From an uncultured eubacterium 1-6 (GTDB taxonomy: Bacteria > Bacillota > Clostridia > Lachnospirales > Lachnospiraceae), in the NCBI GenBank assembly GCA_903789595.1, contig CAIFEZ010000008.1, forward strand, positions 1-64,000: a stretch of 64,000 nt of DNA, written 5' to 3'. Positions 1 through 64,000 of the stretch are shown in pieces; positions within the stretch are counted from its first letter, which is position 1, and each line of letters opens with the position of its first letter. The translations under genes were made by a program, and so were the position numbers. The notes beneath the pieces were generated by a model. That model saw only the letters and a program-made list of their open reading frames with translations. It did not search any database and was not told the origin of the DNA.

Positions 1-567
1 TAAATTCTTGTTTATCTCAGTATTAACTTCTATTTTGTCATCAATCGATTTCAAAACAGAAACAATTCTATCTTGAACTCTTCTTTCTGGGACAATAAGA
101 CTCATTCGTTTCAAATCCGCCAAAGTAATATGCCCCAAACCTGTTGTTTGCTTGTTGGTGGCAATCTCAGTAAAAACTGGTTTCAAGCATTTGAGAACAT
201 AATATAAAAAATTTTTGCTCACCAGCTTCTCATTAGCAGTAACCTTAAATATATGCTGATTAAGCCACCCATCTTCTAACCGGTATCTGAAAACATCTAT
301 TGACGTTTGGGGATTACCAGACCATGAAAACAACAAATCGTCCCAGTGTAGAGCAACATCTTCTCCGTAATCACCGCTTGTATATGATGTGTTGGAGCTT
401 ATACCATTATTAAGCTCAGCTATCTTAATTACAGGCTTTCCTGTTTCAGAAAAGTCAATCCTCTTGAAGGCCAGCCCGTTCTTCCATGTTGCCAGTTCAT
501 ACAGACTATATCTTTCGCCAGAAAGACCCGATTCAACGTGATATAAAGTAGATTCGTCAAATTTCAT
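1..567 (-). CDS. hsdS: Type I restriction-modification specificity subunit HsdS (partial, N-terminal part)
   Basis: Open frame of 189 codons with no stop, running off the left edge. Translation starts MKFDESTLYHVE and continues as one target recognition domain. It reaches the typical central coiled-coil motif (SVLKSIDDKIEVNTEINKNL) exactly at the edge, so about half of a normal HsdS is present. HsdS gives sequence specificity to the HsdM/HsdR complex. Its ATG lies inside the last codons of hsdM (11-bp overlap), indicating translational coupling. The second recognition domain and hsdR would lie to the left. Family call is firm; the recognised DNA site cannot be read from sequence. Confidence 0.93.
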   Translation of the reverse strand, partial: MKFDESTLYHVESGLSGERYSLYELATWKNGLAFKRIDFSETGKPVIKIAELNNGISSNTSYTSGDYGEDVALHWDDLLFSWSGNPQTSIDVFRYRLEDGWLNQHIFKVTANEKLVSKNFLYYVLKCLKPVFTEIATNKQTTGLGHITLADLKRMSLIVPERRVQDRIVSVLKSIDDKIEVNTEINKNL

Positions 568-2065
568 ATCCGATCGCCCCCAGCTTCTTCTGGATCTCAT
601 CCTCGAGTTCGTGTGACTTCTTGAACATTTCTGAAAGCTCGGATGTCAGGCGATCCATTTTCTCCTCGAAAGGCTCGCCGTCATCCTCCTGCTCCTCGAT
701 GCCGACATAGCGCCCCGGCGTAAGAATATAATCCTGCTTAGCGATGTCCTGCGTGGTGGCGACAGCACAGAATCCCTTCACGTCCTCAAGTGTTCCATTC
801 TGAAAAGCATAGAACGTATCCGCCAGCTTCTGGATATCCTCCTCAGAGAAATCACGGTGTTTCCGGTCGACCATGTGGCCCATCTTGCGGGCATCGATGA
901 ATACGGTTTTACCTTTCTGCTTCTTGTTCTTCGTGATGAACCAGAGTGTAACCGGAATCGTGACGCTGTAGAAGAGTTGCGTCGGCATGGCGACAATGCC
1001 TTCGATCAGGTCATCATTGATGATGTTCTTCCGGATTTCTCCCTCGCCAGACGACTGCGTGGAAAGGGCACCATTTGCCAATACCAGTCCGATTTTGCCA
1101 TTCGGTGCAAGGTGGAAAATCATATGCTGAATCCATGCATAGTTAGCGTTTCCTGCTGGAGGCAGACCGTACTTCCAGCGCTTATCATCTTTCAAGAGTT
1201 CCTGTCCCCACGGATGATAGTTGAAGGGCGGATTTGCCAAAATATAGTCCGCTTTTAATGTCTTATGCAGATCATTCGTGAAGGTATCCGCATTGTAAGG
1301 ACCGAGGTCAGCGTCGATTCCACGGATAGCCATGTTCATCTTTGCCATCTTCCACGTATCCGGGTTTGCTTCCTGTCCGTAGACCGAGATGACGCCACGG
1401 TTATGGCTGTGTCCTTCCGCGAATCGCTCAGACTGTACAAACATTCCACCACTACCACAGCAGCAATCGTATACACGGGAGTTCGGCTCCGGTTTCAAAA
1501 TGGCGACGAGCGTTTTGACGATGCTGGATGGAGTATAGAATTCTCCGCCACCTACGCCTTCTTTCTCCGCAAACTGAGCAATACAGTATTCGTATGTGCG
1601 CCCGAGCAGATCCTCGCTGGCCCGCGTGTCGGACATATCAATATTATTCGTGAAGATGTCGACGACATCGCCAAGGACCTTCTTATCCAGATCCGGAGAG
1701 GCATAGTTCTTCGGAAGAACATTCTTTAGACTCTTGTTGTCATTCTCGATAGCGCGCATTGCTGTATCGATGACTGTCCCGATTTCCGGCGTATGCGCTG
1801 CTGCCGCGATGGTCTCCCAGCGTGCCTCCTTCGGTACGAAGAAAATGTTGTCCATCAGATAAGCATCCGGATCATTTTCAAATCCTTCGCCTTCCGCAAT
1901 CAATTTCCTGTACTGTGCCTCAAAAGCCGCTGAAATGTAGCGCAGGAAGATCAATCCGATAATTACCTTCCGATATTCTGCTGCAGGAATATGTCCCCAA
2001 AGGACACATGCTGCATCCCAGATCTGTTTTTCAAAGCCAATGTTGGCGCTCGTCTTTTCTGCCAT
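557..2065 (-). CDS. hsdM: Type I restriction-modification N6-adenine methyltransferase HsdM
   Basis: 502 residues, full length for the family. An N-terminal HsdM helical domain is followed by the methyltransferase core: FYTP near 177-180, SAM-binding motif I (YDCCCGSGGMF, about 199-209) and catalytic motif IV NPPF (278-281). It methylates adenine at the site chosen by HsdS and forms the core of the restriction complex. The start codon overlaps the stop of the upstream XRE gene by one base, and the 3' end overlaps hsdS, so XRE-hsdM-hsdS are one transcript. No truncation is seen. Confidence 0.96.
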   Translation of the reverse strand: MAEKTSANIGFEKQIWDAACVLWGHIPAAEYRKVIIGLIFLRYISAAFEAQYRKLIAEGEGFENDPDAYLMDNIFFVPKEARWETIAAAAHTPEIGTVIDTAMRAIENDNKSLKNVLPKNYASPDLDKKVLGDVVDIFTNNIDMSDTRASEDLLGRTYEYCIAQFAEKEGVGGGEFYTPSSIVKTLVAILKPEPNSRVYDCCCGSGGMFVQSERFAEGHSHNRGVISVYGQEANPDTWKMAKMNMAIRGIDADLGPYNADTFTNDLHKTLKADYILANPPFNYHPWGQELLKDDKRWKYGLPPAGNANYAWIQHMIFHLAPNGKIGLVLANGALSTQSSGEGEIRKNIINDDLIEGIVAMPTQLFYSVTIPVTLWFITKNKKQKGKTVFIDARKMGHMVDRKHRDFSEEDIQKLADTFYAFQNGTLEDVKGFCAVATTQDIAKQDYILTPGRYVGIEEQEDDGEPFEEKMDRLTSELSEMFKKSHELEDEIQKKLGAIGYEI

Positions 2066-2319
2066 TATTCATTACCTCTCATTACAGTTTCTTTCTCAGC
2101 TATCACAGGAGTTCCATCGTCCTTCACAATATCCATAATGTCTCCGACATCACAGTTCAGTGCTACACATATGCGAAGCAGAACATCCGTGTTTACATTG
2201 CCGCCTTTGCCAAGCTTGGCAATCGAAGTGGCGCTGACACCGCTCATTTCCCGCAGTTCTTTCTTCTTGATATTACGGTCGATCAAAAGCTTGAATAATT
2301 TGTTATAGCTGAAGTGCAT
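2065..2319 (-). CDS. Small XRE-family (Cro/CI-type) transcriptional regulator
   Basis: 84 residues, nearly all one helix-turn-helix domain (KKKELREMSGVSATSIAKLGK around residues 18-38, followed by the helix RICVALNCDVGDIMDIV). A good ribosome binding site (CGGAGG, 7 bases from ATG) precedes it, after a 49-base gap downstream of the ABC-type ATPase gene. It is translationally coupled to hsdM. Small XRE proteins commonly control restriction-modification expression. Here it may act on the direct-repeat operator near 5.8 kb at the head of the operon, or on an internal promoter in the 49-base gap; both are inference. Confidence 0.85.
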   Translation of the reverse strand: MHFSYNKLFKLLIDRNIKKKELREMSGVSATSIAKLGKGGNVNTDVLLRICVALNCDVGDIMDIVKDDGTPVIAEKETVMRGNE

Positions 2320-2368
2320 ATGCTTGCCTCCGTACTTTCATTCTTCTAATCTTTATAATCAACGACCT

Positions 2369-4195
2369 TTATTTCACATCATTTAAAAAACCATATCGCT
2401 TGCCCGGCTCAACCACTTTCTCAAACGTAGTGACGGTTGCACCGCTGCCTTCATAGTCAAGATGAGGAATGTGATCCAGATTCTCGATAATGATGAGCTG
2501 GCCTTCATCCTGATGATTCATGAAGTACCGGTAAAGTCCAGCCCGCATACTTTCAGGCATGTCTTCATTCACACCATCATCAAAGCCATGAAGTGGTGTG
2601 TCGATGATAAATGTATGCGGATCAAACTTGGCAAAATTAGCCAGATACTTCCGGAGCATCAGAATCATTACGGTGTTCAGATATGACCGGTAGCCCTTCC
2701 CATGGCTCGTTCCCTTGTCCTCACCGTTGACCATGATGTCAAATTTTGAGAAGTTGAATGTTGCCTTTAGTAAACCTGAATAATGACACTCCTCAAGGAT
2801 TGACTGCGCGTACTCGGACATGGTCGGAACGAAGTCATCGCTGAAGTACTCCTTTGGATGATATTCCGTTGTTTTATCGTCTTTCTGCTCGTTTTCGATA
2901 GCATCCAAGTCGCTCCCGAAATCATTCGCATAGGATTCGATCACGCTGATCTCAGTTGTGATCTGCAGGTAGGCCTTATAAGAATTCACGACATCCATCT
3001 GCTCGGATTCCCTTGGCCTTAATTCTTTTTTGATTCTGGATTCCAAAGCATTCCGGCGTTCCTGCAAATTTTTTAAATCTTCTTGTATTTCTCTTTTCTG
3101 ATCGTCCACATCTTTTTCTGTCTCTTCAAGGCCTGTCAGCTGAGTCATTGTCCTTTCCATAGTTATCCGTGCGGACTCCATGTAGGACTTTCTCTTCCGT
3201 GGTTTGATCGGATTGTCGCAATATGGGCAGATCAGCGGTTGCTGAACACTCTGATAAGCCTCTTCTCCTTCCGCGATGAGAGAAAGCCTTTGAATATCGC
3301 CCTTGTACTGATCGCTCAGTTTCTGGTACCGATTCAACAGAACATTGCATTCAGCAATCTGCTGCTCATCATCCAGAATAGAGGCAAGGAGCTTCTGGCT
3401 CTCTTCAAGAGCCTGATTTATTGCTTTCTGTGTTTCTTCGAGCGCGGACGTAGCTTCAGCAATCTGTGCTTCTACATCGATGCCATCAAAAATATGAAGG
3501 TCTTCCTCCAGTTTTTTCTTGCGGTCCGCAGCATTCTGGATCTTCTGGTTCACATAATCTTTGACAGCTTTCCGTCGAGCTTTCTTTATTTCCTTCTTCT
3601 CCTGTGCATCCGTCTCTGTAAAAGTCCTTCCGGTGATCAAATACAGGAGAGCTGACAGGAAGAGCGTATTCTCCATGTACCGGTGCGATGGTTCCACGAT
3701 GGAATCAATGTCATCTACCCGGCCTTCGTCCAGATAGAAAATCCGGAGAAGATTCTTCCATGTAAGCCGTTTTGTCTCAAACCGGGAATTAGTAACAATC
3801 ATGACTTCCGGATCCGTCCCGATCAACTGCAGCCAGATGCTGTTCAGCGGAGGATTCTTCGCATGCTTACGATTAGTCACATCGTATGTGCCACTATCAA
3901 TTCCTGTTATTGTGCTGGTAACATCGACCTGATTCTTTCCGACATCTCTATGTAGAGTCAGTTCTCCTGGCTTGTCATTCGAAGCAACAATCATCGTGAC
4001 GCCGTCATACTTTGCTGAATCTTTGAATGGCTTACTTGTTGATCCGCCGTAAATAAAGTCAATGCAATTTGCGACGCAGGTCTTCCCACTATCTGAACGG
4101 CCCTGAATGATATTCAAGCCTTTACCGAAGGTAACGCTGGCATCGCCTTTTTGGGCACTCTTTGCAATAACTTTCTTTATATAGAATCCTGCCAT
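2369..4195 (-). CDS. SMC/ABC-type ATPase of an ABC-3C-like (three-component) conflict system
   Basis: The chosen ATG (MAGFYIKKVIAKS) has an AGGAGG site 7 bases upstream; a longer in-frame start at 4252 lacks this. 608 residues: Walker A GRSDSGKT (about 32-39), long coiled-coil arms interrupted by a hook-like CPYC (one CxxC per chain, a possible inter-chain zinc site), and a C-terminal Walker B FIIDTPLHGFDD. This is the architecture of Rad50/SMC-like ATPases that sense or clamp nucleic acid. Three genes in the order CTD protein, middle component, ATPase match the ABC-3C systems defined by comparative genomics. The substrate is unknown. Confidence 0.82.
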   Translation of the reverse strand: MAGFYIKKVIAKSAQKGDASVTFGKGLNIIQGRSDSGKTCVANCIDFIYGGSTSKPFKDSAKYDGVTMIVASNDKPGELTLHRDVGKNQVDVTSTITGIDSGTYDVTNRKHAKNPPLNSIWLQLIGTDPEVMIVTNSRFETKRLTWKNLLRIFYLDEGRVDDIDSIVEPSHRYMENTLFLSALLYLITGRTFTETDAQEKKEIKKARRKAVKDYVNQKIQNAADRKKKLEEDLHIFDGIDVEAQIAEATSALEETQKAINQALEESQKLLASILDDEQQIAECNVLLNRYQKLSDQYKGDIQRLSLIAEGEEAYQSVQQPLICPYCDNPIKPRKRKSYMESARITMERTMTQLTGLEETEKDVDDQKREIQEDLKNLQERRNALESRIKKELRPRESEQMDVVNSYKAYLQITTEISVIESYANDFGSDLDAIENEQKDDKTTEYHPKEYFSDDFVPTMSEYAQSILEECHYSGLLKATFNFSKFDIMVNGEDKGTSHGKGYRSYLNTVMILMLRKYLANFAKFDPHTFIIDTPLHGFDDGVNEDMPESMRAGLYRYFMNHQDEGQLIIIENLDHIPHLDYEGSGATVTTFEKVVEPGKRYGFLNDVK

Positions 4196-4199
4196 GTCG

Positions 4200-4646
4200 T
4201 TACCTCCTTCCTGCTTTCGTGGACTGATTATTAATAATGCCAGATAGCTCAATATCCGACCTGTTCCGGTATCGTCTATGTACCTGCTTTATCACTTTAC
4301 AGTATTTCAATGCATATTCCGATTGGAGTCTGTTGCTCATCAATTTCCCTGAACTGGACAGCCTATAAACGATTCCGTCCTTGCTGTCCTGCGCAATTAC
4401 AAGTCCATCGAGCACCAGATCTTTGACGGCTTCCTTCATAAGCTTCCGTTTTACAGTTAGCTCGCTGAACGCGAATCCATTGTCGCCATTCAGCGCAGGC
4501 GCATTGAATCCAAAGTCCTGAGCATACACTGCTATAAAATCGTAGTCTGTGATTCTCTCGATGGTAAATTCCGAATCGACTACACCCAGCAGCAGAAGGA
4601 TATGCAATGACATTTCAAACGGCGTGTTGAAGAGCTTGTCAGTCAT
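4200..4646 (-). CDS. ABC-3C-like middle component (MC2-type small protein)
   Basis: 148 residues beginning MTDKLFNTPFEMSLHILLLL. The N-terminal FNTPxE..L..L.LL pattern, then a YDFIAVYAQDFG segment and a winged-helix-like C-terminal half (VKRKLMKEAVKDLVLDGLVI), match what I recall of ABC-three-component middle component 2 proteins. Its ATG overlaps the stop of the upstream gene (8 bp) and it ends 4 bp before the ATPase start, so the three are stoichiometrically coupled. These components are thought to bridge the ATPase and the effector or CTD protein. The molecular role is inferred from family and context. Confidence 0.72.
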   Translation of the reverse strand: MTDKLFNTPFEMSLHILLLLGVVDSEFTIERITDYDFIAVYAQDFGFNAPALNGDNGFAFSELTVKRKLMKEAVKDLVLDGLVIAQDSKDGIVYRLSSSGKLMSNRLQSEYALKYCKVIKQVHRRYRNRSDIELSGIINNQSTKAGRR

Positions 4647-5616
4647 CGATGCTCACCCACGATTCAATCACACCGTCATTCACCAGAATATGGCAAATGC
4701 CTTTCTTCTCAAGATTCCCAATCAGGCTTCGCATTTGACTGAGAACAGAACCGTCAAGAGATGTATTCGTAATCTTCTCAAGTACTGCATTCAGACGTGC
4801 GTAACCGTCCGGATATTCTCTCCAGTAGGTCGTGTTGATTCCATCCCACGCATCGTCTTTCAGCTTCTGAAACTCGTCCTCGCCATCGTCAAACACGTCT
4901 CGCACGGATCGTTCTATGCTGACCGCACTGTAATAGGCCTTCCTCTGTTCTCGATAGTTTGCCTTCATGCTTTTCGGAAGAAACTGAACGTCATTACTCG
5001 TGAACGTCTCCATCTTCAACTTTTCTGCGAAGACTTCATACAGAGCCCGAATATAATCGAGCTCCTGTTCTGCTATGTTGTCCGGCACGAGTGCCCTGTT
5101 TATTGTTATTATCTCGCCTGCAATATGCAGTTTGTCGCCTCTGCGTTCAATCGACGCAGGGGCGATATTTTTTAGCAGTTGGCCAGACTCCATCCGCTTG
5201 TAGTTGAGCTTGGTCACATCATCTGACAGTCCTTCAGATCGGCGCTTGATTATCTGGGCAAGGATATTTGCGCAGGCTTGACCAACCTCATATGAAGGTA
5301 CATCGAAACCGAACTCCGACAGCTTGTCGCGCATGTAGTCAAGCGCGTCCATGGAGTAATCGTTCACGAATTCTGCAAATTTCTCCTCTGACAGTCTCGG
5401 AACAATTTGTGCTGCCCGTTTCTGCGAGATAGAGAGTCTGCCACTGTAATATGCCTCTTTTGTAGATTTCTTGAGACCGTAGATCGGATTAGGTGAATCC
5501 TTCTCCAATGCCTCATCGTCAAGGATCGCATCTATGAGAATAGCGACAAACTCGCCTGCGTTTACTCTCACTTCGTACTTCTCATGCATGAATTGTGCGA
5601 GGTCACAGAATCTCAC
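4639..5616 (-). CDS. ABC-3C-like C-terminal-domain protein, first gene of the defence operon
   Basis: The GTG at 5616 is chosen because AAGGAGG lies 8 bases upstream; the in-frame TTG at 5646 has no such site. About 325 residues, mostly helical (FCDLAQFMHEKYEVRVNAGEFVAILID...). A SISQKRAAQIV-type HTH-like segment occurs near residue 60 and a conserved-looking C-terminal half ends SWVSIDD. I see no clear nuclease or other effector motif. In ABC-3C systems the CTD partner carries the effector or recognition part; the assignment here rests mainly on its place upstream of MC2 and the ATPase. Confidence 0.65.
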   Translation of the reverse strand: MRFCDLAQFMHEKYEVRVNAGEFVAILIDAILDDEALEKDSPNPIYGLKKSTKEAYYSGRLSISQKRAAQIVPRLSEEKFAEFVNDYSMDALDYMRDKLSEFGFDVPSYEVGQACANILAQIIKRRSEGLSDDVTKLNYKRMESGQLLKNIAPASIERRGDKLHIAGEIITINRALVPDNIAEQELDYIRALYEVFAEKLKMETFTSNDVQFLPKSMKANYREQRKAYYSAVSIERSVRDVFDDGEDEFQKLKDDAWDGINTTYWREYPDGYARLNAVLEKITNTSLDGSVLSQMRSLIGNLEKKGICHILVNDGVIESWVSIDD

Positions 5617-5638
5617 CGCATTCTCCTCCTTTCCGGAT

Positions 5639-5743
5639 GTAGGCAATCATGTAGGCAGATGTAGGCAAACGTACGATTTCCAGAATGCCGATTTTATAAA
5701 ATCAGATTAGTGATTGAAAGTTACGAGGTAACACATCAATCAC
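5639..5743 (-). promoter_or_regulatory. Structured 5' leader of the ABC-3C/RM operon
   Basis: Between the promoter (start near 5758) and the GTG (5616) the leader holds a nested hairpin: outer arms 5710-5717/5736-5743 (GTGATTGA with TCAATCAC), inner GTTAC/GTAAC. A perfect 14-bp palindrome lies at 5690-5703. Three TGCCTAC repeats (5639-5645, 5651-5657, 5661-5667) sit just ahead of the ribosome binding site. No gene occupies 5617-5870. Confidence 0.45.
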
Positions 5744-5764
5744 AAAAGATTGGAAGCCAAAATA

Positions 5765-5816
5765 ATTATATCATTTATGAACGCGAAATTCTACTTTATT
5801 TTGTGAACGCGAAATT
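5765..5816 (-). promoter_or_regulatory. Promoter and direct-repeat operator of the defence operon
   Basis: On the minus strand a TATAAT -10 box lies at 5770-5765. Two exact copies of AATTTCGCGTTCA (plus-strand 5778-5790 and 5804-5816) sit 26 bp apart, one in the spacer and one just upstream of the expected -35, which is otherwise poor. This layout fits a regulator controlling the promoter. The XRE protein of the same operon is the obvious candidate (inference). Confidence 0.55.
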
Positions 5817-5917
5817 AATTTTAACTTCCTATCTGCTATTCAGGCGTTCTGGAGTGCACTGACTGATCACCAGTGGCCCATTCTTCAGAACGCAACTCAA
5901 TTATCAAAGGCGAACTG

Positions 5918-6148
5918 ATGGGCAGGAACGCCACATTCAGTCATGGAGGCAAAACAGTGACAAAAGATGAAAAAGAAATGTGGCGCATCAACATCAAGAA
6001 CGATGCAGATAAGGTCTGCTCCATCTACGGAGCTGCCGCAGCTGATGGCATATTCGCCAGGTACGACTCCACTTGCTTCGACGATCTCAGCCCTTCCTAT
6101 TACGAAGAGGTCTTCGGCTATCTTGAACTGATGATAAATGACAACTGA
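5918..6148 (+). CDS. Hypothetical small protein at the prophage 1 left boundary
   Basis: 76 residues from the ATG at 5918 (MGRNATFSHGGKTVTKDEKEM), which has AAAGG 7 bases upstream; a GTG at 5873 would add 15 residues but lacks a ribosome binding site. Acidic and soluble, with no recognised domain; the middle (KVCSIYGAAAADGIFARYD) is predicted helical. It is divergent from the defence operon and ahead of a strong terminator, so it is probably its own small transcript. It could belong to the prophage or the host. Confidence 0.5.
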   Translation: MGRNATFSHGGKTVTKDEKEMWRINIKNDADKVCSIYGAAAADGIFARYDSTCFDDLSPSYYEEVFGYLELMINDN

Positions 6149-6263
6149 ACATTCATTGCCCTGAGCAAGGCGTTAAAAGGCTCACTGCTATAGCTGTTCA
6201 CCCCGGTGCACAGAGGTGGCTCGAACAGTCATAACGGTCACAAGTAAATAGCACCCAGTCTAC

Positions 6264-6330
6264 GAGCGTGATTGGGCCGAACGAAACGAGTTAATTCTCG
6301 TTCCGTCTGGCCTGGCACGCTCCTTTTTTT
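6264..6330 (+). terminator. Strong Rho-independent terminator
   Basis: Arms GAGCGTG (6264-6270) and CACGCTC (6316-6322) enclose an inner AACGAG/CTCGTT stem and are followed directly by CTTTTTTT. It closes the short transcription unit at 5.9-6.2 kb. The 115 bases before it (6149-6263) contain further small inverted repeats but no gene. Confidence 0.8.
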
Positions 6331-6336
6331 GTGCAG

Positions 6337-6364
6337 CCTCCGGTTCGGGAAACGCGAACGGAGG
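6337..6364 (+). promoter_or_regulatory. Hairpin sequestering the ribosome binding site of the sigma-like gene
   Basis: CCTCCGGTTCG (6337-6347) pairs with CGAACGGAGG (6355-6364) with one bulge. The GGAGG of the 3' arm is the ribosome binding site of the gene starting at 6373, so translation would be blocked when the stem forms. The paralogue at 56.7 kb has the same arrangement with a different sequence. Confidence 0.55.
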
Positions 6365-6372
6365 TATCGCAC

Positions 6373-6882
6373 ATGAAAAACAATGACAACCACAGTAAAC
6401 AGTATCGCATCTTCGACCGTCTTACTCATTCTTGGTATGAGGTCACACCCGAGCAGTATAAGGAATTCGATCAGTGGCGCACAAATCTTCGGAAGCGTGA
6501 GCAGTATTGGGGGCGCTGCTTCTGCCCTCGCGACAAGTGGTGGCTCTGCGATGGTAACTGTCTTGACTGTGAATTCCACACAAGGAACGAGGTCTCTCTT
6601 GACAATCCGCTGCCGGACGGTGAAGGAACGCTCGGCGACTACGTACCGGATGACAAACCGACACCTGAAGAAATCACGGCAGACCGTGATCTGCTGGAGC
6701 GTCTCATCAATTGCCTTCACGAAATCGACCCGGAGGCCGACCGCATCATCCAGATCTGGCTGGATCATCCGGAAGGCATCTCGGATAGGAAAGTCGCAGA
6801 GCTTCTCGGTCGGAAGCAGAGAACGTTCGCCGATGAAATGAAAAAATTCCGCGGCAAATTCAAAGACTTCCGCAACAACTAA
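6373..6882 (+). CDS. Sigma-70 region-4-like regulator with N-terminal Cys-rich (zinc-type) module
   Basis: 169 residues from ATG 6373 (GGAGG 8 bases upstream). Residues about 50-75 hold a cluster CFCP...W.CDGNCLDCEFH, with Cys and His spacing fit for zinc. The C-terminal part (ERLINCLHEIDPEADRIIQIWLDHPEGISDRKVAELLGRKQRTFADEMKKF) looks like a sigma-factor region 4 helix-turn-helix. First gene of the prophage early region, with a paralogue at 56758 that keeps every Cys of the cluster. It likely directs or modulates early transcription; DNA target unknown. Such proteins are usually annotated as sigma factor-like. Confidence 0.75.
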   Translation: MKNNDNHSKQYRIFDRLTHSWYEVTPEQYKEFDQWRTNLRKREQYWGRCFCPRDKWWLCDGNCLDCEFHTRNEVSLDNPLPDGEGTLGDYVPDDKPTPEEITADRDLLERLINCLHEIDPEADRIIQIWLDHPEGISDRKVAELLGRKQRTFADEMKKFRGKFKDFRNN

Positions 6883-6899
6883 TTCAGATATGTTTCAGT

Positions 6900-6939
6900 C
6901 TGCTGCCGTCCCAATCCCCGGTCGGCGGCAGATTTTTTA
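6900..6939 (+). terminator. Rho-independent terminator after the sigma-like gene
   Basis: CTGCTGCCG (6900-6908) pairs with CGGCGGCAG (6923-6931), followed by ATTTTTTAT. It separates the regulator gene from the DUF2800/DUF2815 unit. Confidence 0.8.
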
Positions 6940-6946
6940 TTTTCCC

Positions 6947-6992
6947 TCCGCTCAAATTGCCTGCCCGTCTCCAGTGGAAGGTGAAGGGCAAG
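6947..6992 (+). promoter_or_regulatory. Dispersed hairpin motif, copy 1
   Basis: Begins TCCGCTCAAA, continues with a variable left arm (TTGCC), the constant TCTCCAGTGGAA and a right arm (GGCAA) that pairs with it. It lies between the terminator and the small gene at 7023. Same motif as copies at 11.5, 12.4, 47.6, 57.3, 61.9 and 62.8 kb. Confidence 0.7.
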
Positions 6993-7022
6993 GAAAACAG
7001 CCCGGAAAGCGAGGTGAAAAAC

Positions 7023-7244
7023 ATGTATCGCAACTACACAGACAGCGGAGGCGCATCGGTGAACACAGCAAACGAGGAGATCAGACTCCTGAACGCCATC
7101 AGCCGCGTTTCCGCAAGACTGGCAAGGAACCTGACGATTCTTGCCGCCGACAGACAATCCGAGGAAGGAGGAAAAGACTATGTCAAAAATGGCAGAAATG
7201 GATCAGACCATCCGAGAGCTTCGCGATGCGGCCGCTGCTATTAA
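7023..7244 (+). CDS. Conserved small phage protein overlapping the next gene
   Basis: 73 residues from ATG 7023, with GAGGTG upstream. The first 50 residues (SYTD-like start, then EEIRLLNAISRVSARLARNL) match the equivalent ORF of prophage 2 (57418), with changes confined to conservative positions, which supports coding. The last 65 bp overlap the start of the next gene in another frame. Predicted helical, no recognised domain. Confidence 0.55.
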   Translation: MYRNYTDSGGASVNTANEEIRLLNAISRVSARLARNLTILAADRQSEEGGKDYVKNGRNGSDHPRASRCGRCY

Positions 7245-7509
7245 TGCCGCTGCCGACTGGCTTCATCAGCAGTTCTCAGGGGCCGATGAAAAGCCTTCAT
7301 CTAATCCGGAGCCGACAAAAGAACCAGCGAAAAACAAGCTGAAGCTTGAGGATGTCCGTGCCGTGCTCGCAGACAAGTCCCGTGCAGGATATACCGCCGA
7401 GGTTCGAAATCTGCTCAAGAAGTACGGTGCGGACAGACTGTCAAAGGTCGATCCGGCAGATTACGAGGCCATTTTGAAGGACGCGGAGGTGCTTGGAAAT
7501 GGCAGCTAA
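7180..7509 (+). CDS. Phage early protein of unknown function
   Basis: 109 residues from ATG 7180 (GAGGAAAAGACT upstream). An N-terminal amphipathic helix (TIRELRDAAAAINAAADWLHQQF) leads to a Pro/Glu-rich linker. The conserved C-terminal domain (LKLEDVRAVLADKSRAGYTAEVRNLLKKYGADRLSKVDPADYEAI) is a SAP/rho-N-like or short helical binding module. It always precedes DUF2800 in this module (paralogue at 57563). Homologues are sometimes labelled rRNA biogenesis protein, which I would not trust. Confidence 0.7.
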   Translation: MSKMAEMDQTIRELRDAAAAINAAADWLHQQFSGADEKPSSNPEPTKEPAKNKLKLEDVRAVLADKSRAGYTAEVRNLLKKYGADRLSKVDPADYEAILKDAEVLGNGS

Positions 7510-8638
7510 CTCACACGCCGTTCTCTCTGCCTCGTCTGCTGACAGATGGCTTCATTGCCAGCCGTCTGTAAGACTCAGCGAGGGATTTGAAGACAAAGGA
7601 AGCGGCTACGCCATGGAAGGCACCTGCGCGCATGCCCTTGCCGAATACAAGCTCCGCAAGGCGCTCGGATATCCGGCTGATGATCCGACAGATAACCTCG
7701 ACTTCTACAACGAGGAGATGGACGAAGCAACCGATGGGTATGTGAGCTACGTACTCGAACAGGTGCAGGCCGCGAAAGAGACCTGTGCGGACCCGATTGT
7801 CATGGTCGAACAGCGCGTTGATTTCTCCCGCTGGGTGAAACAAGGCTTCGGCACCGCTGATGCACTTGTCATCGCAGACGGAACGCTCCACATTGTGGAT
7901 CTCAAGTATGGGACCGGGATCGAGGTCACGGCAGAGGATAATCCCCAGCTCAAATGCTACGCGCTCGGGGCCTTGGAGCTTTTCGATGACATCTACGACA
8001 TCGACGACATCGCCCTGCATATCTACCAGCCAAGACGTTCAAACGTCAGCGAGTGGCAGATCCCGAAGGCAGATCTTCTCACCTGGGCCGGGGAAGTCCT
8101 GAAGCCCGCCGCGGATCTTGCATGGGACGGCAAGGGAGAATTCTCCTGCGGCGACTGGTGTCGGTTCTGCAAGGCGAAGAAAGTCTGCCGCGCCAGAGCT
8201 GAGGAGAACCTGAAGCTCGCGCAACACGACTTCAGGCTTCCGCCGGAACTGTCCGACGCGGAGATCGAGGTCATCCTCTCCAAGGTAGACGACCTGGTCT
8301 CGTGGGCGTCCGACATCAAGGAGTACGCGCTCCAGCAGGCTCTTTCCGGAAAGGAGTGGCACGGCTTCAAGCTGGTCGAGGGACGGTCCGTCCGCAAGTA
8401 CACCGATGAAACGTCCGTCGCCAAGGCAGTCACCGACGCCGGGTATGACCCGTATGAGAAGAAACTTCTGGGCATCACTGCCATGCAGAAGCTTCTCGGC
8501 AAGTCCCGTTTCAATGAACTCCTGTCGGCATATATCGAAAAGCCGCAGGGCAAACCTACTCTCGTGCCGGACAGCGACAAGCGCCCGGCCATGAACACAG
8601 CAAAAAACGATTTTATGGAGGAAAAAGATCATGAGTAA
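7499..8638 (+). CDS. DUF2800 family protein, PD-(D/E)XK (Cas4/RecB-like) nuclease
   Basis: 379 residues from ATG 7499, overlapping the previous gene by 11 bp. The N-terminal motif (HAVLSASSADRWLHCQPSVRLSE) and the central VDLKYG (D-x-K of the nuclease core) followed by NPQLKCYALGALELF fit a RecB/Cas4-like fold. Four Cys in CGDWCRFCKAKKVC near residue 225 resemble the Cas4 iron-sulphur ligands. In phages of this type it travels with DUF2815 and DNA polymerase, pointing to a role in replication or recombination (inference). It is translationally coupled to DUF2815 (8-bp overlap). Confidence 0.85.
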   Translation: MAANSHAVLSASSADRWLHCQPSVRLSEGFEDKGSGYAMEGTCAHALAEYKLRKALGYPADDPTDNLDFYNEEMDEATDGYVSYVLEQVQAAKETCADPIVMVEQRVDFSRWVKQGFGTADALVIADGTLHIVDLKYGTGIEVTAEDNPQLKCYALGALELFDDIYDIDDIALHIYQPRRSNVSEWQIPKADLLTWAGEVLKPAADLAWDGKGEFSCGDWCRFCKAKKVCRARAEENLKLAQHDFRLPPELSDAEIEVILSKVDDLVSWASDIKEYALQQALSGKEWHGFKLVEGRSVRKYTDETSVAKAVTDAGYDPYEKKLLGITAMQKLLGKSRFNELLSAYIEKPQGKPTLVPDSDKRPAMNTAKNDFMEEKDHE

Positions 8639-9197
8639 AAGAATTGCTAACCCGATGAAGGTCATCACTGGACCGAACACCCGCTGGAGCTACGCAAACG
8701 TTTGGGAGCCGAAGTCGATCAACGGCGGGACTCCTAAATACAGCGTCAGCCTCATCATTCCGAAGTCCGATACCGCAACGCTTACCAAGATCAAGGCGGC
8801 CATCGAGGCGGCCTACAAGGAAGGCGAGGCAAAGCTCCGCGGAAACGGAAAGACCGTGCCGGCCCTGTCGGCGATCAAGACCCCTCTCCGTGACGGCGAC
8901 GCAGAGCGTCCGGACGATGAGGCGTACAAAAACGCTTACTTCGTCAATGCGAACGCCACAACAGCGCCGGGCATCGTGGATGCTGATCTGAATCCGATTC
9001 TCACCCGCTCGGAGGTGTACAGCGGCGTTTACGGGCGTGCTTCCATCACCTTCTACGCCTTCAACAGCTCCGGCAACAAGGGCATCGCCTGCGGGCTTAA
9101 CAACCTGCAGAAGATCCGCGACGGTGAGCCGCTCGGAGGCAAGGCAAGTGCCGAGTCCGATTTTGCAACCGATGACGATGAAGATTTCCTGAACTGA
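8631..9197 (+). CDS. DUF2815 family protein (probable phage ssDNA-binding protein)
   Basis: 188 residues. Typical start MSKRIANPMKVITGPNTRWSYANVWEP, a basic middle and an acidic tail DDDEDFLN. An acidic C-terminal tail is a hallmark of single-strand binding proteins of the T7 gp2.5 kind, and the neighbours are a nuclease and a DNA polymerase; the ssDNA-binding role is inferred. It is the best conserved gene between the two prophages (59023 copy differs at only a few residues). AGGAAAAAGATC precedes the ATG. Confidence 0.82.
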   Translation: MSKRIANPMKVITGPNTRWSYANVWEPKSINGGTPKYSVSLIIPKSDTATLTKIKAAIEAAYKEGEAKLRGNGKTVPALSAIKTPLRDGDAERPDDEAYKNAYFVNANATTAPGIVDADLNPILTRSEVYSGVYGRASITFYAFNSSGNKGIACGLNNLQKIRDGEPLGGKASAESDFATDDDEDFLN

Positions 9198-9208
9198 AGG
9201 AGGCTACC

Positions 9209-9427
9209 ATGACTTGGACATATGTTCTCTGCGCTTTGACCCTGGCCCTGTATATTATCCTCGCCATTTTCTGGATCGTTCGTTCGATTGTTGATACGGT
9301 CGATGACCGCAGGCGCGACAAGGAAAACGCGAAGTGGGAAGCCGATAGGAAAAAGCTCGAGCTTGAAAAGGCACAGCGTGACAAGGAATACCACGAAGCG
9401 CGGATGAAAGAGCTGAACTCAAAGTAA
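9209..9427 (+). CDS. Small membrane-anchored coiled-coil protein
   Basis: 72 residues: one N-terminal transmembrane helix (YVLCALTLALYIILAIFWIV) followed by a charged helix rich in Lys, Glu and Arg with coiled-coil character. GGAGG precedes the ATG. The equivalent gene at 59609 keeps the layout but little sequence outside the charged helix. It could tether replication proteins to the membrane, but nothing shows this directly. Confidence 0.65.
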   Translation: MTWTYVLCALTLALYIILAIFWIVRSIVDTVDDRRRDKENAKWEADRKKLELEKAQRDKEYHEARMKELNSK

Positions 9428-9439
9428 AACAGACGGCAG

Positions 9440-9463
9440 GCGGTGGGGAGAGGTCTCCACCGC
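9440..9463 (+). promoter_or_regulatory. Conserved hairpin upstream of the DNA polymerase gene
   Basis: GCGGTGG (9440-9446) and CCACCGC (9457-9463) with a 10-base loop, followed by TTGTTTG and then the polymerase ribosome binding site. In prophage 2 the arms are GCGGCAG/CTGCCGC, so a base pair has changed on both sides. Possible attenuator. Confidence 0.55.
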
Positions 9464-9484
9464 TTGTTTGATTGGAGGTAGAAA

Positions 9485-11473
9485 TTGAAAACACTCAGCA
9501 TCGACATTGAAACATATAGCGACGTCAGCCTTGGTAAATGCGGTGTATACAAGTACGCCGAATCACCCACCTTTGAGATTCTGCTTTTCGGATATGCCGT
9601 TGACGGCGGCGAAGTCAAGACGATCGACCTCGCACAGGGAGAAAGGCTTCCGCCGGAACTCATCGACGCGCTTGTCAGTGACGAGGTCGTCAAATGGGCA
9701 TACAACGCGAACTTCGAACGAGTATGCCTCTCCAGGTATCTTCGTGACATGGAAATCAGTCTCGATCCGTTTTTCGATGATCATCCTTTGTCCATGAAAC
9801 GTGCCCGTTTCTTAAGTCCAAAAAGCTGGCGATGCTCGATGGTCTGGGCTTCCACGATGGGACTGCCGCGTTCTCTTGAAGGCGTCGGTGCTGTCCTCGG
9901 ACTGGAGAAACAGAAGCTCACCGAAGGAAAAGACCTCATTAAATATTTCTGCGTTCCCTGTGCTCCAACGAAATCGAACGGTGGCCGGACCAGAAACCTT
10001 CCCCGCGATGCTCTGAATAGATGGGAAGCCTTCAAGCGATATAACATCCGGGACGTAGAAACGGAAATGGGAATCAAGGAACGCCTGTCCAAGTTCCCGG
10101 TGCCGGACTTCGTATGGGACGAATACCACATCGATCAGGAGATCAACGACCGCGGCGTACGTCTGGATATGGATCTCGTGGAAAAAGCGATCGAATTGGA
10201 TACCCGTTCCCGTGCGGAACTCACCGCTGCCATGAAGGAACTGACATCGCTTGATAATCCGAACAGCGTGCAGCAGATGAAACAGTGGCTGGCTTTGCAG
10301 GGAGTCGAAGTGGAAAGCCTCGGGAAAAAGGAAGTCGCCAAGCTCATCGAATCCGTTCCGCCAAGACTTAAGGAAGCCCTTGAGCTCCGCCAGCAGCTAT
10401 CAAAGTCATCCGTGAAGAAATATCAGACCATGCAGCGGGCCGTGTGCGATGACGGCCGGGCCAGAGGCATGTTCGCATTCTACGGCGCAAACCGAACAGG
10501 CCGCTGGGCAGGCAGGCTCATCCAATTGCAGAACCTCCCGCAGAATCATCTGGAAGACCTGGCCTCCGCGCGTGCTCTGGTAAAATCCGGAAACTTCGAG
10601 GCCGTCAAGCTGCTCTATGAAGATGTCCCGGACACGCTCTCTCAGCTCATCCGCACGGCCTTCATCCCGAAGGACGGCATGCTCTTTTATGTCGCTGATT
10701 TCTCCGCGATCGAAGCGAGGGTCATCGCCTGGTATGCCGGTGAGAAGTGGCGGCAGAAGGTGTTCGAGGACGGCGGTGACATTTATTGCGCGTCAGCAAG
10801 CCAGATGTTTCATGTGCCGGTCGTGAAGCACGGCGTGAACGGCCACCTGCGTCAGAAAGGCAAGATCGCGGAGCTCGCGCTCGGCTACGGCGGCTCCGTC
10901 GGGGCGCTCAAGGCGATGGGTGCTCTTGAGATGGGTCTTTCCGAGGACGAGCTTTCTCCGCTGGTCGACGCATGGCGGCAGACCAATCCACATATTGTTC
11001 AGTTCTGGTGGGACATTGACCGGGCGGTTATGGACGCCGTACGCTATCATATTCCTTCCATCATTTACGGTTTGAAGATCGAATACCGCTCCGGGATGCT
11101 TTTCATCCGGTTGCCTTCCGGCAGGAGGCTCGCTTACGTAAAACCGAAGATCGGAACAAACAGGTTCGGCAGCGAATGTATCACCTATGAGGGCATCGGC
11201 CCTTCTAAGAAATGGGAGCGTCTCGACTCCTATGGTCCGAAATTCGTGGAAAACATCGTACAGGCCACTTCCCGCGACATTCTGTGCTACGCTATGAAGA
11301 CGCTTCGAAACTGCCGGATCGTCATGCACGTTCATGATGAGCTGATTATCGAAGCAGACCCATCGGTCTCCCTTGACGCGATCTGCGAGCAGATGGGCCG
11401 CACACCGCCGTGGACTCCTGGGCTTATTCTTCGTGCTGACGGTTATACCACGCCATTCTATAAGAAAGATTGA
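9485..11473 (+). CDS. Phage family A DNA polymerase with 3'-5' exonuclease domain
   Basis: 662 residues from a TTG start with GGAGG 6 bases upstream; the prophage 2 copy has ATG at the same residue. Exonuclease motif LSIDIETYS at the N terminus, and NRTGRWAGRLIQLQNLP in the middle. Polymerase motif A DFSAIEARVIAWYAG lies near 405, the O-helix-like RQKGKIAELALGYGGS near 457-472, and motif C HVHDE near 616. It lacks a 5'-nuclease domain, as usual for this phage family. It replicates phage DNA together with the D5 primase-helicase downstream. Confidence 0.95.
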   Translation: MKTLSIDIETYSDVSLGKCGVYKYAESPTFEILLFGYAVDGGEVKTIDLAQGERLPPELIDALVSDEVVKWAYNANFERVCLSRYLRDMEISLDPFFDDHPLSMKRARFLSPKSWRCSMVWASTMGLPRSLEGVGAVLGLEKQKLTEGKDLIKYFCVPCAPTKSNGGRTRNLPRDALNRWEAFKRYNIRDVETEMGIKERLSKFPVPDFVWDEYHIDQEINDRGVRLDMDLVEKAIELDTRSRAELTAAMKELTSLDNPNSVQQMKQWLALQGVEVESLGKKEVAKLIESVPPRLKEALELRQQLSKSSVKKYQTMQRAVCDDGRARGMFAFYGANRTGRWAGRLIQLQNLPQNHLEDLASARALVKSGNFEAVKLLYEDVPDTLSQLIRTAFIPKDGMLFYVADFSAIEARVIAWYAGEKWRQKVFEDGGDIYCASASQMFHVPVVKHGVNGHLRQKGKIAELALGYGGSVGALKAMGALEMGLSEDELSPLVDAWRQTNPHIVQFWWDIDRAVMDAVRYHIPSIIYGLKIEYRSGMLFIRLPSGRRLAYVKPKIGTNRFGSECITYEGIGPSKKWERLDSYGPKFVENIVQATSRDILCYAMKTLRNCRIVMHVHDELIIEADPSVSLDAICEQMGRTPPWTPGLILRADGYTTPFYKKD

Positions 11474-11491
11474 AGCATAATACACAGCTCT

Positions 11492-11524
11492 CACCTCCGC
11501 AGAAAAAGCGGAGGTGATTTTTTT
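11492..11524 (+). terminator. Rho-independent terminator after DNA polymerase
   Basis: CACCTCCGC (11492-11500) pairs with GCGGAGGTG (11508-11516) and is followed by ATTTTTTTT. It leads directly into copy 2 of the dispersed hairpin motif. Confidence 0.85.
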
Positions 11525-11573
11525 CCGCTCAAAATGGCTGCCCTTCTCCAGTGGAAAGTGAAAGGGTGAGCAT
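11524..11573 (+). promoter_or_regulatory. Dispersed hairpin motif, copy 2
   Basis: TCCGCTCAAA, then AATGGCT, the constant TCTCCAGTGGAA and AGCATT, which pairs with the left arm with one bulged G. It is located directly between a terminator and the antirepressor gene. Confidence 0.68.
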
Positions 11574-11610
11574 TCAAAAAACTTTCCGCTCGCCCGGAAA
11601 GGAAAATCTT

Positions 11611-12393
11611 ATGACAAAAGAAATCGAAACCTTTAGTAATCCGGAATTTGGAAGCATTAGGACAATCTCTGTAGATGGAGAACCTTGGTTCGTCGGCAAG
11701 GACATCGCCATGATCCTCGGCTACAGCAATCCGAGAAAAGCGGTTATTGACCATGTGGATGACGAGGACAAGGGAGTAACGAAATGTGACACCCTTGGAG
11801 GAGCGCAGGAAATGACGGTTATCAACGAGTCCGGCCTGTACTCCCTTATTCTCGGAAGCAAGCTGCCCACAGCAAAGCGTTTCAAGCATTGGGTGACCTC
11901 AGAGGTCCTGCCATCCATCCGCAGACATGGCCTTTACGCTATCGACGACATTCTGGAGAACCCGGATATCGCCATCGCGGCTTTGCAGGAACTCAAGGCG
12001 GAACGGGAAAAGAGACAGCAGCTTGAAAACACGGTCGCCGTCCAGACACAGCAGATTGCTGAGATGAAGCCGAAAGCCAGCTATTACGACGTGGTTTTAA
12101 ACTGCAAGGATCTCGTCGCCATCTCTGTCATTGCCAAGGATTACGGCTGGAGCGCGAAACGAATGAACAAGTGGCTGCATGAGAAAGGCATCCAGTTCAG
12201 ACAGCCGAGCGGTATCTGGCTCCTCTATCAACAGTACGCCGACAAAGGCTACACCTCCACGAAAACCACAACCTTCACCGGAAACGACGGTGAAATCCAT
12301 ACTGCCGTTCACACCTACTGGACGCAGGCAGGAAGGCTCTTCATTTATGAACAGATGAAAGCTGACGGAAACCTGCCGCTCATCGAGCAATAA
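11611..12393 (+). CDS. Phage antirepressor (BRO-N domain plus KilAC domain)
   Basis: 260 residues from ATG 11611 (GGAAAGG upstream). The N-terminal BRO domain (FGSIRTISVDGEPWFVGKDIAMILGYSNPRKAVIDHVDDEDKG) is followed by a coiled linker (about 125-155) and a C-terminal KilAC domain (LNCKDLVAISVIAKDYGWSAKRMNKWLHEKGIQF). Such proteins bind DNA or titrate repressors during induction. No CI-type repressor is recognisable nearby. The paralogue at 61986 is close to identical in the BRO core. Confidence 0.9.
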   Translation: MTKEIETFSNPEFGSIRTISVDGEPWFVGKDIAMILGYSNPRKAVIDHVDDEDKGVTKCDTLGGAQEMTVINESGLYSLILGSKLPTAKRFKHWVTSEVLPSIRRHGLYAIDDILENPDIAIAALQELKAEREKRQQLENTVAVQTQQIAEMKPKASYYDVVLNCKDLVAISVIAKDYGWSAKRMNKWLHEKGIQFRQPSGIWLLYQQYADKGYTSTKTTTFTGNDGEIHTAVHTYWTQAGRLFIYEQMKADGNLPLIEQ

Positions 12394-12405
12394 CCTTTTT
12401 CTGCT

Positions 12406-12437
12406 CACCTCCGTGAAAAAAGCGGAGGTGATTTTTT
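12406..12437 (+). terminator. Rho-independent terminator after the antirepressor
   Basis: CACCTCCG (12406-12413) pairs with CGGAGGTG (12423-12430), followed by ATTTTTT. Nearly the same hairpin as at 11.5 kb, and again placed directly ahead of the dispersed motif. Confidence 0.85.
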
Positions 12438-12482
12438 CCGCTCAAAACGACGTTCTTTCTCCAGTGGGAAGTAGAGGCGGAA
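12437..12482 (+). promoter_or_regulatory. Dispersed hairpin motif, copy 3 (weak pairing)
   Basis: TCCGCTCAAA and TCTCCAGTGGGAAGTAGAGG are both present. The arms that flank the constant core pair poorly here, unlike the other copies. It precedes the gene at 12510. Confidence 0.55.
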
Positions 12483-12509
12483 TAGCGCCTCGGAAAGGAG
12501 GTTGACCGC

Positions 12510-12926
12510 ATGGAGTTCAAAAACAGTGAAGGCTATCCTGATCCGACATGCTACGAGGCTCTTAAAAACATCAAGGCTGAAGAACAAAGGTCGCTCAGGG
12601 CTTTTCGTCCGATCGTCTACATCTGCTCTCCGTACTCCGGGGATATAGAGAAAAACGTAAACGCGGCCAGACACTACAGCCGTTTTGCCGTAGATCAGGG
12701 ATACATTCCGCTCGCACCGCATTTGCTTTTTCCCCAATTTCTCAATGACAACGACGAATCGGAACGCGCACTCGGACTGTTCTTTGGAAATGCCTTGATG
12801 AGCAAATGCGCCGAGGTCTGGGTGTTCGGAGACAGAATCTCCGCAGGGATGGAAACAGAAATCAGACGCGCCAGATGGAAAGGCTACCGTCTGCGCCATT
12901 TTACAGAAGATTGTCAGGAGGTTTAA
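12510..12926 (+). CDS. Nucleoside 2-deoxyribosyltransferase-like protein (DUF4406/DUF7768 type)
   Basis: 138 residues from ATG 12510 (GGAAAGGAGG upstream). The Rossmann-like core has IVYICSPYSGDIEKNVNAARHY, GYIPLAPHLLFPQFL and CAEVWVFGDRISAGMETEI, the layout of the YtoQ/nucleoside deoxyribosyltransferase fold found in many phages. A role in nucleotide metabolism or base modification is possible but not shown. The paralogue at 62860 keeps all of these motifs. It is followed after 2 bases by the next gene. Confidence 0.75.
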   Translation: MEFKNSEGYPDPTCYEALKNIKAEEQRSLRAFRPIVYICSPYSGDIEKNVNAARHYSRFAVDQGYIPLAPHLLFPQFLNDNDESERALGLFFGNALMSKCAEVWVFGDRISAGMETEIRRARWKGYRLRHFTEDCQEV

Positions 12927-12928
12927 GC

Positions 12929-13261
12929 ATGTACGAAATTAACGAACACACCAAGGTGCTGGATGACGGGACGGAAATCACAACCTATGAACGTGAAGTC
13001 GTAAGCGCCAACATCCTCGATGTGGAGGCCGGAACCACCGGTTACATGGGCGGCGACACCGGGCATGGCGGCAGAACCTATTTCAGAATTTCCGACGCGG
13101 CATGCACAGACATGGACGTTCATGTTTTACGCGACCGCTATGGAGACGCGGCAGGATTTGAAGTCACGCTCGGCGGTGACTGCGAGCTGGAAACCATGAT
13201 CCGGGCACTCAAATTCATCACGAAGGTGCTCGAGGACGAATCGAAGGAGGTCTGCGATTAA
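12929..13261 (+). CDS. Conserved phage protein of unknown function
   Basis: 110 residues from ATG 12929 (CAGGAGGTTTAAGC upstream). A mainly beta N-terminal part (TEITTYEREVVSANILDVEAGTTGYMGGDTGHGGRTYFRI) is followed by a C-terminal GGDCELETMIRALKFITKVLEDE helix. The paralogue at 63287 has the same glycine-rich GYxGGDTGHG loop. It lies between the deoxyribosyltransferase-like gene and the primase, so it is replication-associated by position only. Confidence 0.7.
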   Translation: MYEINEHTKVLDDGTEITTYEREVVSANILDVEAGTTGYMGGDTGHGGRTYFRISDAACTDMDVHVLRDRYGDAAGFEVTLGGDCELETMIRALKFITKVLEDESKEVCD

Positions 13262-13263
13262 AC

Positions 13264-15549
13264 ATGAAATTCACGTTATACACCGCCGACTATACGGGAA
13301 ATGAGGCCAACTGCCTCTATCCGCATGAAGCGATTATCAATGGTCCGGAAGATTTCGCGGCTGCCGTCGCCCACGATCATGTGACCGCGGCATATCAGAA
13401 CAGCTATCGTTCGAACGACAACTTTATCTCCGCCGACGCCATCGTCTGGGACTGTGACAACGATTTTTCAGAAAACCCGGACGACTGGGTGACACCGGAG
13501 AATCTGGCAAAAGGTGCTCTTGCTGACGTGTCATTCGCTGCTTCTCCCAGCCGCCACAACATGCTTCAAAAAGACAGCTACTCAGCTCGTCCCCGTTTTC
13601 ATCTGTTCGCACCGATCAACACCTGCTCAGATGCCGCTGCCTTTACAGCGCTTAAGAAGTCCGGTATCCGGCAATTTCCGTTCTTTGACTCCAAGGCGCT
13701 CGACGCGGCTCGTTTTCTGTATGGTGTGAAGGTAAAACCGGAAGACGTGTTCTGGCATGAAGGCACTCTTACGATTGATGAGATTCTGCCGGATGCGCCG
13801 GATGAGGAAGCACCGGAGGAACCGACTTACACCGGAGGCTCCATTCCTGAGGGGAGCCGCAACAACACGATGTCTCATTTCGCGGGCCGCGTGCTGAAAC
13901 GATTCGGGAACACGGACAAAGCCTATGAAGCGTATCTGGAACGCGCCGCCAAATGTGAACCTCCACTTCCCGCAAGGGAGCTGCGTACCATCTGGCACAG
14001 CGCTTTGAAGTTCTTCAAGAACAAAGTGGAAGGAAGCGACGGATATGTTCCTCCGGATGAGTATGAGGATACGTTTGGCACCAGTTTCCTGAAGCCGGAA
14101 GACTACTCCGACATCGGCGAGGCCAAGGTGATCGCCAAGGAATGCAAGAATAAACTTCGCTTCACCAGCGCCACGGACTTCATCGCCTTCGGCGGAGACC
14201 GCTGGTATGAGGACAAGCAGAAATCGCTGGGAGTCGTTGAAAACTTCATGGACGACCAGCTGCTCGACGCAACGGAGGCGATCCGGATCGCGGAAGAAAA
14301 CTTGACTGCCATCGGCGTCTCAGAATCGGACGTCAAATCAAGAAGCAAGGCTCTTGTCAATGCCGTCCCAGAAAACAAGATGGGACTTCTCTATGCCCTG
14401 CTTGGCGCGGACGCATATAAGAAGTTCGTCATGAAATACCGCAACTACAAGAACATCGTCAATGCTCAGAATGCTGCAAAGCCGATGCTGGCGCTTGATG
14501 TTTCGGAACTCGACTACGATCCGGAGCTTCTCAACACGCCGGACGCTACCTACGACCTGACGAAAGGTCTCTCAGGCAGCCATCCGCATGACCCCGATGA
14601 TCTCATAACCAAGATTACAGCCTGCTCTCCCGGTGATACGGGAAAGAATCTCTGGCGTGAGAATCTTGACCTGTTTTTCTGCGGCGACATGGAGCTCATC
14701 GACTATGTGCAGCAGATCGTCGGCATGGCGGCAGTCGGACGCGTCTATGCGGAACAGATGATCATCGCTTACGGCGGCGGTGCAAACGGAAAATCCACCT
14801 TCTGGAACACCATCGCCAGAGTTCTCGGTAACTACTCCGGCAAGATATCCGCCGAAGCACTCACCATGAACTGCAAGAGGAACGTCAAACCGGAAATGGC
14901 GGAGCTCAAAGGCAAGCGTCTCATTATCGCGTCGGAACTTGAAGAAGGTCAAAGGCTCAATACCGGCATGGTAAAGCAGCTCTGCAGCGTCGATCCGATC
15001 GAGGCGGAAAAGAAATATAAGGACCCGTTCCACTTTGATCCCTCGCATACACTCGTCCTCTATACGAACTACCTGCCGAAGGTGTCCGCCAATGATGACG
15101 GTACCTGGCGCAGGCTCATCGTGATTCCGTTCAATGCAAAGATCACCGGGAAATCCGACATCAAGAACTACTCCGACTACCTTTTCGAGCAGGCGGGCCC
15201 GGCGATCCTTTCATGGATTATCGAAGGTGCTGAAATTGCCATTGCAAAGGGATTCAAGATACCGGAACCGAAGGCGGTCAGAGACGCCGTTGACAAATAC
15301 CGTGAGGACAATGACTGGCTCGGGCAGTTCATTGACGAGCATTGCGATGTAGATCCGTCATATACGGAAAAATCCGGGGATCTTTATCAGCAATATCACG
15401 CAGTCTGCTTTCAGACCGGTGAGTACGCCAGAAGCACGACGGATTTCTACGGGAATCTGGAGAAGGCAGGATTCAAGCGTAAAAAGACCAGATCCGGAAT
15501 TCTCGTTTACGGCCTGAAGCTCAAAACCGGTCAGGATTTTCTGGACTGA
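13264..15549 (+). CDS. D5/P4-type primase-helicase
   Basis: 761 residues. The N-terminal part carries an Asp pair (VWDCDND, about 60) and ARPRFHLFAPI, fitting an archaeo-eukaryotic-type primase. A linker follows, with GSRNNTMSHFAGRVLKRFG (D5 N-like, about 198-216). The C-terminal superfamily 3 helicase has Walker A GGGANGKST (about 502-511), the sensor/Walker B region LIIASELEEGQRL and the arginine-finger-type WRRLIVIPF. It primes and unwinds phage DNA. The start has no strong ribosome binding site beyond AGGAGG at the end of the preceding gene, implying coupling. Confidence 0.9.
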   Translation: MKFTLYTADYTGNEANCLYPHEAIINGPEDFAAAVAHDHVTAAYQNSYRSNDNFISADAIVWDCDNDFSENPDDWVTPENLAKGALADVSFAASPSRHNMLQKDSYSARPRFHLFAPINTCSDAAAFTALKKSGIRQFPFFDSKALDAARFLYGVKVKPEDVFWHEGTLTIDEILPDAPDEEAPEEPTYTGGSIPEGSRNNTMSHFAGRVLKRFGNTDKAYEAYLERAAKCEPPLPARELRTIWHSALKFFKNKVEGSDGYVPPDEYEDTFGTSFLKPEDYSDIGEAKVIAKECKNKLRFTSATDFIAFGGDRWYEDKQKSLGVVENFMDDQLLDATEAIRIAEENLTAIGVSESDVKSRSKALVNAVPENKMGLLYALLGADAYKKFVMKYRNYKNIVNAQNAAKPMLALDVSELDYDPELLNTPDATYDLTKGLSGSHPHDPDDLITKITACSPGDTGKNLWRENLDLFFCGDMELIDYVQQIVGMAAVGRVYAEQMIIAYGGGANGKSTFWNTIARVLGNYSGKISAEALTMNCKRNVKPEMAELKGKRLIIASELEEGQRLNTGMVKQLCSVDPIEAEKKYKDPFHFDPSHTLVLYTNYLPKVSANDDGTWRRLIVIPFNAKITGKSDIKNYSDYLFEQAGPAILSWIIEGAEIAIAKGFKIPEPKAVRDAVDKYREDNDWLGQFIDEHCDVDPSYTEKSGDLYQQYHAVCFQTGEYARSTTDFYGNLEKAGFKRKKTRSGILVYGLKLKTGQDFLD

Positions 15550-15557
15550 AAGTAAAA

Positions 15558-15655
15558 GTGTGCAGGTCGAGAAGGTCTATATACAAAAGTCCCTATAGAG
15601 AAAAAATAAAAATTTATATAGAGGTTTTAGGAAATGACTATCGAGACCTGCACAC
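15558..15655 (+). repeat. Nested long inverted repeat around an AT-rich core (possible replication origin or RNA element)
   Basis: GTGTGCAGGTC (15558-15568) is matched exactly by GACCTGCACAC (15645-15655). Inside, TCTATATA (15576-15583) is matched by TATATAGA (15615-15622) around an A/T-only stretch. It lies directly after the primase-helicase gene and before the nuclease gene, within a 130-base gap that contains no ORF. Confidence 0.6.
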
Positions 15656-15679
15656 CTCAGGTTTTTCAAGGAGAAATGC

Positions 15680-15961
15680 ATGAACGAAAAGGAAATAGAA
15701 CGCAAATTAGTCGTGATGATAAAAAGCGCGGGTGGGATTGCGCCGAAGTTCGTCTCTCCGGGTTTTGCAGGTATGCCCGACCGTCTCATTTTATTACCTG
15801 ACGGGCATATGGCATTCGCGGAACTAAAGGCACCCGGTAAAAAGCCGAGATCGCTGCAAGTGTCACGCCACCGGCTCCTTCGGAAGCTGGGATACCGGGT
15901 CTATGTGATTGATGACGTAGACAAGATCGGAGGGATGCTGGATGAACTTCAAACCACATGA
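15680..15961 (+). CDS. VRR-NUC domain nuclease
   Basis: 93 residues, the size of stand-alone phage VRR-NUC proteins. The catalytic layout is visible: an N-terminal Glu (NEKEIERKL), GMPDRLIL and the E-x-K motif AELKAPG, followed by RHRLLRKLGYRVYVID. A PD-(D/E)XK fold able to cut branched or flapped DNA is expected from the family. It overlaps the SNF2 helicase start by 20 bp, implying that they act together in replication or recombination. AAGGAG precedes the ATG. Confidence 0.9.
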   Translation: MNEKEIERKLVVMIKSAGGIAPKFVSPGFAGMPDRLILLPDGHMAFAELKAPGKKPRSLQVSRHRLLRKLGYRVYVIDDVDKIGGMLDELQTT

Positions 15962-17288
15962 CTACCAGAAATACGCCATCGACTACATCGAGACGCATCC
16001 GATCGCTGCCGTTCTCTTGGACATGGGTCTTGGAAAGACCGTGATCAGCCTGACGGCTGTCTTCGATCTTCTGTTCGACAGCTTTCTGGTTCATCGTGTT
16101 CTGGTGGTCGCACCACTTCGTGTGGCGAGGGACACCTGGCCAGCAGAGATCAAAAAATGGAAGCATCTGTCCGGACTCACCTACGCAGTCGCGGTCGGAA
16201 CCGCCAGAGAACGAAAAGCTGCTCTCCTTCAAGGCGCAGACGTCACGATCGTCAATCGAGAAAATCTCGGATGGCTGATTGACAGCTCCGGCGTCCCATT
16301 CGATTACGACATGGTAATTGTTGATGAGCTTTCATCCTTCAAGAATCACAAATCCAAGCGATTCAAAGCATTAATGAAGGTTCGGCCTTTCATTAAGAGG
16401 ATCGTCGGTCTTACCGGCACCCCTTCTTCCAATGGTCTCATGGATCTATGGGCGGAGTTCAAGCTTCTCGATCAGGGAAAACGTCTCGGGCGATTCATCA
16501 GCCAGTACCGGCTGAACTATTTCGTGCCGGACAAGAGAAACGGCGAAATCATCTACTCCTACAAACCACTGCCCGGTGCCGAGGATGCAATCTACCAACA
16601 GATATCCGACATTACGATTTCGATGAAGTCCTCCGACCATCTCAAGATGCCCGAGCTCATATCTACAGAATATGACGTGCTGCTTTCCGAAGACGAACGC
16701 AAGCGATATGAAGAATTGAAAAGCGAACTTGCGCTTCAGCTTCACGGCGACGAGATCACCGCTGCGAACGCCGCAACGCTTACCGGCAAGCTTGCACAGC
16801 TCTCAAACGGTGCAGTCTATTCGGATGACGGGAAGATCATCGAGTTCCATAACCGGAAGCTTGATGCCTTGGAGGACATCATCGAAGCCGCAAACGGCAA
16901 GCCGCTTCTCATTGCCTACTGGTTCCGGCATGATCTTGAGAGAATCCGGAAACGGTTTGACGTAAGAGAAATCAAATCATCAAAGGATATCACGGACTGG
17001 AATGCAGGACAGATCCCGGTCGGACTGATTCATCCTGCTTCCGCAGGACATGGCCTGAATCTTCAAGACGGCGGAAGCACGATTGTCTGGTTCGGGCTCA
17101 CATGGAGTCTTGAACTTTACCAACAGACGAACGCGAGACTCTGGCGACAAGGACAGAAAAGCCGGACTGTCGTTATCCAGCACATCGTCACTGCAGACAC
17201 CATCGACGGACAGATTCTGAACGCCCTGCGACGTAAAGACAAAACGCAGTCAGCTCTGATCGACGCGGTGAAGGCGGTGATGCGATGA
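15942..17288 (+). CDS. SNF2-family DNA helicase/ATPase
   Basis: 448 residues. Motif I LLDMGLGKTVIS (about 24-35), motif II VDEL (about 127) in place of classical DEAH, motif III TGTPSSNGLMDLWAE, and C-terminal motifs V/VI AGHGLNLQDGGSTIVWF and QTNARLWRQGQKSRTVV. This is the compact phage SNF2 form usually found next to VRR-NUC, where it is thought to remodel forks or displace proteins. It overlaps genes on both sides (20 bp upstream, ATGA downstream). Confidence 0.93.
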   Translation: MNFKPHDYQKYAIDYIETHPIAAVLLDMGLGKTVISLTAVFDLLFDSFLVHRVLVVAPLRVARDTWPAEIKKWKHLSGLTYAVAVGTARERKAALLQGADVTIVNRENLGWLIDSSGVPFDYDMVIVDELSSFKNHKSKRFKALMKVRPFIKRIVGLTGTPSSNGLMDLWAEFKLLDQGKRLGRFISQYRLNYFVPDKRNGEIIYSYKPLPGAEDAIYQQISDITISMKSSDHLKMPELISTEYDVLLSEDERKRYEELKSELALQLHGDEITAANAATLTGKLAQLSNGAVYSDDGKIIEFHNRKLDALEDIIEAANGKPLLIAYWFRHDLERIRKRFDVREIKSSKDITDWNAGQIPVGLIHPASAGHGLNLQDGGSTIVWFGLTWSLELYQQTNARLWRQGQKSRTVVIQHIVTADTIDGQILNALRRKDKTQSALIDAVKAVMR

Positions 17289-17506
17289 CTGACCCATATG
17301 AAAATCTCGCAAACGCCATCGTGCTGCAGGCAGTCAAAGACTACAGAAAAGCTCTGAAAACACTACGGTTGAATCCGAAAAGCAAATCGGCGAAGGCAGA
17401 CAGGGATGAACTGGAACGCTTCTTCCACTCTAAATGGTATGCGTGCCTGACTTCGGTCGATGGCGAGTTGTTAATCCGAAAACTTCAAGAGGAGGTGGAA
17501 TCATGA
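17285..17506 (+). CDS. Hypothetical phage protein between helicase and late regulator
   Basis: 73 residues, ATGA-overlapped with both neighbours, so it is clearly part of the operon. Helical and basic in the middle (DYRKALKTLRLNPKSKSAKADRDELERFFHSKWYACLTSVDGELLI). Similar small genes occupy this spot in many Clostridia phages, but no function is known to me. Confidence 0.75.
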   Translation: MTDPYENLANAIVLQAVKDYRKALKTLRLNPKSKSAKADRDELERFFHSKWYACLTSVDGELLIRKLQEEVES

Positions 17507-17922
17507 CGCCAAAACAATACCTGATGCAAGCCAAGCACTTAGACGCGCTGATCAATGCCCGCCTCCGTGAGATTGACTACTGGAGAGAAATGTCCACCAG
17601 CATTTCCGGTTCGAGGTTCGACGGCATGCCACATAACCCGAACCGTCCCTCTGACGCGAACTTCGTTCACTGTCTGGAAAAGGTAGCAGAGATTCAGGCT
17701 GACGTTGAGAAAAAGGTGGCGCAGCTCATATCCTTGCGAGATGAGATCAACCGCCGCATTGATACGATTACTAACCCGGAGGAACAGCTGGTGCTGCGCT
17801 ACCGGTACGTCGACAACTGCACATGGGAAGAAATCGAAAGCCTGATGAATGTGTCGGAACGGACGGTCTTCCGCATCCATGGCAGCGCTCTGCAGCATTT
17901 CCCCGTGCCGGATAAAAGTTGA
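17503..17922 (+). CDS. DUF1492/ArpU-like late transcription regulator (sigma region 4-like)
   Basis: 139 residues from ATG 17503 (GAGGTGGAATC upstream). N-terminal helices (LMQAKHLDALINARLREIDYWREMSTSI) lead to a C-terminal sigma region 4-like HTH (LRYRYVDNCTWEEIESLMNVSERTVFRIHGSALQHF). ArpU/DUF1492 proteins are thought to turn on late phage genes. The location at the end of the early operon, directly before phased TGGCAGT repeats and the packaging genes, fits that role well. Confidence 0.85.
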   Translation: MTPKQYLMQAKHLDALINARLREIDYWREMSTSISGSRFDGMPHNPNRPSDANFVHCLEKVAEIQADVEKKVAQLISLRDEINRRIDTITNPEEQLVLRYRYVDNCTWEEIESLMNVSERTVFRIHGSALQHFPVPDKS

Positions 17923-17980
17923 CAGCCTTTGGCAGTGTTTGGCAGTGAATGGCAGTACCCGCCTGTGATATAACTACAAT
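17920..17980 (+). promoter_or_regulatory. 10-bp-phased TGGCAGT array and candidate late promoter
   Basis: TGACAGC, TGGCAGT, TGGCAGT, TGGCAGT begin at 17920, 17930, 17940 and 17950, exactly one helical turn apart. They are followed by TATAAC/TACAAT candidates for a -10 box (17969-17980). The array spans roughly -67 to -30 of the implied start, a typical activator position. The DUF1492 protein encoded just upstream is the natural ligand (inference). Confidence 0.6.
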
Positions 17981-18015
17981 AGAAAAACAGAATGAAAAGC
18001 GGCACAGCCGCATTG

Positions 18016-18050
18016 AGCCTCGGAAGGTTAATCCTTTCGGGGCTTTTCTT
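18016..18050 (+). terminator. Terminator-like hairpin ahead of the HNH gene
   Basis: AGCCTCGGAAGG (18016-18027) pairs with CCTTTCGGGGCT (18033-18044) using G-U pairs, then TTTTCTT. Placed between the candidate late promoter and the first late gene, it could be an attenuator or the end of the early operon. Confidence 0.65.
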
Positions 18051-18079
18051 ATGTTATGCCAGGAAGGAGGCGGCAAGCC

Positions 18080-18433
18080 ATGCCAAGAAAACCGAAACGC
18101 CCCTGCCGCTATCCCGGCTGTCCGAACCTCTGCGAGGACGGTGAACAGTACTGCGACAAGCACAAGGCTTTGATGGAAAAGCACTACGAGAAGTTCACGC
18201 GTGGCTACTCTACCGGCAAACGATACGGCAGAGCGTGGCAGCGCATCCGCACGCGTTACGTCCACAAGCATCCCCTCTGCGAGGAGTGCCTGAAGCACGG
18301 ACGATATGTTGCGGTTGAGGAAGTACACCACATCGTTCCTCTCTCCGAAGGCGGAACGAACGACGAGTCGAACCTCATGAGTCTTTGTCGCTCCTGCCAC
18401 GAGAAGATCCACAAGGAACGCGGCGACAGATAA
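18080..18433 (+). CDS. HNH endonuclease of the packaging module
   Basis: 117 residues from ATG 18080 (GGAGG 9 bases upstream). An N-terminal zinc-like CRYPGCPNLCEDGEQYCDKH precedes the HNH core: CEECLKHGRYVAVEEVHHIVPLSEGGTNDESNLMSLCRSCHEKIH. HNH proteins next to the terminase are common in HK97-type phages, where they assist TerL in genome maturation. About 140 bases without a gene follow before terS. Confidence 0.92.
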   Translation: MPRKPKRPCRYPGCPNLCEDGEQYCDKHKALMEKHYEKFTRGYSTGKRYGRAWQRIRTRYVHKHPLCEECLKHGRYVAVEEVHHIVPLSEGGTNDESNLMSLCRSCHEKIHKERGDR

Positions 18434-18571
18434 ATCTTTGCGACGACGAGGTAGGGGCGGTCAAAATCTCTGTTGCCTTCGCCTGCGGAAAACGGCGTGG
18501 GGTCTTCTGTGCGAAAAAAGCGAAAACAAACGAGGAATAGCCCCAAGCGGGCTTTGAAGGAGTGAATTTAT

Positions 18572-19123
18572 ATGGCGAAAGACGGAACTGCCAGAGGCGG
18601 TCAACGTTTCGGGCAGGGACGCCCGAGCAAAGCAATCAAGGAAAAAATCGATGCGGGAAATCCCGGCGGCAGGAAACTGCAGATCATGGACCTTCCCGAA
18701 CCTCCGGACATGGAGGGCCGCGAAGCGCCGGACCCGCGCGACTATATGCTCGAAAAACAGCAAAGCGGCATCGATTTGTGTGCGGCGGACGTGTTCAAGG
18801 AAACCTGGGAGTGGCTTGCGAGCCTTGGCTGCGAGAAGCTCGTCTCCCGACAGCTCATCGACCAGTACGCAATGAGCGTCGCGAGGTGGATTCAGTGCGA
18901 GCATGCGATCTCCCGCTACTCGATGCTCTCGAAGCATCCGACCAGTGGAAAGCCCATCGCGTCTCCGTTCGTCACGATGTCGCAGAACTACATGAAACAG
19001 ACGAACCAGCTCTGGTATCAGATCTATCAGGTTGTGAAAGAAAACTGTCTGACGGATTACAACGGTGCGGATGTGCAGGACGACGTAATGGAACGCCTGC
19101 TCCGCGCAAGGAAGGGACTATAA
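18572..19123 (+). CDS. terS: Terminase small subunit (P27 family)
   Basis: 183 residues from ATG 18572 (GAAGGAG upstream). The Gly/Arg-rich N-terminal tail (GTARGGQRFGQGRPSK) and the helical body (FKETWEWLASLGCEKLVSRQLIDQYAMSVARWIQCEHAI) with QNYMKQTNQLWYQIYQVV match the P27-like small terminase. It recognises the packaging site on phage DNA and recruits TerL, which is encoded 3.5 kb downstream after an accessory block, an uncommon separation. Confidence 0.87.
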   Translation: MAKDGTARGGQRFGQGRPSKAIKEKIDAGNPGGRKLQIMDLPEPPDMEGREAPDPRDYMLEKQQSGIDLCAADVFKETWEWLASLGCEKLVSRQLIDQYAMSVARWIQCEHAISRYSMLSKHPTSGKPIASPFVTMSQNYMKQTNQLWYQIYQVVKENCLTDYNGADVQDDVMERLLRARKGL

Positions 19124-19126
19124 GAT

Positions 19127-20386
19127 ATGAACACAAAAAGACTGGAACAGGTGCCGATCGACAAGCTGGTGCCTTACGCAAGAAATGCAAGAACACACTC
19201 AAAGGAGCAGATCGCGCAGCTCCGTGCGTCCCTCCGCGAATTCGGATTCGTATCTCCGGCGGTCATCGATCAGGATTACAACATCCTCGTCGGACACGGA
19301 AGGATCATGGCTGCACGCGAGGAAGGTTACGAAACTGTGCCCTGCGTGTTTGCCGAAGACCTCACCGAAGCACAGAAACGCGCGTACATCCTCGCTGACA
19401 ACCAGCTCGCATTAAACGCCGGATGGGACGAGGAGATGCTATCCGTTGAACTATCCGATCTGCAGGATCAATCATTCGACCTGTCACTTCTTGGCTTTGA
19501 CGACAAGGAGCTCGAGAAACTCTTAAACGGAAGTGATAACAATACCATCGAGGACGATGACTTCGACCTGACTGCCGCTTTGGAAAAAGCCTCGTTCGTG
19601 GAACCCGGCGACATCTGGACGGTCGGCAGGCACCGTCTGATGTGCGGTGACGCAACGAAGCCCGAAGATGTAACTACACTAATGGACGGCAAACGCGCCA
19701 ACCTCGTCCTTACTGACCCGCCTTACGGCGTCTCATTCAAGGCGTCCGACGGGCTGACCATTCAGAACGACAGTCTCAAGGGAGAGGAATTCTACAACTT
19801 TCTGCTCTCCGCATTCAAAAACATGGCGGATCACCTCGAGAAAGGCGGTGCTGCCTATTGCTTCCACGCCGACACGGAAGGTCTCACATTCCGGCGTGCG
19901 TTCGTCGACGCGGGATTTCATCTCGCAGGCGTGTGTATCTGGGTGAAGAACTCTCTCGTGCTCGGCCGCTCCGACTATCAATGGCAGCATGAACCGATCC
20001 TGTACGGATTTCTTCAGAACGGCAAGCACCCGTGGTACGCCGGACGCTCCGAAACGACGATCTGGAATTTCGACAAGCCAAAGCGCAACAAGGATCATCC
20101 GACCAGCAAGCCGCTCGACCTGCTCGGTTATCCGATTTCAAACTCCACACAGGAGAACGCTATCGTTCTCGACACCTTCGGCGGTTCCGGCTCAACCCTC
20201 ATGGCGTGTGAGCAGCTGAACCGCACCTGCATGACGATGGAGCTTGATCCGAAATATGCCTCGGTTATCCTCCGTCGCTATGTGGAAGATACCGGTGATT
20301 CGGAAAATGTGTATGTCGTCCGGGACGGCAAAAAGCTCCTGTATTCTGACCTTGTGAAGGAAGTCGAGCTTCCGGACGCAGGCTGA
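19127..20386 (+). CDS. ParB-like domain fused to a beta-class DNA methyltransferase
   Basis: 419 residues. The N-terminal ParB/sulfiredoxin-like domain (LVPYARNARTHSKEQIAQLRASLREFGFVSPAVIDQDYNILVGHGRIMAAREEGYETVPC) is followed by the methyltransferase: catalytic DPPYG (about 199-203) comes before the SAM motif DTFGGSGSTLMACEQLNR (about 347-364), the circular order of N6-adenine/N4-cytosine beta-class enzymes. It begins 3 bp after terS. It probably modifies phage DNA during packaging to escape host restriction (inference from context). Confidence 0.92.
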   Translation: MNTKRLEQVPIDKLVPYARNARTHSKEQIAQLRASLREFGFVSPAVIDQDYNILVGHGRIMAAREEGYETVPCVFAEDLTEAQKRAYILADNQLALNAGWDEEMLSVELSDLQDQSFDLSLLGFDDKELEKLLNGSDNNTIEDDDFDLTAALEKASFVEPGDIWTVGRHRLMCGDATKPEDVTTLMDGKRANLVLTDPPYGVSFKASDGLTIQNDSLKGEEFYNFLLSAFKNMADHLEKGGAAYCFHADTEGLTFRRAFVDAGFHLAGVCIWVKNSLVLGRSDYQWQHEPILYGFLQNGKHPWYAGRSETTIWNFDKPKRNKDHPTSKPLDLLGYPISNSTQENAIVLDTFGGSGSTLMACEQLNRTCMTMELDPKYASVILRRYVEDTGDSENVYVVRDGKKLLYSDLVKEVELPDAG

Positions 20387-20462
20387 TTTCTTTGTGTACT
20401 AAGCACAGTTTCAGCCAAGGATAATCGGAAAATTTTTTACGTGAGAAATACCCCTGATTCGC

Positions 20463-20491
20463 TTGCTATTACACCCGGAAAGAGTGATGTA
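20463..20491 (+). promoter_or_regulatory. Repeated accessory promoter, copy a
   Basis: TTGCTA (20463-20468), 17 bp, GATGTA (20486-20491), preceded by C and followed by TAGACATGCC..AAAAGGCAAAC. It shares sequence in the spacer (GGAAAGAGT) and leader with three other copies. It drives the gene at 20541. The interval 20387-20540 otherwise holds nothing recognisable. Confidence 0.7.
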
Positions 20492-20540
20492 TAGACATGC
20501 CAAAAGGCAAACAACCACAACGAAAACGGAGGTAAACACA

Positions 20541-21266
20541 ATGCGAATCAATTACAACGTAACAGGAGCAAGGCGCAAGGAACTGGTCAAGGTTATTTCG
20601 GATACTACCGGAGTCAAGGCGGAATACAAATTCATGCCGACCTGCAATTTTGAAATCGGAGATCTGACCGTCACCAAGAACGGCACACTTGAATGGGATG
20701 AGCGCACTGCACCGGAAACCATCAGCCGGATCACCGAAGCACTCACAGAGGCAGGCTTCACACAGGAACCCGATGCAACGGCGGAACCCGAAATCGAGGA
20801 AGAACCTGCAGACGCAGAAGAAAGCACGACAGAGTCCGAAGAAACCGGTCTTACGGTTGAGATTCCGTCAGACAAGGCAGCGGTCGGAAACCTGACGAAC
20901 ATCCTCGAAGCCAAAGGCAGCCTCATTAAAAAGGCGCTCGGCGTGGACGACCTGCGATTCGAGATCAAGGACGACCGCATCGCCTTCCCTTGGTTCAAGG
21001 AACTGCCGGAACCGGACGAGGCAAAAGCCTACACTGAGTTCATTTCCCTGCTCTGCAAGCTCTCGAAGGAACTCAAGCGCACCAGCAGCAAAGAGACGCC
21101 GGTCACAAACGAAAAATACGCCTTCCGCTGCTTCCTGCTCCGCCTCGGATTCATCGGCTCCGAGTACAAGGGAAGCCGCAAGATCCTTCTGCGGAACCTC
21201 TCCGGAAATTCCAGCTGGAAGAATGGCGCGCCGGAAAAGGACTCGGATGAGGAGGTGCAGGCATGA
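20541..21266 (+). CDS. Phage accessory protein with acidic linker (often labelled virulence-related)
   Basis: 241 residues from ATG 20541 (CGGAGGTAAACACA upstream); upstream in-frame ATGs lie in the promoter leader. The N-terminal domain (MRINYNVTGARRKELVKVISDTTGVKAEYKFMPTC) carries an ITEALTEAGF end; a Glu/Ala/Thr-rich acidic linker spans about 95-125; a C-terminal domain has LGVDDLRFEIKDDRIAFPWF and YAFRCFLLRLGFIGSEYKGSRK. Homologues occur in many Clostridia prophages and plasmids; the virulence label has no mechanistic basis that I know of. Confidence 0.7.
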   Translation: MRINYNVTGARRKELVKVISDTTGVKAEYKFMPTCNFEIGDLTVTKNGTLEWDERTAPETISRITEALTEAGFTQEPDATAEPEIEEEPADAEESTTESEETGLTVEIPSDKAAVGNLTNILEAKGSLIKKALGVDDLRFEIKDDRIAFPWFKELPEPDEAKAYTEFISLLCKLSKELKRTSSKETPVTNEKYAFRCFLLRLGFIGSEYKGSRKILLRNLSGNSSWKNGAPEKDSDEEVQA

Positions 21267-21487
21267 GGATGATCAGACCGGAGCAGCTTGAACTGCTCCG
21301 CAGAACCTACCCGAACGGCACCCGCGTCGAGCTCGTGCGGATGGATGATGTGCAGGCCCCGCCCATCGGAACAAAAGGAACCGTCTACGGCATCGACGAT
21401 ACCGGCAGCCTGCTCATCCACTGGGACAACGGCAGCGGCCTGAACGTAATCTACAGCGAAGACATCGTGCGAAAGGTCGGTGAGTGA
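21263..21487 (+). CDS. DUF4314 family small protein
   Basis: 74 residues, ATGA-overlapped with the previous gene. The sequence LRRTYPNGTRVELVRMDDVQAPPIGTKGTVYGIDDTGSLLIHWDNGSGLNVIYSED is a compact beta-barrel-like (SH3/KOW-type) fold typical of DUF4314. Function unknown; it is regularly found in this accessory block between terminase genes. Confidence 0.85.
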   Translation: MRMIRPEQLELLRRTYPNGTRVELVRMDDVQAPPIGTKGTVYGIDDTGSLLIHWDNGSGLNVIYSEDIVRKVGE

Positions 21488-21488
21488 C

Positions 21489-21665
21489 ATGACGGAAACC
21501 ATCAAGGAACAGATCCTCGAAATCCGCGACACTGGTCTTACGAACATGTTCGACCTGCCCTGCGTGCAGCGGCTCGCGTTTGACCGCGGATACTACGAGC
21601 TGGTCCTCTTCATCGAGGAGCACCGTGACGAATACGTCCGCTTCATCATGACCGGGGAATCCTGA
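21489..21665 (+). CDS. DUF5049-like small protein
   Basis: 58 residues from ATG 21489 (a GTG 9 bases earlier is possible), overlapping the frame end of DUF4314. The pattern TIKEQILEIRDTGLTNMFDLPCVQRLAFDRGYYELVLFIEEHRDEYVRFIMTG matches the DUF5049 type. It pairs with DUF4314 in many phage accessory blocks. No known activity. Confidence 0.75.
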   Translation: MTETIKEQILEIRDTGLTNMFDLPCVQRLAFDRGYYELVLFIEEHRDEYVRFIMTGES

Positions 21666-21710
21666 TTTTCCGGACACAGAAAGTTATCAATTTCTCTTGA
21701 AAAATTGACT

Positions 21711-21739
21711 TGCTATCTGTGCCGGACAGAGTGATATAT
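21711..21739 (+). promoter_or_regulatory. Repeated accessory promoter, copy b
   Basis: TTGCTA (21711-21716), 17 bp, GATATA (21734-21739), then TAGACACACCGGAAGGGAAAACC. It drives the single gene at 21786. Confidence 0.75.
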
Positions 21740-21785
21740 AGACACACCGGAAGGGAAAACCACAGAGAATCAGGAGGAAACAGAC

Positions 21786-22151
21786 ATGAAGTACACAGTT
21801 GAAGCCATCGAAAACGCAAAGCCGGGAATGAAATGGGAAGACATCGGATGCCACTGGACGCTCGGACAGGCATATCTTTACAGCAAGGAAGCAGGAAACG
21901 ACCTGCCGAACTTCGCCGAGGTCATCTGGGACGACGACATCGAAACGATCCTTGCCGACTGCAGGAAGCTCGGCATCAAGGAATTCACGATCAGTTCCAC
22001 CTTTTCAAGCCTTATCGAAACCATCGCCCGCTTTGAGGAACTCGGCTGCACACTGGACGGGATTGTCAAGATCAAAGAACGCTATACCCACTTTGGTAGC
22101 AAGGAGCGCGCACTGATCCCGGCCTTCAAGATGACCATCAAGGAAGCATAA
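21786..22151 (+). CDS. Hypothetical phage accessory protein
   Basis: 121 residues from ATG 21786 (CAGGAGGAAACAGAC upstream). An acidic alpha/beta protein: MKYTVEAIENAKPGMKWEDIGCHWTLGQAYLYSKEAGND, then FAEVIWDDDIETILADCRKLGIKEFTISSTFSSLIETIARFEELGCTL. Small, acidic, and carrying its own promoter, it resembles anti-defence accessory proteins in general form, but I do not recognise the family. Confidence 0.65.
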   Translation: MKYTVEAIENAKPGMKWEDIGCHWTLGQAYLYSKEAGNDLPNFAEVIWDDDIETILADCRKLGIKEFTISSTFSSLIETIARFEELGCTLDGIVKIKERYTHFGSKERALIPAFKMTIKEA

Positions 22152-22225
22152 CCGATTGACGCAGTTACACAATCCACCCCGCGGGAACTTCCCGGAAGAT
22201 TGTCACATATATTCCTTGAAATGAC

Positions 22226-22254
22226 TTGCTATTACAGGCGTTCAGAGTGATATA
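22226..22254 (+). promoter_or_regulatory. Repeated accessory promoter, copy c
   Basis: TTGCTA (22226-22231), 17 bp, GATATA (22249-22254), then TGTACGTACCGAAAGGGAAAAC. It drives the single gene at 22299. Confidence 0.75.
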
Positions 22255-22298
22255 TGTACGTACCGAAAGGGAAAACAAAGCGAACGGAGGACAAGACC

Positions 22299-22526
22299 AT
22301 GTGGGAAAAAGGAACACTTCTGATCGAAGGAACAAGCGTTAAATACTGGGTAAAGCATTACGAGGAGCCTTCCGAAGAATACGGAATCGACGGAGGACGC
22401 ATTTCGAAGATGGAGCTTCGGGTAAACGGCAAGGTCACCTTAAACTACGACCGCGGCTGGGACATCGAACCGGAAGATGAAGCAAGCCAGCTCGCTTACG
22501 CAGCTCTTCTGAAACAGTACAACTAA
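22299..22526 (+). CDS. Hypothetical small phage accessory protein
   Basis: 75 residues from ATG 22299 (CGGAGGACAAGACC upstream); an upstream in-frame ATG lies at the promoter itself. Mostly beta: LLIEGTSVKYWVKHYEEPSEEYGIDGGRISKMELRVNGKVTLNYDRGWDIEPED. Monocistronic with its own copy of the repeated promoter. Family not recognised. About 120 bases with a small AGAGCC/GGCTCT hairpin (22557-22574) follow. Confidence 0.65.
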   Translation: MWEKGTLLIEGTSVKYWVKHYEEPSEEYGIDGGRISKMELRVNGKVTLNYDRGWDIEPEDEASQLAYAALLKQYN

Positions 22527-22653
22527 GAAACACATGAATTTGAACATTCCGAAAGCAGAGCCGACAAAGGCTCTTGCTCTCGTACTGAAATAGATTTTTT
22601 TGCAGATCGCTTCGGCGGTCTTTTCTTTTGCCCTGAAAGGAGGCGGGCGCTCA

Positions 22654-24261
22654 TTGGCCATGCGGAAACTGAAAGATTACAAGACGACGCGTTTCATGGA
22701 ACCGACCTCCCACTACGACGAGGCGCTCGCGGACTACGCGGTGCTCTTTATCGAGCAGCTCTGCCATACCAAGGGAACCTGGGCGGGAAAACCGTTCGAG
22801 CTCATCGACTGGCAGGAGCAGATCGTCCGCGACCTCTTCGGTGTGATCAAAGAAAACGGATACCGTCAGTTCAACACCGCTTATGTGGAAATCCCTAAGA
22901 AGCAGGGAAAATCGGAGCTTGCCGCTGCAATCGCACTGCTTCTTACCTGCGGAGATAACGAGGAACGCGCCGAAGTATACGGCTGCGCGGCCGACCGGAA
23001 TCAGGCCAAGATCGTGTTCGACGTCGCGGTCGACATGGTCCGCTTCTGCCCGGCGCTCTCAAAGCGCGTAAAGATCCTTGAATCGCAGAAGCGGCTCGAA
23101 TACCTGCCGACGCACAGCTTCTATCAGGTGCTGTCTGCGGATGTCGCGAATAAACACGGATTCAATACCCACGGCGTCATCTTCGATGAGCTGCACACGC
23201 AGCCGAACCGGAAACTGTTCGACGTTATGACGAAAGGTTCCGGCGACGCGAGGATGCAGCCGCTGTTCTTCCTCATCACCACCGCCGGAAACGACACGCA
23301 TTCGATCTGCTACGAGCAGCACGAAAAGGCGCTCGACATCATGAGCGGCAGAAAACATGACCCGACGTTCTACCCGGTCATCTTCGGAGCGGACGAATCC
23401 GAGGACTGGACCGACCCGGAAGTCTGGAAGAGAGCGAACCCGAGTCTCGGCATCACGGTCGGAATCGACAAGGTCAAAGCTGCCTGCGAGTCCGCAAAGC
23501 AAAACCCCGGTGAAGAGAACGCCTTCCGTCAGCTCCGCCTCAACCAGTGGGTGAAACAGTCCGTGCGCTGGATGCCGATGGACAAGTGGGACGCCTGTGC
23601 CTTTCCGGTAAACGAAGACGACCTCGAGGGAAAAGTCTGCTACGGCGGTCTCGACCTGTCCAGCACGACAGACATCACCGCTTTCGTTCTCGTCTTCCCT
23701 CCTGAAGATGAAGACGGCAAATATGTAATCCTCCCTTATTTCTGGGTACCGGAGGACACGCTTGACCTCAGAGTCCGGCGCGACCACGTTCCCTACGATC
23801 TCTGGGAGAAACAGGGCGTGCTGCAGACCACGGAGGGAAACGTCATCCATTACGGCTATATCGAGAAGTTCATAGAACGATTAGGCGAGCGCTTTAACAT
23901 CCGCGAGATCGCATTCGACCGCTGGGGAGCCGTCCAGATGGTACAGAACTTAGAGGGCATGGGCTTCACCGTCGTTCCGTTCGGTCAGGGCTTCAAGGAC
24001 ATGAGTCCGCCCACCAAAGAACTGATGAAGCTCGTACTGGAAAAAAGGATCGCCCACGGCGGGCATCCGGTGCTCCGCTGGATGATGGACAACATCTATA
24101 TCCGAACGGACCCGGCGGGGAACATCAAAGCCGATAAAGAGAAATCCACGGAGAAGATCGACGGCGCGATCGCTGCCATCATGGCTCTTGACCGTGCGAT
24201 CCGCTGCGGGAACGACAACACCGAGTCGGTTTATGACAGCCGCGGCATCCTGTTCATCTGA
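22654..24261 (+). CDS. terL: Terminase large subunit
   Basis: The TTG at 22654 is preferred (AAAGGAGG 10 bases upstream); ATG at 22660 would sit 16 bases away. About 535 residues. ATPase domain with Walker A-like PKKQGKS (81-87), GVIFDELH as Walker B, and ITTAGND as coupling motif. The C-terminal RNase H-like nuclease has GGLDLSSTTDITAF, IAFDRWGAVQM and KIDGAIAAIMALDRA. It packages DNA into the prohead with TerS and the portal. Full length for the HK97-type family. Confidence 0.95.
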   Translation: MAMRKLKDYKTTRFMEPTSHYDEALADYAVLFIEQLCHTKGTWAGKPFELIDWQEQIVRDLFGVIKENGYRQFNTAYVEIPKKQGKSELAAAIALLLTCGDNEERAEVYGCAADRNQAKIVFDVAVDMVRFCPALSKRVKILESQKRLEYLPTHSFYQVLSADVANKHGFNTHGVIFDELHTQPNRKLFDVMTKGSGDARMQPLFFLITTAGNDTHSICYEQHEKALDIMSGRKHDPTFYPVIFGADESEDWTDPEVWKRANPSLGITVGIDKVKAACESAKQNPGEENAFRQLRLNQWVKQSVRWMPMDKWDACAFPVNEDDLEGKVCYGGLDLSSTTDITAFVLVFPPEDEDGKYVILPYFWVPEDTLDLRVRRDHVPYDLWEKQGVLQTTEGNVIHYGYIEKFIERLGERFNIREIAFDRWGAVQMVQNLEGMGFTVVPFGQGFKDMSPPTKELMKLVLEKRIAHGGHPVLRWMMDNIYIRTDPAGNIKADKEKSTEKIDGAIAAIMALDRAIRCGNDNTESVYDSRGILFI

Positions 24262-24285
24262 ATAAAACTTACACGATTTACTATC

Positions 24286-24310
24286 AGAGCCTCCTTCTCA
24301 GGGAGGCTCT
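24286..24310 (+). terminator. Hairpin between terL and portal
   Basis: AGAGCCTCC (24286-24294) pairs with GGAGGCTCT (24302-24310). Only a weak T-tract (TTAT) follows, so it may stabilise mRNA ends or partly terminate. Confidence 0.5.
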
Positions 24311-24331
24311 TATCAGTTCGGAGGAAATTTT

Positions 24332-25672
24332 ATGAGCATTTTCAAAGGAATCTTCAAAAGCCGTGACAAGCCGAAAGACTCCACCACAGGAAGCAGCTAC
24401 CGCTTCTTCTTCGGCGGAACCACATCAGGAAAATCCGTGACGGAACGATCCGCCATGCAGATCACGGCGGTCTATTCCTGCGTCCGGATTCTTTCCGAGG
24501 CGATCGCGGGACTGCCTCTCCATTTGTACCGCTACACGGCAAACGGCAGCAAAGAAAAGGCGCTCGACCATCCGCTTTATACACTGCTGCACGACGAACC
24601 TAACCCGGAAATGACGAGTTTCGTCTTCCGGGAGACCCTCATGACGCACCTGCTTTTGTGGGGCAACGCCTACGCGCAGATCATTCGAAACGGCAAGGGA
24701 GAAGTCGTAGCGCTTTATCCGCTGATGCCGAACCGGATGAGGGTCGACCGCGATGAAAACGGCGAGCTTTTCTACGAATACCAGACCTCGCAGGACGAGG
24801 CGCACACGATGGAAGGAAGTCTTGTACGGCTTACGCCATACGACGTGCTCCACATTCCGGGGCTCGGCTTCGACGGACTTGTCGGCTACTCGCCGATCGC
24901 GATGGCAAAAAACAGCATCGGTATGGCAATCGCCTGTGAGGAATACGGCGCGAAGTTTTTCGCAAACGGCGCGACGCCGGGAGGCATTTTGGAACACCCC
25001 GGCGTGGTGAAGGACCCGGAGCGCGTCAGGGAAAGCTGGAATTCCGCTTTCGGCGGCTCTGCCAATTCCAACAAGGTGGCTGTCCTCGAGGAAGGCATGA
25101 AATACACGCCGATCTCCATTTCACCGGAACAGGCGCAGTTCCTCGAGACGCGCAAATTCCAGATTGACGAGATCGCAAGGATATTCAGGATTCCGCCGCA
25201 CATGATCGGCGACCTTGAGAAAAGCTCGTTCAGCAACATCGAACAGCAGTCGCTGGAATTCGTGAAATACACGCTCGACCCGTGGGTCTCCCGCTGGGAA
25301 CAGTCCATGCGGCGCGCCCTCCTCCGCCCCGAGGAAAAGAAAGAATACTTCTTCAAGTTCAACGTAGACGGCCTTCTCAGAGGCGATTACCAAAGCCGCA
25401 TGAACGGTTACGCCACCGCACGCCAGAACGGCTGGATGAGCGCAAACGACATCCGCGAGCTTGAGAACCTCGACCGCATCCCGGCGGATGAAGGCGGGGA
25501 TCTGTACCTCATCAACAGCAACATGACCAAACTCGAGGACGCTGGCATCTTCGCCGCCTCGGCACCTAAGGAAACGGAGGAATCAGGTGAAACACAGGAA
25601 GGACAGACAAAAGAATCACGGGAACAATCGGAGTCCGATACCCGGCTCCGGGAAAGGAGGACGCCCTTATGA
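24332..25672 (+). CDS. Portal protein (HK97 family)
   Basis: 446 residues from ATG 24332 (CGGAGGAAATTTT upstream). Typical features are SAMQITAVYSCVRILSEAIAGLPLHLYR at the N terminus, PEMTSFVFRETLMTHLLLWGNAYAQI, NSIGMAIACEEYGAKFFANGATPGGIL, and IARIFRIPPHMIGDLEKSSFSNIEQQSLEFVKYTL. The C-terminal tail is Glu/Arg-rich and low in complexity. It forms the dodecameric DNA channel of the capsid. It overlaps the protease gene by 4 bp. Confidence 0.95.
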   Translation: MSIFKGIFKSRDKPKDSTTGSSYRFFFGGTTSGKSVTERSAMQITAVYSCVRILSEAIAGLPLHLYRYTANGSKEKALDHPLYTLLHDEPNPEMTSFVFRETLMTHLLLWGNAYAQIIRNGKGEVVALYPLMPNRMRVDRDENGELFYEYQTSQDEAHTMEGSLVRLTPYDVLHIPGLGFDGLVGYSPIAMAKNSIGMAIACEEYGAKFFANGATPGGILEHPGVVKDPERVRESWNSAFGGSANSNKVAVLEEGMKYTPISISPEQAQFLETRKFQIDEIARIFRIPPHMIGDLEKSSFSNIEQQSLEFVKYTLDPWVSRWEQSMRRALLRPEEKKEYFFKFNVDGLLRGDYQSRMNGYATARQNGWMSANDIRELENLDRIPADEGGDLYLINSNMTKLEDAGIFAASAPKETEESGETQEGQTKESREQSESDTRLRERRTPL

Positions 25673-26421
25673 CAAGAAAGTTCTGGAGATGGGTGCGAAA
25701 CGAAACGCCGGACAGCTTCGGTTCAGACCGTACGCTCTACCTCGACGGGGAAATTTCCGATGAGACCTGGTACGGCGACGAAATCACACCTCAGATCTTC
25801 AAGGATGAACTGAATTCCGGAAAAGGCAACATCACGCTCTGGATCAATTCACCGGGCGGCGACGTCTTCGCGGCTGCCCAGATCTACAACATGCTGATGG
25901 ATTATCCGTACGACGTGACCGTCAAGATTGACGCTCTCGCAGCATCCGCTGCATCCGTCATCGCGATGGCCGGAACGAAGGTCTGCATGAGTCCCGTGGC
26001 CATGCTTATGGTCCACAATCCCGCGACCATAGCGATCGGCGACAGCGAGGAAATGCAGAAGGCGATCGACATGCTTTCCGAGGTCAAGGAAAGCATTATG
26101 AACGCCTACGAGATCAAGTCCGGCCTTTCAAGAGCCAAGATCTCAAAGCTGATGGACGCCGAAACGTGGATGAACGCGAAAGAAGCAAAGAAGCTCGGAT
26201 TCGCAGACGAGATCCTGTTTGCGGATGGCACTGAGCCTTCCGGAGACGATGACAAAGAGACTGACGACGGTTCCGAAATCGAGATGCTTTTCTCAAGGAA
26301 AGCCGTCACTGACTCGCTTCTTTCAAAGCTCATCCCGAAGCGCGCACCTGTGCAGAAAAATACGAAACCGGCCGTCAAGGCTGCTGACCTTGAGAAGCGG
26401 CTCTCGCTTCTCAGCCACTGA
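25669..26421 (+). CDS. ClpP-like prohead maturation protease
   Basis: 250 residues. ClpP/S49-type fold: WINSPGGDVFAAAQIYNML (oxyanion region), nucleophile Ser in DALAASAASVIAMAG (about 100) and His in MLMVHNPA (about 125). An acidic linker and a basic C-terminal tail probably direct it to the prohead. It cleaves the scaffold or capsid N terminus during maturation. Operon position between portal and capsid is canonical. Confidence 0.95.
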   Translation: MTRKFWRWVRNETPDSFGSDRTLYLDGEISDETWYGDEITPQIFKDELNSGKGNITLWINSPGGDVFAAAQIYNMLMDYPYDVTVKIDALAASAASVIAMAGTKVCMSPVAMLMVHNPATIAIGDSEEMQKAIDMLSEVKESIMNAYEIKSGLSRAKISKLMDAETWMNAKEAKKLGFADEILFADGTEPSGDDDKETDDGSEIEMLFSRKAVTDSLLSKLIPKRAPVQKNTKPAVKAADLEKRLSLLSH

Positions 26422-26441
26422 ATGAAATGGAGGAACTTAAA

Positions 26442-27647
26442 ATGACCAAAATCATGGAACTTATGGAGAAACGCGCAAAGGCGTGGAACGCCGCAAAACA
26501 GTTTCTCGATACACACTCCGACAACGGAGGCAACGTATCCGCGGAAGACGCTGCCACTTACGACAAGATGGAAAAAGAAGTCACCGACCTCACCCGCGAC
26601 ATCGAACGCCTGCAGCGACAGGAGCAGATCGACAGGATGCTCTCCCAGCCGACCACGGCTCCCCTCACCGGGAAACCGGGAGCAGAAACGCAGCTGGAGG
26701 ACAAGCCGGGCATCGCTTCCAATGCGTACAAAACAGCGTTCTGGGATTCGATCCGCAAGCGCAACTGGTACGACGTCAAGAACGTTCTCGAGATCGGAAC
26801 CGACGCGAACGGCGGTTACCTCGTTCCGGACGAATACGAGAAACAGCTGGTGCAGGCGCTGACCGACGAGAACTTCTTCCGTTCCCTCGCTCACGTCATC
26901 CAGACCGACAGCGGCACGCACACCATCCCGATCGTCGCATCTCACGGAACCGCAAGCTGGATGGAGGAAAACGGCCTGTACCCTGAATCCGATGACACCT
27001 TCGACCAGATCACCCTCTCCGCATACAAGCTGGGAACCGCCATCAAGGTTTCCGAGGAGCTGATGAACGACTCCGTCTTCGATCTGGAGAATTACATCTC
27101 CACCGAATTCGCGAGACGTATCGGGGCAGCCGAGGAGGAGGCGTTCCTTGTCGGCGACGGACAGAAAAAGCCTGAAGGTGTATTCACCAAGGTCAAGGCG
27201 ACAGACGGCGCGACTACGGAAATTGCGAACACGAACATCACCTTCGATGAAATCATGGACGTGTTCCATTCCCTGAGGAGCGTGTACCGCAACCGCGCGG
27301 TCTGGATTCTGAACGACTCTACCGTCAAGGCGCTCCGCAAGATCAAGGACAGCAACGGAAACTACATCTGGCAGCCGAGTGTGGTCGCGGGCCAGCCGGA
27401 CACCATCCTTAACCGTCCGTACAAGACGAGCATCTATGCGCCTGAGCTTGCAGCCGGAAACGTGCCGATCCTGTTCGGAGACTTCTCCTACTACTGGATC
27501 GCCGACCGTCAGGGCCGCTCCTTCAAGCGCCTGTCCGAGCTGTACGCAGCGAACGGGCAGATCGGTTTCCTCGCCTCCGAAAGGGTCGACGGCAAGCTCA
27601 TCCTGCCGGAAGCCGTCCGCGGTCTTTCCGTCAAGGCATCCGCCTGA
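26442..27647 (+). CDS. Major capsid protein (HK97 fold)
   Basis: 401 residues from ATG 26442 (GGAGG 8 bases upstream; ATG 26427 is too close to it). An N-terminal coiled-coil delta/scaffold domain (to about 100) ends before EDKPGIASNAYKTAFWDSIRKR. The capsid core follows: GGYLVPDEYEKQLVQALTDENFFRSLAHVIQT, KVSEELMNDSVFDLENYISTEFARRIGAAEEEAFLVGDG and YWIADRQGRSFKRLSELYAANGQIGFLASERVDGKLILPEAVRGL. The protease upstream would remove the N-terminal domain. Confidence 0.95.
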   Translation: MTKIMELMEKRAKAWNAAKQFLDTHSDNGGNVSAEDAATYDKMEKEVTDLTRDIERLQRQEQIDRMLSQPTTAPLTGKPGAETQLEDKPGIASNAYKTAFWDSIRKRNWYDVKNVLEIGTDANGGYLVPDEYEKQLVQALTDENFFRSLAHVIQTDSGTHTIPIVASHGTASWMEENGLYPESDDTFDQITLSAYKLGTAIKVSEELMNDSVFDLENYISTEFARRIGAAEEEAFLVGDGQKKPEGVFTKVKATDGATTEIANTNITFDEIMDVFHSLRSVYRNRAVWILNDSTVKALRKIKDSNGNYIWQPSVVAGQPDTILNRPYKTSIYAPELAAGNVPILFGDFSYYWIADRQGRSFKRLSELYAANGQIGFLASERVDGKLILPEAVRGLSVKASA

Positions 27648-27668
27648 TCCGCCCACTTAACATTTCAA

Positions 27669-27701
27669 GGGCATCTCCTTTTTTCGGGGATGCCCTGATT
27701 C
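27669..27701 (+). terminator. Terminator-like hairpin after the capsid gene
   Basis: GGGCATC (27669-27675) pairs with GATGCCC (27689-27695) and a short T-rich tail TGATTCTTT follows. A partial terminator here would lower expression of connector genes relative to capsid. Confidence 0.65.
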
Positions 27702-27719
27702 TTTAACGGAGGTAATCAG

Positions 27720-28007
27720 ATGGAAGTGACGCTTGAAGAAGCCAAGACATACTTAAGAGTCAGTTCCTCCGACGAGGACGAACTGATTAAAAATCTCATT
27801 CAATCCGCGACTGCAATCGTACAGGACATAGCTCGTTTTTCCGACGAGGAATGGGAAGCGAATGAAGAAAAGGTTTTGATCCGCATACGGATCGCCGTTC
27901 TCTATACCGTCGCCTATCTCTACGAACATCGGGAGGAAGCGGATCACAGTCAGCTGAACCTCACGCTCCGCGCACTTCTCTTCGGCGTCAGGAAGGAGGA
28001 GTTCTGA
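27720..28007 (+). CDS. Head-tail connector protein (gp6-like)
   Basis: 95 residues from ATG 27720 (CGGAGGTAATCAG upstream). The pattern EVTLEEAKTYLRVSSSDEDELIKNLIQSATAIVQDI with IAVLYTVAYLYEHREEADHSQLNLTLRALLFGVRKEEF is the standard helical adaptor (HK97 gp6/phi PVL type). It forms the ring under the portal. The stop is fused to the next start. Confidence 0.9.
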   Translation: MEVTLEEAKTYLRVSSSDEDELIKNLIQSATAIVQDIARFSDEEWEANEEKVLIRIRIAVLYTVAYLYEHREEADHSQLNLTLRALLFGVRKEEF

Positions 28008-28339
28008 TGAACATCGCAGCTCTCCGCGTCCCCGTGACCTTTCAGAAGAACGAGATCACGGTAGACAAGTACGGGAACCACACCGCCGCATGGACGGACT
28101 ACTTCAAGTGCTACGCCACCATCGGAACGCAGAGCGGATCGGAGTCATCGGGCGAGGTCGTAAATCCCGAGGAATCCCTCGACTTCACCTGCCGGTGGTG
28201 TTCTGAGCTTTCCGCGGTCGAATCCACGAAATACCGGATTCTCGCGGAAGAACATGTCTACAACATCACCTACGTGAACCCGATGGGCTACAAACGAAAC
28301 TCGATCAAATTCAACTGCAGACTGGAGAAAGGCTCATGA
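28007..28339 (+). CDS. Head closure (stopper) protein, SPP1 gp16-like
   Basis: 110 residues of beta-rich sequence: ALRVPVTFQKNEITVDKYGNHTAAWTDYFKCYATIGTQSGSE, then LDFTCRWCSELSAVESTKYRILAEEHVYNITYVNPMGYKRNSIKFNCRLEKG. This is the head-tail adaptor family (phage_head-tail joining). It seals the head after packaging. Overlapped by the next gene (4 bp). Confidence 0.85.
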   Translation: MNIAALRVPVTFQKNEITVDKYGNHTAAWTDYFKCYATIGTQSGSESSGEVVNPEESLDFTCRWCSELSAVESTKYRILAEEHVYNITYVNPMGYKRNSIKFNCRLEKGS

Positions 28340-28716
28340 GCAGAAACACTTCGATTGATGACATGGATTCCGCCATCATGGCGGAACTCGAAAAATATGC
28401 GGATCTCGCGGCGGACGATCTGAAAGACACCGTGAAGGAAACGGCGAAGTCCGTCCGCAAGGACATCCAGAACACCGCTCCGGTCGACACCGGAAAGTAC
28501 AAGAAGTCGTGGTCCGTGAAAAACGTTCACGAGGATTCCGAATCCATCGATCTCGTCGTGCATTCGAGAAACCGCTACCAGATCGCCCACCTTCTGGAAC
28601 ACGGCCACGCCAAACGCGGCGGAGGAAGAGTCGCGGCGAGACCTCATATAGCGAAAGCCGAGGAACGCGGAAATGAAACGCTTGTGAAAGCGATCGAAGA
28701 AAAACTGAAAGGATAA
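28336..28716 (+). CDS. HK97 gp10-like neck/tail completion protein
   Basis: 126 residues: KYADLAADDLKDTVKETAKSVRKDIQNTAPVDTGKYKKSWSVKNVH, with the typical APVDTGKYKKSW motif, and YQIAHLLEHGHAKRGGGRVAARPHIAKAEE. Family members complete the neck between head and tail. It occupies the normal position in the connector block. Confidence 0.9.
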   Translation: MSRNTSIDDMDSAIMAELEKYADLAADDLKDTVKETAKSVRKDIQNTAPVDTGKYKKSWSVKNVHEDSESIDLVVHSRNRYQIAHLLEHGHAKRGGGRVAARPHIAKAEERGNETLVKAIEEKLKG

Positions 28717-28722
28717 AACTTC

Positions 28723-29049
28723 ATGACACCCGAATACATCAAATCGATGCTCGAAGAGACGGGGATTCCTGTCGCTTACGATCATTTTGCAGAAGGCGAG
28801 TCTCCGGACCCGCCTTTTCTCTGTTTTCTTTTTCCCGGCAGCGACAACCTGTTCGCGGACGACACGGTCTTCCAGAAGATCGACGAACTCAACATCGAAC
28901 TGTACACGGATAAGAAAGACCCGGATACGGAAACCGGGATCGAAAACATCCTGAACTCGCACGAACTCCCCTTCGAGAAATCGGAAGTATGGATCGAGGA
29001 AGAAAAGATGTATGAGGTCCTGTATCAAACACAAATCATAGGAGGTTAA
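28723..29049 (+). CDS. Tail terminator-like protein
   Basis: 108 residues, acidic. [76 protein letters not shown] is the short alpha/beta fold of tail terminator (gpU-like) proteins of Firmicutes siphophages. It caps the tail tube. Position directly before the major tail protein supports this. Only AAAACTTC, not a strong ribosome binding site, precedes the ATG. Confidence 0.8.
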
Positions 29050-29054
29050 CAGAT

Positions 29055-29672
29055 ATGGCAAACAAGAAAAACAAGGTCAAGTTCGGCCTTAAGAACTGCC
29101 ACTACGCGATCGCGACGCTCGCGGAGGACGGCACGGTCACATTCGGCACGCCTGTCGCCATGCCCGGCGCGGTATCTCTTTCCCTCGATGCCGAGGGCGA
29201 AAACGATCCGTTCTATGCGGACGATTCCGTATATTACATGGTTTCGAACAACAACGGATATTCCGGCGACTTCGAGCTCGCCCTCATCCCGGAGAGTTTT
29301 CTCACGGACGTGATGCACGAAACGGAGGACGCCAACGGCGTCATTGCCGAAAACAAGGACGTGGAGCCGGAGCATTTCGCGCTCCTTTTCGAGTTTTCCG
29401 GCGACCAGAGGAAGATCCGCCACTGCATGTACTACTGCTCGGCGACCCGTCCTTCCGTTTCCGGCTCCACGAAGGAAGACTCGACCGAAGTGCAGACGGA
29501 GACTCTCTCCCTCACGGTTTCGCCGCTGCCGTCCGGACTCGTGAAGGTAAAGACCGGAACGAATACATCCGACGCTGTGTACGACGCATGGTACGACAAG
29601 GTTTATGAACCGACGGCTGCGGCGGCGTCCTCGTCCACGAGTTCTTCGTCCACAAGCAGCCTGACGGAATGA
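29055..29672 (+). CDS. Major tail (tube) protein
   Basis: 205 residues from ATG 29055 (AGGAGGTTAACAGAT upstream). phi13-type major tail protein: [75 protein letters not shown]. The Ser/Thr/Ala-rich C-terminal stretch ([11 protein letters not shown]) is low in complexity and may be surface-exposed. It polymerises into the non-contractile tail tube. Confidence 0.92.
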
Positions 29673-29683
29673 GGTGATCGGCA

Positions 29684-30061
29684 ATGGCAGTGATAAAGAC
29701 AATCGAAATCGACGAAAAGCCTGTGACGTTCCGCGCGTCAGCCGCCATTCCAAGGCTCTACAGGAATAAGTTCCACAGGGATATTTACCGTGACCTGAGT
29801 AAGCTTCAGAAAAGCATCGACGAAAACGACGCGGAAAATTCCAGTCTGGACACGTTCAGTCTCGAACTTTTCGAGAACATCGCATGGCTCATGGCAAAGC
29901 ATGCGGACAAAGACGTTCCGGATACTCCTGAGGAATGGCTGGACGAGTTCTCCACGTTCTCGATCTACGAGATTCTCCCTCAGATCATCGAGCTGTGGGG
30001 ACTCAATACGGAACAGCAGGTCCAGTCTAAAAAAAACACCATGCGACAGAGCGGGAAATGA
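29684..30061 (+). CDS. Tail assembly chaperone G
   Basis: 125 residues. KTIEIDEKPVTFRASAAIPRLYRNKFHRDIYRDLSKLQKSI and LELFENIAWLMAKHADKDVPDTPEEWLDEFSTFSIYEILPQIIELWGL match the phage tail assembly chaperone (gpG-like) family. The gene ends in an 8-A run followed by a TGA that overlaps the next ORF by 4 bases, allowing a G-T fusion by -1 frameshift. It would bind the tape measure during tail assembly. Confidence 0.88.
   Translation: MAVIKTIEIDEKPVTFRASAAIPRLYRNKFHRDIYRDLSKLQKSIDENDAENSSLDTFSLELFENIAWLMAKHADKDVPDTPEEWLDEFSTFSIYEILPQIIELWGLNTEQQVQSKKNTMRQSGK
30031..30037 (+). other. Programmed -1 ribosomal frameshift site (A AAA AAC)
   Basis: The zero-frame codons are AAA AAA AAC (30029-30037), giving the classical slippery heptamer at 30031-30037. 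A -1 slip continues through HHATERE into the ORF that starts at 30058, bypassing the TGA at 30059-30061. The position matches the conserved G/GT frameshift of long-tailed phages. Confidence 0.82.
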
Positions 30062-30222
30062 CAACCCCACTCTTTTTACTGCGCTGCGTACAGATCGGAC
30101 TTTCGATCTCGGAACTTGATCTTCTCACGATCGGAACCGTAAACGACATGTACGCGGAGATGTCGAACGACGACTGGGACTACCCGGAAATCGCGACGCA
30201 GGAAATGATGGACAGATTCTAA
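30058..30222 (+). CDS. T part of the G/GT tail assembly chaperone (frameshift extension)
   Basis: 54 codons from the overlapping ATG: MTTPLFLLRCVQIGLSISELDLLTIGTVNDMYAEMSNDDWDYPEIATQ. The pattern GLSISELDLLTIGTVNDM is typical of the short ORF between G and the tape measure in Firmicutes siphophages. It is probably made mainly as a GT fusion (29684-30222) through the slippery site at 30031. It could also be translated alone from the ATGA overlap. Confidence 0.82.
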   Translation: MTTPLFLLRCVQIGLSISELDLLTIGTVNDMYAEMSNDDWDYPEIATQEMMDRF

Positions 30223-30237
30223 GGAAGGAGGCTTCGT

Positions 30238-32958
30238 ATGGCTGACAGAATCAAAGGCATCACAGTCGAGATCGGCGGCGATACGACCGGCCTCTCGAAA
30301 GCGCTGTCCGGCGTCAACAAGGAAATCCGAAACACCCAGTCCCAGCTCAAGGACGTAAACAAGCTCCTGAAACTCGATCCGACCAACTCCGAGCTCATCG
30401 CCCAGAAGCAGAAACTGCTCTCTCAGGCGGTGACGGAAACCAAGGACAAGCTCACACAGCTGAAATCGGTGCAGGATCAGATGGACGCGGGTCTTAAAAA
30501 CGGCAGCGTCACACAGGAACAGTACGACGCATGGCAGCGTGAGATCATCGCAACCGAGCAGGAACTGAAGAACCTCGAGGAACAGACAAAGAATACGGAT
30601 TCCAGTATTGCGGCCACACTAAAACAGACCGGTTCCAAGATGCAGGAAGTCGGCGGCAAGATCTCAGGCGTCGGCGAATCCCTCTCCAAAGGCGTGACTG
30701 CGCCGATCACCGCTCTCGGGGCGGCTTCTCTTGTCGCTTTCGGCGAAGTGGACTCCGGACTTGACATCGTGACGCAGAAAACCGGTGCGTCCGGGCAGGC
30801 GCTTGAAGAAATGCAGCAGAGCGTCAAGAATCTCGCGACGCAGATTCCGACGGACTTTGAAACCGCAGGCGCGGCCGTCGGCGAAGTCAACACAAGATTC
30901 GGTCTCACCGGGCAGGCGCTTGAGGATCTGTCGGGCAAGTTCATCAAGTTCGCGCAGCTGAACGACACGGACGTATCCACCTCCGTCGATAACGTTTCCT
31001 CTGTTCTGAACGCCTTCGGGCAGTCCACGGACGACGCGGGCGACCTTCTGGATGCATTGAACGCCACCGGACAGGCGACCGGGATCTCCATGGACACGCT
31101 GGCAAACGACCTGTCGCAGAACGCCGCACAGTTTAAGGAGATGGGACTGACCGCCCAGCAGGCCGCCGGATTCATGGGCATGGTGGAAATGTCCGGTCTC
31201 GACACTTCAACGGCGATGGCCGGTCTTAAGAAAGCCATGAAGAACGCGGCGGACGACGGCATGTCCCTCGATGAGGCGCTGAAAGGTTTCTCCGACACGA
31301 TGAGTTCCAACAAGTCGGACACCGAGAAGCTGCAGGCCGCCTACGACCTGTTCGGAAGCAAGGCGGGCGCTGCATTCTACAACGCCGTGCAGAGCGGGAA
31401 ACTCAACCTTGACGATCTGTCCGGCACGCTCGGCGATTTCTCCGGCAGTGTGGAAAACACGTTCAACGAGACACTCGACCCGATCGACCAGTTCCAGATG
31501 ACATTGAACTCTCTGAAGGAAGTCGGCGCTGACATCGGAAACAGCCTCGCGACTGTTCTCAAGCCTGTCCTGCAGGACATCTCGGCCGCGCTTCAGAAGT
31601 TCGCGGACATCTGGAACGGCATTCCCGGACCCGTGCAGGAAACCATCGTGAAGATAGCTCTTATTGCCGCAGCCGTGGGACCTGTTCTCATCGTCATCGG
31701 CAAGCTGATCACCTCGGTCGGGACGATCCTCACCGTCATACCGAAGATCACGGCGGCTGTCACCGGCGTGAAAACCGTTATCACAGGGCTGAACGCGGCG
31801 ATGGCCGCCAATCCGATCGGCCTTATCATTACCGCCATCGGACTGCTCGTTGCCGCATTCATCTATCTGTGGAATAACTGCGAGAGTTTCCGGAACTTCT
31901 GGATCGGTCTCTGGAACAACATCAAGGAAGTCGCTGTCACGGTATTCACCGCGATCAAAGACTTCTTTACGACGATCTGGACGGCGATCACAAGTGTATT
32001 CACCACCGCCGTGAACGGAATCAGCACGTTCCTTTCCGGTGCCTGGAATGGCATAAAGACCGTCGTTGAAACCGTCATGAATGCCATCAGCACCGTGATC
32101 CGGACCATCTGGAACGGTATCAAATCATTCTTCACGACCATATTCACGGCGATCCAGACTGTGGTGACGACCTACTTCAATATTTACAAGACAGTAATCA
32201 CCACAGTCCTCACCGCCATCCGGACTGTTGTGACCACCATCTGGAATGCGATTAAAACCGTCATCACCACCGTGGTAAACGCAATCAGAACCGCAGTGAC
32301 CACGGCGTGGAACGCGATCAAAACCGCGACCTCTACCGTCTTTAACGGAGTGAAATCGGTCGTAACTTCGATCTGGAACGGCATCAAGTCGGCCGTCATG
32401 TCCGTCGTGAACGCCATGAAGAGCGGCATCACCGGCGCGTTCAATGCGATCAAAAGCACGATATCCGGAATCCTTAACGGCATCAAGGGAAAGTTCTCTT
32501 CTGTTTTCAACGGGATCTGGAGCTTCGTCTCCGGAATCGTCGGAAAGCTCAAGAGCGTCTTCAACTTCAAGTGGAGCCTGCCGAAGATCAAACTCCCGCA
32601 TTTCTCGATAAGCGGCAAGTTCAGCCTGAATCCGCCGAGCATCCCGCACTTTTCCGTCTCCTGGTACAAGAAGGCGATGGAGAGCGGCATGATCTTAAAA
32701 GACGCGACGATCTTCGGACAGTCGAACGGCACGCTCCTCGGAGGCGGAGAAGCCGGTGACGAGGCAGTCGTCGGCGTGAACTCTCTTAAGAGCATGATAC
32801 GCGAGGCGGTAAATGACAGCTCCGGCTCAAGCTACAACGGTCCGCTCATCAACATCGAGACGATGAGCGTAAGAAACGACGACGACATACGGAAAATATC
32901 CCAGCAGCTCAACAGCCTGCTTGTGGGCAGCCGCCGGGCGAAAGGAACGGTGATCTGA
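30238..32958 (+). CDS. Tail tape measure protein
   Basis: 906 residues from ATG 30238 (AAGGAGG upstream). The N-terminal coiled coil (LSGVNKEIRNTQSQLKDVNKLLKLDPTNSELI) leads to the TMP/TP901 core domain (about 130-450). Hydrophobic segments lie near 470-545 (IALIAAAVGPVLIVIGKLI; PIGLIITAIGLLVAAFIYLW). About nineteen tandem 11-residue repeats of the type IWNAIKTVITT occupy roughly 558-767. The C terminus carries GGGEAGDEAVVGVNSL. It sets tail length; no lytic domain is seen. Confidence 0.95.
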   Translation: MADRIKGITVEIGGDTTGLSKALSGVNKEIRNTQSQLKDVNKLLKLDPTNSELIAQKQKLLSQAVTETKDKLTQLKSVQDQMDAGLKNGSVTQEQYDAWQREIIATEQELKNLEEQTKNTDSSIAATLKQTGSKMQEVGGKISGVGESLSKGVTAPITALGAASLVAFGEVDSGLDIVTQKTGASGQALEEMQQSVKNLATQIPTDFETAGAAVGEVNTRFGLTGQALEDLSGKFIKFAQLNDTDVSTSVDNVSSVLNAFGQSTDDAGDLLDALNATGQATGISMDTLANDLSQNAAQFKEMGLTAQQAAGFMGMVEMSGLDTSTAMAGLKKAMKNAADDGMSLDEALKGFSDTMSSNKSDTEKLQAAYDLFGSKAGAAFYNAVQSGKLNLDDLSGTLGDFSGSVENTFNETLDPIDQFQMTLNSLKEVGADIGNSLATVLKPVLQDISAALQKFADIWNGIPGPVQETIVKIALIAAAVGPVLIVIGKLITSVGTILTVIPKITAAVTGVKTVITGLNAAMAANPIGLIITAIGLLVAAFIYLWNNCESFRNFWIGLWNNIKEVAVTVFTAIKDFFTTIWTAITSVFTTAVNGISTFLSGAWNGIKTVVETVMNAISTVIRTIWNGIKSFFTTIFTAIQTVVTTYFNIYKTVITTVLTAIRTVVTTIWNAIKTVITTVVNAIRTAVTTAWNAIKTATSTVFNGVKSVVTSIWNGIKSAVMSVVNAMKSGITGAFNAIKSTISGILNGIKGKFSSVFNGIWSFVSGIVGKLKSVFNFKWSLPKIKLPHFSISGKFSLNPPSIPHFSVSWYKKAMESGMILKDATIFGQSNGTLLGGGEAGDEAVVGVNSLKSMIREAVNDSSGSSYNGPLINIETMSVRNDDDIRKISQQLNSLLVGSRRAKGTVI

Positions 32959-34863
32959 ATGGGCTTCAAATTCAACGGCAGAACTTCCCAGAGCTTCGGC
33001 CTTGCCACACGAATGACCAAAGAATACAGGATGCCGGATTTCACCAATAATACGATCACCGTTCCGGGACGCGAGGGCGTGTTCGACTTCGGTGAGACGA
33101 TCGGCGAAAGGAAGATCGAGATTTCCTGCTTCATCCCGCCGGGCAAATCCGACGCGGACTTTCTCGCACGAAAAGATGAAATCATCGCATGGCTGAATCC
33201 GGACGAGGGGCTCCGCGATCTGATCCTCGACAAGGAACCGGACCGCGTGTACAAAGCGAGACTCGAAGGAGGATTCTCTTTTGATAAGGCGGTTCGCAAC
33301 TCCTGCACTTTCGATCTCACGTTTTTCTGCCCGGACCCGTATGCCTACGCGGAAGCAGACGAAACCTATGAATTCACCGAACCCGGCACTTTCACGTTGA
33401 ACCGGGAACTTGGAAACGCGGACTCCCTTCCGGTCTATCTCCTTCAGGCCAGTCTCACGAAGGAAAAAAGCGCCGTTCTGACCACAAACGGTAAATCACT
33501 GGAAATCAGCGGACAACTCGGAAAAGAAGAGATCCTCGTGATCGACTCCGCGCTCATGACGGCTAAAGTCACGGATGCGGAAGGCAATACGCTCCGGAAC
33601 GGTCTGCCGCTCATAAAAAGCCTGAACTTTCCGGAACTTAACCCCAGCGGGAATACACTCGTGATCGACGCGGACAGCAACATCGAGCAGGTTGTCAGAG
33701 AGCTGAAATCACAGGAATATTTCACAGGACAGGTTCCCGCCTTCTGGGGAACGGACGGTCTGTGGCGGTTCAACGAATCAGAGCCTGACTCCAACACCAG
33801 TCTCGCCGACTCCTCCGGCAAAAACCGCAGTGCGGTAATCAGCGGATGGAGCGGCACGACCGCAAGCCTTCCATCCGGGCATCTCGGACGGTCATTCAGA
33901 ATGAATATCAACGACCCGGAGACAGAAAAAACCTATCTCAAGGTGACGAACGACGGTACGATCTTCTCCACGCTCGGGGAAACGATCGCCGTCGGAGGGT
34001 GGTTCATGCCGACCACCTACTCCGTCGGGAATACGTACTGCCCGCTGTTCAACACGCGCTACGGCCCTGGGCAGCCGATCTTCTACCTGTCGCTTTTATC
34101 CGGGAAGCCGAGGATTATGCTCTACGATTCTTCAGGGACTCTGATCCTCGATAAATCCGTGACGCCGTCTTTTACTCTGGGAAACGGCGGCTGGTATTTC
34201 ATCGCCTGTCTCATCAGACCAAACGACAAAACCGCGCAGTACATTCTTGGCGATCGCAGCACCGGCACGGTCTGGGAATCGGACGTCCTCAGTTTCACGG
34301 GGACGCTCAACGCCTCCTGCACGGCGGACCTGATCTGGGGCATGCATTCCGACTCCTACTGGTATGCGGGCAGCTTCGACGACTGGTTTCTCGACTGCGA
34401 TTCCGACCTCACCGCGGATGACATATCCCTGTGGCTCAAGGAATCACTGTCCGCAAACGCTGCGGATTCCGATGCCAGCGTGGACGGGCTCACAACGGAG
34501 AACGCCGTGACCCTGAAAGCGGCAAGCGGCGCATACCCTTCGTCCGGGACGCTCACCACGGCGGCTGTTTCCTACGGTATTGAAGGCACCTGCCTTGTCA
34601 CCGTGGACGCGGAAACCCCGGACGGGACCGGGATCACGGCAGAAACTTCGACATCGGACGATCTTTCGGAATGGAGCGACTGGGCTTCACTCGGAGATGA
34701 CGGCAGCGTGCAGTCCGGATCAGGGCAATACATCCGTTTCAGGATAACCCTTACGACAACGGACACCTCGAAGACCCCGACGTTCAGAGGGATCAGTCTT
34801 TCCGTTCCGGGAGAATCATCATTCAAGAAGCTGAAGATAATAGCCCGCAGCAGATGGAGGTGA
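32959..34863 (+). CDS. Distal tail protein (Dit) with LamG-like and other C-terminal domains
   Basis: 634 residues. The N-terminal 130 or so are Dit-like: FKFNGRTSQSFGLATRMTKEYRMPDFTNNTITVPGREGVFDFG...IEISCFIPPG, ending FDLTFFCPDPYAYAEA. A beta-rich region follows, with a LamG/concanavalin-like domain (about 270-480: DGLWRFNESEPDSN.. and GGWFMP..) and a final discoidin-like segment. Dit forms the hub at the tail tip; the extra domains probably bind carbohydrate (inference). Confidence 0.88.
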   Translation: MGFKFNGRTSQSFGLATRMTKEYRMPDFTNNTITVPGREGVFDFGETIGERKIEISCFIPPGKSDADFLARKDEIIAWLNPDEGLRDLILDKEPDRVYKARLEGGFSFDKAVRNSCTFDLTFFCPDPYAYAEADETYEFTEPGTFTLNRELGNADSLPVYLLQASLTKEKSAVLTTNGKSLEISGQLGKEEILVIDSALMTAKVTDAEGNTLRNGLPLIKSLNFPELNPSGNTLVIDADSNIEQVVRELKSQEYFTGQVPAFWGTDGLWRFNESEPDSNTSLADSSGKNRSAVISGWSGTTASLPSGHLGRSFRMNINDPETEKTYLKVTNDGTIFSTLGETIAVGGWFMPTTYSVGNTYCPLFNTRYGPGQPIFYLSLLSGKPRIMLYDSSGTLILDKSVTPSFTLGNGGWYFIACLIRPNDKTAQYILGDRSTGTVWESDVLSFTGTLNASCTADLIWGMHSDSYWYAGSFDDWFLDCDSDLTADDISLWLKESLSANAADSDASVDGLTTENAVTLKAASGAYPSSGTLTTAAVSYGIEGTCLVTVDAETPDGTGITAETSTSDDLSEWSDWASLGDDGSVQSGSGQYIRFRITLTTTDTSKTPTFRGISLSVPGESSFKKLKIIARSRWR

Positions 34864-34868
34864 CAGAC

Positions 34869-36242
34869 ATGGCGGACGATAAGGACCTCATCGTTCTCGA
34901 TAAGGAAGGAAACAAAGAAGCCGTACTCGAAAACACCTATAACGTCATCGTCACGGGTGAGATCAACGGCATCGATACGCTGGAGTTCAATCTGCCTTTC
35001 AAGGACGGCAAACGAAAATATCTTGAAAACGAGAAACAGATAACGGTAGGAAACGATATTTACCGAATCCGCACCATAACGGACGAGAAAAACGAGCAAG
35101 GAGCCGCTGTCACCTCCGTATATGCCGAAGCCGCGTTCTATGATCTCGGATTCTCAGTGAAGAAAACGAAACAGACCTTCAACGCGGATACGGCCGACGT
35201 CCCGATGACCTACGCACTTAAGGACACCGGCTGGACGCTCGGAACGGTCAACGTCCGCACGAAGCGCACCTGGACATCTACGGAGAAAAACGCTCTGGCG
35301 ATCCTCCGGAAGGTGCAGGATCTTCACGGAGGCGACCTTATCTTCGACAATGCGAACAGGACCGTGAGCCTTCTGACCTTCAGCGGCACGGACTCCGGCG
35401 CGCTCTTTTGCTATAAAAAGAACATGAAGTCCATCAAGCGCGTCATCGACACGCAGAGTCTCATCACGCGCCTTTATGCCTACGGCAAGGACGGCATGAC
35501 ATTTGCATCCATCAACGACGGGAAGGAATACGTCGAGGACACCACATACACAGACGAGATCCGCATATCCACGCTCGACTGCTCGAATTTCACGAACCCC
35601 TACCAGATGAAGGAATACGCTGAAATGCGTCTCGCGGATTACGCCTCCCCTCGCATCTCCTACGTTCTGAACGCGATGGATCTCTCCGTCCTCACAGGTT
35701 ATGAACACGAAACATGGAAGCTCGGCGACATCGTGACCGTGAAAGACGACGAACTGGGCCTTTCCATCAAGACAAGGATCGTGCGGCGGGAATACAACCT
35801 GCGTGAACCATGGAACACCGTACTCGAACTGTCGACTACGCTCCGGGAACTCGGAGACTCCTCGTCCCAGTGGGACGCCGCCGCCGACACGCTCGCCGGA
35901 GCGAACCTCGTCGACAGCCAGGAGATGCAGGACCTTGTGCCGTTCAACCATCTGAAGAACTCACGAGCCGACTCCGGCCTGTCTTACTGGGAAAATTCCG
36001 GATTCGAAGTGGATGCGGAAAACGGCGTCTCGGGAACCGCCTCCTTCAAATGCGCCGGAGCGCTGAATACCACAAAAAGCCTGACGCAGACCGTGACTCC
36101 GGCGAACCGGGACAGTTACACCTTCTCCTGCCAGATCGCATCGGATGATCTGAAAAAAGGAGAAAACGGTCAGGTCGGCGTGGAGGTCACCTTCGAATAT
36201 GAAGACGGAACTACAGAGACACGGTTTATCGATCTGATGTAA
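34869..36242 (+). CDS. Tail-associated (Tal-like) minor structural protein with carbohydrate-binding C terminus
   Basis: 457 residues from ATG 34869 (GGAGG 8 bases upstream). The N-terminal part (LIVLDKEGNKEAVLENTYNVIVTGEINGIDTLEFNLPFKDGKRKYLENEKQITV) is the phage minor structural protein/prophage tail endopeptidase family (siphophage gp27-like hub). From about 365 (NHLKNSRADSGLSYWENSGFEVDAENG) a beta-sandwich carbohydrate-binding module begins. No protease active site is evident. It follows Dit in the usual order. Confidence 0.85.
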   Translation: MADDKDLIVLDKEGNKEAVLENTYNVIVTGEINGIDTLEFNLPFKDGKRKYLENEKQITVGNDIYRIRTITDEKNEQGAAVTSVYAEAAFYDLGFSVKKTKQTFNADTADVPMTYALKDTGWTLGTVNVRTKRTWTSTEKNALAILRKVQDLHGGDLIFDNANRTVSLLTFSGTDSGALFCYKKNMKSIKRVIDTQSLITRLYAYGKDGMTFASINDGKEYVEDTTYTDEIRISTLDCSNFTNPYQMKEYAEMRLADYASPRISYVLNAMDLSVLTGYEHETWKLGDIVTVKDDELGLSIKTRIVRREYNLREPWNTVLELSTTLRELGDSSSQWDAAADTLAGANLVDSQEMQDLVPFNHLKNSRADSGLSYWENSGFEVDAENGVSGTASFKCAGALNTTKSLTQTVTPANRDSYTFSCQIASDDLKKGENGQVGVEVTFEYEDGTTETRFIDLM

Positions 36243-36253
36243 GGGAGAAAGAC

Positions 36254-36448
36254 ATGGCAAGTTTTACGCACGTGGCGCAGGCGGTCTCTCCGCAGAACGG
36301 ACGTGTCAAAAAAATACGTGTCCGGGTCTGCGTGACTGACTGCACCGGAACCATCCATATCACCGACATGCTCCTGCAGGGCGGATCGATCGCGACCGGA
36401 TGGGTCGGGCATGTAAGCGAGATCAAATGGACGGAGGACGGTGAGTAA
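36254..36448 (+). CDS. Small tail-tip protein, paralogue of the next gene
   Basis: 64 residues from ATG 36254 (AGGGAGAAAGAC upstream). KIRVRVCVTDCTGTIHITDMLLQGGSIATGWVGH closely resembles part of the next protein (QVTDCTGTVWFTDLMLQEGDRLSGY). It probably pairs with or decorates the tail-tip proteins. Confidence 0.7.
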   Translation: MASFTHVAQAVSPQNGRVKKIRVRVCVTDCTGTIHITDMLLQGGSIATGWVGHVSEIKWTEDGE

Positions 36449-36450
36449 TC

Positions 36451-37032
36451 ATGCCGATATTTACACGATTCACTGAAACCATCGAGAAAAAGGAAAAGAA
36501 GCGTATCATCTCAGTCACACTGAAACCACAGGTGACCGACTGCACAGGAACGGTCTGGTTCACCGATCTCATGCTGCAGGAGGGCGATCGCCTCTCCGGA
36601 TATGCAGTCAACACGGAAACACTTCAGAAGGAGTATGAAACCGGCGATGAATATGCAGTCACTGGCAAACGATTCTACAACGGCATTGTCCGCGGAAGCA
36701 TGACCTGCATCATCTTCAACCTTGGTAAGACCACCGCAGGACTCGACTGGAAGATCACGCCCAACCAGAACATGAAAGCCGGCAGCGTTTCCCTTGCCTT
36801 AGGCGCCGGAGCGCACAAGGCGACCTTCACCGAAGCGGCAGCCGCCGGAGACGAACTGAAACTTCTCGCTTCTTCACGGGAATGTCTGAAAAACGGATCG
36901 GACGCTTCAAAGGACGGCTTTTTCCAGTATTCAGCCGCCGGGGACAGCAAGCATCCGGTAACGGTCGAAGATAAGAAGTCGGCACGGCTCTACGTTGAAT
37001 TTCAGGAGATGGAGGACGGTGATCTGATATGA
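36451..37032 (+). CDS. Tail-tip protein with VTDCTGT beta domain
   Basis: 193 residues from ATG 36451 (GGACGGTGAGTAATC upstream). The N-terminal 65 residues repeat the fold of the preceding small protein. The rest (YNGIVRGSMTCIIFNLGKTTAGLDWKITPNQNMKAGSVSLALGAGAHKATF) is beta-rich and of unknown family. It overlaps the GH18 gene by 4 bp, so it is probably part of the same baseplate or receptor-binding unit. Confidence 0.7.
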   Translation: MPIFTRFTETIEKKEKKRIISVTLKPQVTDCTGTVWFTDLMLQEGDRLSGYAVNTETLQKEYETGDEYAVTGKRFYNGIVRGSMTCIIFNLGKTTAGLDWKITPNQNMKAGSVSLALGAGAHKATFTEAAAAGDELKLLASSRECLKNGSDASKDGFFQYSAAGDSKHPVTVEDKKSARLYVEFQEMEDGDLI

Positions 37033-39503
37033 GCCTTGATGTACTCAAAGGCCGCAAGTGTATGGTCTGGACATTTATGGGAAACGCGAGAATGTACACC
37101 GCGCTTGATAATTACGGAGACCGCCTGTCACAGGTCGGTCTTTTTTCTTTCAAGGTAGACAAGACCGGTACCATCACGGAATCCGGCGTGGCGATCAGCG
37201 ACATGCTGACCTACGTCAATAAATACTCTCACATCACATGGCTTCTGACCGTCCGGAACGACGGGACATCCAGCGTGTTCACCGCCCTCATGGAAAACAC
37301 GGACGGCGCGCAGGACAAGTTCCTGACGGAGCTCGTCCGAATCATGGAGAAATACCCGTGGGCCGCTGGCGTCGACATCGACCTTGAGAGAGGCGGCGAT
37401 TATTCCACGCACGCAAAGTCCGCCGCCATGTTCCGGAACATCTGGAACGCGGTCAAAACTTATGATAACACAAAGAAAGTCAATATCTGTCTCCCCGGAA
37501 TGAGCTCGGTGAACGGCTCGGTCGGCGGCGAAAACTGGTGCGTCTACGCAGATCTGAACGATTACTGCGATACCGCTGCCATCATGAGCTACGGCATGGC
37601 GTGGGCGGGTTCCGCTCCGGGGCCGGTGTCCCCGAAGGACTGGCTTGACGGCATCTACGACTATGCCTCCCGCGTCATGACACCGGAAAAAGTGTTCATG
37701 GGGCTTCCCGCCTACGGCTGGAACTGGCAGATCTATGACACGCCGGAAAACCTCGGCAAGACCTACCGCGGAATATCCAACACATACTACGCGGCGAAAA
37801 ACTGGATGACGGGAAAATACAACTTCACGGACGACAAACCTCCGCAGCCGTTCATCCCGATCCTCGCCTATTGGGACGACTACAACAAGGTTCCTTATGC
37901 CTTCCCGCAGGTCTATGACTTCATGGAAGGAAGGGACGCCGCAAGTTATGAGTACCCGCAGCTGAACGGAACATACAACCGCAGACATTACCTCACGGCC
38001 TACGGCAAGACACAAAAATCGAGCTTTGGCACCATCTACGTGGACCGCGACGGAACACCGGACAGCTATTCCGGCATCGTCTCCAGTGAAAACGGCATCG
38101 CGGTCATGGGTGACGACGGGAGCGCGACATACCGCTTCAACGTTCCCTCATCCGGGACTTACGACATCGCGGTACGGCTCTGCTATCCTTTCTGGGACAA
38201 AAACGGCATCTACATATCGATCGACGGAACGAAAAAGCATTTCACCGAGTCACGGCTGTGGTGGCCGTACTGGAGAAGCACCTTCTGGGCGAGTCTCGCG
38301 GACGGGATATCCCTCTCCGCCGGAGCGCATACCATCACGGTGTCAGTCGACGTAAAAGGCGTCCAGTTCTACGGATTCCGCGTCTGCTCAGCCTTTTCAG
38401 AGTCCCCGTCCGCGGGATTGGCTTCCTTCACGCTTTGCCCACGAAAGTTCATCGACGTGAACGGAAACGAATGCCAGCCTGACAAGGGCTTCAAGCTCAC
38501 GACCGAAGTGCTGCGCAGAAAGCCTGATTCCGCGCTCATATGGTACGCCGATTTCAGAGACCCCGGAACTCTTGAAACCGGTTACTGGAAAACCATATCC
38601 GGCTCATGGAAAATCTGGCGTGAGGACGAAAACTCAGAAGACCGCGTCTATTCCCAGCTTGAAGGCAGCGGACAGTTCGCATGGAACTATGACGGATTCA
38701 GGGACATACATCTAAGGGCAAGGCTTGCAATTCCGGAAGGAAGCACTGGAAGATCCGGCATCTTCTGTGGGAGCCTTTTCTGCTGTCTCAACTATGACAC
38801 GCAGGCCGTGGAACTTTGGAACGGCGGTGCGAAAATCGGAAGCTACAGCCAAAGCATCATCCGGACAAGGACAGCTGACCTGAGAAGCAATCCGAATATG
38901 TACACTATCGAAATGCGGATCAGAGGAAACAACGTGCGCGTCTATTCAGGTGCTTCCTATACGCTTCGCTTCAAGGCGAGTGTCAGCGGATTCACCGGAG
39001 GCGCGGCAGGCTGCCAAAGCGACGGCAGGACCGTCTGCGAACTCCTCCGGATGGGTGATGCATGGACTTACGAACCGTACGAACGTTTCGATGTGACTTT
39101 CCCGGACGGCAGCACCACACAGTATGGCAGGATCAGCCGCACAAACTGCACATGGGACAACGAGTTCCAGTTATTCACGCTGACCTCTGACATGGAAGAA
39201 TCCGAAACGCGAAGCGAATCCATCTCGATGGACTACGAATTCTTCCATTCGAAGCAACTTAACCTCGTATGCGGAAATGACTACACCGTGACAATCACAC
39301 CGAAAGACATCAACATCTGGATCTCGCGCCTGTTCCTTGGCGATGCAGACGGATTTTCGATTCTCTACTACCAGGACTCGGATTCGCTCGTCTACTGGGC
39401 GAATCAGGCCGCCTATCGATGGGGACTTCGCGGAATAGCAATCTGGTCACTCGGCCAGGAAGACTTAAGACTCTGGGAGGCGCTTCCGAAACAAACCGGA
39501 TAA
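37029..39503 (+). CDS. GH18-type glycosidase-like tail protein with an inserted carbohydrate-binding region
   Basis: 824 residues. The GH18 barrel begins at the N terminus (CMVWTFMGNARMYTALDNYGDRLSQVGLFSF) with catalytic DIDLE (about 115-119) and MSYGMAW, then AYGWNW. After about 310 residues the barrel is interrupted by beta-rich domains (including a LamG-like segment). The last 75 residues resume barrel-like sequence (FSILYYQDSDSLVYWANQAAYRWGLRGIAIWSLGQED), as in the last GH18 strand. It likely cleaves or binds GlcNAc-containing cell-surface polymer during adsorption. Confidence 0.85.
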   Translation: MSLDVLKGRKCMVWTFMGNARMYTALDNYGDRLSQVGLFSFKVDKTGTITESGVAISDMLTYVNKYSHITWLLTVRNDGTSSVFTALMENTDGAQDKFLTELVRIMEKYPWAAGVDIDLERGGDYSTHAKSAAMFRNIWNAVKTYDNTKKVNICLPGMSSVNGSVGGENWCVYADLNDYCDTAAIMSYGMAWAGSAPGPVSPKDWLDGIYDYASRVMTPEKVFMGLPAYGWNWQIYDTPENLGKTYRGISNTYYAAKNWMTGKYNFTDDKPPQPFIPILAYWDDYNKVPYAFPQVYDFMEGRDAASYEYPQLNGTYNRRHYLTAYGKTQKSSFGTIYVDRDGTPDSYSGIVSSENGIAVMGDDGSATYRFNVPSSGTYDIAVRLCYPFWDKNGIYISIDGTKKHFTESRLWWPYWRSTFWASLADGISLSAGAHTITVSVDVKGVQFYGFRVCSAFSESPSAGLASFTLCPRKFIDVNGNECQPDKGFKLTTEVLRRKPDSALIWYADFRDPGTLETGYWKTISGSWKIWREDENSEDRVYSQLEGSGQFAWNYDGFRDIHLRARLAIPEGSTGRSGIFCGSLFCCLNYDTQAVELWNGGAKIGSYSQSIIRTRTADLRSNPNMYTIEMRIRGNNVRVYSGASYTLRFKASVSGFTGGAAGCQSDGRTVCELLRMGDAWTYEPYERFDVTFPDGSTTQYGRISRTNCTWDNEFQLFTLTSDMEESETRSESISMDYEFFHSKQLNLVCGNDYTVTITPKDINIWISRLFLGDADGFSILYYQDSDSLVYWANQAAYRWGLRGIAIWSLGQEDLRLWEALPKQTG

Positions 39504-39577
39504 CAGGAAACTACCTTTTCCCTCAAAATCGCGCTTCTACCGCGTAACAAATCCACAGCAAAGGAGTTGATGAAGCT

Positions 39578-40492
39578 ATGGCAGTTTTCCGCGTGGAGCG
39601 AAACAAGGGCTATACCGTAATGAGTAACCACCACCTACGCAACAGGGAGCTTACGCTAAAGGCAAAGGGCTTGTTGTCGCAAATGCTTTCACTTCCCGAA
39701 GATTGGGACTACACCCTTGCGGGGCTATCCCACATCAACCGGGAGAAAATCGACGCTATCCGCGAAGCGGTACGGGAGCTTGAACGAGCCGGGTATATTG
39801 TCCGCAGCCGGGAGCGCGACGAGAAAGGACGCTTGCGCGGCGCGGACTATGTGATTTACGAGCAGCCGCCTAACTTGGATTTACCTACATTGGAAAATCC
39901 AACATTGGATAATCCAACGCAGGAAAAACCTATGTTGGAAAACCCTACGTTGGAAAATCCAACGCAATTAAATAAAGATATACAAAGAACTGACTTACCA
40001 AAAAAAGAAAAATCAAATACGGATTTATCAAGTACCCATTCCATTCCTATCCATTCCCTAAATCCCTTGCCTTATGACGGTGAAGCGGCAGAGCCGGAAC
40101 GGAAAGGAAAAGAAGCGGCGGCACAGAGCGCGGTAGAGATATACCGGGAAATCATCAAGGACAATATCGAGTATGACATTCTCTTGCAGGACAGCCACAT
40201 GGATAAAGACCGTATCGACGAGATTGTAGACCTCATGCTTGAAACGGTATGCACAGCGCGTAAAACAATCCGTATCGCCGGGGACGACTACCCCGCCGAG
40301 CTTGTGAAAGCAAAGTTTATGAAGCTGGACAGCGAGCATATCCGCTTTGTGCTTGACTGTATGCGGGAGAACACAACGAAAGTACGCAACATCAAGCAGT
40401 ACCTACGGGCGGTGCTGTTCAATGCCCCGTCTACTATCGGCAACTATTACACTTCCCTTGTCGCCCATGACATGGCGACGGGCAAAATCTGA
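39578..40492 (+). CDS. Replication initiator/RepA-like protein of a conjugative element (DUF6017-type)
   Basis: 304 residues from ATG 39578 (AAAGGAGTTGATGAAGCT upstream). The N-terminal winged helix MAVFRVERNKGYTVMSNHHLRNRELTLKAKGLLSQMLSLPEDWDYTLAGLSHINREKIDAIREAVRELERAGYI is the RepA N/DUF6017-linked type. A repeat linker of LENPT-like pentapeptides (about 99-128) precedes a C-terminal DUF6017-like domain (IYREIIKDNIEYDILLQDSHMDKDRIDEIVDLMLETVC). It may initiate replication of the excised element. Confidence 0.85.
   Translation: MAVFRVERNKGYTVMSNHHLRNRELTLKAKGLLSQMLSLPEDWDYTLAGLSHINREKIDAIREAVRELERAGYIVRSRERDEKGRLRGADYVIYEQPPNLDLPTLENPTLDNPTQEKPMLENPTLENPTQLNKDIQRTDLPKKEKSNTDLSSTHSIPIHSLNPLPYDGEAAEPERKGKEAAAQSAVEIYREIIKDNIEYDILLQDSHMDKDRIDEIVDLMLETVCTARKTIRIAGDDYPAELVKAKFMKLDSEHIRFVLDCMRENTTKVRNIKQYLRAVLFNAPSTIGNYYTSLVAHDMATGKI
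39872..39961 (+). repeat. Six tandem 15-bp repeats inside the Rep-like gene
   Basis: Units begin at 39872, 39887, 39902, 39917, 39932 and 39947. Most contain the palindrome TTGGAAAATCCAA or a variant, and each encodes a pentapeptide such as TLENP. The combination of tandem 15-bp period and internal dyad resembles initiator-binding iterons. Confidence 0.7.
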
Positions 40493-40506
40493 AAGGAGAT
40501 ACGACC

Positions 40507-40725
40507 ATGAAACAGGGAGCTTTGATTTTTGATGAAACCACCGACCGCTACGACATTCGCTTTGATATTGCCGACTACTACGGCGGCCTGCATTGCGGAG
40601 AGTGTTTCGACGTAATGATTGGCGGCAAGTGGAAGCCTACCCGCATTGAAATGAATATGGCGCAGGAATGGTATCTTGTGGGTATCAGAGCCGACGACCT
40701 GAACGGCTTGCGGGTGCGGATTTAA
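40507..40725 (+). CDS. DUF5348 family protein
   Basis: 72 residues from ATG 40507 (GAAAGGAGATACGACC upstream). LIFDETTDRYDIRFDIADYYGGLHCGECFDVMIGGKWKPTRIEMNMAQEWYLVGIRADDLNGLRVRI is typical of DUF5348, a small beta protein that follows the Rep-like gene in many conjugative elements. No known activity. Confidence 0.85.
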   Translation: MKQGALIFDETTDRYDIRFDIADYYGGLHCGECFDVMIGGKWKPTRIEMNMAQEWYLVGIRADDLNGLRVRI

Positions 40726-40772
40726 CGGGGGCGACGTGAAGAACGGACGCCCCTTTTTGCATAATAGGGGCA

Positions 40773-40800
40773 CCCCGCAAAGTCGCATGACTTTGTGGGG
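40773..40800 (+). repeat. Strong 12-bp inverted repeat ahead of pcfB
   Basis: CCCCGCAAAGTC (40773-40784), GCAT loop, GACTTTGTGGGG (40789-40800), with a single G-T pair. It lies in the 200-base gap between DUF5348 and PcfB genes. The gap also allows a basic 45-codon ORF from the ATG within the repeat (ending 40924), which may or may not be real. Confidence 0.6.
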
Positions 40801-40924
40801 AAAGGAGGAGCAGCGGCGCGAGCGAGTTTTTGCCGCAAGGCAGAAACGAGCGATACAGAGCTTGCGACGACGCGCGGCGTACCACCCTAACAGCTATCAC
40901 AATACCGCGAAAGGAGGACGGTAA

Positions 40925-41410
40925 ATGCAAGATGAAGTCAACGAAAAAGTAGTTGCCATATCCATAAAGGCAACGAAATTAACGGCAGCACTTTTACAAG
41001 CCGCCATGAAAAAGCTGCTTGCACAGGCAAAAAAGCAGCTTGATAAACAGGCGGTGCCAAAAGGCAAGCAGACCCTAAAGCAGCTTATGAAGCAGAACAC
41101 GGGCGTTTCCAATATCGAAATCACCGACGACAATATCAAAGCCTTTGAGAGTACGGCGAAGAAGTACGGCGTTGATTTTGCGCTGAAAAAGGACACCACC
41201 GAAACGCCGCCCCGCTACCTTGTGTTTTTCAAGGGGCGCGACGCCGACGTTTTGACCGCAGCCTTTAAGGAGTTTTCCGCAAAGAAGCTGACGCAGGATA
41301 GGAAGCCCTCAATCCGCAAAGCGTTAGCCGCCTTTAAGGACAAGGCGAAGCAGCTTAACGCCGAGCGCGTCAAGGTAAAAAATCAAAACAGAGGGGGTAT
41401 CGAGCTATGA
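40925..41410 (+). CDS. pcfB: PcfB family (DUF3801) conjugation protein
   Basis: 161 residues from ATG 40925 (AAAGGAGGACGGTAA upstream). KVVAISIKATKLTAALLQAAMKKLLAQAKKQ and FALKKDTTETPPRYLVFFKGRDADVLTAAFKEFSAKKL match PcfB, an accessory of conjugative relaxosome and coupling protein in Gram-positive elements. It overlaps the VirD4 gene by 4 bp, as usual. Confidence 0.88.
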   Translation: MQDEVNEKVVAISIKATKLTAALLQAAMKKLLAQAKKQLDKQAVPKGKQTLKQLMKQNTGVSNIEITDDNIKAFESTAKKYGVDFALKKDTTETPPRYLVFFKGRDADVLTAAFKEFSAKKLTQDRKPSIRKALAAFKDKAKQLNAERVKVKNQNRGGIEL

Positions 41411-43200
41411 AAAGCGTAAACGTGAAAAAGCTGCTGCTTCCGAATATCCCCTATCTGCTCTTTGTCTATCTTTTTGATAAAGCGGCACAGGCGGTACGTT
41501 TGTCGCCGGGTATGGACTTATCCGGCAAGATATTACATCTTGGGGACGGTTTCGCCGCCGCTTTTGCGAGTGCCGTGCCGAGCTTCCACCCCGTTGATTT
41601 ACTTGTGGGCGTTGTGGGCGCGGTGCTTATCCGGCTGATTGTCTATGTGAAAGGCAAGAACGCGAAGAAATACCGCAAGGGCGTTGAATACGGCTCCGCG
41701 AGGTGGGGCAACGCCGAGGACATTAAGCCTTACATTGACCCGGTATTTGAAAATAACGTGCTGCTCACGCAGACGGAACGACTGATGATGAACAGCCGCC
41801 CGAAGCAGCCGAAGTACGCGAGGAATAAAAACGTGCTTGTAATCGGCGGCAGCGGAAGCGGCAAGACAAGATTTTTCGTCAAGCCTAACCTTATGCAGCT
41901 TCATTCGTCCTACGTCGTTACCGACCCGAAAGGAACGGTTTTAATCGAGTGCGGGAAGCTCTTGCAGCGCAGCGGGTACAAGATAAAAGTGCTGAATACG
42001 ATTAACTTCAAAAAATCCATGAGGTACAACCCCTTTGCGTATATCCGCGACGAAAAGGATATTTTGAAGCTCGTAAACACCTTGATAGCGAATACCAAAG
42101 GCAGCGGCGAGAAATCCGGCGAGGATTTTTGGGTGAAAGCCGAAAGGTTATTGTATTGCGCCCTAATCGGCTATATCCACTATGAAGCCCCGGAAGCAGA
42201 AAAGAACTTTACGACGCTGCTTGAAATGATTAACGCAAGCGAAGCCCGCGAGGACGACGCCGAGTTTCAAAGCCCCGTTGACCTCATGTTTGAACGCTTG
42301 GAAGAAAAAGACCCGGAGCATTTCGCGGTGAAGCAGTACAAAAAGTTTCTGTTAAGCGCGGGCAAGACCCGTTCCTCAATCCTCATTTCTTGCGGCGCGA
42401 GGTTAGCCCCATTCGACATTAAAGAGCTACGGGAGCTTATGGAAAGCGACGAATTGGAGCTTGACACGCTGGGCGACAGGAAAACGGCGTTGTTCATCAT
42501 CACGAGCGACACCGACAGCACTTTTGACTTTGTTACAGCAATGATTGTATCGCAGCTTTTCAACCTACTTTGCACAAAAGCAGATGATGAATACGGCGGG
42601 CGGCTTCCCGTTCACGTCCGTTGCCTGCTTGACGAGGTAGCCAACATCACCATTCCAAACCTTGAAAGGCTGATAAGCGTATTCCGAAGCCGGGAAATCT
42701 CCGCTTGCTTGGTGGTGCAGGCGCAGAGCCAGTTAAAAGCAATCTACAAAGAGAACGCCGACACCATCATAGGGAATTGCGACACGACCCTTTTCTTGGG
42801 CGGCAAGGAAAAGACCACGCTCAAAGAAATATCCGAGGTTTTGGGGAAAGAAACGATTGACAGCTTCAACACTTCCGAAAACCGGGGGCGGGACGTATCG
42901 CATGGGCTGAACTATCAGAAGTTGGGAAAAGAGCTTATGTCGCAGGACGAAATCGCCGTCATGGACGGGGGAAAATGTATCTTGCAGCTACGGGGCGTGC
43001 GCCCGTTCTTTTCAGATAAGTTTGATATAACAAAGCACCCGAAGTACAAGTACCTTTCCGACTTTGACAAGAAAAACACCTTTGACATTGAGCAGTTTCT
43101 AAAGCGGCAGCGACGCCCGGTAATCGTGAAGCCGGACACCGTTTTTGACTACTACGAAATCGACGAAGCGGATTTACAGGAGGACGCAGCCAATGAATAA
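41407..43200 (+). CDS. VirD4/TraG-type type IV coupling protein
   Basis: 597 residues. N-terminal membrane segments (LLLPNIPYLLFVYLFDKAA; PVDLLVGVVGAVLIRLIVYV), then EYGSARWGNAEDIKPYI, Walker A VIGGSGSGKTRFFVKPN (about 148-157), the TDPKGTVLIECG motif, Walker B region VRCLLDEVANITIPN and SRGREISACLVVQAQSQL. It pumps the relaxase-DNA complex to the mating channel. The relaxase and channel genes are absent from this fragment, so it is probably not functional alone. Confidence 0.93.
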   Translation: MKSVNVKKLLLPNIPYLLFVYLFDKAAQAVRLSPGMDLSGKILHLGDGFAAAFASAVPSFHPVDLLVGVVGAVLIRLIVYVKGKNAKKYRKGVEYGSARWGNAEDIKPYIDPVFENNVLLTQTERLMMNSRPKQPKYARNKNVLVIGGSGSGKTRFFVKPNLMQLHSSYVVTDPKGTVLIECGKLLQRSGYKIKVLNTINFKKSMRYNPFAYIRDEKDILKLVNTLIANTKGSGEKSGEDFWVKAERLLYCALIGYIHYEAPEAEKNFTTLLEMINASEAREDDAEFQSPVDLMFERLEEKDPEHFAVKQYKKFLLSAGKTRSSILISCGARLAPFDIKELRELMESDELELDTLGDRKTALFIITSDTDSTFDFVTAMIVSQLFNLLCTKADDEYGGRLPVHVRCLLDEVANITIPNLERLISVFRSREISACLVVQAQSQLKAIYKENADTIIGNCDTTLFLGGKEKTTLKEISEVLGKETIDSFNTSENRGRDVSHGLNYQKLGKELMSQDEIAVMDGGKCILQLRGVRPFFSDKFDITKHPKYKYLSDFDKKNTFDIEQFLKRQRRPVIVKPDTVFDYYEIDEADLQEDAANE

Positions 43201-43387
43201 GCGTATCAGGAAGAAAAAAGAACAACAGCGGCTTGCATGGACTATTCAAGAGCTTGTCAAAGAAACCTTGCGTCATGGAAATGTGGATAACAGGCTATTG
43301 CGCTATGGAAAACGCCATTCACAGCACATGGAAAAGCAAGAGCAGCTTTCCCACGTCCTGCAAACAGCGTTTCCCACAGCTCCATAA
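43193..43387 (+). CDS. Small basic protein of the conjugative-element module
   Basis: 64 residues from ATG 43193, overlapping the end of the VirD4 gene by 8 bp (GGAGGACGCAGCC upstream). Very basic start (MNKRIRKKKEQQRLAWTIQELVKETLRHGNVDNRLL). Small ORFs of this kind follow the coupling protein gene in related elements; no function known. The next 320 bases to 43710 hold no clear gene but contain two copies of a 17-bp sequence (43538-43554 and 43682-43698). Confidence 0.6.
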   Translation: MNKRIRKKKEQQRLAWTIQELVKETLRHGNVDNRLLRYGKRHSQHMEKQEQLSHVLQTAFPTAP

Positions 43388-43710
43388 GACAGCCAGTTAC
43401 CCACATTCCCACAACGCCTACTACGACGGAAACAGACCCTTTCCTACCTGTCATTTAGAAAACAAAACCTTAAAGGAGGTGGTACATCTATCAAAACCGT
43501 AAATGTGGACTACATGGTACGCGCCCCTACTTTGGAACGCACAGCGGCAGAAAGCCGCAGCGTACCAACATACAACTGAATACCGCCCCGCCGCAGCACT
43601 TCACGCAGCGCGGGGACACAAGCCGCCAAACATGGGCGGCTTTTTTCATTCCCGAAAATAAAATCAAACAATTTTTTGAGCCGCACAGCGGCAGAAAGTG
43701 AGGAAACTAT

Positions 43711-43851
43711 ATGGCATTTTTCAATTCGGCAGTAGGTGTTTTGCAGACTTTGGTAATCGCTCTGGGCGCGGGCTTGGGTATCTGGGGCGTTATCAATTTG
43801 CTTGAGGGCTACGGCAACGACAATCCCGGGGCTAATGCTCATAGTCGATAA
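43711..43851 (+). pseudogene. Maff2 family membrane protein, truncated
   Basis: Starts MAFFNSAVGVLQTLVIALGAGLGIWGVINLLEGYGNDNPG, which is the Maff2 family, then shifts to ANAHSR and stops at 46 residues. Intact family members continue with a second hydrophobic helix. The truncation point (near 43830) is therefore a deletion or insertion junction of the conjugative element. A GAGGAAACTAT ribosome binding site is intact. Confidence 0.8.
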
Positions 43852-44097
43852 AGAAGCGGGCAATAAAAAACACACAGATAGCCCCCCCGCGCTATTCCGT
43901 AAATATACTTGTGTTAGATAGGATAACAAATCAGAAATTTGTGGACGAGAAAGGATGTCAATTTTAGAAAAGAATAAAGTGGGGACTTGCTACAAGCGAA
44001 AACGGGAAAACATGATTTTTTTGTCTGATTATTTGGATCAAAAAATTTTTGTCAATATTCACCTTGCATGTTATTCCAAAAGCTCCGCAGGCGGACA
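43852..44097. other. Gene-free junction between truncated Maff2 and the glycosyltransferase
   Basis: A run of seven C (in GATAGCCCCCCCGCG) and A/T-rich sequence. Only a short ORF of 62 codons from 43955 with no recognisable family is possible here. This marks the break in the conjugative-element module. Confidence 0.5.
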
Positions 44098-45327
44098 TCA
44101 CAGCCGGATAATCTGCTGCCATACCTTTTGTGTCTCGATATAGCCCGCGTAATGCCGCTTTACATTTTTGCAATATTTTTCAAATTCCGTGGAGATGGTC
44201 AGAAAGCGCTCATCCTGAAAGTTTTCAGCCATTAGCGGCACGGTGTGCTCAAGAGAAGACCTCATGGAGCGCATCTCTGTCTCAAATTCGTCTGGCTTGG
44301 TAATGTAGCAGAGTAGCGGCTTATACCGCACCCAGCCCACACATGCCTTGAAAAAGCGCGTGACTACCTGAGGCGACTCGGCGGTTATATGCGCAAGATG
44401 TATCGGCAATACGCCATCCAGCAGGTGCTGATAGCATGAAAAGCCGTCGTGAAACGCATAGCACGGCACCTTTAGGACCTTGCGGTCCCGGAGCATGGTG
44501 GAGAGGAAGGTATCTTCGCCTCTGGCGCCGGGCGGGTTATAAAATGGCAGGGAGCGCAGCGGATCCCGGAGGTTTATGCATAGGTTCGCTCCAGAGATGA
44601 AGCGGCAACCGTTTTCCCAAGGGACCTCTATCGTCTCCGGTTTTGCCAATACTGCGGTGGAGGCATAGGTGACTCCGCCTGTGGCCATGAGTTGGCGGAT
44701 GGTGTCCCAGCTTATTATGTCGTTGCTGATGGCCTCGACAAACAGACGGAAATCCGACTCACCAAGGGTGTTGTTGAAGCGCATCTGCGGAATGGGCGAG
44801 ATATATCCGCAGTGATAGCCGTTAGTGTAGTCGGCGTCTTCAATCTCCTTGAGATGGTCGTAGAATACACGCTGGCCGCTCCAAAGACACAGGTCGTTGT
44901 TGTTTGTGACAGCCATTGGATATTCGTCATCGTCCAGAAACAGCAGATAGTCCATTTTCAACTCTATGGCGGCGAGAAGTATGGCATTACGTTTGCCAGC
45001 ATATCCGGATCCGAACACGCGTTTTAATGCTTCAGGTGACAAGCTATCCCGCTGCTCTAATTCGGCAAGCTTTCGTGCGGTGTTTTTGGGGCCGATGAAT
45101 ATTATGTCGTCGAATGCGTCCACTATGTCTTGTTTGAGATTTGTAAAGTCCGTGGACTGGGTATTCTGATAGTTGAGGTCGTAGGAAACAAAAAGGCTCA
45201 GGTGTACATCGATGTCCTGAGGCAATTCCTTTTTTGTTTCATTCCAAGTGGCTATGTAGGCGTTCAGTACTTTTTTGAATGAGCGTCGCCCAGTGGCAAA
45301 GCCTATTCCGAGATCTATTTTTTTCAT
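44098..45327 (-). CDS. GT-A-type glycosyltransferase-like protein (inverted cargo gene)
   Basis: 409 residues from ATG 45327 (AAGGAACTGGATA upstream; an earlier in-frame start has none). MKKIDLGIGFATGRRSFKKVLNAYIATWNE begins a GT-A fold. AGKRNAILLAAIELKMDYLLFLDDDEYP gives the Asp-rich metal-binding motif; a later ARGEDTFLSTMLRDRKVLKVPCYAFHDG fits the acceptor/catalytic region. It is the only minus-strand gene in the middle of the prophage and has lower GC, suggesting cargo. It could alter cell-surface glycans (inference). Confidence 0.72.
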   Translation of the reverse strand: MKKIDLGIGFATGRRSFKKVLNAYIATWNETKKELPQDIDVHLSLFVSYDLNYQNTQSTDFTNLKQDIVDAFDDIIFIGPKNTARKLAELEQRDSLSPEALKRVFGSGYAGKRNAILLAAIELKMDYLLFLDDDEYPMAVTNNNDLCLWSGQRVFYDHLKEIEDADYTNGYHCGYISPIPQMRFNNTLGESDFRLFVEAISNDIISWDTIRQLMATGGVTYASTAVLAKPETIEVPWENGCRFISGANLCINLRDPLRSLPFYNPPGARGEDTFLSTMLRDRKVLKVPCYAFHDGFSCYQHLLDGVLPIHLAHITAESPQVVTRFFKACVGWVRYKPLLCYITKPDEFETEMRSMRSSLEHTVPLMAENFQDERFLTISTEFEKYCKNVKRHYAGYIETQKVWQQIIRL

Positions 45328-45636
45328 TATCCAGTTCCTTTCCCTGCGTTTCGACAAAGCCGATACCAGTCTGTTTTTTCTAGTATAACAAAATATCGCC
45401 GCCAAAGCAAATTCGGACGAATGGGGGTTGTGGTCATAGTTTTGCGATATAACTTTTTATTGATTTGATAGACGGAAATCTTCTTATAAGCCCTCATAAA
45501 TGTTTAAGGCACCATGAGAAAATGGCTTAAAATCAAGGTTTTCCGCATATCGTCGTTTATCTTGCCGTATCTCCGTACAAGGTAGTTTTGTAAGACCGGG
45601 CACCATTTTAGCACCACAAAAATAAAGGAGGACGAC

Positions 45637-45999
45637 ATGAATAACGTACTTTTAGACAAGGGTATTATAACCCCGTCCGGCGAAATCAGCAAGGATAAGA
45701 TAAACCTTGTCGCCGGGGCAATCACGCAGCCATTCGCAGAAATGGTATGGGTAACGACGGGCGGCGACATGGAAACCGTAAACCGCCTAACGGACGTACT
45801 CGTAACCATGAACACCCCCGCCGACCGGGAAAAGCTGTTCAAAATCATTAAGCTGCTTTACGGGCTTATGGGCTTGCGCTTTTCCGAGGAAGCCGAGCCT
45901 ATGGACGCAGACCCCGACGTATTGGAATACTTCATCTTTTCCTTTACGGCAGACTTTGGCGAAGTCATGCAGGACATTATCGCTGATGAAAAAGAATAA
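45637..45999 (+). CDS. Conserved conjugative-element-type hypothetical protein
   Basis: 120 residues from ATG 45637 (AAAGGAGGACGAC upstream). Acidic and helical: ISKDKINLVAGAITQPFAEMVWVTTGGDMETVNRLTDVLVTMNTPADREKLFKIIKLLYGLMGLRF. Base composition and ribosome binding site style match the conjugative-element genes at 40-43 kb rather than the phage genes. The 300 bases between it and the glycosyltransferase gene (45328-45636) hold nothing recognisable. Confidence 0.65.
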   Translation: MNNVLLDKGIITPSGEISKDKINLVAGAITQPFAEMVWVTTGGDMETVNRLTDVLVTMNTPADREKLFKIIKLLYGLMGLRFSEEAEPMDADPDVLEYFIFSFTADFGEVMQDIIADEKE

Positions 46000-46011
46000 C
46001 GACCCGCACAG

Positions 46012-46059
46012 GCGGCGTTTCTCAATCCCCACCGGGGAGAAAAGGAACGCCGCTTTTTT
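46012..46059 (+). terminator. Rho-independent terminator at the end of the conjugative-element fragment
   Basis: GCGGCGTT (46012-46019) pairs with AACGCCGC (46046-46053), followed directly by TTTTTT. It would block read-through from the fragment, and possibly from the phage late operon, into the lysis genes. The following 160 bases to the holin contain no gene. Confidence 0.8.
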
Positions 46060-46220
46060 CATGCCCTCATGTTACGCAGTAGCGCCGAAAGAAGCCTTGT
46101 ATCATGGGGCTTTGCGGGCGCGGTTTTGACAAGGCAAGGGGAATATAAAGAATCCGTTTCACGGCTGCCTGCATTACCGCAGACAGCCTTTATTTATGCC
46201 ATTTTCAAAGGAGGTTATAC

Positions 46221-46631
46221 ATGAAGGAATTCTGGGCGATCATACAACTCATCTTTACCGCCATCGGAGGATGGATCGGTTACTTTCTCGGCGGCTGCGA
46301 CGGACTTATCATCGCGCTTGTCGTCTTCGTGGTCTGCGACTACATCACAGGCATTCTGTGTGCCATTTCCGATAAGAAGCTCTCGAGCGAGGTCGGCTTC
46401 AAGGGAATCTGCCGCAAAGTGCTGATATTCATTCTGGTCGGCGTCGGGAACATCCTCGACGTGCAGGTACTCGGGCACGAAGGCGTCTTAAGAACCGCCA
46501 TCATCTTCTTCTACCTATCAAACGAGGGCCTTTCCCTCACGGAGAACGCGGCGCATCTCGGGCTACCGATACCGGAAAAACTGAAAAACGCACTGGAACA
46601 GCTTCACGACAGAAGCGACAAGGAGGAATGA
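46221..46631 (+). CDS. Phage holin (holin family 4 type)
   Basis: 136 residues from ATG 46221 (AAAGGAGGTTATAC upstream). Hydrophobic segments AIIQLIFTAIGGWIGYFLGG, GLIIALVVFVVCDYITGILCAI and VLIFILVGVGNILDV, with the SSEVGFKGICRK loop typical of toxin-secretion/phage lysis holins. The tail is charged. It forms the membrane lesion that releases the endolysin encoded 3 bp downstream. Confidence 0.9.
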   Translation: MKEFWAIIQLIFTAIGGWIGYFLGGCDGLIIALVVFVVCDYITGILCAISDKKLSSEVGFKGICRKVLIFILVGVGNILDVQVLGHEGVLRTAIIFFYLSNEGLSLTENAAHLGLPIPEKLKNALEQLHDRSDKEE

Positions 46632-46634
46632 CCT

Positions 46635-47588
46635 ATGGCTTATAAAGGAATCGACGTGTCTGTCTGGCAGGGAGACATCGACATGAACAAAGTAAAAGCG
46701 TCAGGTATCAGTTTCGTCATCATACGAGCAGGATACGGCGCAGGCAACAAGGACAAATGGTTCGAATCAAACTACAGGAAAGCAAAGGCCGCAGGGCTTC
46801 ATGTGGGTGCCTATTGGTACAGCTACGCCTCATCTGCCGATGGGGCGAAACAGGAGGCCCGGGCATTCTCGAGCGTTCTCTCCGAAAAGCAGCTCGATTA
46901 CCCTGTTTATTTCGACATTGAGGAAAAAAGTCAGCTTTCCCGTGGGCAGGCGTTCTGCTCGAATCTCATCACGGCGTTCTGCACGGAGATGGAAAGACTC
47001 GGCTACTTTGCCGGGTTCTATACTTCGCTTTCGAGCCTGAACTCCGTGGTATCCGAGTCGGTCAGGAAGCGTTTCACCGTCTGGGTAGCGCAGTGGGCTT
47101 CGAAATGTTCTTACTCCGGTGCTTATGGCGTCTGGCAGTGCTCCTCGAACGGATCCGTTCCCGGCATCAACGGCAGAGTCGACATGGACTGGTGTTACAT
47201 CGACTTTCCTACGGTTATTAAAAACGGAGGATTCAACGGATACGCGAAAAGCACAGCGTCCGGAAGCACTCCGGCAGCGCCTGCAAGGAAATCCGTCGAC
47301 GAGCTTGCCTCTGAGGTGATTGCTGGGAAATGGGGAAACGGTGCAGACAGAAAAAGCCGTCTCACCGCCGCCGGATACGACTACAACACCGTGCAGGACA
47401 AGGTCAACGAGAAGCTTGGAACGACTTCTAAGCCATCGGCGGTTTATTACGTGGTAAAACGCGGCGACACCCTTTCCGGCATTGCCAGCCGATACGGGAC
47501 GAGCGTCTCCGCCATCCAGAAGCTCAACAGCTCGCTCATCAAAAACGTGAATCTCATCCAGATAGGCTGGAGGATCCGCGTGAAGTAA
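46635..47588 (+). CDS. Endolysin: GH25 muramidase, Cpl-7-type binding module, LysM
   Basis: 317 residues from ATG 46635 (AAGGAGGAATGACCT upstream). The GH25 domain (1 to about 195) has [23 protein letters not shown] with catalytic Asp/Glu, and VDMDWCY. It is followed by a Cpl-7-like module ([42 protein letters not shown], about 217-258). A LysM domain closes the protein ([28 protein letters not shown], about 270-316). It cleaves the glycan backbone of peptidoglycan at lysis. No signal peptide, consistent with holin-dependent release. Confidence 0.95.
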
Positions 47589-47604
47589 ATATCTCATTCT
47601 GTAT

Positions 47605-47646
47605 GCCCGTGGGTGTTCCCTAACCGGAATGCTCACGGGCTTTTTT
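47605..47646 (+). terminator. Rho-independent terminator after the endolysin
   Basis: GCCCGTGGGTGTTCC (47605 on) pairs with GGAATGCTCACGGGC (47626-47640), followed by TTTTTT. End of the late operon; it abuts copy 4 of the dispersed motif. Confidence 0.88.
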
Positions 47647-47649
47647 ATT

Positions 47650-47694
47650 TCCGCTCAAACTCCCGCCCTTTCTCCAGTGGAAAGTGACGGGAGG
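47650..47694 (+). promoter_or_regulatory. Dispersed hairpin motif, copy 4
   Basis: TCCGCTCAAA, then CTCCCG, the constant TCTCCAGTGGAA and CGGGAG, a perfect six-base pairing different in sequence from the other copies. The right arm GGGAGG also holds the ribosome binding site of the gene at 47702, so folding could control translation. Confidence 0.72.
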
Positions 47695-47701
47695 TGTTGT
47701 C

Positions 47702-48124
47702 ATGAACACAGAACAAAAAGAACAAATATGCCGCCTTCGCAAAGAAGGATATGGATATGCATCGATAGCTCGAGCGCTGGGGCTTACCAAAAGCCAGGTC
47801 TCGGCTTATTGCAGACGAAACTATCTCACCGGCAGGCTCGCCGATCCAAATGATGGAAATACTCCGGGTGCAGCTTACTGCCAATGCTGCGGAAAGCCAC
47901 TCATGCAACACCCCGGACGAAAGGAAATGAAGTTCTGCTCGGATGCCTGCCGCCTCAAATGGTGGAACAGTCACCCCGGCGACGTCAATAAAAAGGCGTT
48001 CTACACATTCACCTGTGCCTGCTGTGGAAAGACTTTCACAGCCTATGGAAACCGTCACCGCAAGTACTGCTCCCACGCCTGTTATATCCAAGATCGGTTC
48101 AAAGGCGGTGGCGGACATGAATGA
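47702..48124 (+). CDS. HTH protein with two zinc-ribbon modules
   Basis: 140 residues from ATG 47702 (GGGAGG 7 bases upstream). The N-terminal helix-turn-helix (EQICRLRKEGYGYASIARALGLTKSQVSAYCRRN) precedes two Cys clusters: CQCCGKPL...KFCSDACRLKWW and CACCGKTF...KYCSHACYIQD. It is often annotated as RNA polymerase sigma-like in Clostridia mobile elements. Located just before the recombinases, it may regulate excision or integration (inference). Confidence 0.75.
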   Translation: MNTEQKEQICRLRKEGYGYASIARALGLTKSQVSAYCRRNYLTGRLADPNDGNTPGAAYCQCCGKPLMQHPGRKEMKFCSDACRLKWWNSHPGDVNKKAFYTFTCACCGKTFTAYGNRHRKYCSHACYIQDRFKGGGGHE

Positions 48125-48281
48125 TGAGCAGTTCGAACGCGAAAAGCTCTATCAGGCGAGTATGGAAATGTTCCATGCGATGCTGGCCCAAGGGCTCATC
48201 ACTGAAGACGAATACTCGACCATTGAATCCAAAATGCGTGAGAAATACAGCCCGATAATCGGCACATTATTATCCCCATAA
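48117..48281 (+). CDS. SHOCT-like small protein
   Basis: 54 residues from ATG 48117, overlapping the previous gene by 8 bp. LYQASMEMFHAMLAQGLITEDEYSTIESKMREKYSPIIGTL is the SHOCT-type pattern (hydrophobic, GLIT-E-EY). This short gene regularly precedes large serine recombinases in Clostridia mobile elements, which suggests a partner or directionality role (inference). Confidence 0.8.
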   Translation: MNDEQFEREKLYQASMEMFHAMLAQGLITEDEYSTIESKMREKYSPIIGTLLSP

Positions 48282-48284
48282 CGC

Positions 48285-48313
48285 TTGCTATGTGTCTGTT
48301 TCAGAGTGATATA
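48285..48313 (+). promoter_or_regulatory. Repeated accessory promoter, copy d (recombinase operon)
   Basis: TTGCTA (48285-48290), 17 bp, GATATA (48308-48313), then TGGACAAGACGAAAGGAG. The leader itself supplies the ribosome binding site of the first recombinase, 26 bases from the -10 end. Confidence 0.78.
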
Positions 48314-48338
48314 TGGACAAGACGAAAGGAGTGATACC

Positions 48339-50129
48339 ATGCCGAAAATCACAAAAATAGAGCCAAAGGTCAAGGCTCTTCCGGCGCGGAAAAAGGTGGC
48401 AGCATACGCCCGTGTTTCTATGGAGACCGAGCGGCTTCACCACTCCCTCTCCGCACAGATAAGCTATTACTCGGATCTGATCCAAAAGAATCCGGAATGG
48501 GAGTATGCAGGCGTCTACGCCGACGAAGGCATCAGCGGCACCAGCACGACAAAGCGACCGGAATTTTCGAGGATGCTTGAAGACTGCGAGGCCGGGAAAA
48601 TCGACATCATCCTCACCAAGAGCATATCGAGATTCGCCCGGAACACAGTCGATCTTCTGAAAACCGTCCGGCACCTCAAGGAGCTGGGCATCGAGGTCCA
48701 GTTCGAGAAAGAACACATCAATTCACTGTCCGGCGATGGCGAGGTCATGCTGACGCTGCTCGCCTCGTTCGCACAATCTGAATCCGAAAGCATCTCAACC
48801 AATGTGAAGTGGGGAATCCGCAAGCGCATGCAATCAGGCATTCCCTATGCCAATGGACACATGCAGGTTTATGGTTACCGTTGGGAAGGCGACGAGATGG
48901 TCATCGTCCCTAAAGAGGCTGCCATCGTGCGGCGCATATACCAGAACTTCCTTGACGGGAAATCGCGACTGGAAACGGAACGGGAATTTGCTGCAGAAGG
49001 AATCAACACGAGACAAGGATGCCGATGGACCGATTCCAATATCAAACTGGTTCTCACGAACATCACATACACCGGCAACATGCTTTTCCAAAAAGAGTTC
49101 GTTTCAGACCCGATCGAAAAACGTAGGCGCAAGAACCACGGCGAGCTTCCACAATATTATGTGGAGAATACGCATCCTGCCATCATCGACAAGGAAACAT
49201 TTGATCATGTTCAGGCTGAAATGGCTCGCTGCAGAAAGCTCGGACCACTGGCAAATAAAAGCCTGAATACCTGTTGTTTCACCGGAAAGATCAAATGCCC
49301 TTACTGCGGCTTAAGCTATATGCACGAACACAGGACTAAAAACGGCAACTACCAAGAATTCTGGGTCTGCGGCAGCCGAAAGAAAAAGAAGGTCGGCGAT
49401 GGATGTCCCGTCGGCGGTTCCATCAACCACAAGAATTTGCAAAAAGCCTGCGCCGAAGTATTAGGCATCAGTGAGTTTGATGAGGATGTTTTTCTGGAAC
49501 GGATTGATCACATAGACGTTCCGGAAAGATATGTGCTGAGATTCTACCTGAAGGATGGAACGATCGTTACAAAGCCCTGTCCGAACACCGGCCACCAAGA
49601 CTGCTGGACCCCGGAATACCGAGCAGAGACGTCAATGAAACGGCGTGCAAACCCCGGTGCCAAAGGAGCAACCGGCCTGACCGGAAGGATCAAATGCGCT
49701 GCCTGCGGCTGTAACTTCCGTCGCTGCACACAGCCTGCCTCCAACACAAACAAGTCGAAACTTCACTACTGGCGTTGCGCCGAACACAGCAACGGCTGCA
49801 TTACCGTTGGGCTTCGCGAGGATTCTCTGAAACCGCTCATCGCGGATGTGATGGGGATTCCCGAATATGATGCGGAAAAGTTCAAGAATCGGGTTGAGGC
49901 CATCTATGTGAAGGACAAGGACCTTCTTGAATTTCATTTCAAGGATGGCCGGATAAAAACGACTCGCTATGTTCCTCCGGAAAGGACATTCACTCCCCGT
50001 AGCGAAGAATCCCGGGAGCATATGCGCAAACTGATGCAAGAGCGATGGACACCGGAATATAGAGCTGAAATGAGTGCAAAGATGAAGAAAATCAGGAGTG
50101 AGAAATTTTGGAACAGCAAAAGAAAGTAA
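48339..50129 (+). CDS. Large serine recombinase 1
   Basis: 596 residues from ATG 48339 (AAAGGAGTGATACC upstream). The catalytic domain has AAYARVSMETERLHHSLSAQISYY (nucleophile Ser within YARVS), DEGISGTSTTKRPEFSRMLEDCEAGKIDIILTKSISRFARNTVDLL. The recombinase domain (VRRIYQNFLDGKSRLETEREFAAEGINTRQGCRWT) is followed by zinc ribbons (CPYCGLSYMHEH; CAACGCNFRRC). A basic tail ends the protein. It overlaps recombinase 2 by 22 bp. It probably integrates and excises the prophage, alone or jointly. Confidence 0.94.
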   Translation: MPKITKIEPKVKALPARKKVAAYARVSMETERLHHSLSAQISYYSDLIQKNPEWEYAGVYADEGISGTSTTKRPEFSRMLEDCEAGKIDIILTKSISRFARNTVDLLKTVRHLKELGIEVQFEKEHINSLSGDGEVMLTLLASFAQSESESISTNVKWGIRKRMQSGIPYANGHMQVYGYRWEGDEMVIVPKEAAIVRRIYQNFLDGKSRLETEREFAAEGINTRQGCRWTDSNIKLVLTNITYTGNMLFQKEFVSDPIEKRRRKNHGELPQYYVENTHPAIIDKETFDHVQAEMARCRKLGPLANKSLNTCCFTGKIKCPYCGLSYMHEHRTKNGNYQEFWVCGSRKKKKVGDGCPVGGSINHKNLQKACAEVLGISEFDEDVFLERIDHIDVPERYVLRFYLKDGTIVTKPCPNTGHQDCWTPEYRAETSMKRRANPGAKGATGLTGRIKCAACGCNFRRCTQPASNTNKSKLHYWRCAEHSNGCITVGLREDSLKPLIADVMGIPEYDAEKFKNRVEAIYVKDKDLLEFHFKDGRIKTTRYVPPERTFTPRSEESREHMRKLMQERWTPEYRAEMSAKMKKIRSEKFWNSKRK

Positions 50130-51691
50130 CCACAATCCCGGCGTCGCGGACACGCTTTTCATCCACCCCTATCACGGAAAAGAAGAAACGCAAGGTCGCC
50201 GGATACGCCCGAGTCTCGACAGATCACGACGATCAGTTCACCAGCTACGAGGCACAGATCGACTACTACACAAACTACATCAATTCCCGTGACGACTGGG
50301 AATTCGTGAACGTCTACACGGACGAGGGAATCAGCGGCACCGGCATCAAGAAAAGAATCGGATTCCAGAGCATGATCGAGGACGCACTCGACGGGAAGAT
50401 CGACCTCATCATAACCAAGTCCGTCAGCCGTTTCGCCAGAAACACCGTGGACAGTCTGACCACTATTCGAAAGCTCAAGGACCACGGTGTCGAATGCTAC
50501 TTCGAGAAGGAAAACATCTGGACTTTCGATGGCAAGGGCGAGCTTCTCATAACGATCATGAGTTCCCTTGCGCAGGAGGAATCGAGAAGCATTTCCGAGA
50601 ACTGCACTTGGGGTCAGAGAAAACGATTCGCGGACGGCAAGGTGACTGTTCCATTCAACCGGTTCCTCGGATACGACCGCGGTCCGAACGGGGAGCTTAT
50701 TCCGAACGAGAAGGAAGCCGAAATCGTGAAGCATATCTATCGGATGTTCCTGCAAGGTATGACCTACAACGGAATCGCCAAAAAACTGACCGCCGATGGC
50801 ATCAAGACACCGGGCGGCAAGGACAAATGGAGCATCAGCACTGTCAGGTCCATCCTCTCCAATGAAAAATACAAGGGCGACGCCCTGCTGCAAAAGTCCT
50901 ACACCGTCGACTACCTGACGAAGAAGACAAAAGTCAATGAGGGCGAGATCCCGCAATACTATGTGGAAGGAGACCACGAGGCTATCATCCCTCCTGAGAC
51001 ATTCGACATGGTCCAGCGCGAAATGGAAAATCGCGGCAAAGGCAGGAAATACCACAGTGGGATTCACCTGTTCTCCAGCAAGATCCGCTGCGGACAATGC
51101 GGCTCCTTCTATGGCTCAAAAGTCTGGCATTCAACCGACAAATACCGTAAGGTGATCTGGCGCTGCAACCACAAATACGATGGCGGGGAGAAATGCAGCA
51201 CACCGGCCCTAACGGACGACGACGTGAAAGCCGCATTCCTGTCAGCTGCGAACAAGCTCCTCGCAACAAAAACCGAAGTCATCACCAACGGCAAGGAGAT
51301 GCTGGGCCTGCTTTTCCAGACAGACGTGATGGAACAAAAACGCGACAGCCTGATCGAGGAGGCGCAGGTCGTCGCCGACGCCGTCCAGCAGAACATTGCG
51401 GAGAACGCCCGCACCGCGCTCAACCAGACCGACTACCAGAAACGCTACGACGATCTCGCTGCCCGGTATGACAAGCTCAAGAAGGAAATCGACGAACTCA
51501 GCGACAAGATACAGGAGACGCAGTCCCGGAAGGCCGGTGTCGAAGACTTCCTCAAGGCATTCGAGAAAACGTCTGAAACCCTGACGGAATTTTCCATTGA
51601 CACATTCAACGGACTGGTCGACCATCTCACCGTCTACGCCAAGGATGACATCCGCGTGACCTTCCGGAACGGTCAGGAAATCAAGGCATAA
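50108..51691 (+). CDS. Large serine recombinase 2
   Basis: 527 residues from a TTG start (AGGAG 9 bases upstream) inside the end of recombinase 1. The catalytic core has AGYARVSTDHDDQFTSYEAQIDYYTNYI, DEGISGTGIKKRIGFQSMIEDALDGKIDLIITKSVSRFARNTVDSL. The recombinase domain and a zinc ribbon (CGQCGSFYGSKVWHS...WRCNHKY...C) are followed by a coiled coil (about 420-500) and a beta C-terminal tail. Coiled-coil motifs control synapsis in this family. Two recombinases in one operon suggests joint action. Confidence 0.94.
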   Translation: MEQQKKVTTIPASRTRFSSTPITEKKKRKVAGYARVSTDHDDQFTSYEAQIDYYTNYINSRDDWEFVNVYTDEGISGTGIKKRIGFQSMIEDALDGKIDLIITKSVSRFARNTVDSLTTIRKLKDHGVECYFEKENIWTFDGKGELLITIMSSLAQEESRSISENCTWGQRKRFADGKVTVPFNRFLGYDRGPNGELIPNEKEAEIVKHIYRMFLQGMTYNGIAKKLTADGIKTPGGKDKWSISTVRSILSNEKYKGDALLQKSYTVDYLTKKTKVNEGEIPQYYVEGDHEAIIPPETFDMVQREMENRGKGRKYHSGIHLFSSKIRCGQCGSFYGSKVWHSTDKYRKVIWRCNHKYDGGEKCSTPALTDDDVKAAFLSAANKLLATKTEVITNGKEMLGLLFQTDVMEQKRDSLIEEAQVVADAVQQNIAENARTALNQTDYQKRYDDLAARYDKLKKEIDELSDKIQETQSRKAGVEDFLKAFEKTSETLTEFSIDTFNGLVDHLTVYAKDDIRVTFRNGQEIKA

Positions 51692-51695
51692 GAAT

Positions 51696-51738
51696 AGCCT
51701 GGCTATCAGTAGCATCACTGATTGTCAGGCTGTTTTTT
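51696..51738 (+). terminator. Rho-independent terminator after the recombinases
   Basis: AGCCTG (51696-51701) pairs with CAGGCT (51726-51731), followed by GTTTTTTA. Directly after it is the perfect palindrome TGTCTATAGACA (51740-51751). Confidence 0.8.
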
Positions 51739-51806
51739 ATGTCTATAGACAAACTGGAAGTTGTATAGCAGTTCGGGCAAATACCTGCCCGGCAAATACC
51801 GATTTG

Positions 51807-52004
51807 TCATTTTCTAATCTCGTAATACCCCTCAGCCTGATATTTGCCATAGTATTCCAGAATCTGCTTGCCGATGGCTTCCGGATCATAATCACACGCC
51901 TGAACCAGAAAGCGCACGAAATCCGGTGTAATAATCCTGCTGTGGTTTTTGTCATAGAGATACTGTTGATACTCCTCGTACTGTTTATTCGTGATGTTGT
52001 GCAT
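51807..52004 (-). CDS. Hypothetical small protein at the boundary of prophage 1
   Basis: 65 residues from ATG 52004 (GAGGAAAGCCA upstream; a start at 52025 is possible). HNITNKQYEEYQQYLYDKNHSRIITPDFVRFLVQACDYDPEAIGKQILEYYGKYQAEGYYEI is acidic and helical. It is convergent with the recombinase operon. It may be host DNA or the left end of the next element; family not recognised. Confidence 0.55.
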   Translation of the reverse strand: MHNITNKQYEEYQQYLYDKNHSRIITPDFVRFLVQACDYDPEAIGKQILEYYGKYQAEGYYEIRK

Positions 52005-52057
52005 TGGCTTTCCTCGCATATACAAAAATTCGCCGGTTTATGCAGCCGACGTTAAAG

Positions 52058-52125
52058 CGACACCCCAAAATCGAAACCGACACCCCTAAGCACAGGCAAC
52101 GTTAAATTGTATCCAATTTTGCGTC
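52058..52125 (-). mobile_element. Remnant end of an insertion sequence (IS21-like repeats)
   Basis: Two exact CGACACCCC repeats (52058-52066 and 52078-52086) spaced by 20 bp, as in the multiple transposase-binding repeats at IS21-family ends. They lie where the methyltransferase reading frame (next entry) stops matching its family. No transposase gene is present, so only an end remains. The IS family call is tentative. Confidence 0.45.
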
Positions 52126-52262
52126 TTGATTTCCAGAAACCGACTGTCAACCCTCTCCGTCTCTGGTTTCACCATATTCAGCATCGCGTTCACTTCGCGC
52201 TCAGCAGTAAATACTTCACCGTGATCCGCGACTCGTTGCCGAGATTTTACTTGTTTTGCCAT
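52086..52262 (-). pseudogene. N6-DNA methyltransferase, N-terminal fragment
   Basis: On the minus strand ATG 52262 opens MAKQVKSRQRVADHGEVFTA, then EREVNAMLNMVKPETERVDSRFLE. This is the N terminus of a known class of N6-adenine methyltransferases, in which the next residues should be the SAM motif PACGDGNF. Here the frame turns into unrelated residues (IKTQNWIQF) and ends at a TAG, 58 codons in all. The gene was cut by the insertion-sequence end beside it. It is read in the same direction as the operon to its right. Confidence 0.72.
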
Positions 52263-52319
52263 AGGCCATCCTATCCTTCCAATTCTATCCTATCAAAACG
52301 GGTGTCCTATAATATGGAC

Positions 52320-54617
52320 TCAATCCGCTTCAGATATCATTCTCTTAAAGTGTTGCCCGTGCCCCATCACGTCAAATATCGTGCGGAACACATCCCTGTA
52401 CTGATCACAGTCTATACTCTCATCCACAAAATGCATGCCATCATTAAATGCATCCGACCTGTTGATGTAAGAGAGCATCGCCTGCGCCAGATGATACTTT
52501 GTATAATCTGGAACTCCGCCACCAGCGTCTTCAGTTATTTTTTTCTTAACAGCTTCCAGAACGGTCGTGCTCAACACATTGTTATCGACTGCACATAGCT
52601 GGATGAAGTAATATTCAAGAATCCTCCTGATCACGTTCATCAACGGGATCGGGGAATCCAGTGTCTCGTACTCACGCCAAAGCGCATTATAGGAATTCTG
52701 TACCGGGTTGTAATTCCGGTCTTTCTCAGAAACCTTAGTGGCCTCTTTGACACATTTTTCTACTGTCGATACGTTATTCTTCTTGTTTACCTTAAAGAAG
52801 GAAACATACCGGTAATGGCTCACCTGGTTATACGTGATCTCCCTGTGGAAGAAAGCATTATGCGTCAGTATAAACAGCTGCTGGATATACTTTCCTTCGT
52901 ATTCAGTACCGTTCCCTCTGACGGCTGCGCCGCTTACGTTATTGCTGCAAACCCCGATCATTTCACGCACAAGAGCGCTTACTATGAACAGGGCACTGGA
53001 GTCCATGCTGGAAACAGGATCGTCTATAATTACAATCTTATCCTTCCCAGAATCCGTCTCTGATTGGCTTCCTCGTACAACGTGATAAAAGTATAGGAAC
53101 GCAATGAAGTTTCTCTCACCTTCGCTGAGGTGATCAGCCACCCGTCCGTCTTCACGAATAACCTCATAGGTTCCTTTCACGCCCTCTTTTTCATGAAGAG
53201 TAAAGCCCTCAAATCCTGAATCTTTCAGATGTGCATTGATGCTATCAACCGTGGCAGCTGTATTTATCACACTGGCATTGAGCGTGTTGATCTCGCCGGA
53301 TAGCTTTCTATACTCTCCCTGAAGTGTTTTGACCCTACCATCCAGTCTCTTTGCTTCCGCTTCAATATCTGCCTTGCTCTTTTTATAAGCCGCAACATCA
53401 TCTTTTAGCAGGAAGGCGATCTCCTCCCACACCATGTTGAAGCATTCCAGTTGCTTATCAGGTTTTGTGTCAACTATTTCGTTGTTGCCCTGAATAGTTT
53501 TGTTAATCTCGGTAATCGCATCGTCAAGCTCTGCAATAATGGTATCTGTATCCTTTAACTCAACCAGCTCACCCGGAGTTGTGCGCTTCTTAGCTATCAG
53601 CTGCTCGTTTTCAGTAATAAGAGTTTCGAGCTGAGCAACCAGCTTTTCATAATCTGCCGTCTCCACCTTTGGAAATACAACTGAGAGATTATTATTAAAC
53701 AATTCAATCAGCGCTGACATCTTAGCAGTGTATTCCGTTTCCAGCTTTTCCAGCGCATCGAGTGCTTTCTGGTAGCCTTCATCAAAGGCCTGCGCTATAT
53801 CTGTTTCAAATGTATCCGGCAACTTTCCTTGGCAAAATGGGCACTTTCCTTCAGTGTGGCCAATATAATTTGCGTGCCCTTTTTTAACCCACTCCGTTGC
53901 GTTCAGTGCCTTCATGAATTTTGCAAACTGAGTTTCGCTACGGCTCGTAACCTCTTCGCCAAGGTAACTGACTCCGGAAAGGTCATATTCGCCTTCAAGA
54001 TCCGTTGACTTTTTGAACAGCGGGTATTTTCGAGCATCCGGGTCATAAGCGATCTCGTATAATTTCTGAATATCCTCTTTCTTATGCTCGACAGCAGCAT
54101 GGTGACCGGCCAAAACCTCATCTGCAAATTGCAGCTTCTTTTTCTTTCCGTTCTGGGTCTGGTCAAAACTTTTTCTGATATCGTCAGTCGTGTTCCAGCA
54201 TGTAGATTCGAATGCATCCCGCAGCGGTTTCAGCTCACCGTTTTTCTTATCACGGTCTTCCGCAGCCTGCTTACCATCGGACACTACTGTTTTTCTCTCT
54301 TCGATCTTTTCATCGATCCGCCTTCTGGTTTCGGCATTTTCTTCACTTAACGTGAATACTCCTTTCAGGTCTCCATAGTCTGCGAGATTGCGAGTTATGA
54401 AGTTCTGATCGTACACAAGAATTGTATAGTCCGCAGGATTGACACCTGTCTCCCAGTCGAGGCACTCCGGGTGCCTGAACGCATCGGCAAGTGTGCTCTT
54501 TCCGGCTCCGTTCTTCCCGAAAAATAAATTTACATACGTCGGATCTACCTTCTCTCCATGAAAGGTGGCAGTATCAAGTTTTATCAGTTTTATTGAAGAC
54601 GTCATCTTTTCAGTCAT
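52320..54617 (-). CDS. RloC/AAA_13-like ABC ATPase, possible anticodon nuclease
   Basis: 765 residues (GGAGGCGATTTATT precedes the ATG). Walker A FFGKNGAGKSTL (about 32-43), coiled-coil arms with a hook-like CPFC (about 270), signature LSEGERNFIAFLYFYHVV, Walker B VIIDDPVSSMDS and the H-loop ILTHNAFFHREI. This is the AAA_13 layout shared with PrrC/RloC anticodon nucleases. The C-terminal VIRRILEYYF carries an Arg-x3-Glu pair, with later His residues (KYH, GMHF, GHGQHF) that could complete a nuclease triad. Nuclease activity is inferred, not shown. Confidence 0.75.
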   Translation of the reverse strand: MTEKMTSSIKLIKLDTATFHGEKVDPTYVNLFFGKNGAGKSTLADAFRHPECLDWETGVNPADYTILVYDQNFITRNLADYGDLKGVFTLSEENAETRRRIDEKIEERKTVVSDGKQAAEDRDKKNGELKPLRDAFESTCWNTTDDIRKSFDQTQNGKKKKLQFADEVLAGHHAAVEHKKEDIQKLYEIAYDPDARKYPLFKKSTDLEGEYDLSGVSYLGEEVTSRSETQFAKFMKALNATEWVKKGHANYIGHTEGKCPFCQGKLPDTFETDIAQAFDEGYQKALDALEKLETEYTAKMSALIELFNNNLSVVFPKVETADYEKLVAQLETLITENEQLIAKKRTTPGELVELKDTDTIIAELDDAITEINKTIQGNNEIVDTKPDKQLECFNMVWEEIAFLLKDDVAAYKKSKADIEAEAKRLDGRVKTLQGEYRKLSGEINTLNASVINTAATVDSINAHLKDSGFEGFTLHEKEGVKGTYEVIREDGRVADHLSEGERNFIAFLYFYHVVRGSQSETDSGKDKIVIIDDPVSSMDSSALFIVSALVREMIGVCSNNVSGAAVRGNGTEYEGKYIQQLFILTHNAFFHREITYNQVSHYRYVSFFKVNKKNNVSTVEKCVKEATKVSEKDRNYNPVQNSYNALWREYETLDSPIPLMNVIRRILEYYFIQLCAVDNNVLSTTVLEAVKKKITEDAGGGVPDYTKYHLAQAMLSYINRSDAFNDGMHFVDESIDCDQYRDVFRTIFDVMGHGQHFKRMISEAD

Positions 54618-54654
54618 AATAAATCGCCTCCTTCTATAGAGTTCTCAATATTGT

Positions 54655-54867
54655 TCAATCCGAAATCTTTCCATCCCGGAGCCAAGCATCTACTTCAGAA
54701 ATCTTGAATTTATACCGTTTGCCAGCTTTATAAAACGGCAGCTTACCATCCTTGATCCAGTTTCTAACTGTATCTGTACTGACACTCAGATGATCTGCGA
54801 TATCTTCAAGATTAACCCATTTTTCCGGCATTGCTTCTGCTGCAGTGCTTTCTAATTCGTTACTCAT
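54655..54867 (-). CDS. Excisionase/MerR-type HTH protein
   Basis: 70 residues from ATG 54867 (GGAGGAAATC upstream; an earlier ATG at 54900 is possible). WVNLEDIADHLSVSTDTVRNWIKDGKLPFYKAGKRYKFKISEVDAWLRDGKI is the winged MerR-like helix-turn-helix of the excisionase family. Within a defence-type operon such proteins usually act as regulators rather than excisionases. It sits 37 bp upstream of the ATPase gene. Confidence 0.88.
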   Translation of the reverse strand: MSNELESTAAEAMPEKWVNLEDIADHLSVSTDTVRNWIKDGKLPFYKAGKRYKFKISEVDAWLRDGKISD

Positions 54868-54883
54868 GATTTCCTCCATCACT

Positions 54884-55534
54884 TCAGTGTGAATCTCCAA
54901 TAGTAAATACCGGTATCTGAACTCCTGCTTCGAGAAGTTCCTGTATTAAATCGCAGCGTTTTATCGACCAGTGAGTCCTGTTCATTTCATTAAATCTGTT
55001 GTCTCCTACGAGCTGAAGTTCATCCAGCAATTCGTTAAGCCTCCACTGCGGAACATCAAGTCTATAGCCACAAAAATAAGCTTTCACATAATTGTCGTAT
55101 ACCTTGATATCGGGTATGAACCCGTAAATCACATTTTGACTTTCATCCGCTTTTCCATATTTATTATTCTCGGCCATAAAGAGTGACGGCATGGTCTTTA
55201 TCTGTGTACGATTTTCTTCTGTCAGTGATGAGAATTTTACCATCGTCTCCTCCGTCATACATTCATTCAAAGAACGATCACGAGGAACCTTGACATATGG
55301 CCTGTCAAACTCTTCTCCAGCCAGGACAAAAATATTGTAGTATTCGCGATCCACTCTCGGAGGAACATAAATATTTCCTCCAAAATATGGCATTGAAACT
55401 GTCTGCTGCGTGACCTGCATGTTTATGGTGCCGTAATTCGGTATCATCACAGCATCTTTGCCGCTCTGAGTGTATTGCGGCTGACCGGTAGAAGGAGACA
55501 GCGATGCAGAAATCACTTTAATTTCGTCACTCAT
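54884..55534 (-). CDS. Unrecognised protein B of the RloC-like operon
   Basis: 216 residues from ATG 55534, which overlaps the end of the previous gene by 8 bp. The N-terminal 35 residues contain TQSGKDAVMIPNYGTINMQV, nearly the same as the C-terminal tail of protein A. The rest is a soluble alpha/beta domain (EYYNIFVLAGEEFDRPYVKVPRD; IYGFIPDIKVYDNYVKAYFCGYRLDVPQWRLNELLDELQLVG; CDLIQELLEAGVQIPVF). I do not recognise the family. The shared segment suggests a common docking partner or co-assembly with A. Confidence 0.72.
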   Translation of the reverse strand: MSDEIKVISASLSPSTGQPQYTQSGKDAVMIPNYGTINMQVTQQTVSMPYFGGNIYVPPRVDREYYNIFVLAGEEFDRPYVKVPRDRSLNECMTEETMVKFSSLTEENRTQIKTMPSLFMAENNKYGKADESQNVIYGFIPDIKVYDNYVKAYFCGYRLDVPQWRLNELLDELQLVGDNRFNEMNRTHWSIKRCDLIQELLEAGVQIPVFTIGDSH

Positions 55535-56513
55535 TATCACCGTCGCCTTTCTTGCTAAGGTCAAGATTGATCGTCCCGTAATTTGGAATGACGGTACTGT
55601 TTGCTCCAGACTGCTGAATAATCAATGGATTAAAAATATTCTGTGTTGTCGGAGGTGGTGTTTTCCCCTCATCTTTATCACCGAAATCATAAGTTTGATT
55701 TTCTTCCTTATCTTCATCTCCGAAGTCAAACACCTGATCCTCTTCTTCATCACTTGTAGGTTTTTTTCTCGAATTCATATTTTGTGGCATATATACATCA
55801 ATTTTAGTAGCGATATTTTTACCCATACCACCTGAGTATGTTCTTGCAGCTCTACCTTTTTCAGGACACCATTCATCGTAGGTGTCACGTCCTACGCTAT
55901 TATCCTTTCTATTTATAACCACATAGTGCCAAACCCCCAGTAGGAATGCTGGAAGGCATATCTTTTGAAGACCGCCAAGCGCGGTCTTTTTTATTTTCCC
56001 ACCATTTTCATCGATATAGAACTCATCATCCGGCTGGATGCTGTCATCCTGCTGGATCAGATCAATCAGCGCTTTCACGAGGCGTACGTCCTTCTGAACT
56101 TTCGTACCGGTCTCAAGGAAAAGAGCAGCAAACCTCGCCATCGCTCCCAGCGCGTCCTGATATTCATTCTTGACCCGCAAATCAAAAGTCTCAACCTCCG
56201 GCGTCTCGCCAAACGGCAGATACTGACCAGTTGAGGTCTTACAGGATTTGAAGTCGTTTGTTTTTCCCTTAAGGGCTCCTTCTCTTGGCTCCTGATACTC
56301 AGGATTGATTACTTTGATCAGCCCTATCAAAACTTCCGGATCTGAGAGACCATCTCTCTCGCCCTTATAGTGCTGCCTCGATTTGACACGCTGCTTCAGT
56401 GCCTGAAGAACCAGAACAAAGAAGGTGCCACCACAAAGCCGTGGTTTTTCATCTGTTGTCACTGTTTTTCTCTCCAAATTTTCAAGTTGAACCTTAGTAA
56501 CCTTAGGAACCAT
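55527..56513 (-). CDS. Unrecognised protein A, first gene of the RloC-like operon
   Basis: 328 residues. A basic N-terminal part (KVTKVQLENLERKTVTTDEKPRLCGGTFFVLVLQALKQRVKSRQHYKGERDGLSDPEVLIGLIKVINPEY) is followed by a helical core (DALGAMARFAALFLETG; LVKALIDLIQQDDSIQPDDEFYIDENGG) containing LPAFLLGVWHYVVINR. Two acidic repeats of the form DEEEDQVFDFGDEDKEENQTYDFGD then lead to a C-terminal IPNYGTINLDL tail. Family not recognised. It could be the sensor or effector of the system. Confidence 0.7.
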   Translation of the reverse strand: MVPKVTKVQLENLERKTVTTDEKPRLCGGTFFVLVLQALKQRVKSRQHYKGERDGLSDPEVLIGLIKVINPEYQEPREGALKGKTNDFKSCKTSTGQYLPFGETPEVETFDLRVKNEYQDALGAMARFAALFLETGTKVQKDVRLVKALIDLIQQDDSIQPDDEFYIDENGGKIKKTALGGLQKICLPAFLLGVWHYVVINRKDNSVGRDTYDEWCPEKGRAARTYSGGMGKNIATKIDVYMPQNMNSRKKPTSDEEEDQVFDFGDEDKEENQTYDFGDKDEGKTPPPTTQNIFNPLIIQQSGANSTVIPNYGTINLDLSKKGDGDNE

Positions 56514-56642
56514 AGCAGCCGACCTACCGAACGATTGGATAGCTCTTGTGAAGTAATCACAGGGGCTAAGTGTCTTCTAGCATCGGCTCGATATATGGGT
56601 TCCGTGGTTCGTGTTAATTCCAAGTGCTTCATACTAATTCCC

Positions 56643-56671
56643 ATTATATCGAAATAGTCTGTAAAAATCAA
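56643..56671 (-). promoter_or_regulatory. Promoter of the RloC-like operon
   Basis: On the minus strand TTGATT (56671-56666), exactly 17 bp, TATAAT (56648-56643). The likely start point is near 56636. A leaderless 57-codon ORF could begin at 56632. The divergent region 56514-56757 holds no other gene. Confidence 0.72.
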
Positions 56672-56712
56672 TCTGCAAATACGGACAAACGATGAACGAG
56701 CTATGAATTTTT

Positions 56713-56749
56713 CCCCTGCGATTGCTCACAAACAGCAAATCACAGGAGG
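56713..56749 (+). promoter_or_regulatory. Hairpin sequestering the ribosome binding site of the second sigma-like gene
   Basis: CCCCTGCGATTGCT (56713-56726) can pair with AGCAAATCACAGGAGG (56734-56749), with small bulges. The GGAGG in the 3' arm is the ribosome binding site for ATG 56758. Same arrangement as at 6337-6364 but with unrelated arm sequence. Confidence 0.5.
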
Positions 56750-56757
56750 AAAAATTT

Positions 56758-57264
56758 ATGTCAAAAGAAGAAAAACAGTATTTCATCTTCATCCGTAGCA
56801 CCGGCGAAAAGGTTCCCATCTCAAAAGAACAGCACGACGCTTTCTATAAGGAAGCCGACCGCATCCGTCACAAGGAACAAGATCACGGCAGGTGCCTGTG
56901 TCCATACCGCTATGCATGGAAATGCGATGGTGACTGCATCGGTTGCGAATACCATGCAGCAGGGGACACCCTTTCTCTTGACGTTACAAATCCGGATGGT
57001 AACGGCAATATGTACGACTATCTGCCGGACAACGACACTCCAATCGAGGAATTCATCTCCGACCGCATATTATTGGAGCAGCTTTTTGCACGCCTGCGCG
57101 AACTTGATCCGGAAGCGGATACCATTATTCAGCTCTGGATGGATCATCCGGAAGGCATCTCCGACAGAGCCATTGCAAGAGAACTCGGTCGTCCGCAGAA
57201 GACCTTCGCGGATCAGATGAAGAAGTACAGAACTGATCTGCGCAGGATCACCGGTGACAAGTAA
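56758..57264 (+). CDS. Sigma-70 region-4-like regulator with Cys-rich module (prophage 2)
   Basis: 168 residues from ATG 56758. It keeps the CLCP...W.CDGDCIGCEYH cluster and the C-terminal HTH (ELDPEADTIIQLWMDHPEGISDRAIARELGRPQKTFADQMKKY) of the 6373 protein, but differs over most of the N-terminal 45 residues. The conserved Cys/His set supports a metal site. First gene of the module, divergent from the RloC-like operon. Confidence 0.75.
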   Translation: MSKEEKQYFIFIRSTGEKVPISKEQHDAFYKEADRIRHKEQDHGRCLCPYRYAWKCDGDCIGCEYHAAGDTLSLDVTNPDGNGNMYDYLPDNDTPIEEFISDRILLEQLFARLRELDPEADTIIQLWMDHPEGISDRAIARELGRPQKTFADQMKKYRTDLRRITGDK

Positions 57265-57291
57265 TACCCAGACCACGAACCGCAGCAATTC

Positions 57292-57330
57292 CGGCCACTG
57301 TCCTTCAACAAGATGGTGGCCGAATTTTTT
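57292..57330 (+). terminator. Rho-independent terminator (prophage 2 early region)
   Basis: CGGCCAC (57292-57298) pairs with GTGGCCG (57316-57322), followed by AATTTTTTT. Equivalent position to the terminator at 6900. Confidence 0.82.
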
Positions 57331-57340
57331 TATTTTTTTC

Positions 57341-57386
57341 TCCGCTCAAATTGTCTGCTCATCTCCAGTGGAACTTGAAGGACAGA
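57341..57386 (+). promoter_or_regulatory. Dispersed hairpin motif, copy 5
   Basis: TCCGCTCAAA, TTGTC, the constant TCTCCAGTGGAA and GACAG. The left arm differs from copy 1 (TTGCC/GGCAA) at one base, and the right arm has a matching change, a direct sign of pairing. Confidence 0.7.
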
Positions 57387-57417
57387 GAAAAGACCTTCAG
57401 GAAGCGAGGTGAACACG

Positions 57418-57627
57418 ATGAAATCCAGTTACACAGACACCGGAGGGAACGTCCGCGAGGAAATTCAGCTTCTGAACTCCATCAGCCACGTATCCGCCCG
57501 ACTGGCAAGAAATCTTTCAATTCTTGCCGCGCAAAGACAATCCGAGAAAGGAGAAAGAACCTATGAGCAAAATGGCAGACATGAAACAGACAATCGAAGA
57601 ACTCCACAATGCTGCTGCCGCTATTAA
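57418..57627 (+). CDS. Conserved small phage protein overlapping the next gene (prophage 2)
   Basis: 69 residues from ATG 57418 (GCGAGGTGAACACG upstream). SSYTDTGGNVREEIQLLNSISHVSARLARNLSILAAQRQS matches the 7023 protein. As in prophage 1, its last 65 bp overlap the next gene in another frame. Confidence 0.55.
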   Translation: MKSSYTDTGGNVREEIQLLNSISHVSARLARNLSILAAQRQSEKGERTYEQNGRHETDNRRTPQCCCRY

Positions 57628-57901
57628 CGACGCAGCCGACTGGCTTTACCAACAGTTCTCCGGCACAGACGATTCCAATAAGCAGCAAATTTCTGAAACT
57701 GCTGCTACTAAAGAAGAACCCAAGCCGGAATTAAAGCTGGAGGACGTAAGATCCGTTCTCGCCGGAAAATCCCGCGCAGGACACACTGCCGATGTACGTG
57801 ACCTGCTCCAGAAATACGGAGCGACAAAGCTCTCCGCTATCGACCCGGCAAACTATGAAGCCCTGATGAAGGACGCGGAGGCAATCGAAAATGGGAAATA
57901 A
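57563..57901 (+). CDS. Phage early protein of unknown function (prophage 2)
   Basis: 112 residues from ATG 57563 (GAAAGGAGAAAGAACCT upstream). Same three-part layout as the 7180 protein: an N-terminal amphipathic helix (KQTIEELHNAAAAINDAADWLYQQF), a variable linker, and a conserved C-terminal LKLEDVRSVLAGKSRAGHTADVRDLLQKYGATKLSAIDPANYEAL. Confidence 0.7.
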   Translation: MSKMADMKQTIEELHNAAAAINDAADWLYQQFSGTDDSNKQQISETAATKEEPKPELKLEDVRSVLAGKSRAGHTADVRDLLQKYGATKLSAIDPANYEALMKDAEAIENGK

Positions 57902-59030
57902 GCAACACGCGATTCTCTCTGCCTCCGGCGCTGACAGGTGGATTCATTGTCCGCCATCGGCACGGCTCTGCGAGACCTACGAGGATAAAGGAAGCGACTA
58001 CGCAGCCGAAGGCACGGATGCCCATGCGCTTGCGGAGTTCAAGCTAAAGAAAGCACTGGGGCTTCCGGCAGACGATCCGACAGATGGGCTTTCCTGGTAT
58101 TCCGAAGAGATGGACGACTGCACCAGCGGCTATGCCGAATTCGTGCTGGAACAGGTCGAAGCCGCAAAGAAGGCCTGCGCTGATCCGGTTGTCCTGATTG
58201 AGCAGCGAGTAGATTTCTCCCGCTGGGTAGAACAGGGCTTCGGTACCGCCGACTGCGTCATCATCGCGGACGGCACGCTCCGGGTCATTGATTTCAAATA
58301 CGGCCTCGGCGTTCTTGTTTCCGCTGAAGAGAACCCGCAGATGCAGTGCTACGCCCTCGGTGCTTTGGAACTCTTTGATGACATCTACGACATCGATCAG
58401 GTCAGCATGACCATCTACCAGCCAAGACGGCAGAATGTCAGCACCTTCGATATCAGTAAGGACGATTTATACCGCTGGGCAGACGAAGTCCTGAAACCGA
58501 CAGCAGTGCTTGCCTTTGCCGGAGATGGAAACTTTCTCTGCGGAGAATGGTGCGGCTTTTGCAAAGCAAGAAATGAATGCCGGGCCAGGGCCGAAGCCAA
58601 TCTGAGGCTGGCACAGTACGATTTCAAACTCCCCCCGCTCCTGACGGATACCGAAGTCGAAGTCATTCTTTCTAAGGTGGACGAGCTGATCAGCTGGGCA
58701 TCCGACATCAAGGAATATGCCCTGCAGCAAGCGCTCTCCGGGAAGGAATGGAACGGCTGGAAGCTGGTCGAAGGCCGCTCCAACCGTAAGTACAGTAACG
58801 AGGCCGCTGTTATCCAGACGGTCGAGGAAGCAGGATTTGATCCGTATGAAAAGAAGCTGCTCGGCGTCACTGCCATGCAGAAGCTCCTCGGTAAGTCCCG
58901 CTTCGATGAACTCCTGACAGCTTACATCGAAAAGCCGCAGGGCAAACCCACTCTTGCGCCGGAAAGCGATAAACGCCCGGCCATGAACACAGCAAAAAAT
59001 GATTTTATGGAGGAAAAACATTATGAGTAA
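57891..59030 (+). CDS. DUF2800 family protein, PD-(D/E)XK (Cas4/RecB-like) nuclease (prophage 2)
   Basis: 379 residues, ATG overlapping the previous gene by 11 bp. All key features of the 7499 protein are kept: ILSASGADRWIHCPPSARLCE, the IDFKYG D-x-K core and CGEWCGFCKARNECRARAE. The C-terminal KPTLAPESDKRPAMNTAKNDFMEEK is almost unchanged. Coupled to DUF2815 by an 8-bp overlap. Confidence 0.85.
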   Translation: MGNKQHAILSASGADRWIHCPPSARLCETYEDKGSDYAAEGTDAHALAEFKLKKALGLPADDPTDGLSWYSEEMDDCTSGYAEFVLEQVEAAKKACADPVVLIEQRVDFSRWVEQGFGTADCVIIADGTLRVIDFKYGLGVLVSAEENPQMQCYALGALELFDDIYDIDQVSMTIYQPRRQNVSTFDISKDDLYRWADEVLKPTAVLAFAGDGNFLCGEWCGFCKARNECRARAEANLRLAQYDFKLPPLLTDTEVEVILSKVDELISWASDIKEYALQQALSGKEWNGWKLVEGRSNRKYSNEAAVIQTVEEAGFDPYEKKLLGVTAMQKLLGKSRFDELLTAYIEKPQGKPTLAPESDKRPAMNTAKNDFMEEKHYE

Positions 59031-59595
59031 GAATACGAAAATCAGCAATCCCATGAAGGTTATCACCGGTTCCGATACCCGTTGGAGCTACGCAAACATC
59101 TGGGAACCGAAGTCCATCAACGGCGGCACACCGAAATACAGCGTGAGCCTCATTATCCCGAAGTCTGACACCAAGACCGTCGCCAAGATTCAGGCTGCCA
59201 TTGAAGCCGCTTATAAAGAAGGCGAAGCAAAGCTCAAGGGCAACGGCAAGACTGTCCCTGCGCTCTCTGTCCTGAAAACCCCGCTGCGTGATGGCGATGC
59301 GGAACGCCCAGACGACGAAGCCTACAAGAATGCCTACTTTGTAAACGCCAATGCCACCTCTGCTCCCGGTATTGTGGATGCAGACCTGAATCCCATCCTG
59401 ACCCGTTCCGAAGTGTACTCCGGCGTCTATGGCAGAGCCAGCATCACATTTTATGCTTTCAACTCTTCCGGCAACAAGGGAATCGCCTGCGGCCTCAATA
59501 ACCTGCAGAAGATCCGTGACGGCGAGCCTCTTGGCGGCAAGGCAAGTGCTGAGTCTGACTTCGTCACTGATGACGATGAAGACTTTCTGAATTAA
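59023..59595 (+). CDS. DUF2815 family protein, probable ssDNA-binding protein (prophage 2)
   Basis: 190 residues from ATG 59023 (GGAGGAAAAACATT upstream). Differs from the 8631 protein at only a handful of positions, mostly in the first 20 residues and around KTVAKIQ. The acidic DDDEDFLN tail is identical. This is the strongest conservation between the two prophages. Confidence 0.82.
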   Translation: MSKNTKISNPMKVITGSDTRWSYANIWEPKSINGGTPKYSVSLIIPKSDTKTVAKIQAAIEAAYKEGEAKLKGNGKTVPALSVLKTPLRDGDAERPDDEAYKNAYFVNANATSAPGIVDADLNPILTRSEVYSGVYGRASITFYAFNSSGNKGIACGLNNLQKIRDGEPLGGKASAESDFVTDDDEDFLN

Positions 59596-59608
59596 GGGAG
59601 GCGCGACT

Positions 59609-59854
59609 ATGACTATGACAACCTTTCAGACGATCCTCTTAACTGCAATTATCGCTATCTGGCTGGTCTTCAGCATTGTGATCCTGATTGCAACAATCCA
59701 GAACTTCCTCTACGACCGCAGACGTGAAAAGCGTGAGCAGGAATCTACTGCCCGCGATATCGAATACCGCAAGGAACGCGACAAGCGGGAAGCGGAACAG
59801 GCCGCGCGTGATCTCGAATACCACGAGAAGTGCATGAAACTCTTAGACAAATAA
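59609..59854 (+). CDS. Small membrane-anchored coiled-coil protein (prophage 2)
   Basis: 81 residues from ATG 59609 (GGGAGG 7 bases upstream). The transmembrane helix ILLTAIIAIWLVFSIVILIATI is followed by a long charged helix (RRREKREQESTARDIEYRKERDKREAEQAARDLEYHEKCMKLL). Same topology as the 9209 product but clearly more diverged than its neighbours. Confidence 0.65.
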   Translation: MTMTTFQTILLTAIIAIWLVFSIVILIATIQNFLYDRRREKREQESTARDIEYRKERDKREAEQAARDLEYHEKCMKLLDK

Positions 59855-59863
59855 GCATGGCAG

Positions 59864-59887
59864 GCGGCAGGGAGCAATCTCTGCCGC
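59864..59887 (+). promoter_or_regulatory. Conserved hairpin upstream of the DNA polymerase gene (prophage 2)
   Basis: GCGGCAG (59864-59870) and CTGCCGC (59881-59887) with a 10-base loop, followed by TTATTTG. Compensatory difference from the 9440 hairpin. Confidence 0.55.
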
Positions 59888-59910
59888 TTATTTGAATTGA
59901 GGTGAAATCC

Positions 59911-61899
59911 ATGAAAACACTCAGTATCGATATTGAAACCTACAGTGATGTGAATCTGGCAAAGTGCGGCGTTTATAAATACGCATTCTCGCCCAGCTTT
60001 GAGATCCTGCTCTTCGGTTATTCCTTTGATGGAAATGAAGTCCAGGTCATCGACCTCGCGCAGGGCGAGCATTTGCCGCAGGAGCTGATTGACGCCCTGA
60101 CCGACGATTCCGTTACCAAATGGGCGTTCAATGCAAACTTTGAACGGGTCTGCCTGTCCCGGTATCTTTCAAACATAGGCATAAGTCTTGATCCGTTCCA
60201 TGATAACCACACTCTCTCAAAGGAGTGCGCCCGGTTTCTGAATCCGGAAAGCTGGCGCTGCTCAATGGTCTGGGCGGCAACAATGGGGCTGCCGCTTTCG
60301 CTGGAAGGCGTCGGCACCGTCCTCGGCCTTGAGAAGCAGAAGCTCTCAGAGGGCAAGGAGCTCATCAAATACTTTTCAGTGCCCTGCACTCCGACAAAAA
60401 CGAATGGCGGTCGCACCCGGAACCTTCCGGCGGATGCGCAAGACAAATGGGAAACCTTCAAGCGCTATAACCTCCGGGATGTGGAAACAGAAATGGGCAT
60501 CAAGGCAAGACTATCCAAGTTTCCGGTGCCGGAATCTGTCTGGGACGAATACAACATTGATCAGGAAATCAACGACCGTGGTGTACGCCTCGACATGGAT
60601 CTGGTGCAGAAGGCCATCGAAATGGATACCCGCTCCCGGACGGAGCTAACCGCAGCAATGAAAAAGCTCACTGCCCTTGATAATCCCAACAGCGTCCAGC
60701 AGATGAAACAATGGCTCTCCGAAAACGGGCTCGAAACCGACACACTTGGCAAAAAAGCCGTGGCAGAGCTCTTAAAAACTGCCTCGCCAGAGCTGCAGAC
60801 CGTTCTCACACTTCGCCAGCAGCTTGCCAAATCCTCTGTTCGGAAATACCAGACGATGGAACGCGCCGTATGCGATGACGGCAGAGCGCACGGCTGCTTT
60901 GCTTTTTACGGAGCCAACCGCACAGGCCGCTGGGCAGGCAGACTGATTCAATTACAAAACCTACCGCAGAATCATCTGGAGGATCTCGCAGATGCCCGCG
61001 CACTTGTTAAATCCGGTGACTTTGATGCTGTGAAAATGCTCTATGAGGATGTGCCGGATACGCTCTCGCAACTGATCCGCACTGCTTTTATTCCGAAGGA
61101 TGGCTGTCAGTTTTATGTTTCCGACTTCAGTGCCATCGAGGCAAGAGTCATCGCCTGGTATGCGGGTGAGACCTGGCGGCAGAAGGTCTTTGAAGATGGC
61201 GGCGACATTTACTGTGCCAGTGCCAGTCAGATGTTCCGTGTTCCTGTCATAAAGCACGGCATCAACGGCCACCTTCGTCAAAAAGGCAAAATTGCAGAAT
61301 TGGCGCTTGGCTATGGCGGCTCGGTCGGCGCACTCAAAGCAATGGGTGCCATCGAGATGGGGCTTTCAGAGGACGAGCTTCCTCCGCTGGTAGACGCTTG
61401 GCGGCAGACAAATCCTCGCATCGTCCAGTTCTGGTGGGATGTCGACCGTGCAGTCATGGAAGCGGTCAAGTATAAGCACACAACCAGTAGCCACGGTCTG
61501 ATCTTCTCCTGCCGCTCCGGGATGCTCTTTATCACGCTTCCTTCTGGCAGGAACCTTGCCTATGTGAAGCCGAAGGTCGGAACGAACAAGTTCGGTGGCG
61601 AATGCATCACCTATGAAGGCATTGGCTCCACAAAGAAATGGGAACGACTCGATTCCTACGGCCCGAAATTTGTGGAAAACATCGTGCAGGCGACCTCCCG
61701 CGACATCCTCTGTTACGCCATGAAGACGCTGCGCTGCTGCTCTATCGTCATGCATATCCACGACGAACTGGTCATCGAAGCAGACCCGTGTATGTCCCTT
61801 GACGTCCTGTGTGAACAAATGGGCAGAACACCGCCGTGGACTCCCGGTCTCATGCTCCGTGCTGATGGCTATACCACTCCCTTCTATAAAAAAGATTAA
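59911..61899 (+). CDS. Phage family A DNA polymerase (prophage 2)
   Basis: 662 residues from ATG 59911 (TTGAGGTGAAATCC upstream). Same length as the 9485 protein, with identical exonuclease (LSIDIETYSDV), motif A (DFSAIEARVIAWYAGE), RQKGKIAELALGYGGS and motif C (HIHDELVIEAD). The region around 520-540 (MEAVKYKHTTSSHGLIFSCRSG) is the least conserved. Confidence 0.95.
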   Translation: MKTLSIDIETYSDVNLAKCGVYKYAFSPSFEILLFGYSFDGNEVQVIDLAQGEHLPQELIDALTDDSVTKWAFNANFERVCLSRYLSNIGISLDPFHDNHTLSKECARFLNPESWRCSMVWAATMGLPLSLEGVGTVLGLEKQKLSEGKELIKYFSVPCTPTKTNGGRTRNLPADAQDKWETFKRYNLRDVETEMGIKARLSKFPVPESVWDEYNIDQEINDRGVRLDMDLVQKAIEMDTRSRTELTAAMKKLTALDNPNSVQQMKQWLSENGLETDTLGKKAVAELLKTASPELQTVLTLRQQLAKSSVRKYQTMERAVCDDGRAHGCFAFYGANRTGRWAGRLIQLQNLPQNHLEDLADARALVKSGDFDAVKMLYEDVPDTLSQLIRTAFIPKDGCQFYVSDFSAIEARVIAWYAGETWRQKVFEDGGDIYCASASQMFRVPVIKHGINGHLRQKGKIAELALGYGGSVGALKAMGAIEMGLSEDELPPLVDAWRQTNPRIVQFWWDVDRAVMEAVKYKHTTSSHGLIFSCRSGMLFITLPSGRNLAYVKPKVGTNKFGGECITYEGIGSTKKWERLDSYGPKFVENIVQATSRDILCYAMKTLRCCSIVMHIHDELVIEADPCMSLDVLCEQMGRTPPWTPGLMLRADGYTTPFYKKD

Positions 61900-61904
61900 A
61901 ATCA

Positions 61905-61959
61905 TCCGCTCAAATCAGGCGTTCATCTCCAGTGGAAATTAGAGGTGGACGCCTTAAGT
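61905..61959 (+). promoter_or_regulatory. Dispersed hairpin motif, copy 6
   Basis: TCCGCTCAAA, then AGGCGTTC, the constant TCTCCAGTGGAAA and GGACGCCT, an eight-base stem with one G-U pair. It lies within 10 bases of the polymerase stop, with no separate terminator. About 60 bp here are identical to copy 7. Confidence 0.72.
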
Positions 61960-61985
61960 ACACCTGCAGAAGGGATGAAAATTTT

Positions 61986-62774
61986 ATGTCAAACGAAATA
62001 ACAACATTTACAAACGCGGAGTTCGGATCTATCCGGACAATCACGATTGCCAACGAACCATGGTTTGTTGGGAAGGATGCTGCCGATATTCTCGGCTACA
62101 GCAATACTCGTAAAGCACTGATTGACCATGTGGATGACGAGGACAAGGGAGTAACGAAATGTGACACCCTTGGCGGAGTGCAGGACATGACGGTCATCAA
62201 CGAGTCCGGTCTGTATTCGCTTATCCTTGGCAGCAAACTTCCCGTAGCAAAGCACTTCAAAAAGTGGGTAACATCTGAAGTTTTGCCTTCAATCCGCAAA
62301 CATGGTCTCTATGCGATTGATGACATTCTGGCTGATCCTGATCTTGCCATTGCTGCGCTGCAGGAACTCAAAGCTGAACGTGAAAAACGTAAGTCTCTTG
62401 AAAACACGGTTGCCGTGCAGACACAGCAGATTGCCGAAATGAAACCAAAAGTCAGCTATTACGATGTCGTTTTGAACTGCAAGGATCTCGTGGCCATTTC
62501 GATTATCGCCAAAGACTATGGTTGGAGTGCCAAGCATATGAACAAGTGGCTGCACGACAAGGAAATTCAATTCAAACAGCCAAGTGGAATCTGGCTCCTT
62601 TATCAGAAATATGCCGACAGAGGATACACGTCTACCAAAACCACTACCTATTCCGGTTCGGATGGAGAAGTGCATACTGCCGTTCATACTTATTGGACCC
62701 AGTCAGGGCGTCTCTTTATTTACGACCTTATGAAAGCTGACGGGAATCTTCCACTCATCGAACAAGGAAATTAA
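61986..62774 (+). CDS. Phage antirepressor (BRO-N plus KilAC, prophage 2)
   Basis: 262 residues from ATG 61986 (AGAAGGGATGAAAATTTT upstream). ITTFTNAEFGSIRTITIANEPWFVGKDAADILGYSNTRKALIDHVDDEDKG and the KilAC LNCKDLVAISIIAKDYGWSAKHMNKWLHDKEIQF match the 11611 protein. Paired antirepressors with near-identical cores could act across both prophages. Confidence 0.9.
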   Translation: MSNEITTFTNAEFGSIRTITIANEPWFVGKDAADILGYSNTRKALIDHVDDEDKGVTKCDTLGGVQDMTVINESGLYSLILGSKLPVAKHFKKWVTSEVLPSIRKHGLYAIDDILADPDLAIAALQELKAEREKRKSLENTVAVQTQQIAEMKPKVSYYDVVLNCKDLVAISIIAKDYGWSAKHMNKWLHDKEIQFKQPSGIWLLYQKYADRGYTSTKTTTYSGSDGEVHTAVHTYWTQSGRLFIYDLMKADGNLPLIEQGN

Positions 62775-62781
62775 AAATCAT

Positions 62782-62832
62782 CCGCTCAAATCAGGCGTTC
62801 ATCTCCAGTGGAAATTAGAGGTGGACGCCTTA
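62782..62832 (+). promoter_or_regulatory. Dispersed hairpin motif, copy 7
   Basis: Same sequence as copy 6 from before TCCGCTCAAA to CCTTAAGT, about 60 bp, located between the antirepressor and the deoxyribosyltransferase-like gene. A recent local duplication or gene conversion is likely. Confidence 0.72.
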
Positions 62833-62859
62833 AGTCTGCCCGGAAAGGAGAATTCTCGT

Positions 62860-63282
62860 TTGAGTAACAATTATCGCAACAACGAAGGCTATCCTGACCC
62901 GACTGCCGGTGAGGCTCTCTCAAGAATTACAGCAAATGAGAAGCAGTCCCTGCGTGCGTTCAGGCCTATCGTCTATATCTGCTCACCATATTCAGGTGAC
63001 ATTGATGCTAATGTAGCTGCCGCAAGACGCTATTGCCGCTTTGCCGTGGAGCAAGGATATATCCCCATCGCCCCACATCTGTTGTTTCCGCAATTTATGG
63101 ATGACAACCGCTCGGACGAACGGGAACTGGGACTGTTTTTTGGGAATGCCCTCATGAGCAAATGCTCGGAGGTCTGGGTATTCGGAAGTCGCATCTCGTC
63201 CGGAATGGAATCAGAAATCAAACGCGCCAAGTGGAAGAACCACTGCCTGCGCTATTTCACAGAAGAATGTCAGGAGGTTTAA
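62860..63282 (+). CDS. Nucleoside 2-deoxyribosyltransferase-like protein (prophage 2)
   Basis: 140 residues from a TTG start at 62860 (AAGGAG 9 to 10 bases upstream); an ATG at 62821 would fall inside the hairpin motif. IVYICSPYSGDIDANVAAARRYCRFAVEQGYIPIAPHLLFPQFM and CSEVWVFGSRISSGMESEI match the 12510 protein. Followed by the next gene after 4 bases. Confidence 0.73.
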   Translation: MSNNYRNNEGYPDPTAGEALSRITANEKQSLRAFRPIVYICSPYSGDIDANVAAARRYCRFAVEQGYIPIAPHLLFPQFMDDNRSDERELGLFFGNALMSKCSEVWVFGSRISSGMESEIKRAKWKNHCLRYFTEECQEV

Positions 63283-63286
63283 CGCT

Positions 63287-63616
63287 ATGTATGAAGTTAA
63301 AGAAAATCGCAGAAAGCTGCAGGGCGGCACAGAAATTACGACCTATACCCGTGACGTTGTAAGCGCCAATATTCTCGAAGTTGAAGCTGGGACAAACGGC
63401 TATCAGGGCGGCGATACCGGTCATGGCAGCCGCACCTATTTCCGCATCTCCGATGAGGCCTGCACAGATATTCATGTCACGCCTTTCATGGACAAATACG
63501 GCTGTAATGGTTTTGAAGTCACCCTCGGCGGCGACTGCGAGCTGGAAACCATGATCCGGGCGCTGAAATTTATCACAAAGGTGCTCGAAGACGAATCCGG
63601 GGAGGTGTATGACTGA
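63287..63616 (+). CDS. Conserved phage protein of unknown function (prophage 2)
   Basis: 109 residues from ATG 63287 (CAGGAGGTTTAACGCT upstream). TEITTYTRDVVSANILEVEAGTNGYQGGDTGHGSRTYFRISDEACTDI and GGDCELETMIRALKFITKVLEDES match the 12929 protein. The stop overlaps the primase start (TGATG). Confidence 0.7.
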   Translation: MYEVKENRRKLQGGTEITTYTRDVVSANILEVEAGTNGYQGGDTGHGSRTYFRISDEACTDIHVTPFMDKYGCNGFEVTLGGDCELETMIRALKFITKVLEDESGEVYD

Positions 63617-64000
63617 TGTTCACACTTTATAGTGCTGATTTTACCGGAAATCCCGGCAACTGCTCCTACCCGCACAAGACCGTCGTCATGAATACGGACA
63701 ACCTGAGAGAGGCTGTCTGCCATGACTATGTTTGCGCCGAATACAAGAACCACTACCGCAACGGTGAAAACTTCATCTCCGCCGACTGCCTGCCCGTTGA
63801 CTGTGATAACGATCACTCGGAAGATCCGAAGGATTGGGTCACGCCTGCCGATGTGCTGGAGGCATTTCCCGGCGTAAGTATTGCCATCCACTACAGCCGC
63901 TTCAATAACCGTGAGAAAAACGGAAAGCCCGCAAGGCCGAAGTTCCATGTGCTCTTTCCCATCGACCGGATGACAGACGCCACCCTTTACAGCGACATGA
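63616..64000 (+). CDS. D5/P4-type primase-helicase, N-terminal part (cut by window edge)
   Basis: 128 codons before the right edge. MFTLYSADFTGNPGNCSYPHKTVVM aligns with the start of the 13264 protein, and NFISADCLPVDCDNDHSEDPKDWVTP keeps the Asp pair. Identity is much lower than for the upstream genes, and ARPKFHVLFPIDRM retains the primase core pattern. A mosaic junction between the two prophages therefore lies near 63.6 kb. Confidence 0.85.
   Translation, partial: MFTLYSADFTGNPGNCSYPHKTVVMNTDNLREAVCHDYVCAEYKNHYRNGENFISADCLPVDCDNDHSEDPKDWVTPADVLEAFPGVSIAIHYSRFNNREKNGKPARPKFHVLFPIDRMTDATLYSDM

What the first reader, a model, noticed from the sequence alone, without database searches (positions are those of the whole stretch)
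37029..39503. GH18 barrel apparently split by a large carbohydrate-binding insertion in a tail protein
The catalytic DIDLE and MSYGM motifs are in the first 310 residues, but a typical last barrel strand (LRGIAIWSLGQED) appears only at the extreme C terminus, after some 400 residues of beta-rich domains. This implies insertion of binding modules into the final loop of the barrel. A chitinase-like fold is also unusual for host adsorption in Firmicutes phages and may target a GlcNAc polymer.
Basis: partly seen in the sequence, partly recalled or inferred. Interest (0 to 1): 0.5.

Follow-up and report, generated by a model that had tools for sequence, protein, structure and literature searches.

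The report
Prophage tail GH18 enzyme, split barrel
A gene in a prophage's tail region encodes a chitinase-type (GH18) sugar-cutting enzyme whose last barrel strand comes only after some 500 extra residues that include sugar-binding-like domains; the arrangement looks real and recurs in many phages of Gram-positive bacteria, but what the enzyme cuts is untested.

Summary
ORF 37029-39503 (824 aa) has GH18 motifs early and LRGIAIWSLGQED at 800-812. A full-length model puts barrel strands 1-7 at residues 10-226, and helix 784-796 plus strand 8 (802-808) at the C terminus. It superposes on whole GH18 barrels (SleL 4s3j, Z 27.7, 286 residues, range 2-824). A profile of 13 ordinary GH18 ORFs matches 38 of 38 family C-terminal pieces at i-E <= 0.1, and 0 of 1081 controls. 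The insertion lies between strand 7 and its helix, where the small chitinase insertion domain sits in other GH18s. It holds a CBM35/CBM6-like module (tentative), a CBM66-like jelly roll (Z 19.6) and an unassigned beta domain. The family (phrog_3432) is widespread, so GH18 here is not unusual; a distant member is TP84_26 of Geobacillus phage TP-84. Best reading: an active GH18 hydrolase of a GlcNAc-containing envelope polymer, with binding modules on the catalytic face. Attachment to the virion is inferred from gene order, and TP-84 virion proteomics speaks against it. New variant of a known kind.

The parts
37029..39503 (+). Whole ORF, 824 aa: split-barrel GH18 protein, phrog_3432 'minor tail protein'
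   Evidence: PHROG match 6-823 of the protein
37050..37733 (+). GH18 barrel part 1, residues 8-235, strands 1-7
   Evidence: Pfam PF00704 43-292; model strands 10-16, 35-43, 70-76, 114-118, 150-156, 182-186, 222-226
37374..37388 (+). Motif DIDLE, residues 116-120 (E120 the catalytic acid by GH18 homology, recalled)
   Evidence: D116, D118, E120 in 160 of 160 distinct sequences
37734..38033 (+). Residues 236-335, after strand 7, at the place of the chitinase insertion domain; 228-277 modelled poorly
   Evidence: pLDDT under 50 at 228-277; aligned in 18 of 18 distant rows
38034..38411 (+). CBM35/CBM6-like beta-sandwich, residues 336-461 (tentative)
   Evidence: Pfam CBM_35 353-441, E 0.00028, 21.6 bits, below the cutoff of 28; Foldseek hits of the insert model to CBM6/CBM35 chains, place in the model not given by the table; aligned in 1 of 18 distant rows
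38538..39068 (+). CBM66-like jelly roll, residues 504-680
   Evidence: VIA Z 19.6, rmsd 1.7, 141 of 161 residues of 4b1m_C, insert-model range 205..378
39069..39338 (+). Beta domain, residues 681-770, no fold assigned
   Evidence: Aligned in 18 of 18 distant rows; strands; not searched alone
39339..39488 (+). GH18 barrel part 2, residues 771-820: helix 784-796, strand 8 (802-808) with W806
   Evidence: mean 88% identity to the window protein over 142 close rows, the highest of seven segments
32959..34863 (+). Dit-type distal tail protein with an extra C-terminal module
   Evidence: Pfam Sipho_tail; phrog_33 and phrog_3475
34854..36242 (+). Prophage_tail (Tal-type) protein
   Evidence: Pfam PF06605 E 4.6e-77
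36254..36445 (+). Small conserved ORF, 64 codons (stop not included)
   Evidence: Similar to TP84_24, a BSP7 ORF and a Microbacterium phage ORF
36451..37032 (+). 193-aa tail protein; its stop overlaps the GH18 start as ATGA
   Evidence: phrog_12827; overlap read

Best explanation
The protein is a catalytically competent GH18 hydrolase encoded in the tail-tip gene cluster of a siphophage-type prophage. Residues 8-235 give strands 1-7 of the barrel and residues 771-820 give the last helix and strand 8. The inserted domains sit in the loop between strand 7 and helix 7, which in TIM barrels lies on the catalytic face. Inferred mechanism: the modules hold an envelope polysaccharide against the cleft while E120, with D118 and Y188, cleaves at a GlcNAc-type sugar by substrate assistance, clearing a path for adsorption or DNA injection. 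Shown here by computation: split barrel, conserved catalytic residues, place of insertion, fold of one module, recurring tail-gene order. Inferred: activity, substrate, virion location, role of the modules.
For: Superposition on whole GH18 barrels reaching the C terminus (VIA Z 27.7, 286 residues, 2..824; Foldseek E 7.2e-14). Unsplit GH18 ORFs match the family profile in two pieces in the right order in 7 of 13 cases, clearest in L256 (324-542 to profile 17-238; 577-622 to 770-816). Profile test 38 of 38 against 0 of 1081, and 4 of 4 further Geobacillus/Bacillus phage members. Catalytic residues conserved. CBM66-like fold. Order Dit, Tal-type protein, small ORF, small tail-type protein, GH18, with lysis genes nearby, in TP-84, BSP7 and (with one more ORF) a Microbacterium phage. 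Best fold matches include spore cortex-lytic SleL.
Against: TP84_26, the TP-84 relative, is not among the 14 virion proteins found by MS, while its neighbours TP84_22, 23 and 25 are (PMC5889276, passages). [quoted passage not shown] The full-length model is of middling confidence (pLDDT 75.7, pTM 0.58) and poor at 228-277. VIA gives only the first and last aligned residue. In 6 of 13 unsplit ORFs no second piece was found. No substrate was tested. The CBM35 match is below Pfam's cutoff.
Confidence: 0.62

Rival explanations
1. A soluble envelope (capsule or exopolysaccharide) depolymerase or lysis helper, made late and released at lysis, not a stable part of the virion.
For: TP84_26 is absent from the 14 MS-detected virion proteins and is reported in the soluble lysate; its authors offer tail fibre or lysis protein as the two readings; a review mentions plaque halos of TP-84 and a possible glycosylase-depolymerase (PMC8303945, passages); lysis genes follow it in relatives.
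Against: It lies in the tail cluster and its start overlaps the stop of the preceding tail gene; the Microbacterium rows listed call it minor tail protein, though that label may rest on position. A low-copy tip protein can be missed by MS.
Confidence: 0.25
2. A lectin-like adhesin: the barrel binds but does not cleave and serves only for adsorption.
For: Inactive GH18-like lectins exist (general knowledge; an agglutinin, 4uri, is among the matches).
Against: D116, D118, E120 in 160 of 160 and Y188 in 159 of 160 distinct sequences.
Confidence: 0.08
3. The C-terminal strand is a chance resemblance and the N-terminal 330 residues make a full barrel.
For: Residues 1-335 were not folded alone; the C terminus alone scores weakly against the PDB (E 0.02 to 1); strand 8 has only moderate pLDDT (mean 73 for residues 801-810).
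Against: residues 771-820 are the best conserved segment.
Confidence: 0.03

Closest known systems
phrog_3432 'minor tail protein' family
   Same: Match over 6-823 of the protein, E 0
   Different: Same family; the entry as printed names no enzyme and no split barrel
TP84_26 glycosylase of Geobacillus phage TP-84
   Same: 22.6% identity over residues 5-820; C-terminal strand found apart from the rest of the barrel; same gene order; Foldseek TMq 0.67
   Different: 991 aa, longer; only distantly related in sequence
GH18 spore enzymes SleL/YaaH and YdhD (4s3j, 4s3k, 3cz8)
   Same: GH18 barrel
   Different: Chains of 319 to 436 residues without room for an insertion of this size
Chitinase insertion domain (CID) of GH18 subfamily A
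   Same: Inserted at the same place, between strand 7 and helix 7 (PMC2805709, passages)
   Different: The CID is a small alpha+beta domain; here several beta domains follow
CBM66 of Bacillus subtilis (4b1m)
   Same: Fold of residues 504-680, Z 19.6, rmsd 1.7
   Different: 16% identity; ligand residues not examined

Membership tests
GH18 | Sequence match above the curated cutoff | tested here: met
   PF00704 53.6 bits against 29.6
GH18 | Acidic motif with catalytic Glu on strand 4 (motif recalled) | tested here: met
   D116, D118, E120 in 160 of 160; the first Asp of the usual DxxDxDxE is not fixed: A113 here, D in 81 and A in 50 of 160
GH18 | Complete (beta/alpha)8 barrel | tested here: met
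   By model and superposition on whole GH18 barrels; not by experiment
GH18 | Hydrolysis of a GlcNAc-type linkage | not testable with these tools
   No assay
phrog_3432 | Profile match over the full length | tested here: met
   6-823 against 2-803 of 812
CBM35 | Match above Pfam's cutoff | tested here: not met
   21.6 bits against 28; CBM6/CBM35 chains among the Foldseek hits, so it may work like one but is not filed as one
CBM66 | Fold | tested here: met
   Z 19.6, 141 residues, on a predicted model
CBM66 | Ligand-binding residues and levan binding | not tested
   Not examined
Virion tail protein | Present in purified particles | not testable with these tools
   For the TP-84 relative the published MS list does not hold it

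The most novel reading that the evidence does not exclude
Because the binding modules are threaded through the seam between strands 7 and 8, ligand binding by the inserted modules could shift the last strand and so switch the active site on: a receptor-gated hydrolase that cuts only once the phage has docked.
Probability: 0.1. Interest if true: 0.6.

Novelty: new variant of a known kind. Interest (0 to 1): 0.36.

Why it matters
It sets out the domain layout of a common, little-studied phage tail-region enzyme: a GH18 barrel closed only by its last 50 residues, with variable modules built into the loop on the catalytic face. This explains why domain searches see only the first half, gives limits for expression constructs, and links these prophages to the TP-84 glycosylase.

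Tried and rejected
Paper searches: none of the listings (titles and abstract starts only) names a split GH18 in a phage tail. Searches returned no paper. The single papers were not opened. The library lacks most subscription journals, so this is weak evidence of absence. That TP84_26 is a proven capsule depolymerase is recalled only and not used as evidence.

The N-terminal part was not folded alone. A viral-contig scan with the BSP7 protein confirmed no relative (8 pattern matches). NCBIfam gave only one chance-level match for the protein (E 0.22). In the VIA list of the insert model the rows lie mostly on the CBM66-like part, so the first module and residues 681-770 are barely tested. The ORF between Dit and the Tal-type gene in phages GBK2 and GR1 is comparable to the window's module by position only; blastp found no similarity. 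Of 249 loci 243 gave a usable full-length ORF, 160 of them distinct; 6 were dropped, among them copies with an in-frame stop or cut by a contig end.

Full report
Observation. The ORF at 37029-39503 is intact and 824 aa long. Pfam finds GH18 only in residues 43-292 and stops at profile position 280 of 317. In three distant members it likewise sees only the first part: 56-227 of 709, 79-324 of 931, 83-236 of 696.

Is the barrel split? The full-length model (36 aligned sequences; pLDDT 75.7, pTM 0.58) has strands at 10-16, 35-43, 70-76, 114-118, 150-156, 182-186 and 222-226, and much later helix 784-796 and strand 802-808; the last strand has moderate confidence (mean pLDDT 73 for 801-810). VIA-align places the model on whole GH18 barrels: SleL 4s3j, Z 27.7, rmsd 3.2, 286 residues, model range 2..824; 5jh8, Z 27.2, 277 of 317 residues, 8..820. 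These ranges give only first and last aligned residues. Foldseek agrees (5jh8, E 7.2e-14).

Independently of the model, ordinary GH18 ORFs of related genomes were compared with the family profile. Of 13, 7 match in two pieces in the right order, 6 in the first piece only. The second piece is clear in L256 (324-542 to profile 17-238, then 577-622 to 770-816, i-E 9.9e-7) and L265 (3.2e-5), and weak in the other five (0.01 to 2). In L256 35 residues separate the two pieces; in the window protein about 530. Conversely, a profile built from the 13 ORFs matches the C-terminal 75 aa of 38 of 38 family members at i-E <= 0.1 (26 at <= 0.01), against 0 of 1081 controls at that level and 1 at <= 1. Searched in whole proteins the second match lies at profile positions 276-324 in all 38 but is weaker (i-E 0.0024 to 5; window protein 0.1). 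Four further Geobacillus and Bacillus phage members also show it (i-E 0.0099 to 0.039).

What is inserted? The place, between strand 7 and helix 7, is that of the small chitinase insertion domain of GH18 subfamily A (PMC2805709, passages). Residues 336-461 resemble CBM35/CBM6 (Pfam 21.6 bits, cutoff 28; CBM6 and CBM35 chains among the Foldseek hits of the insert model). Residues 504-680 match CBM66 (Z 19.6, rmsd 1.7, 141 of 161 residues; insert model pLDDT 85.8, pTM 0.75). Residues 681-770 are a conserved beta region without an assigned fold. Of 18 distant rows (16 of the Microbacterium-phage type, one Glutamicibacter phage, Bacillus phage BSP7) all cover the CBM66-like part and the C terminus, and only 1, BSP7, covers the first module; TP-84 and its kin also carry it. 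So the split is shared by all, and the first module came or went separately (inference).

Family and distribution. In the phage collection 189 records match, 187 cover at least 80%, and 166 are Microbacterium phages. In the genome collection 230 of 302 candidate stretches encode relatives, 80 kept. The window's genome has three copies, 100, 86 and 72% identical. Of 61 genomes searched (the own one and 60 relatives) 18 match, but only the own genome and G037 have full-length copies; the other 16 match only within residues 14-286. The gene is thus patchy among close relatives, as expected for a phage gene.

Setting. Terminase, portal, protease, capsid and tail genes run from 22600. The order Dit, Tal-type protein, small ORF, second small protein, GH18 recurs in TP-84 and BSP7, and with one more ORF in a Microbacterium phage. 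The 64-codon ORF is similar in all three; the 193-aa protein is similar in BSP7 (E 9e-13), weakly in TP-84 (E 0.009), and not detectably to its counterpart by position in the Microbacterium phage. The GH18 start overlaps the preceding stop as ATGA in the window, TP-84 and BSP7, not in the Microbacterium phage.

Function. D116, D118 and E120 are in 160 of 160 distinct sequences, Y188 in 159 with one unreadable, W806 in 159 with one gap. Their role in substrate-assisted GH18 catalysis is general knowledge, not tested here. The nearest folds include spore cortex-lytic SleL, so peptidoglycan-type glycans or another GlcNAc-containing polymer are plausible targets. TP84_26 was named glycosylase by HHpred similarity to YdhD; its authors offer tail fibre or lysis protein (PMC5889276, passages). 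It is not among the 14 proteins found by MS in TP-84 particles, though TP84_22, 23 and 25 are. The paper places it in the soluble lysate by a band of near mass that was not confirmed by MS. A 2021 review prints a second mass value for it where the 2018 table has none; what experiment that stands for I did not see (PMC8303945, passages). The review also notes plaque halos and a possible glycosylase-depolymerase. I therefore keep a soluble depolymerase as a serious rival.

Verdict. The split barrel is a new variant of a known kind; none of the paper listings named under Tried and rejected describes it.

Noticed in passing
window 32959-36242; L253, L162, L163 against L254, L255, L170, L026, L206, L222, L236: Gene-boundary shift. 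In the window, L253, L162 and L163 the Dit ORF is 634 aa and the next ORF 457-462 aa; in the seven others Dit is 257-260 aa and the next 840-841 aa. The same module sits at the end of Dit here and at the start of the Tal-type protein elsewhere, also in TP-84, BSP7 and a Microbacterium phage. L253 and L163 gave identical rows and may be one locus.
   Followed up: partly
window 39504-46220: About 6.7 kb with a DUF6017/HTH_36 protein, a DUF3801 protein and a T4SS coupling (VirD4-type) protein separates the GH18 gene from the holin (46221) and GH25 endolysin (46635); in L253 holin and endolysin follow the GH18 gene directly. It looks like mobile DNA inserted in the prophage; no flanking direct repeat was seen.
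   Followed up: partly
window 39868-39966: Five overlapping 39-nt copies spaced 15 nt inside the putative replication gene, encoding a repeated ENPTL-type stretch.
   Followed up: no
L021 5001-7466 and L022 3487-5952: Both contigs have one in-frame stop at the same codon (628) of the GH18 gene; they may be copies of one virus.
   Followed up: no
L272, L273: Geobacillus phages GBK2 and GR1 carry a separate ORF between Dit-side genes and the Tal-type gene (annotated adhesin in GR1), similar to each other but not detectably to the window's module.
   Followed up: partly
insert model m22df27c032e6, residues 31-380: VIA rows include mycobacteriophage Douge baseplate chains (8zdp_v Z 13.9 at rmsd 15.4; 8zdo_a Z 13.5 at rmsd 3.6), a hint of similar modules in another phage baseplate.
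   Followed up: no
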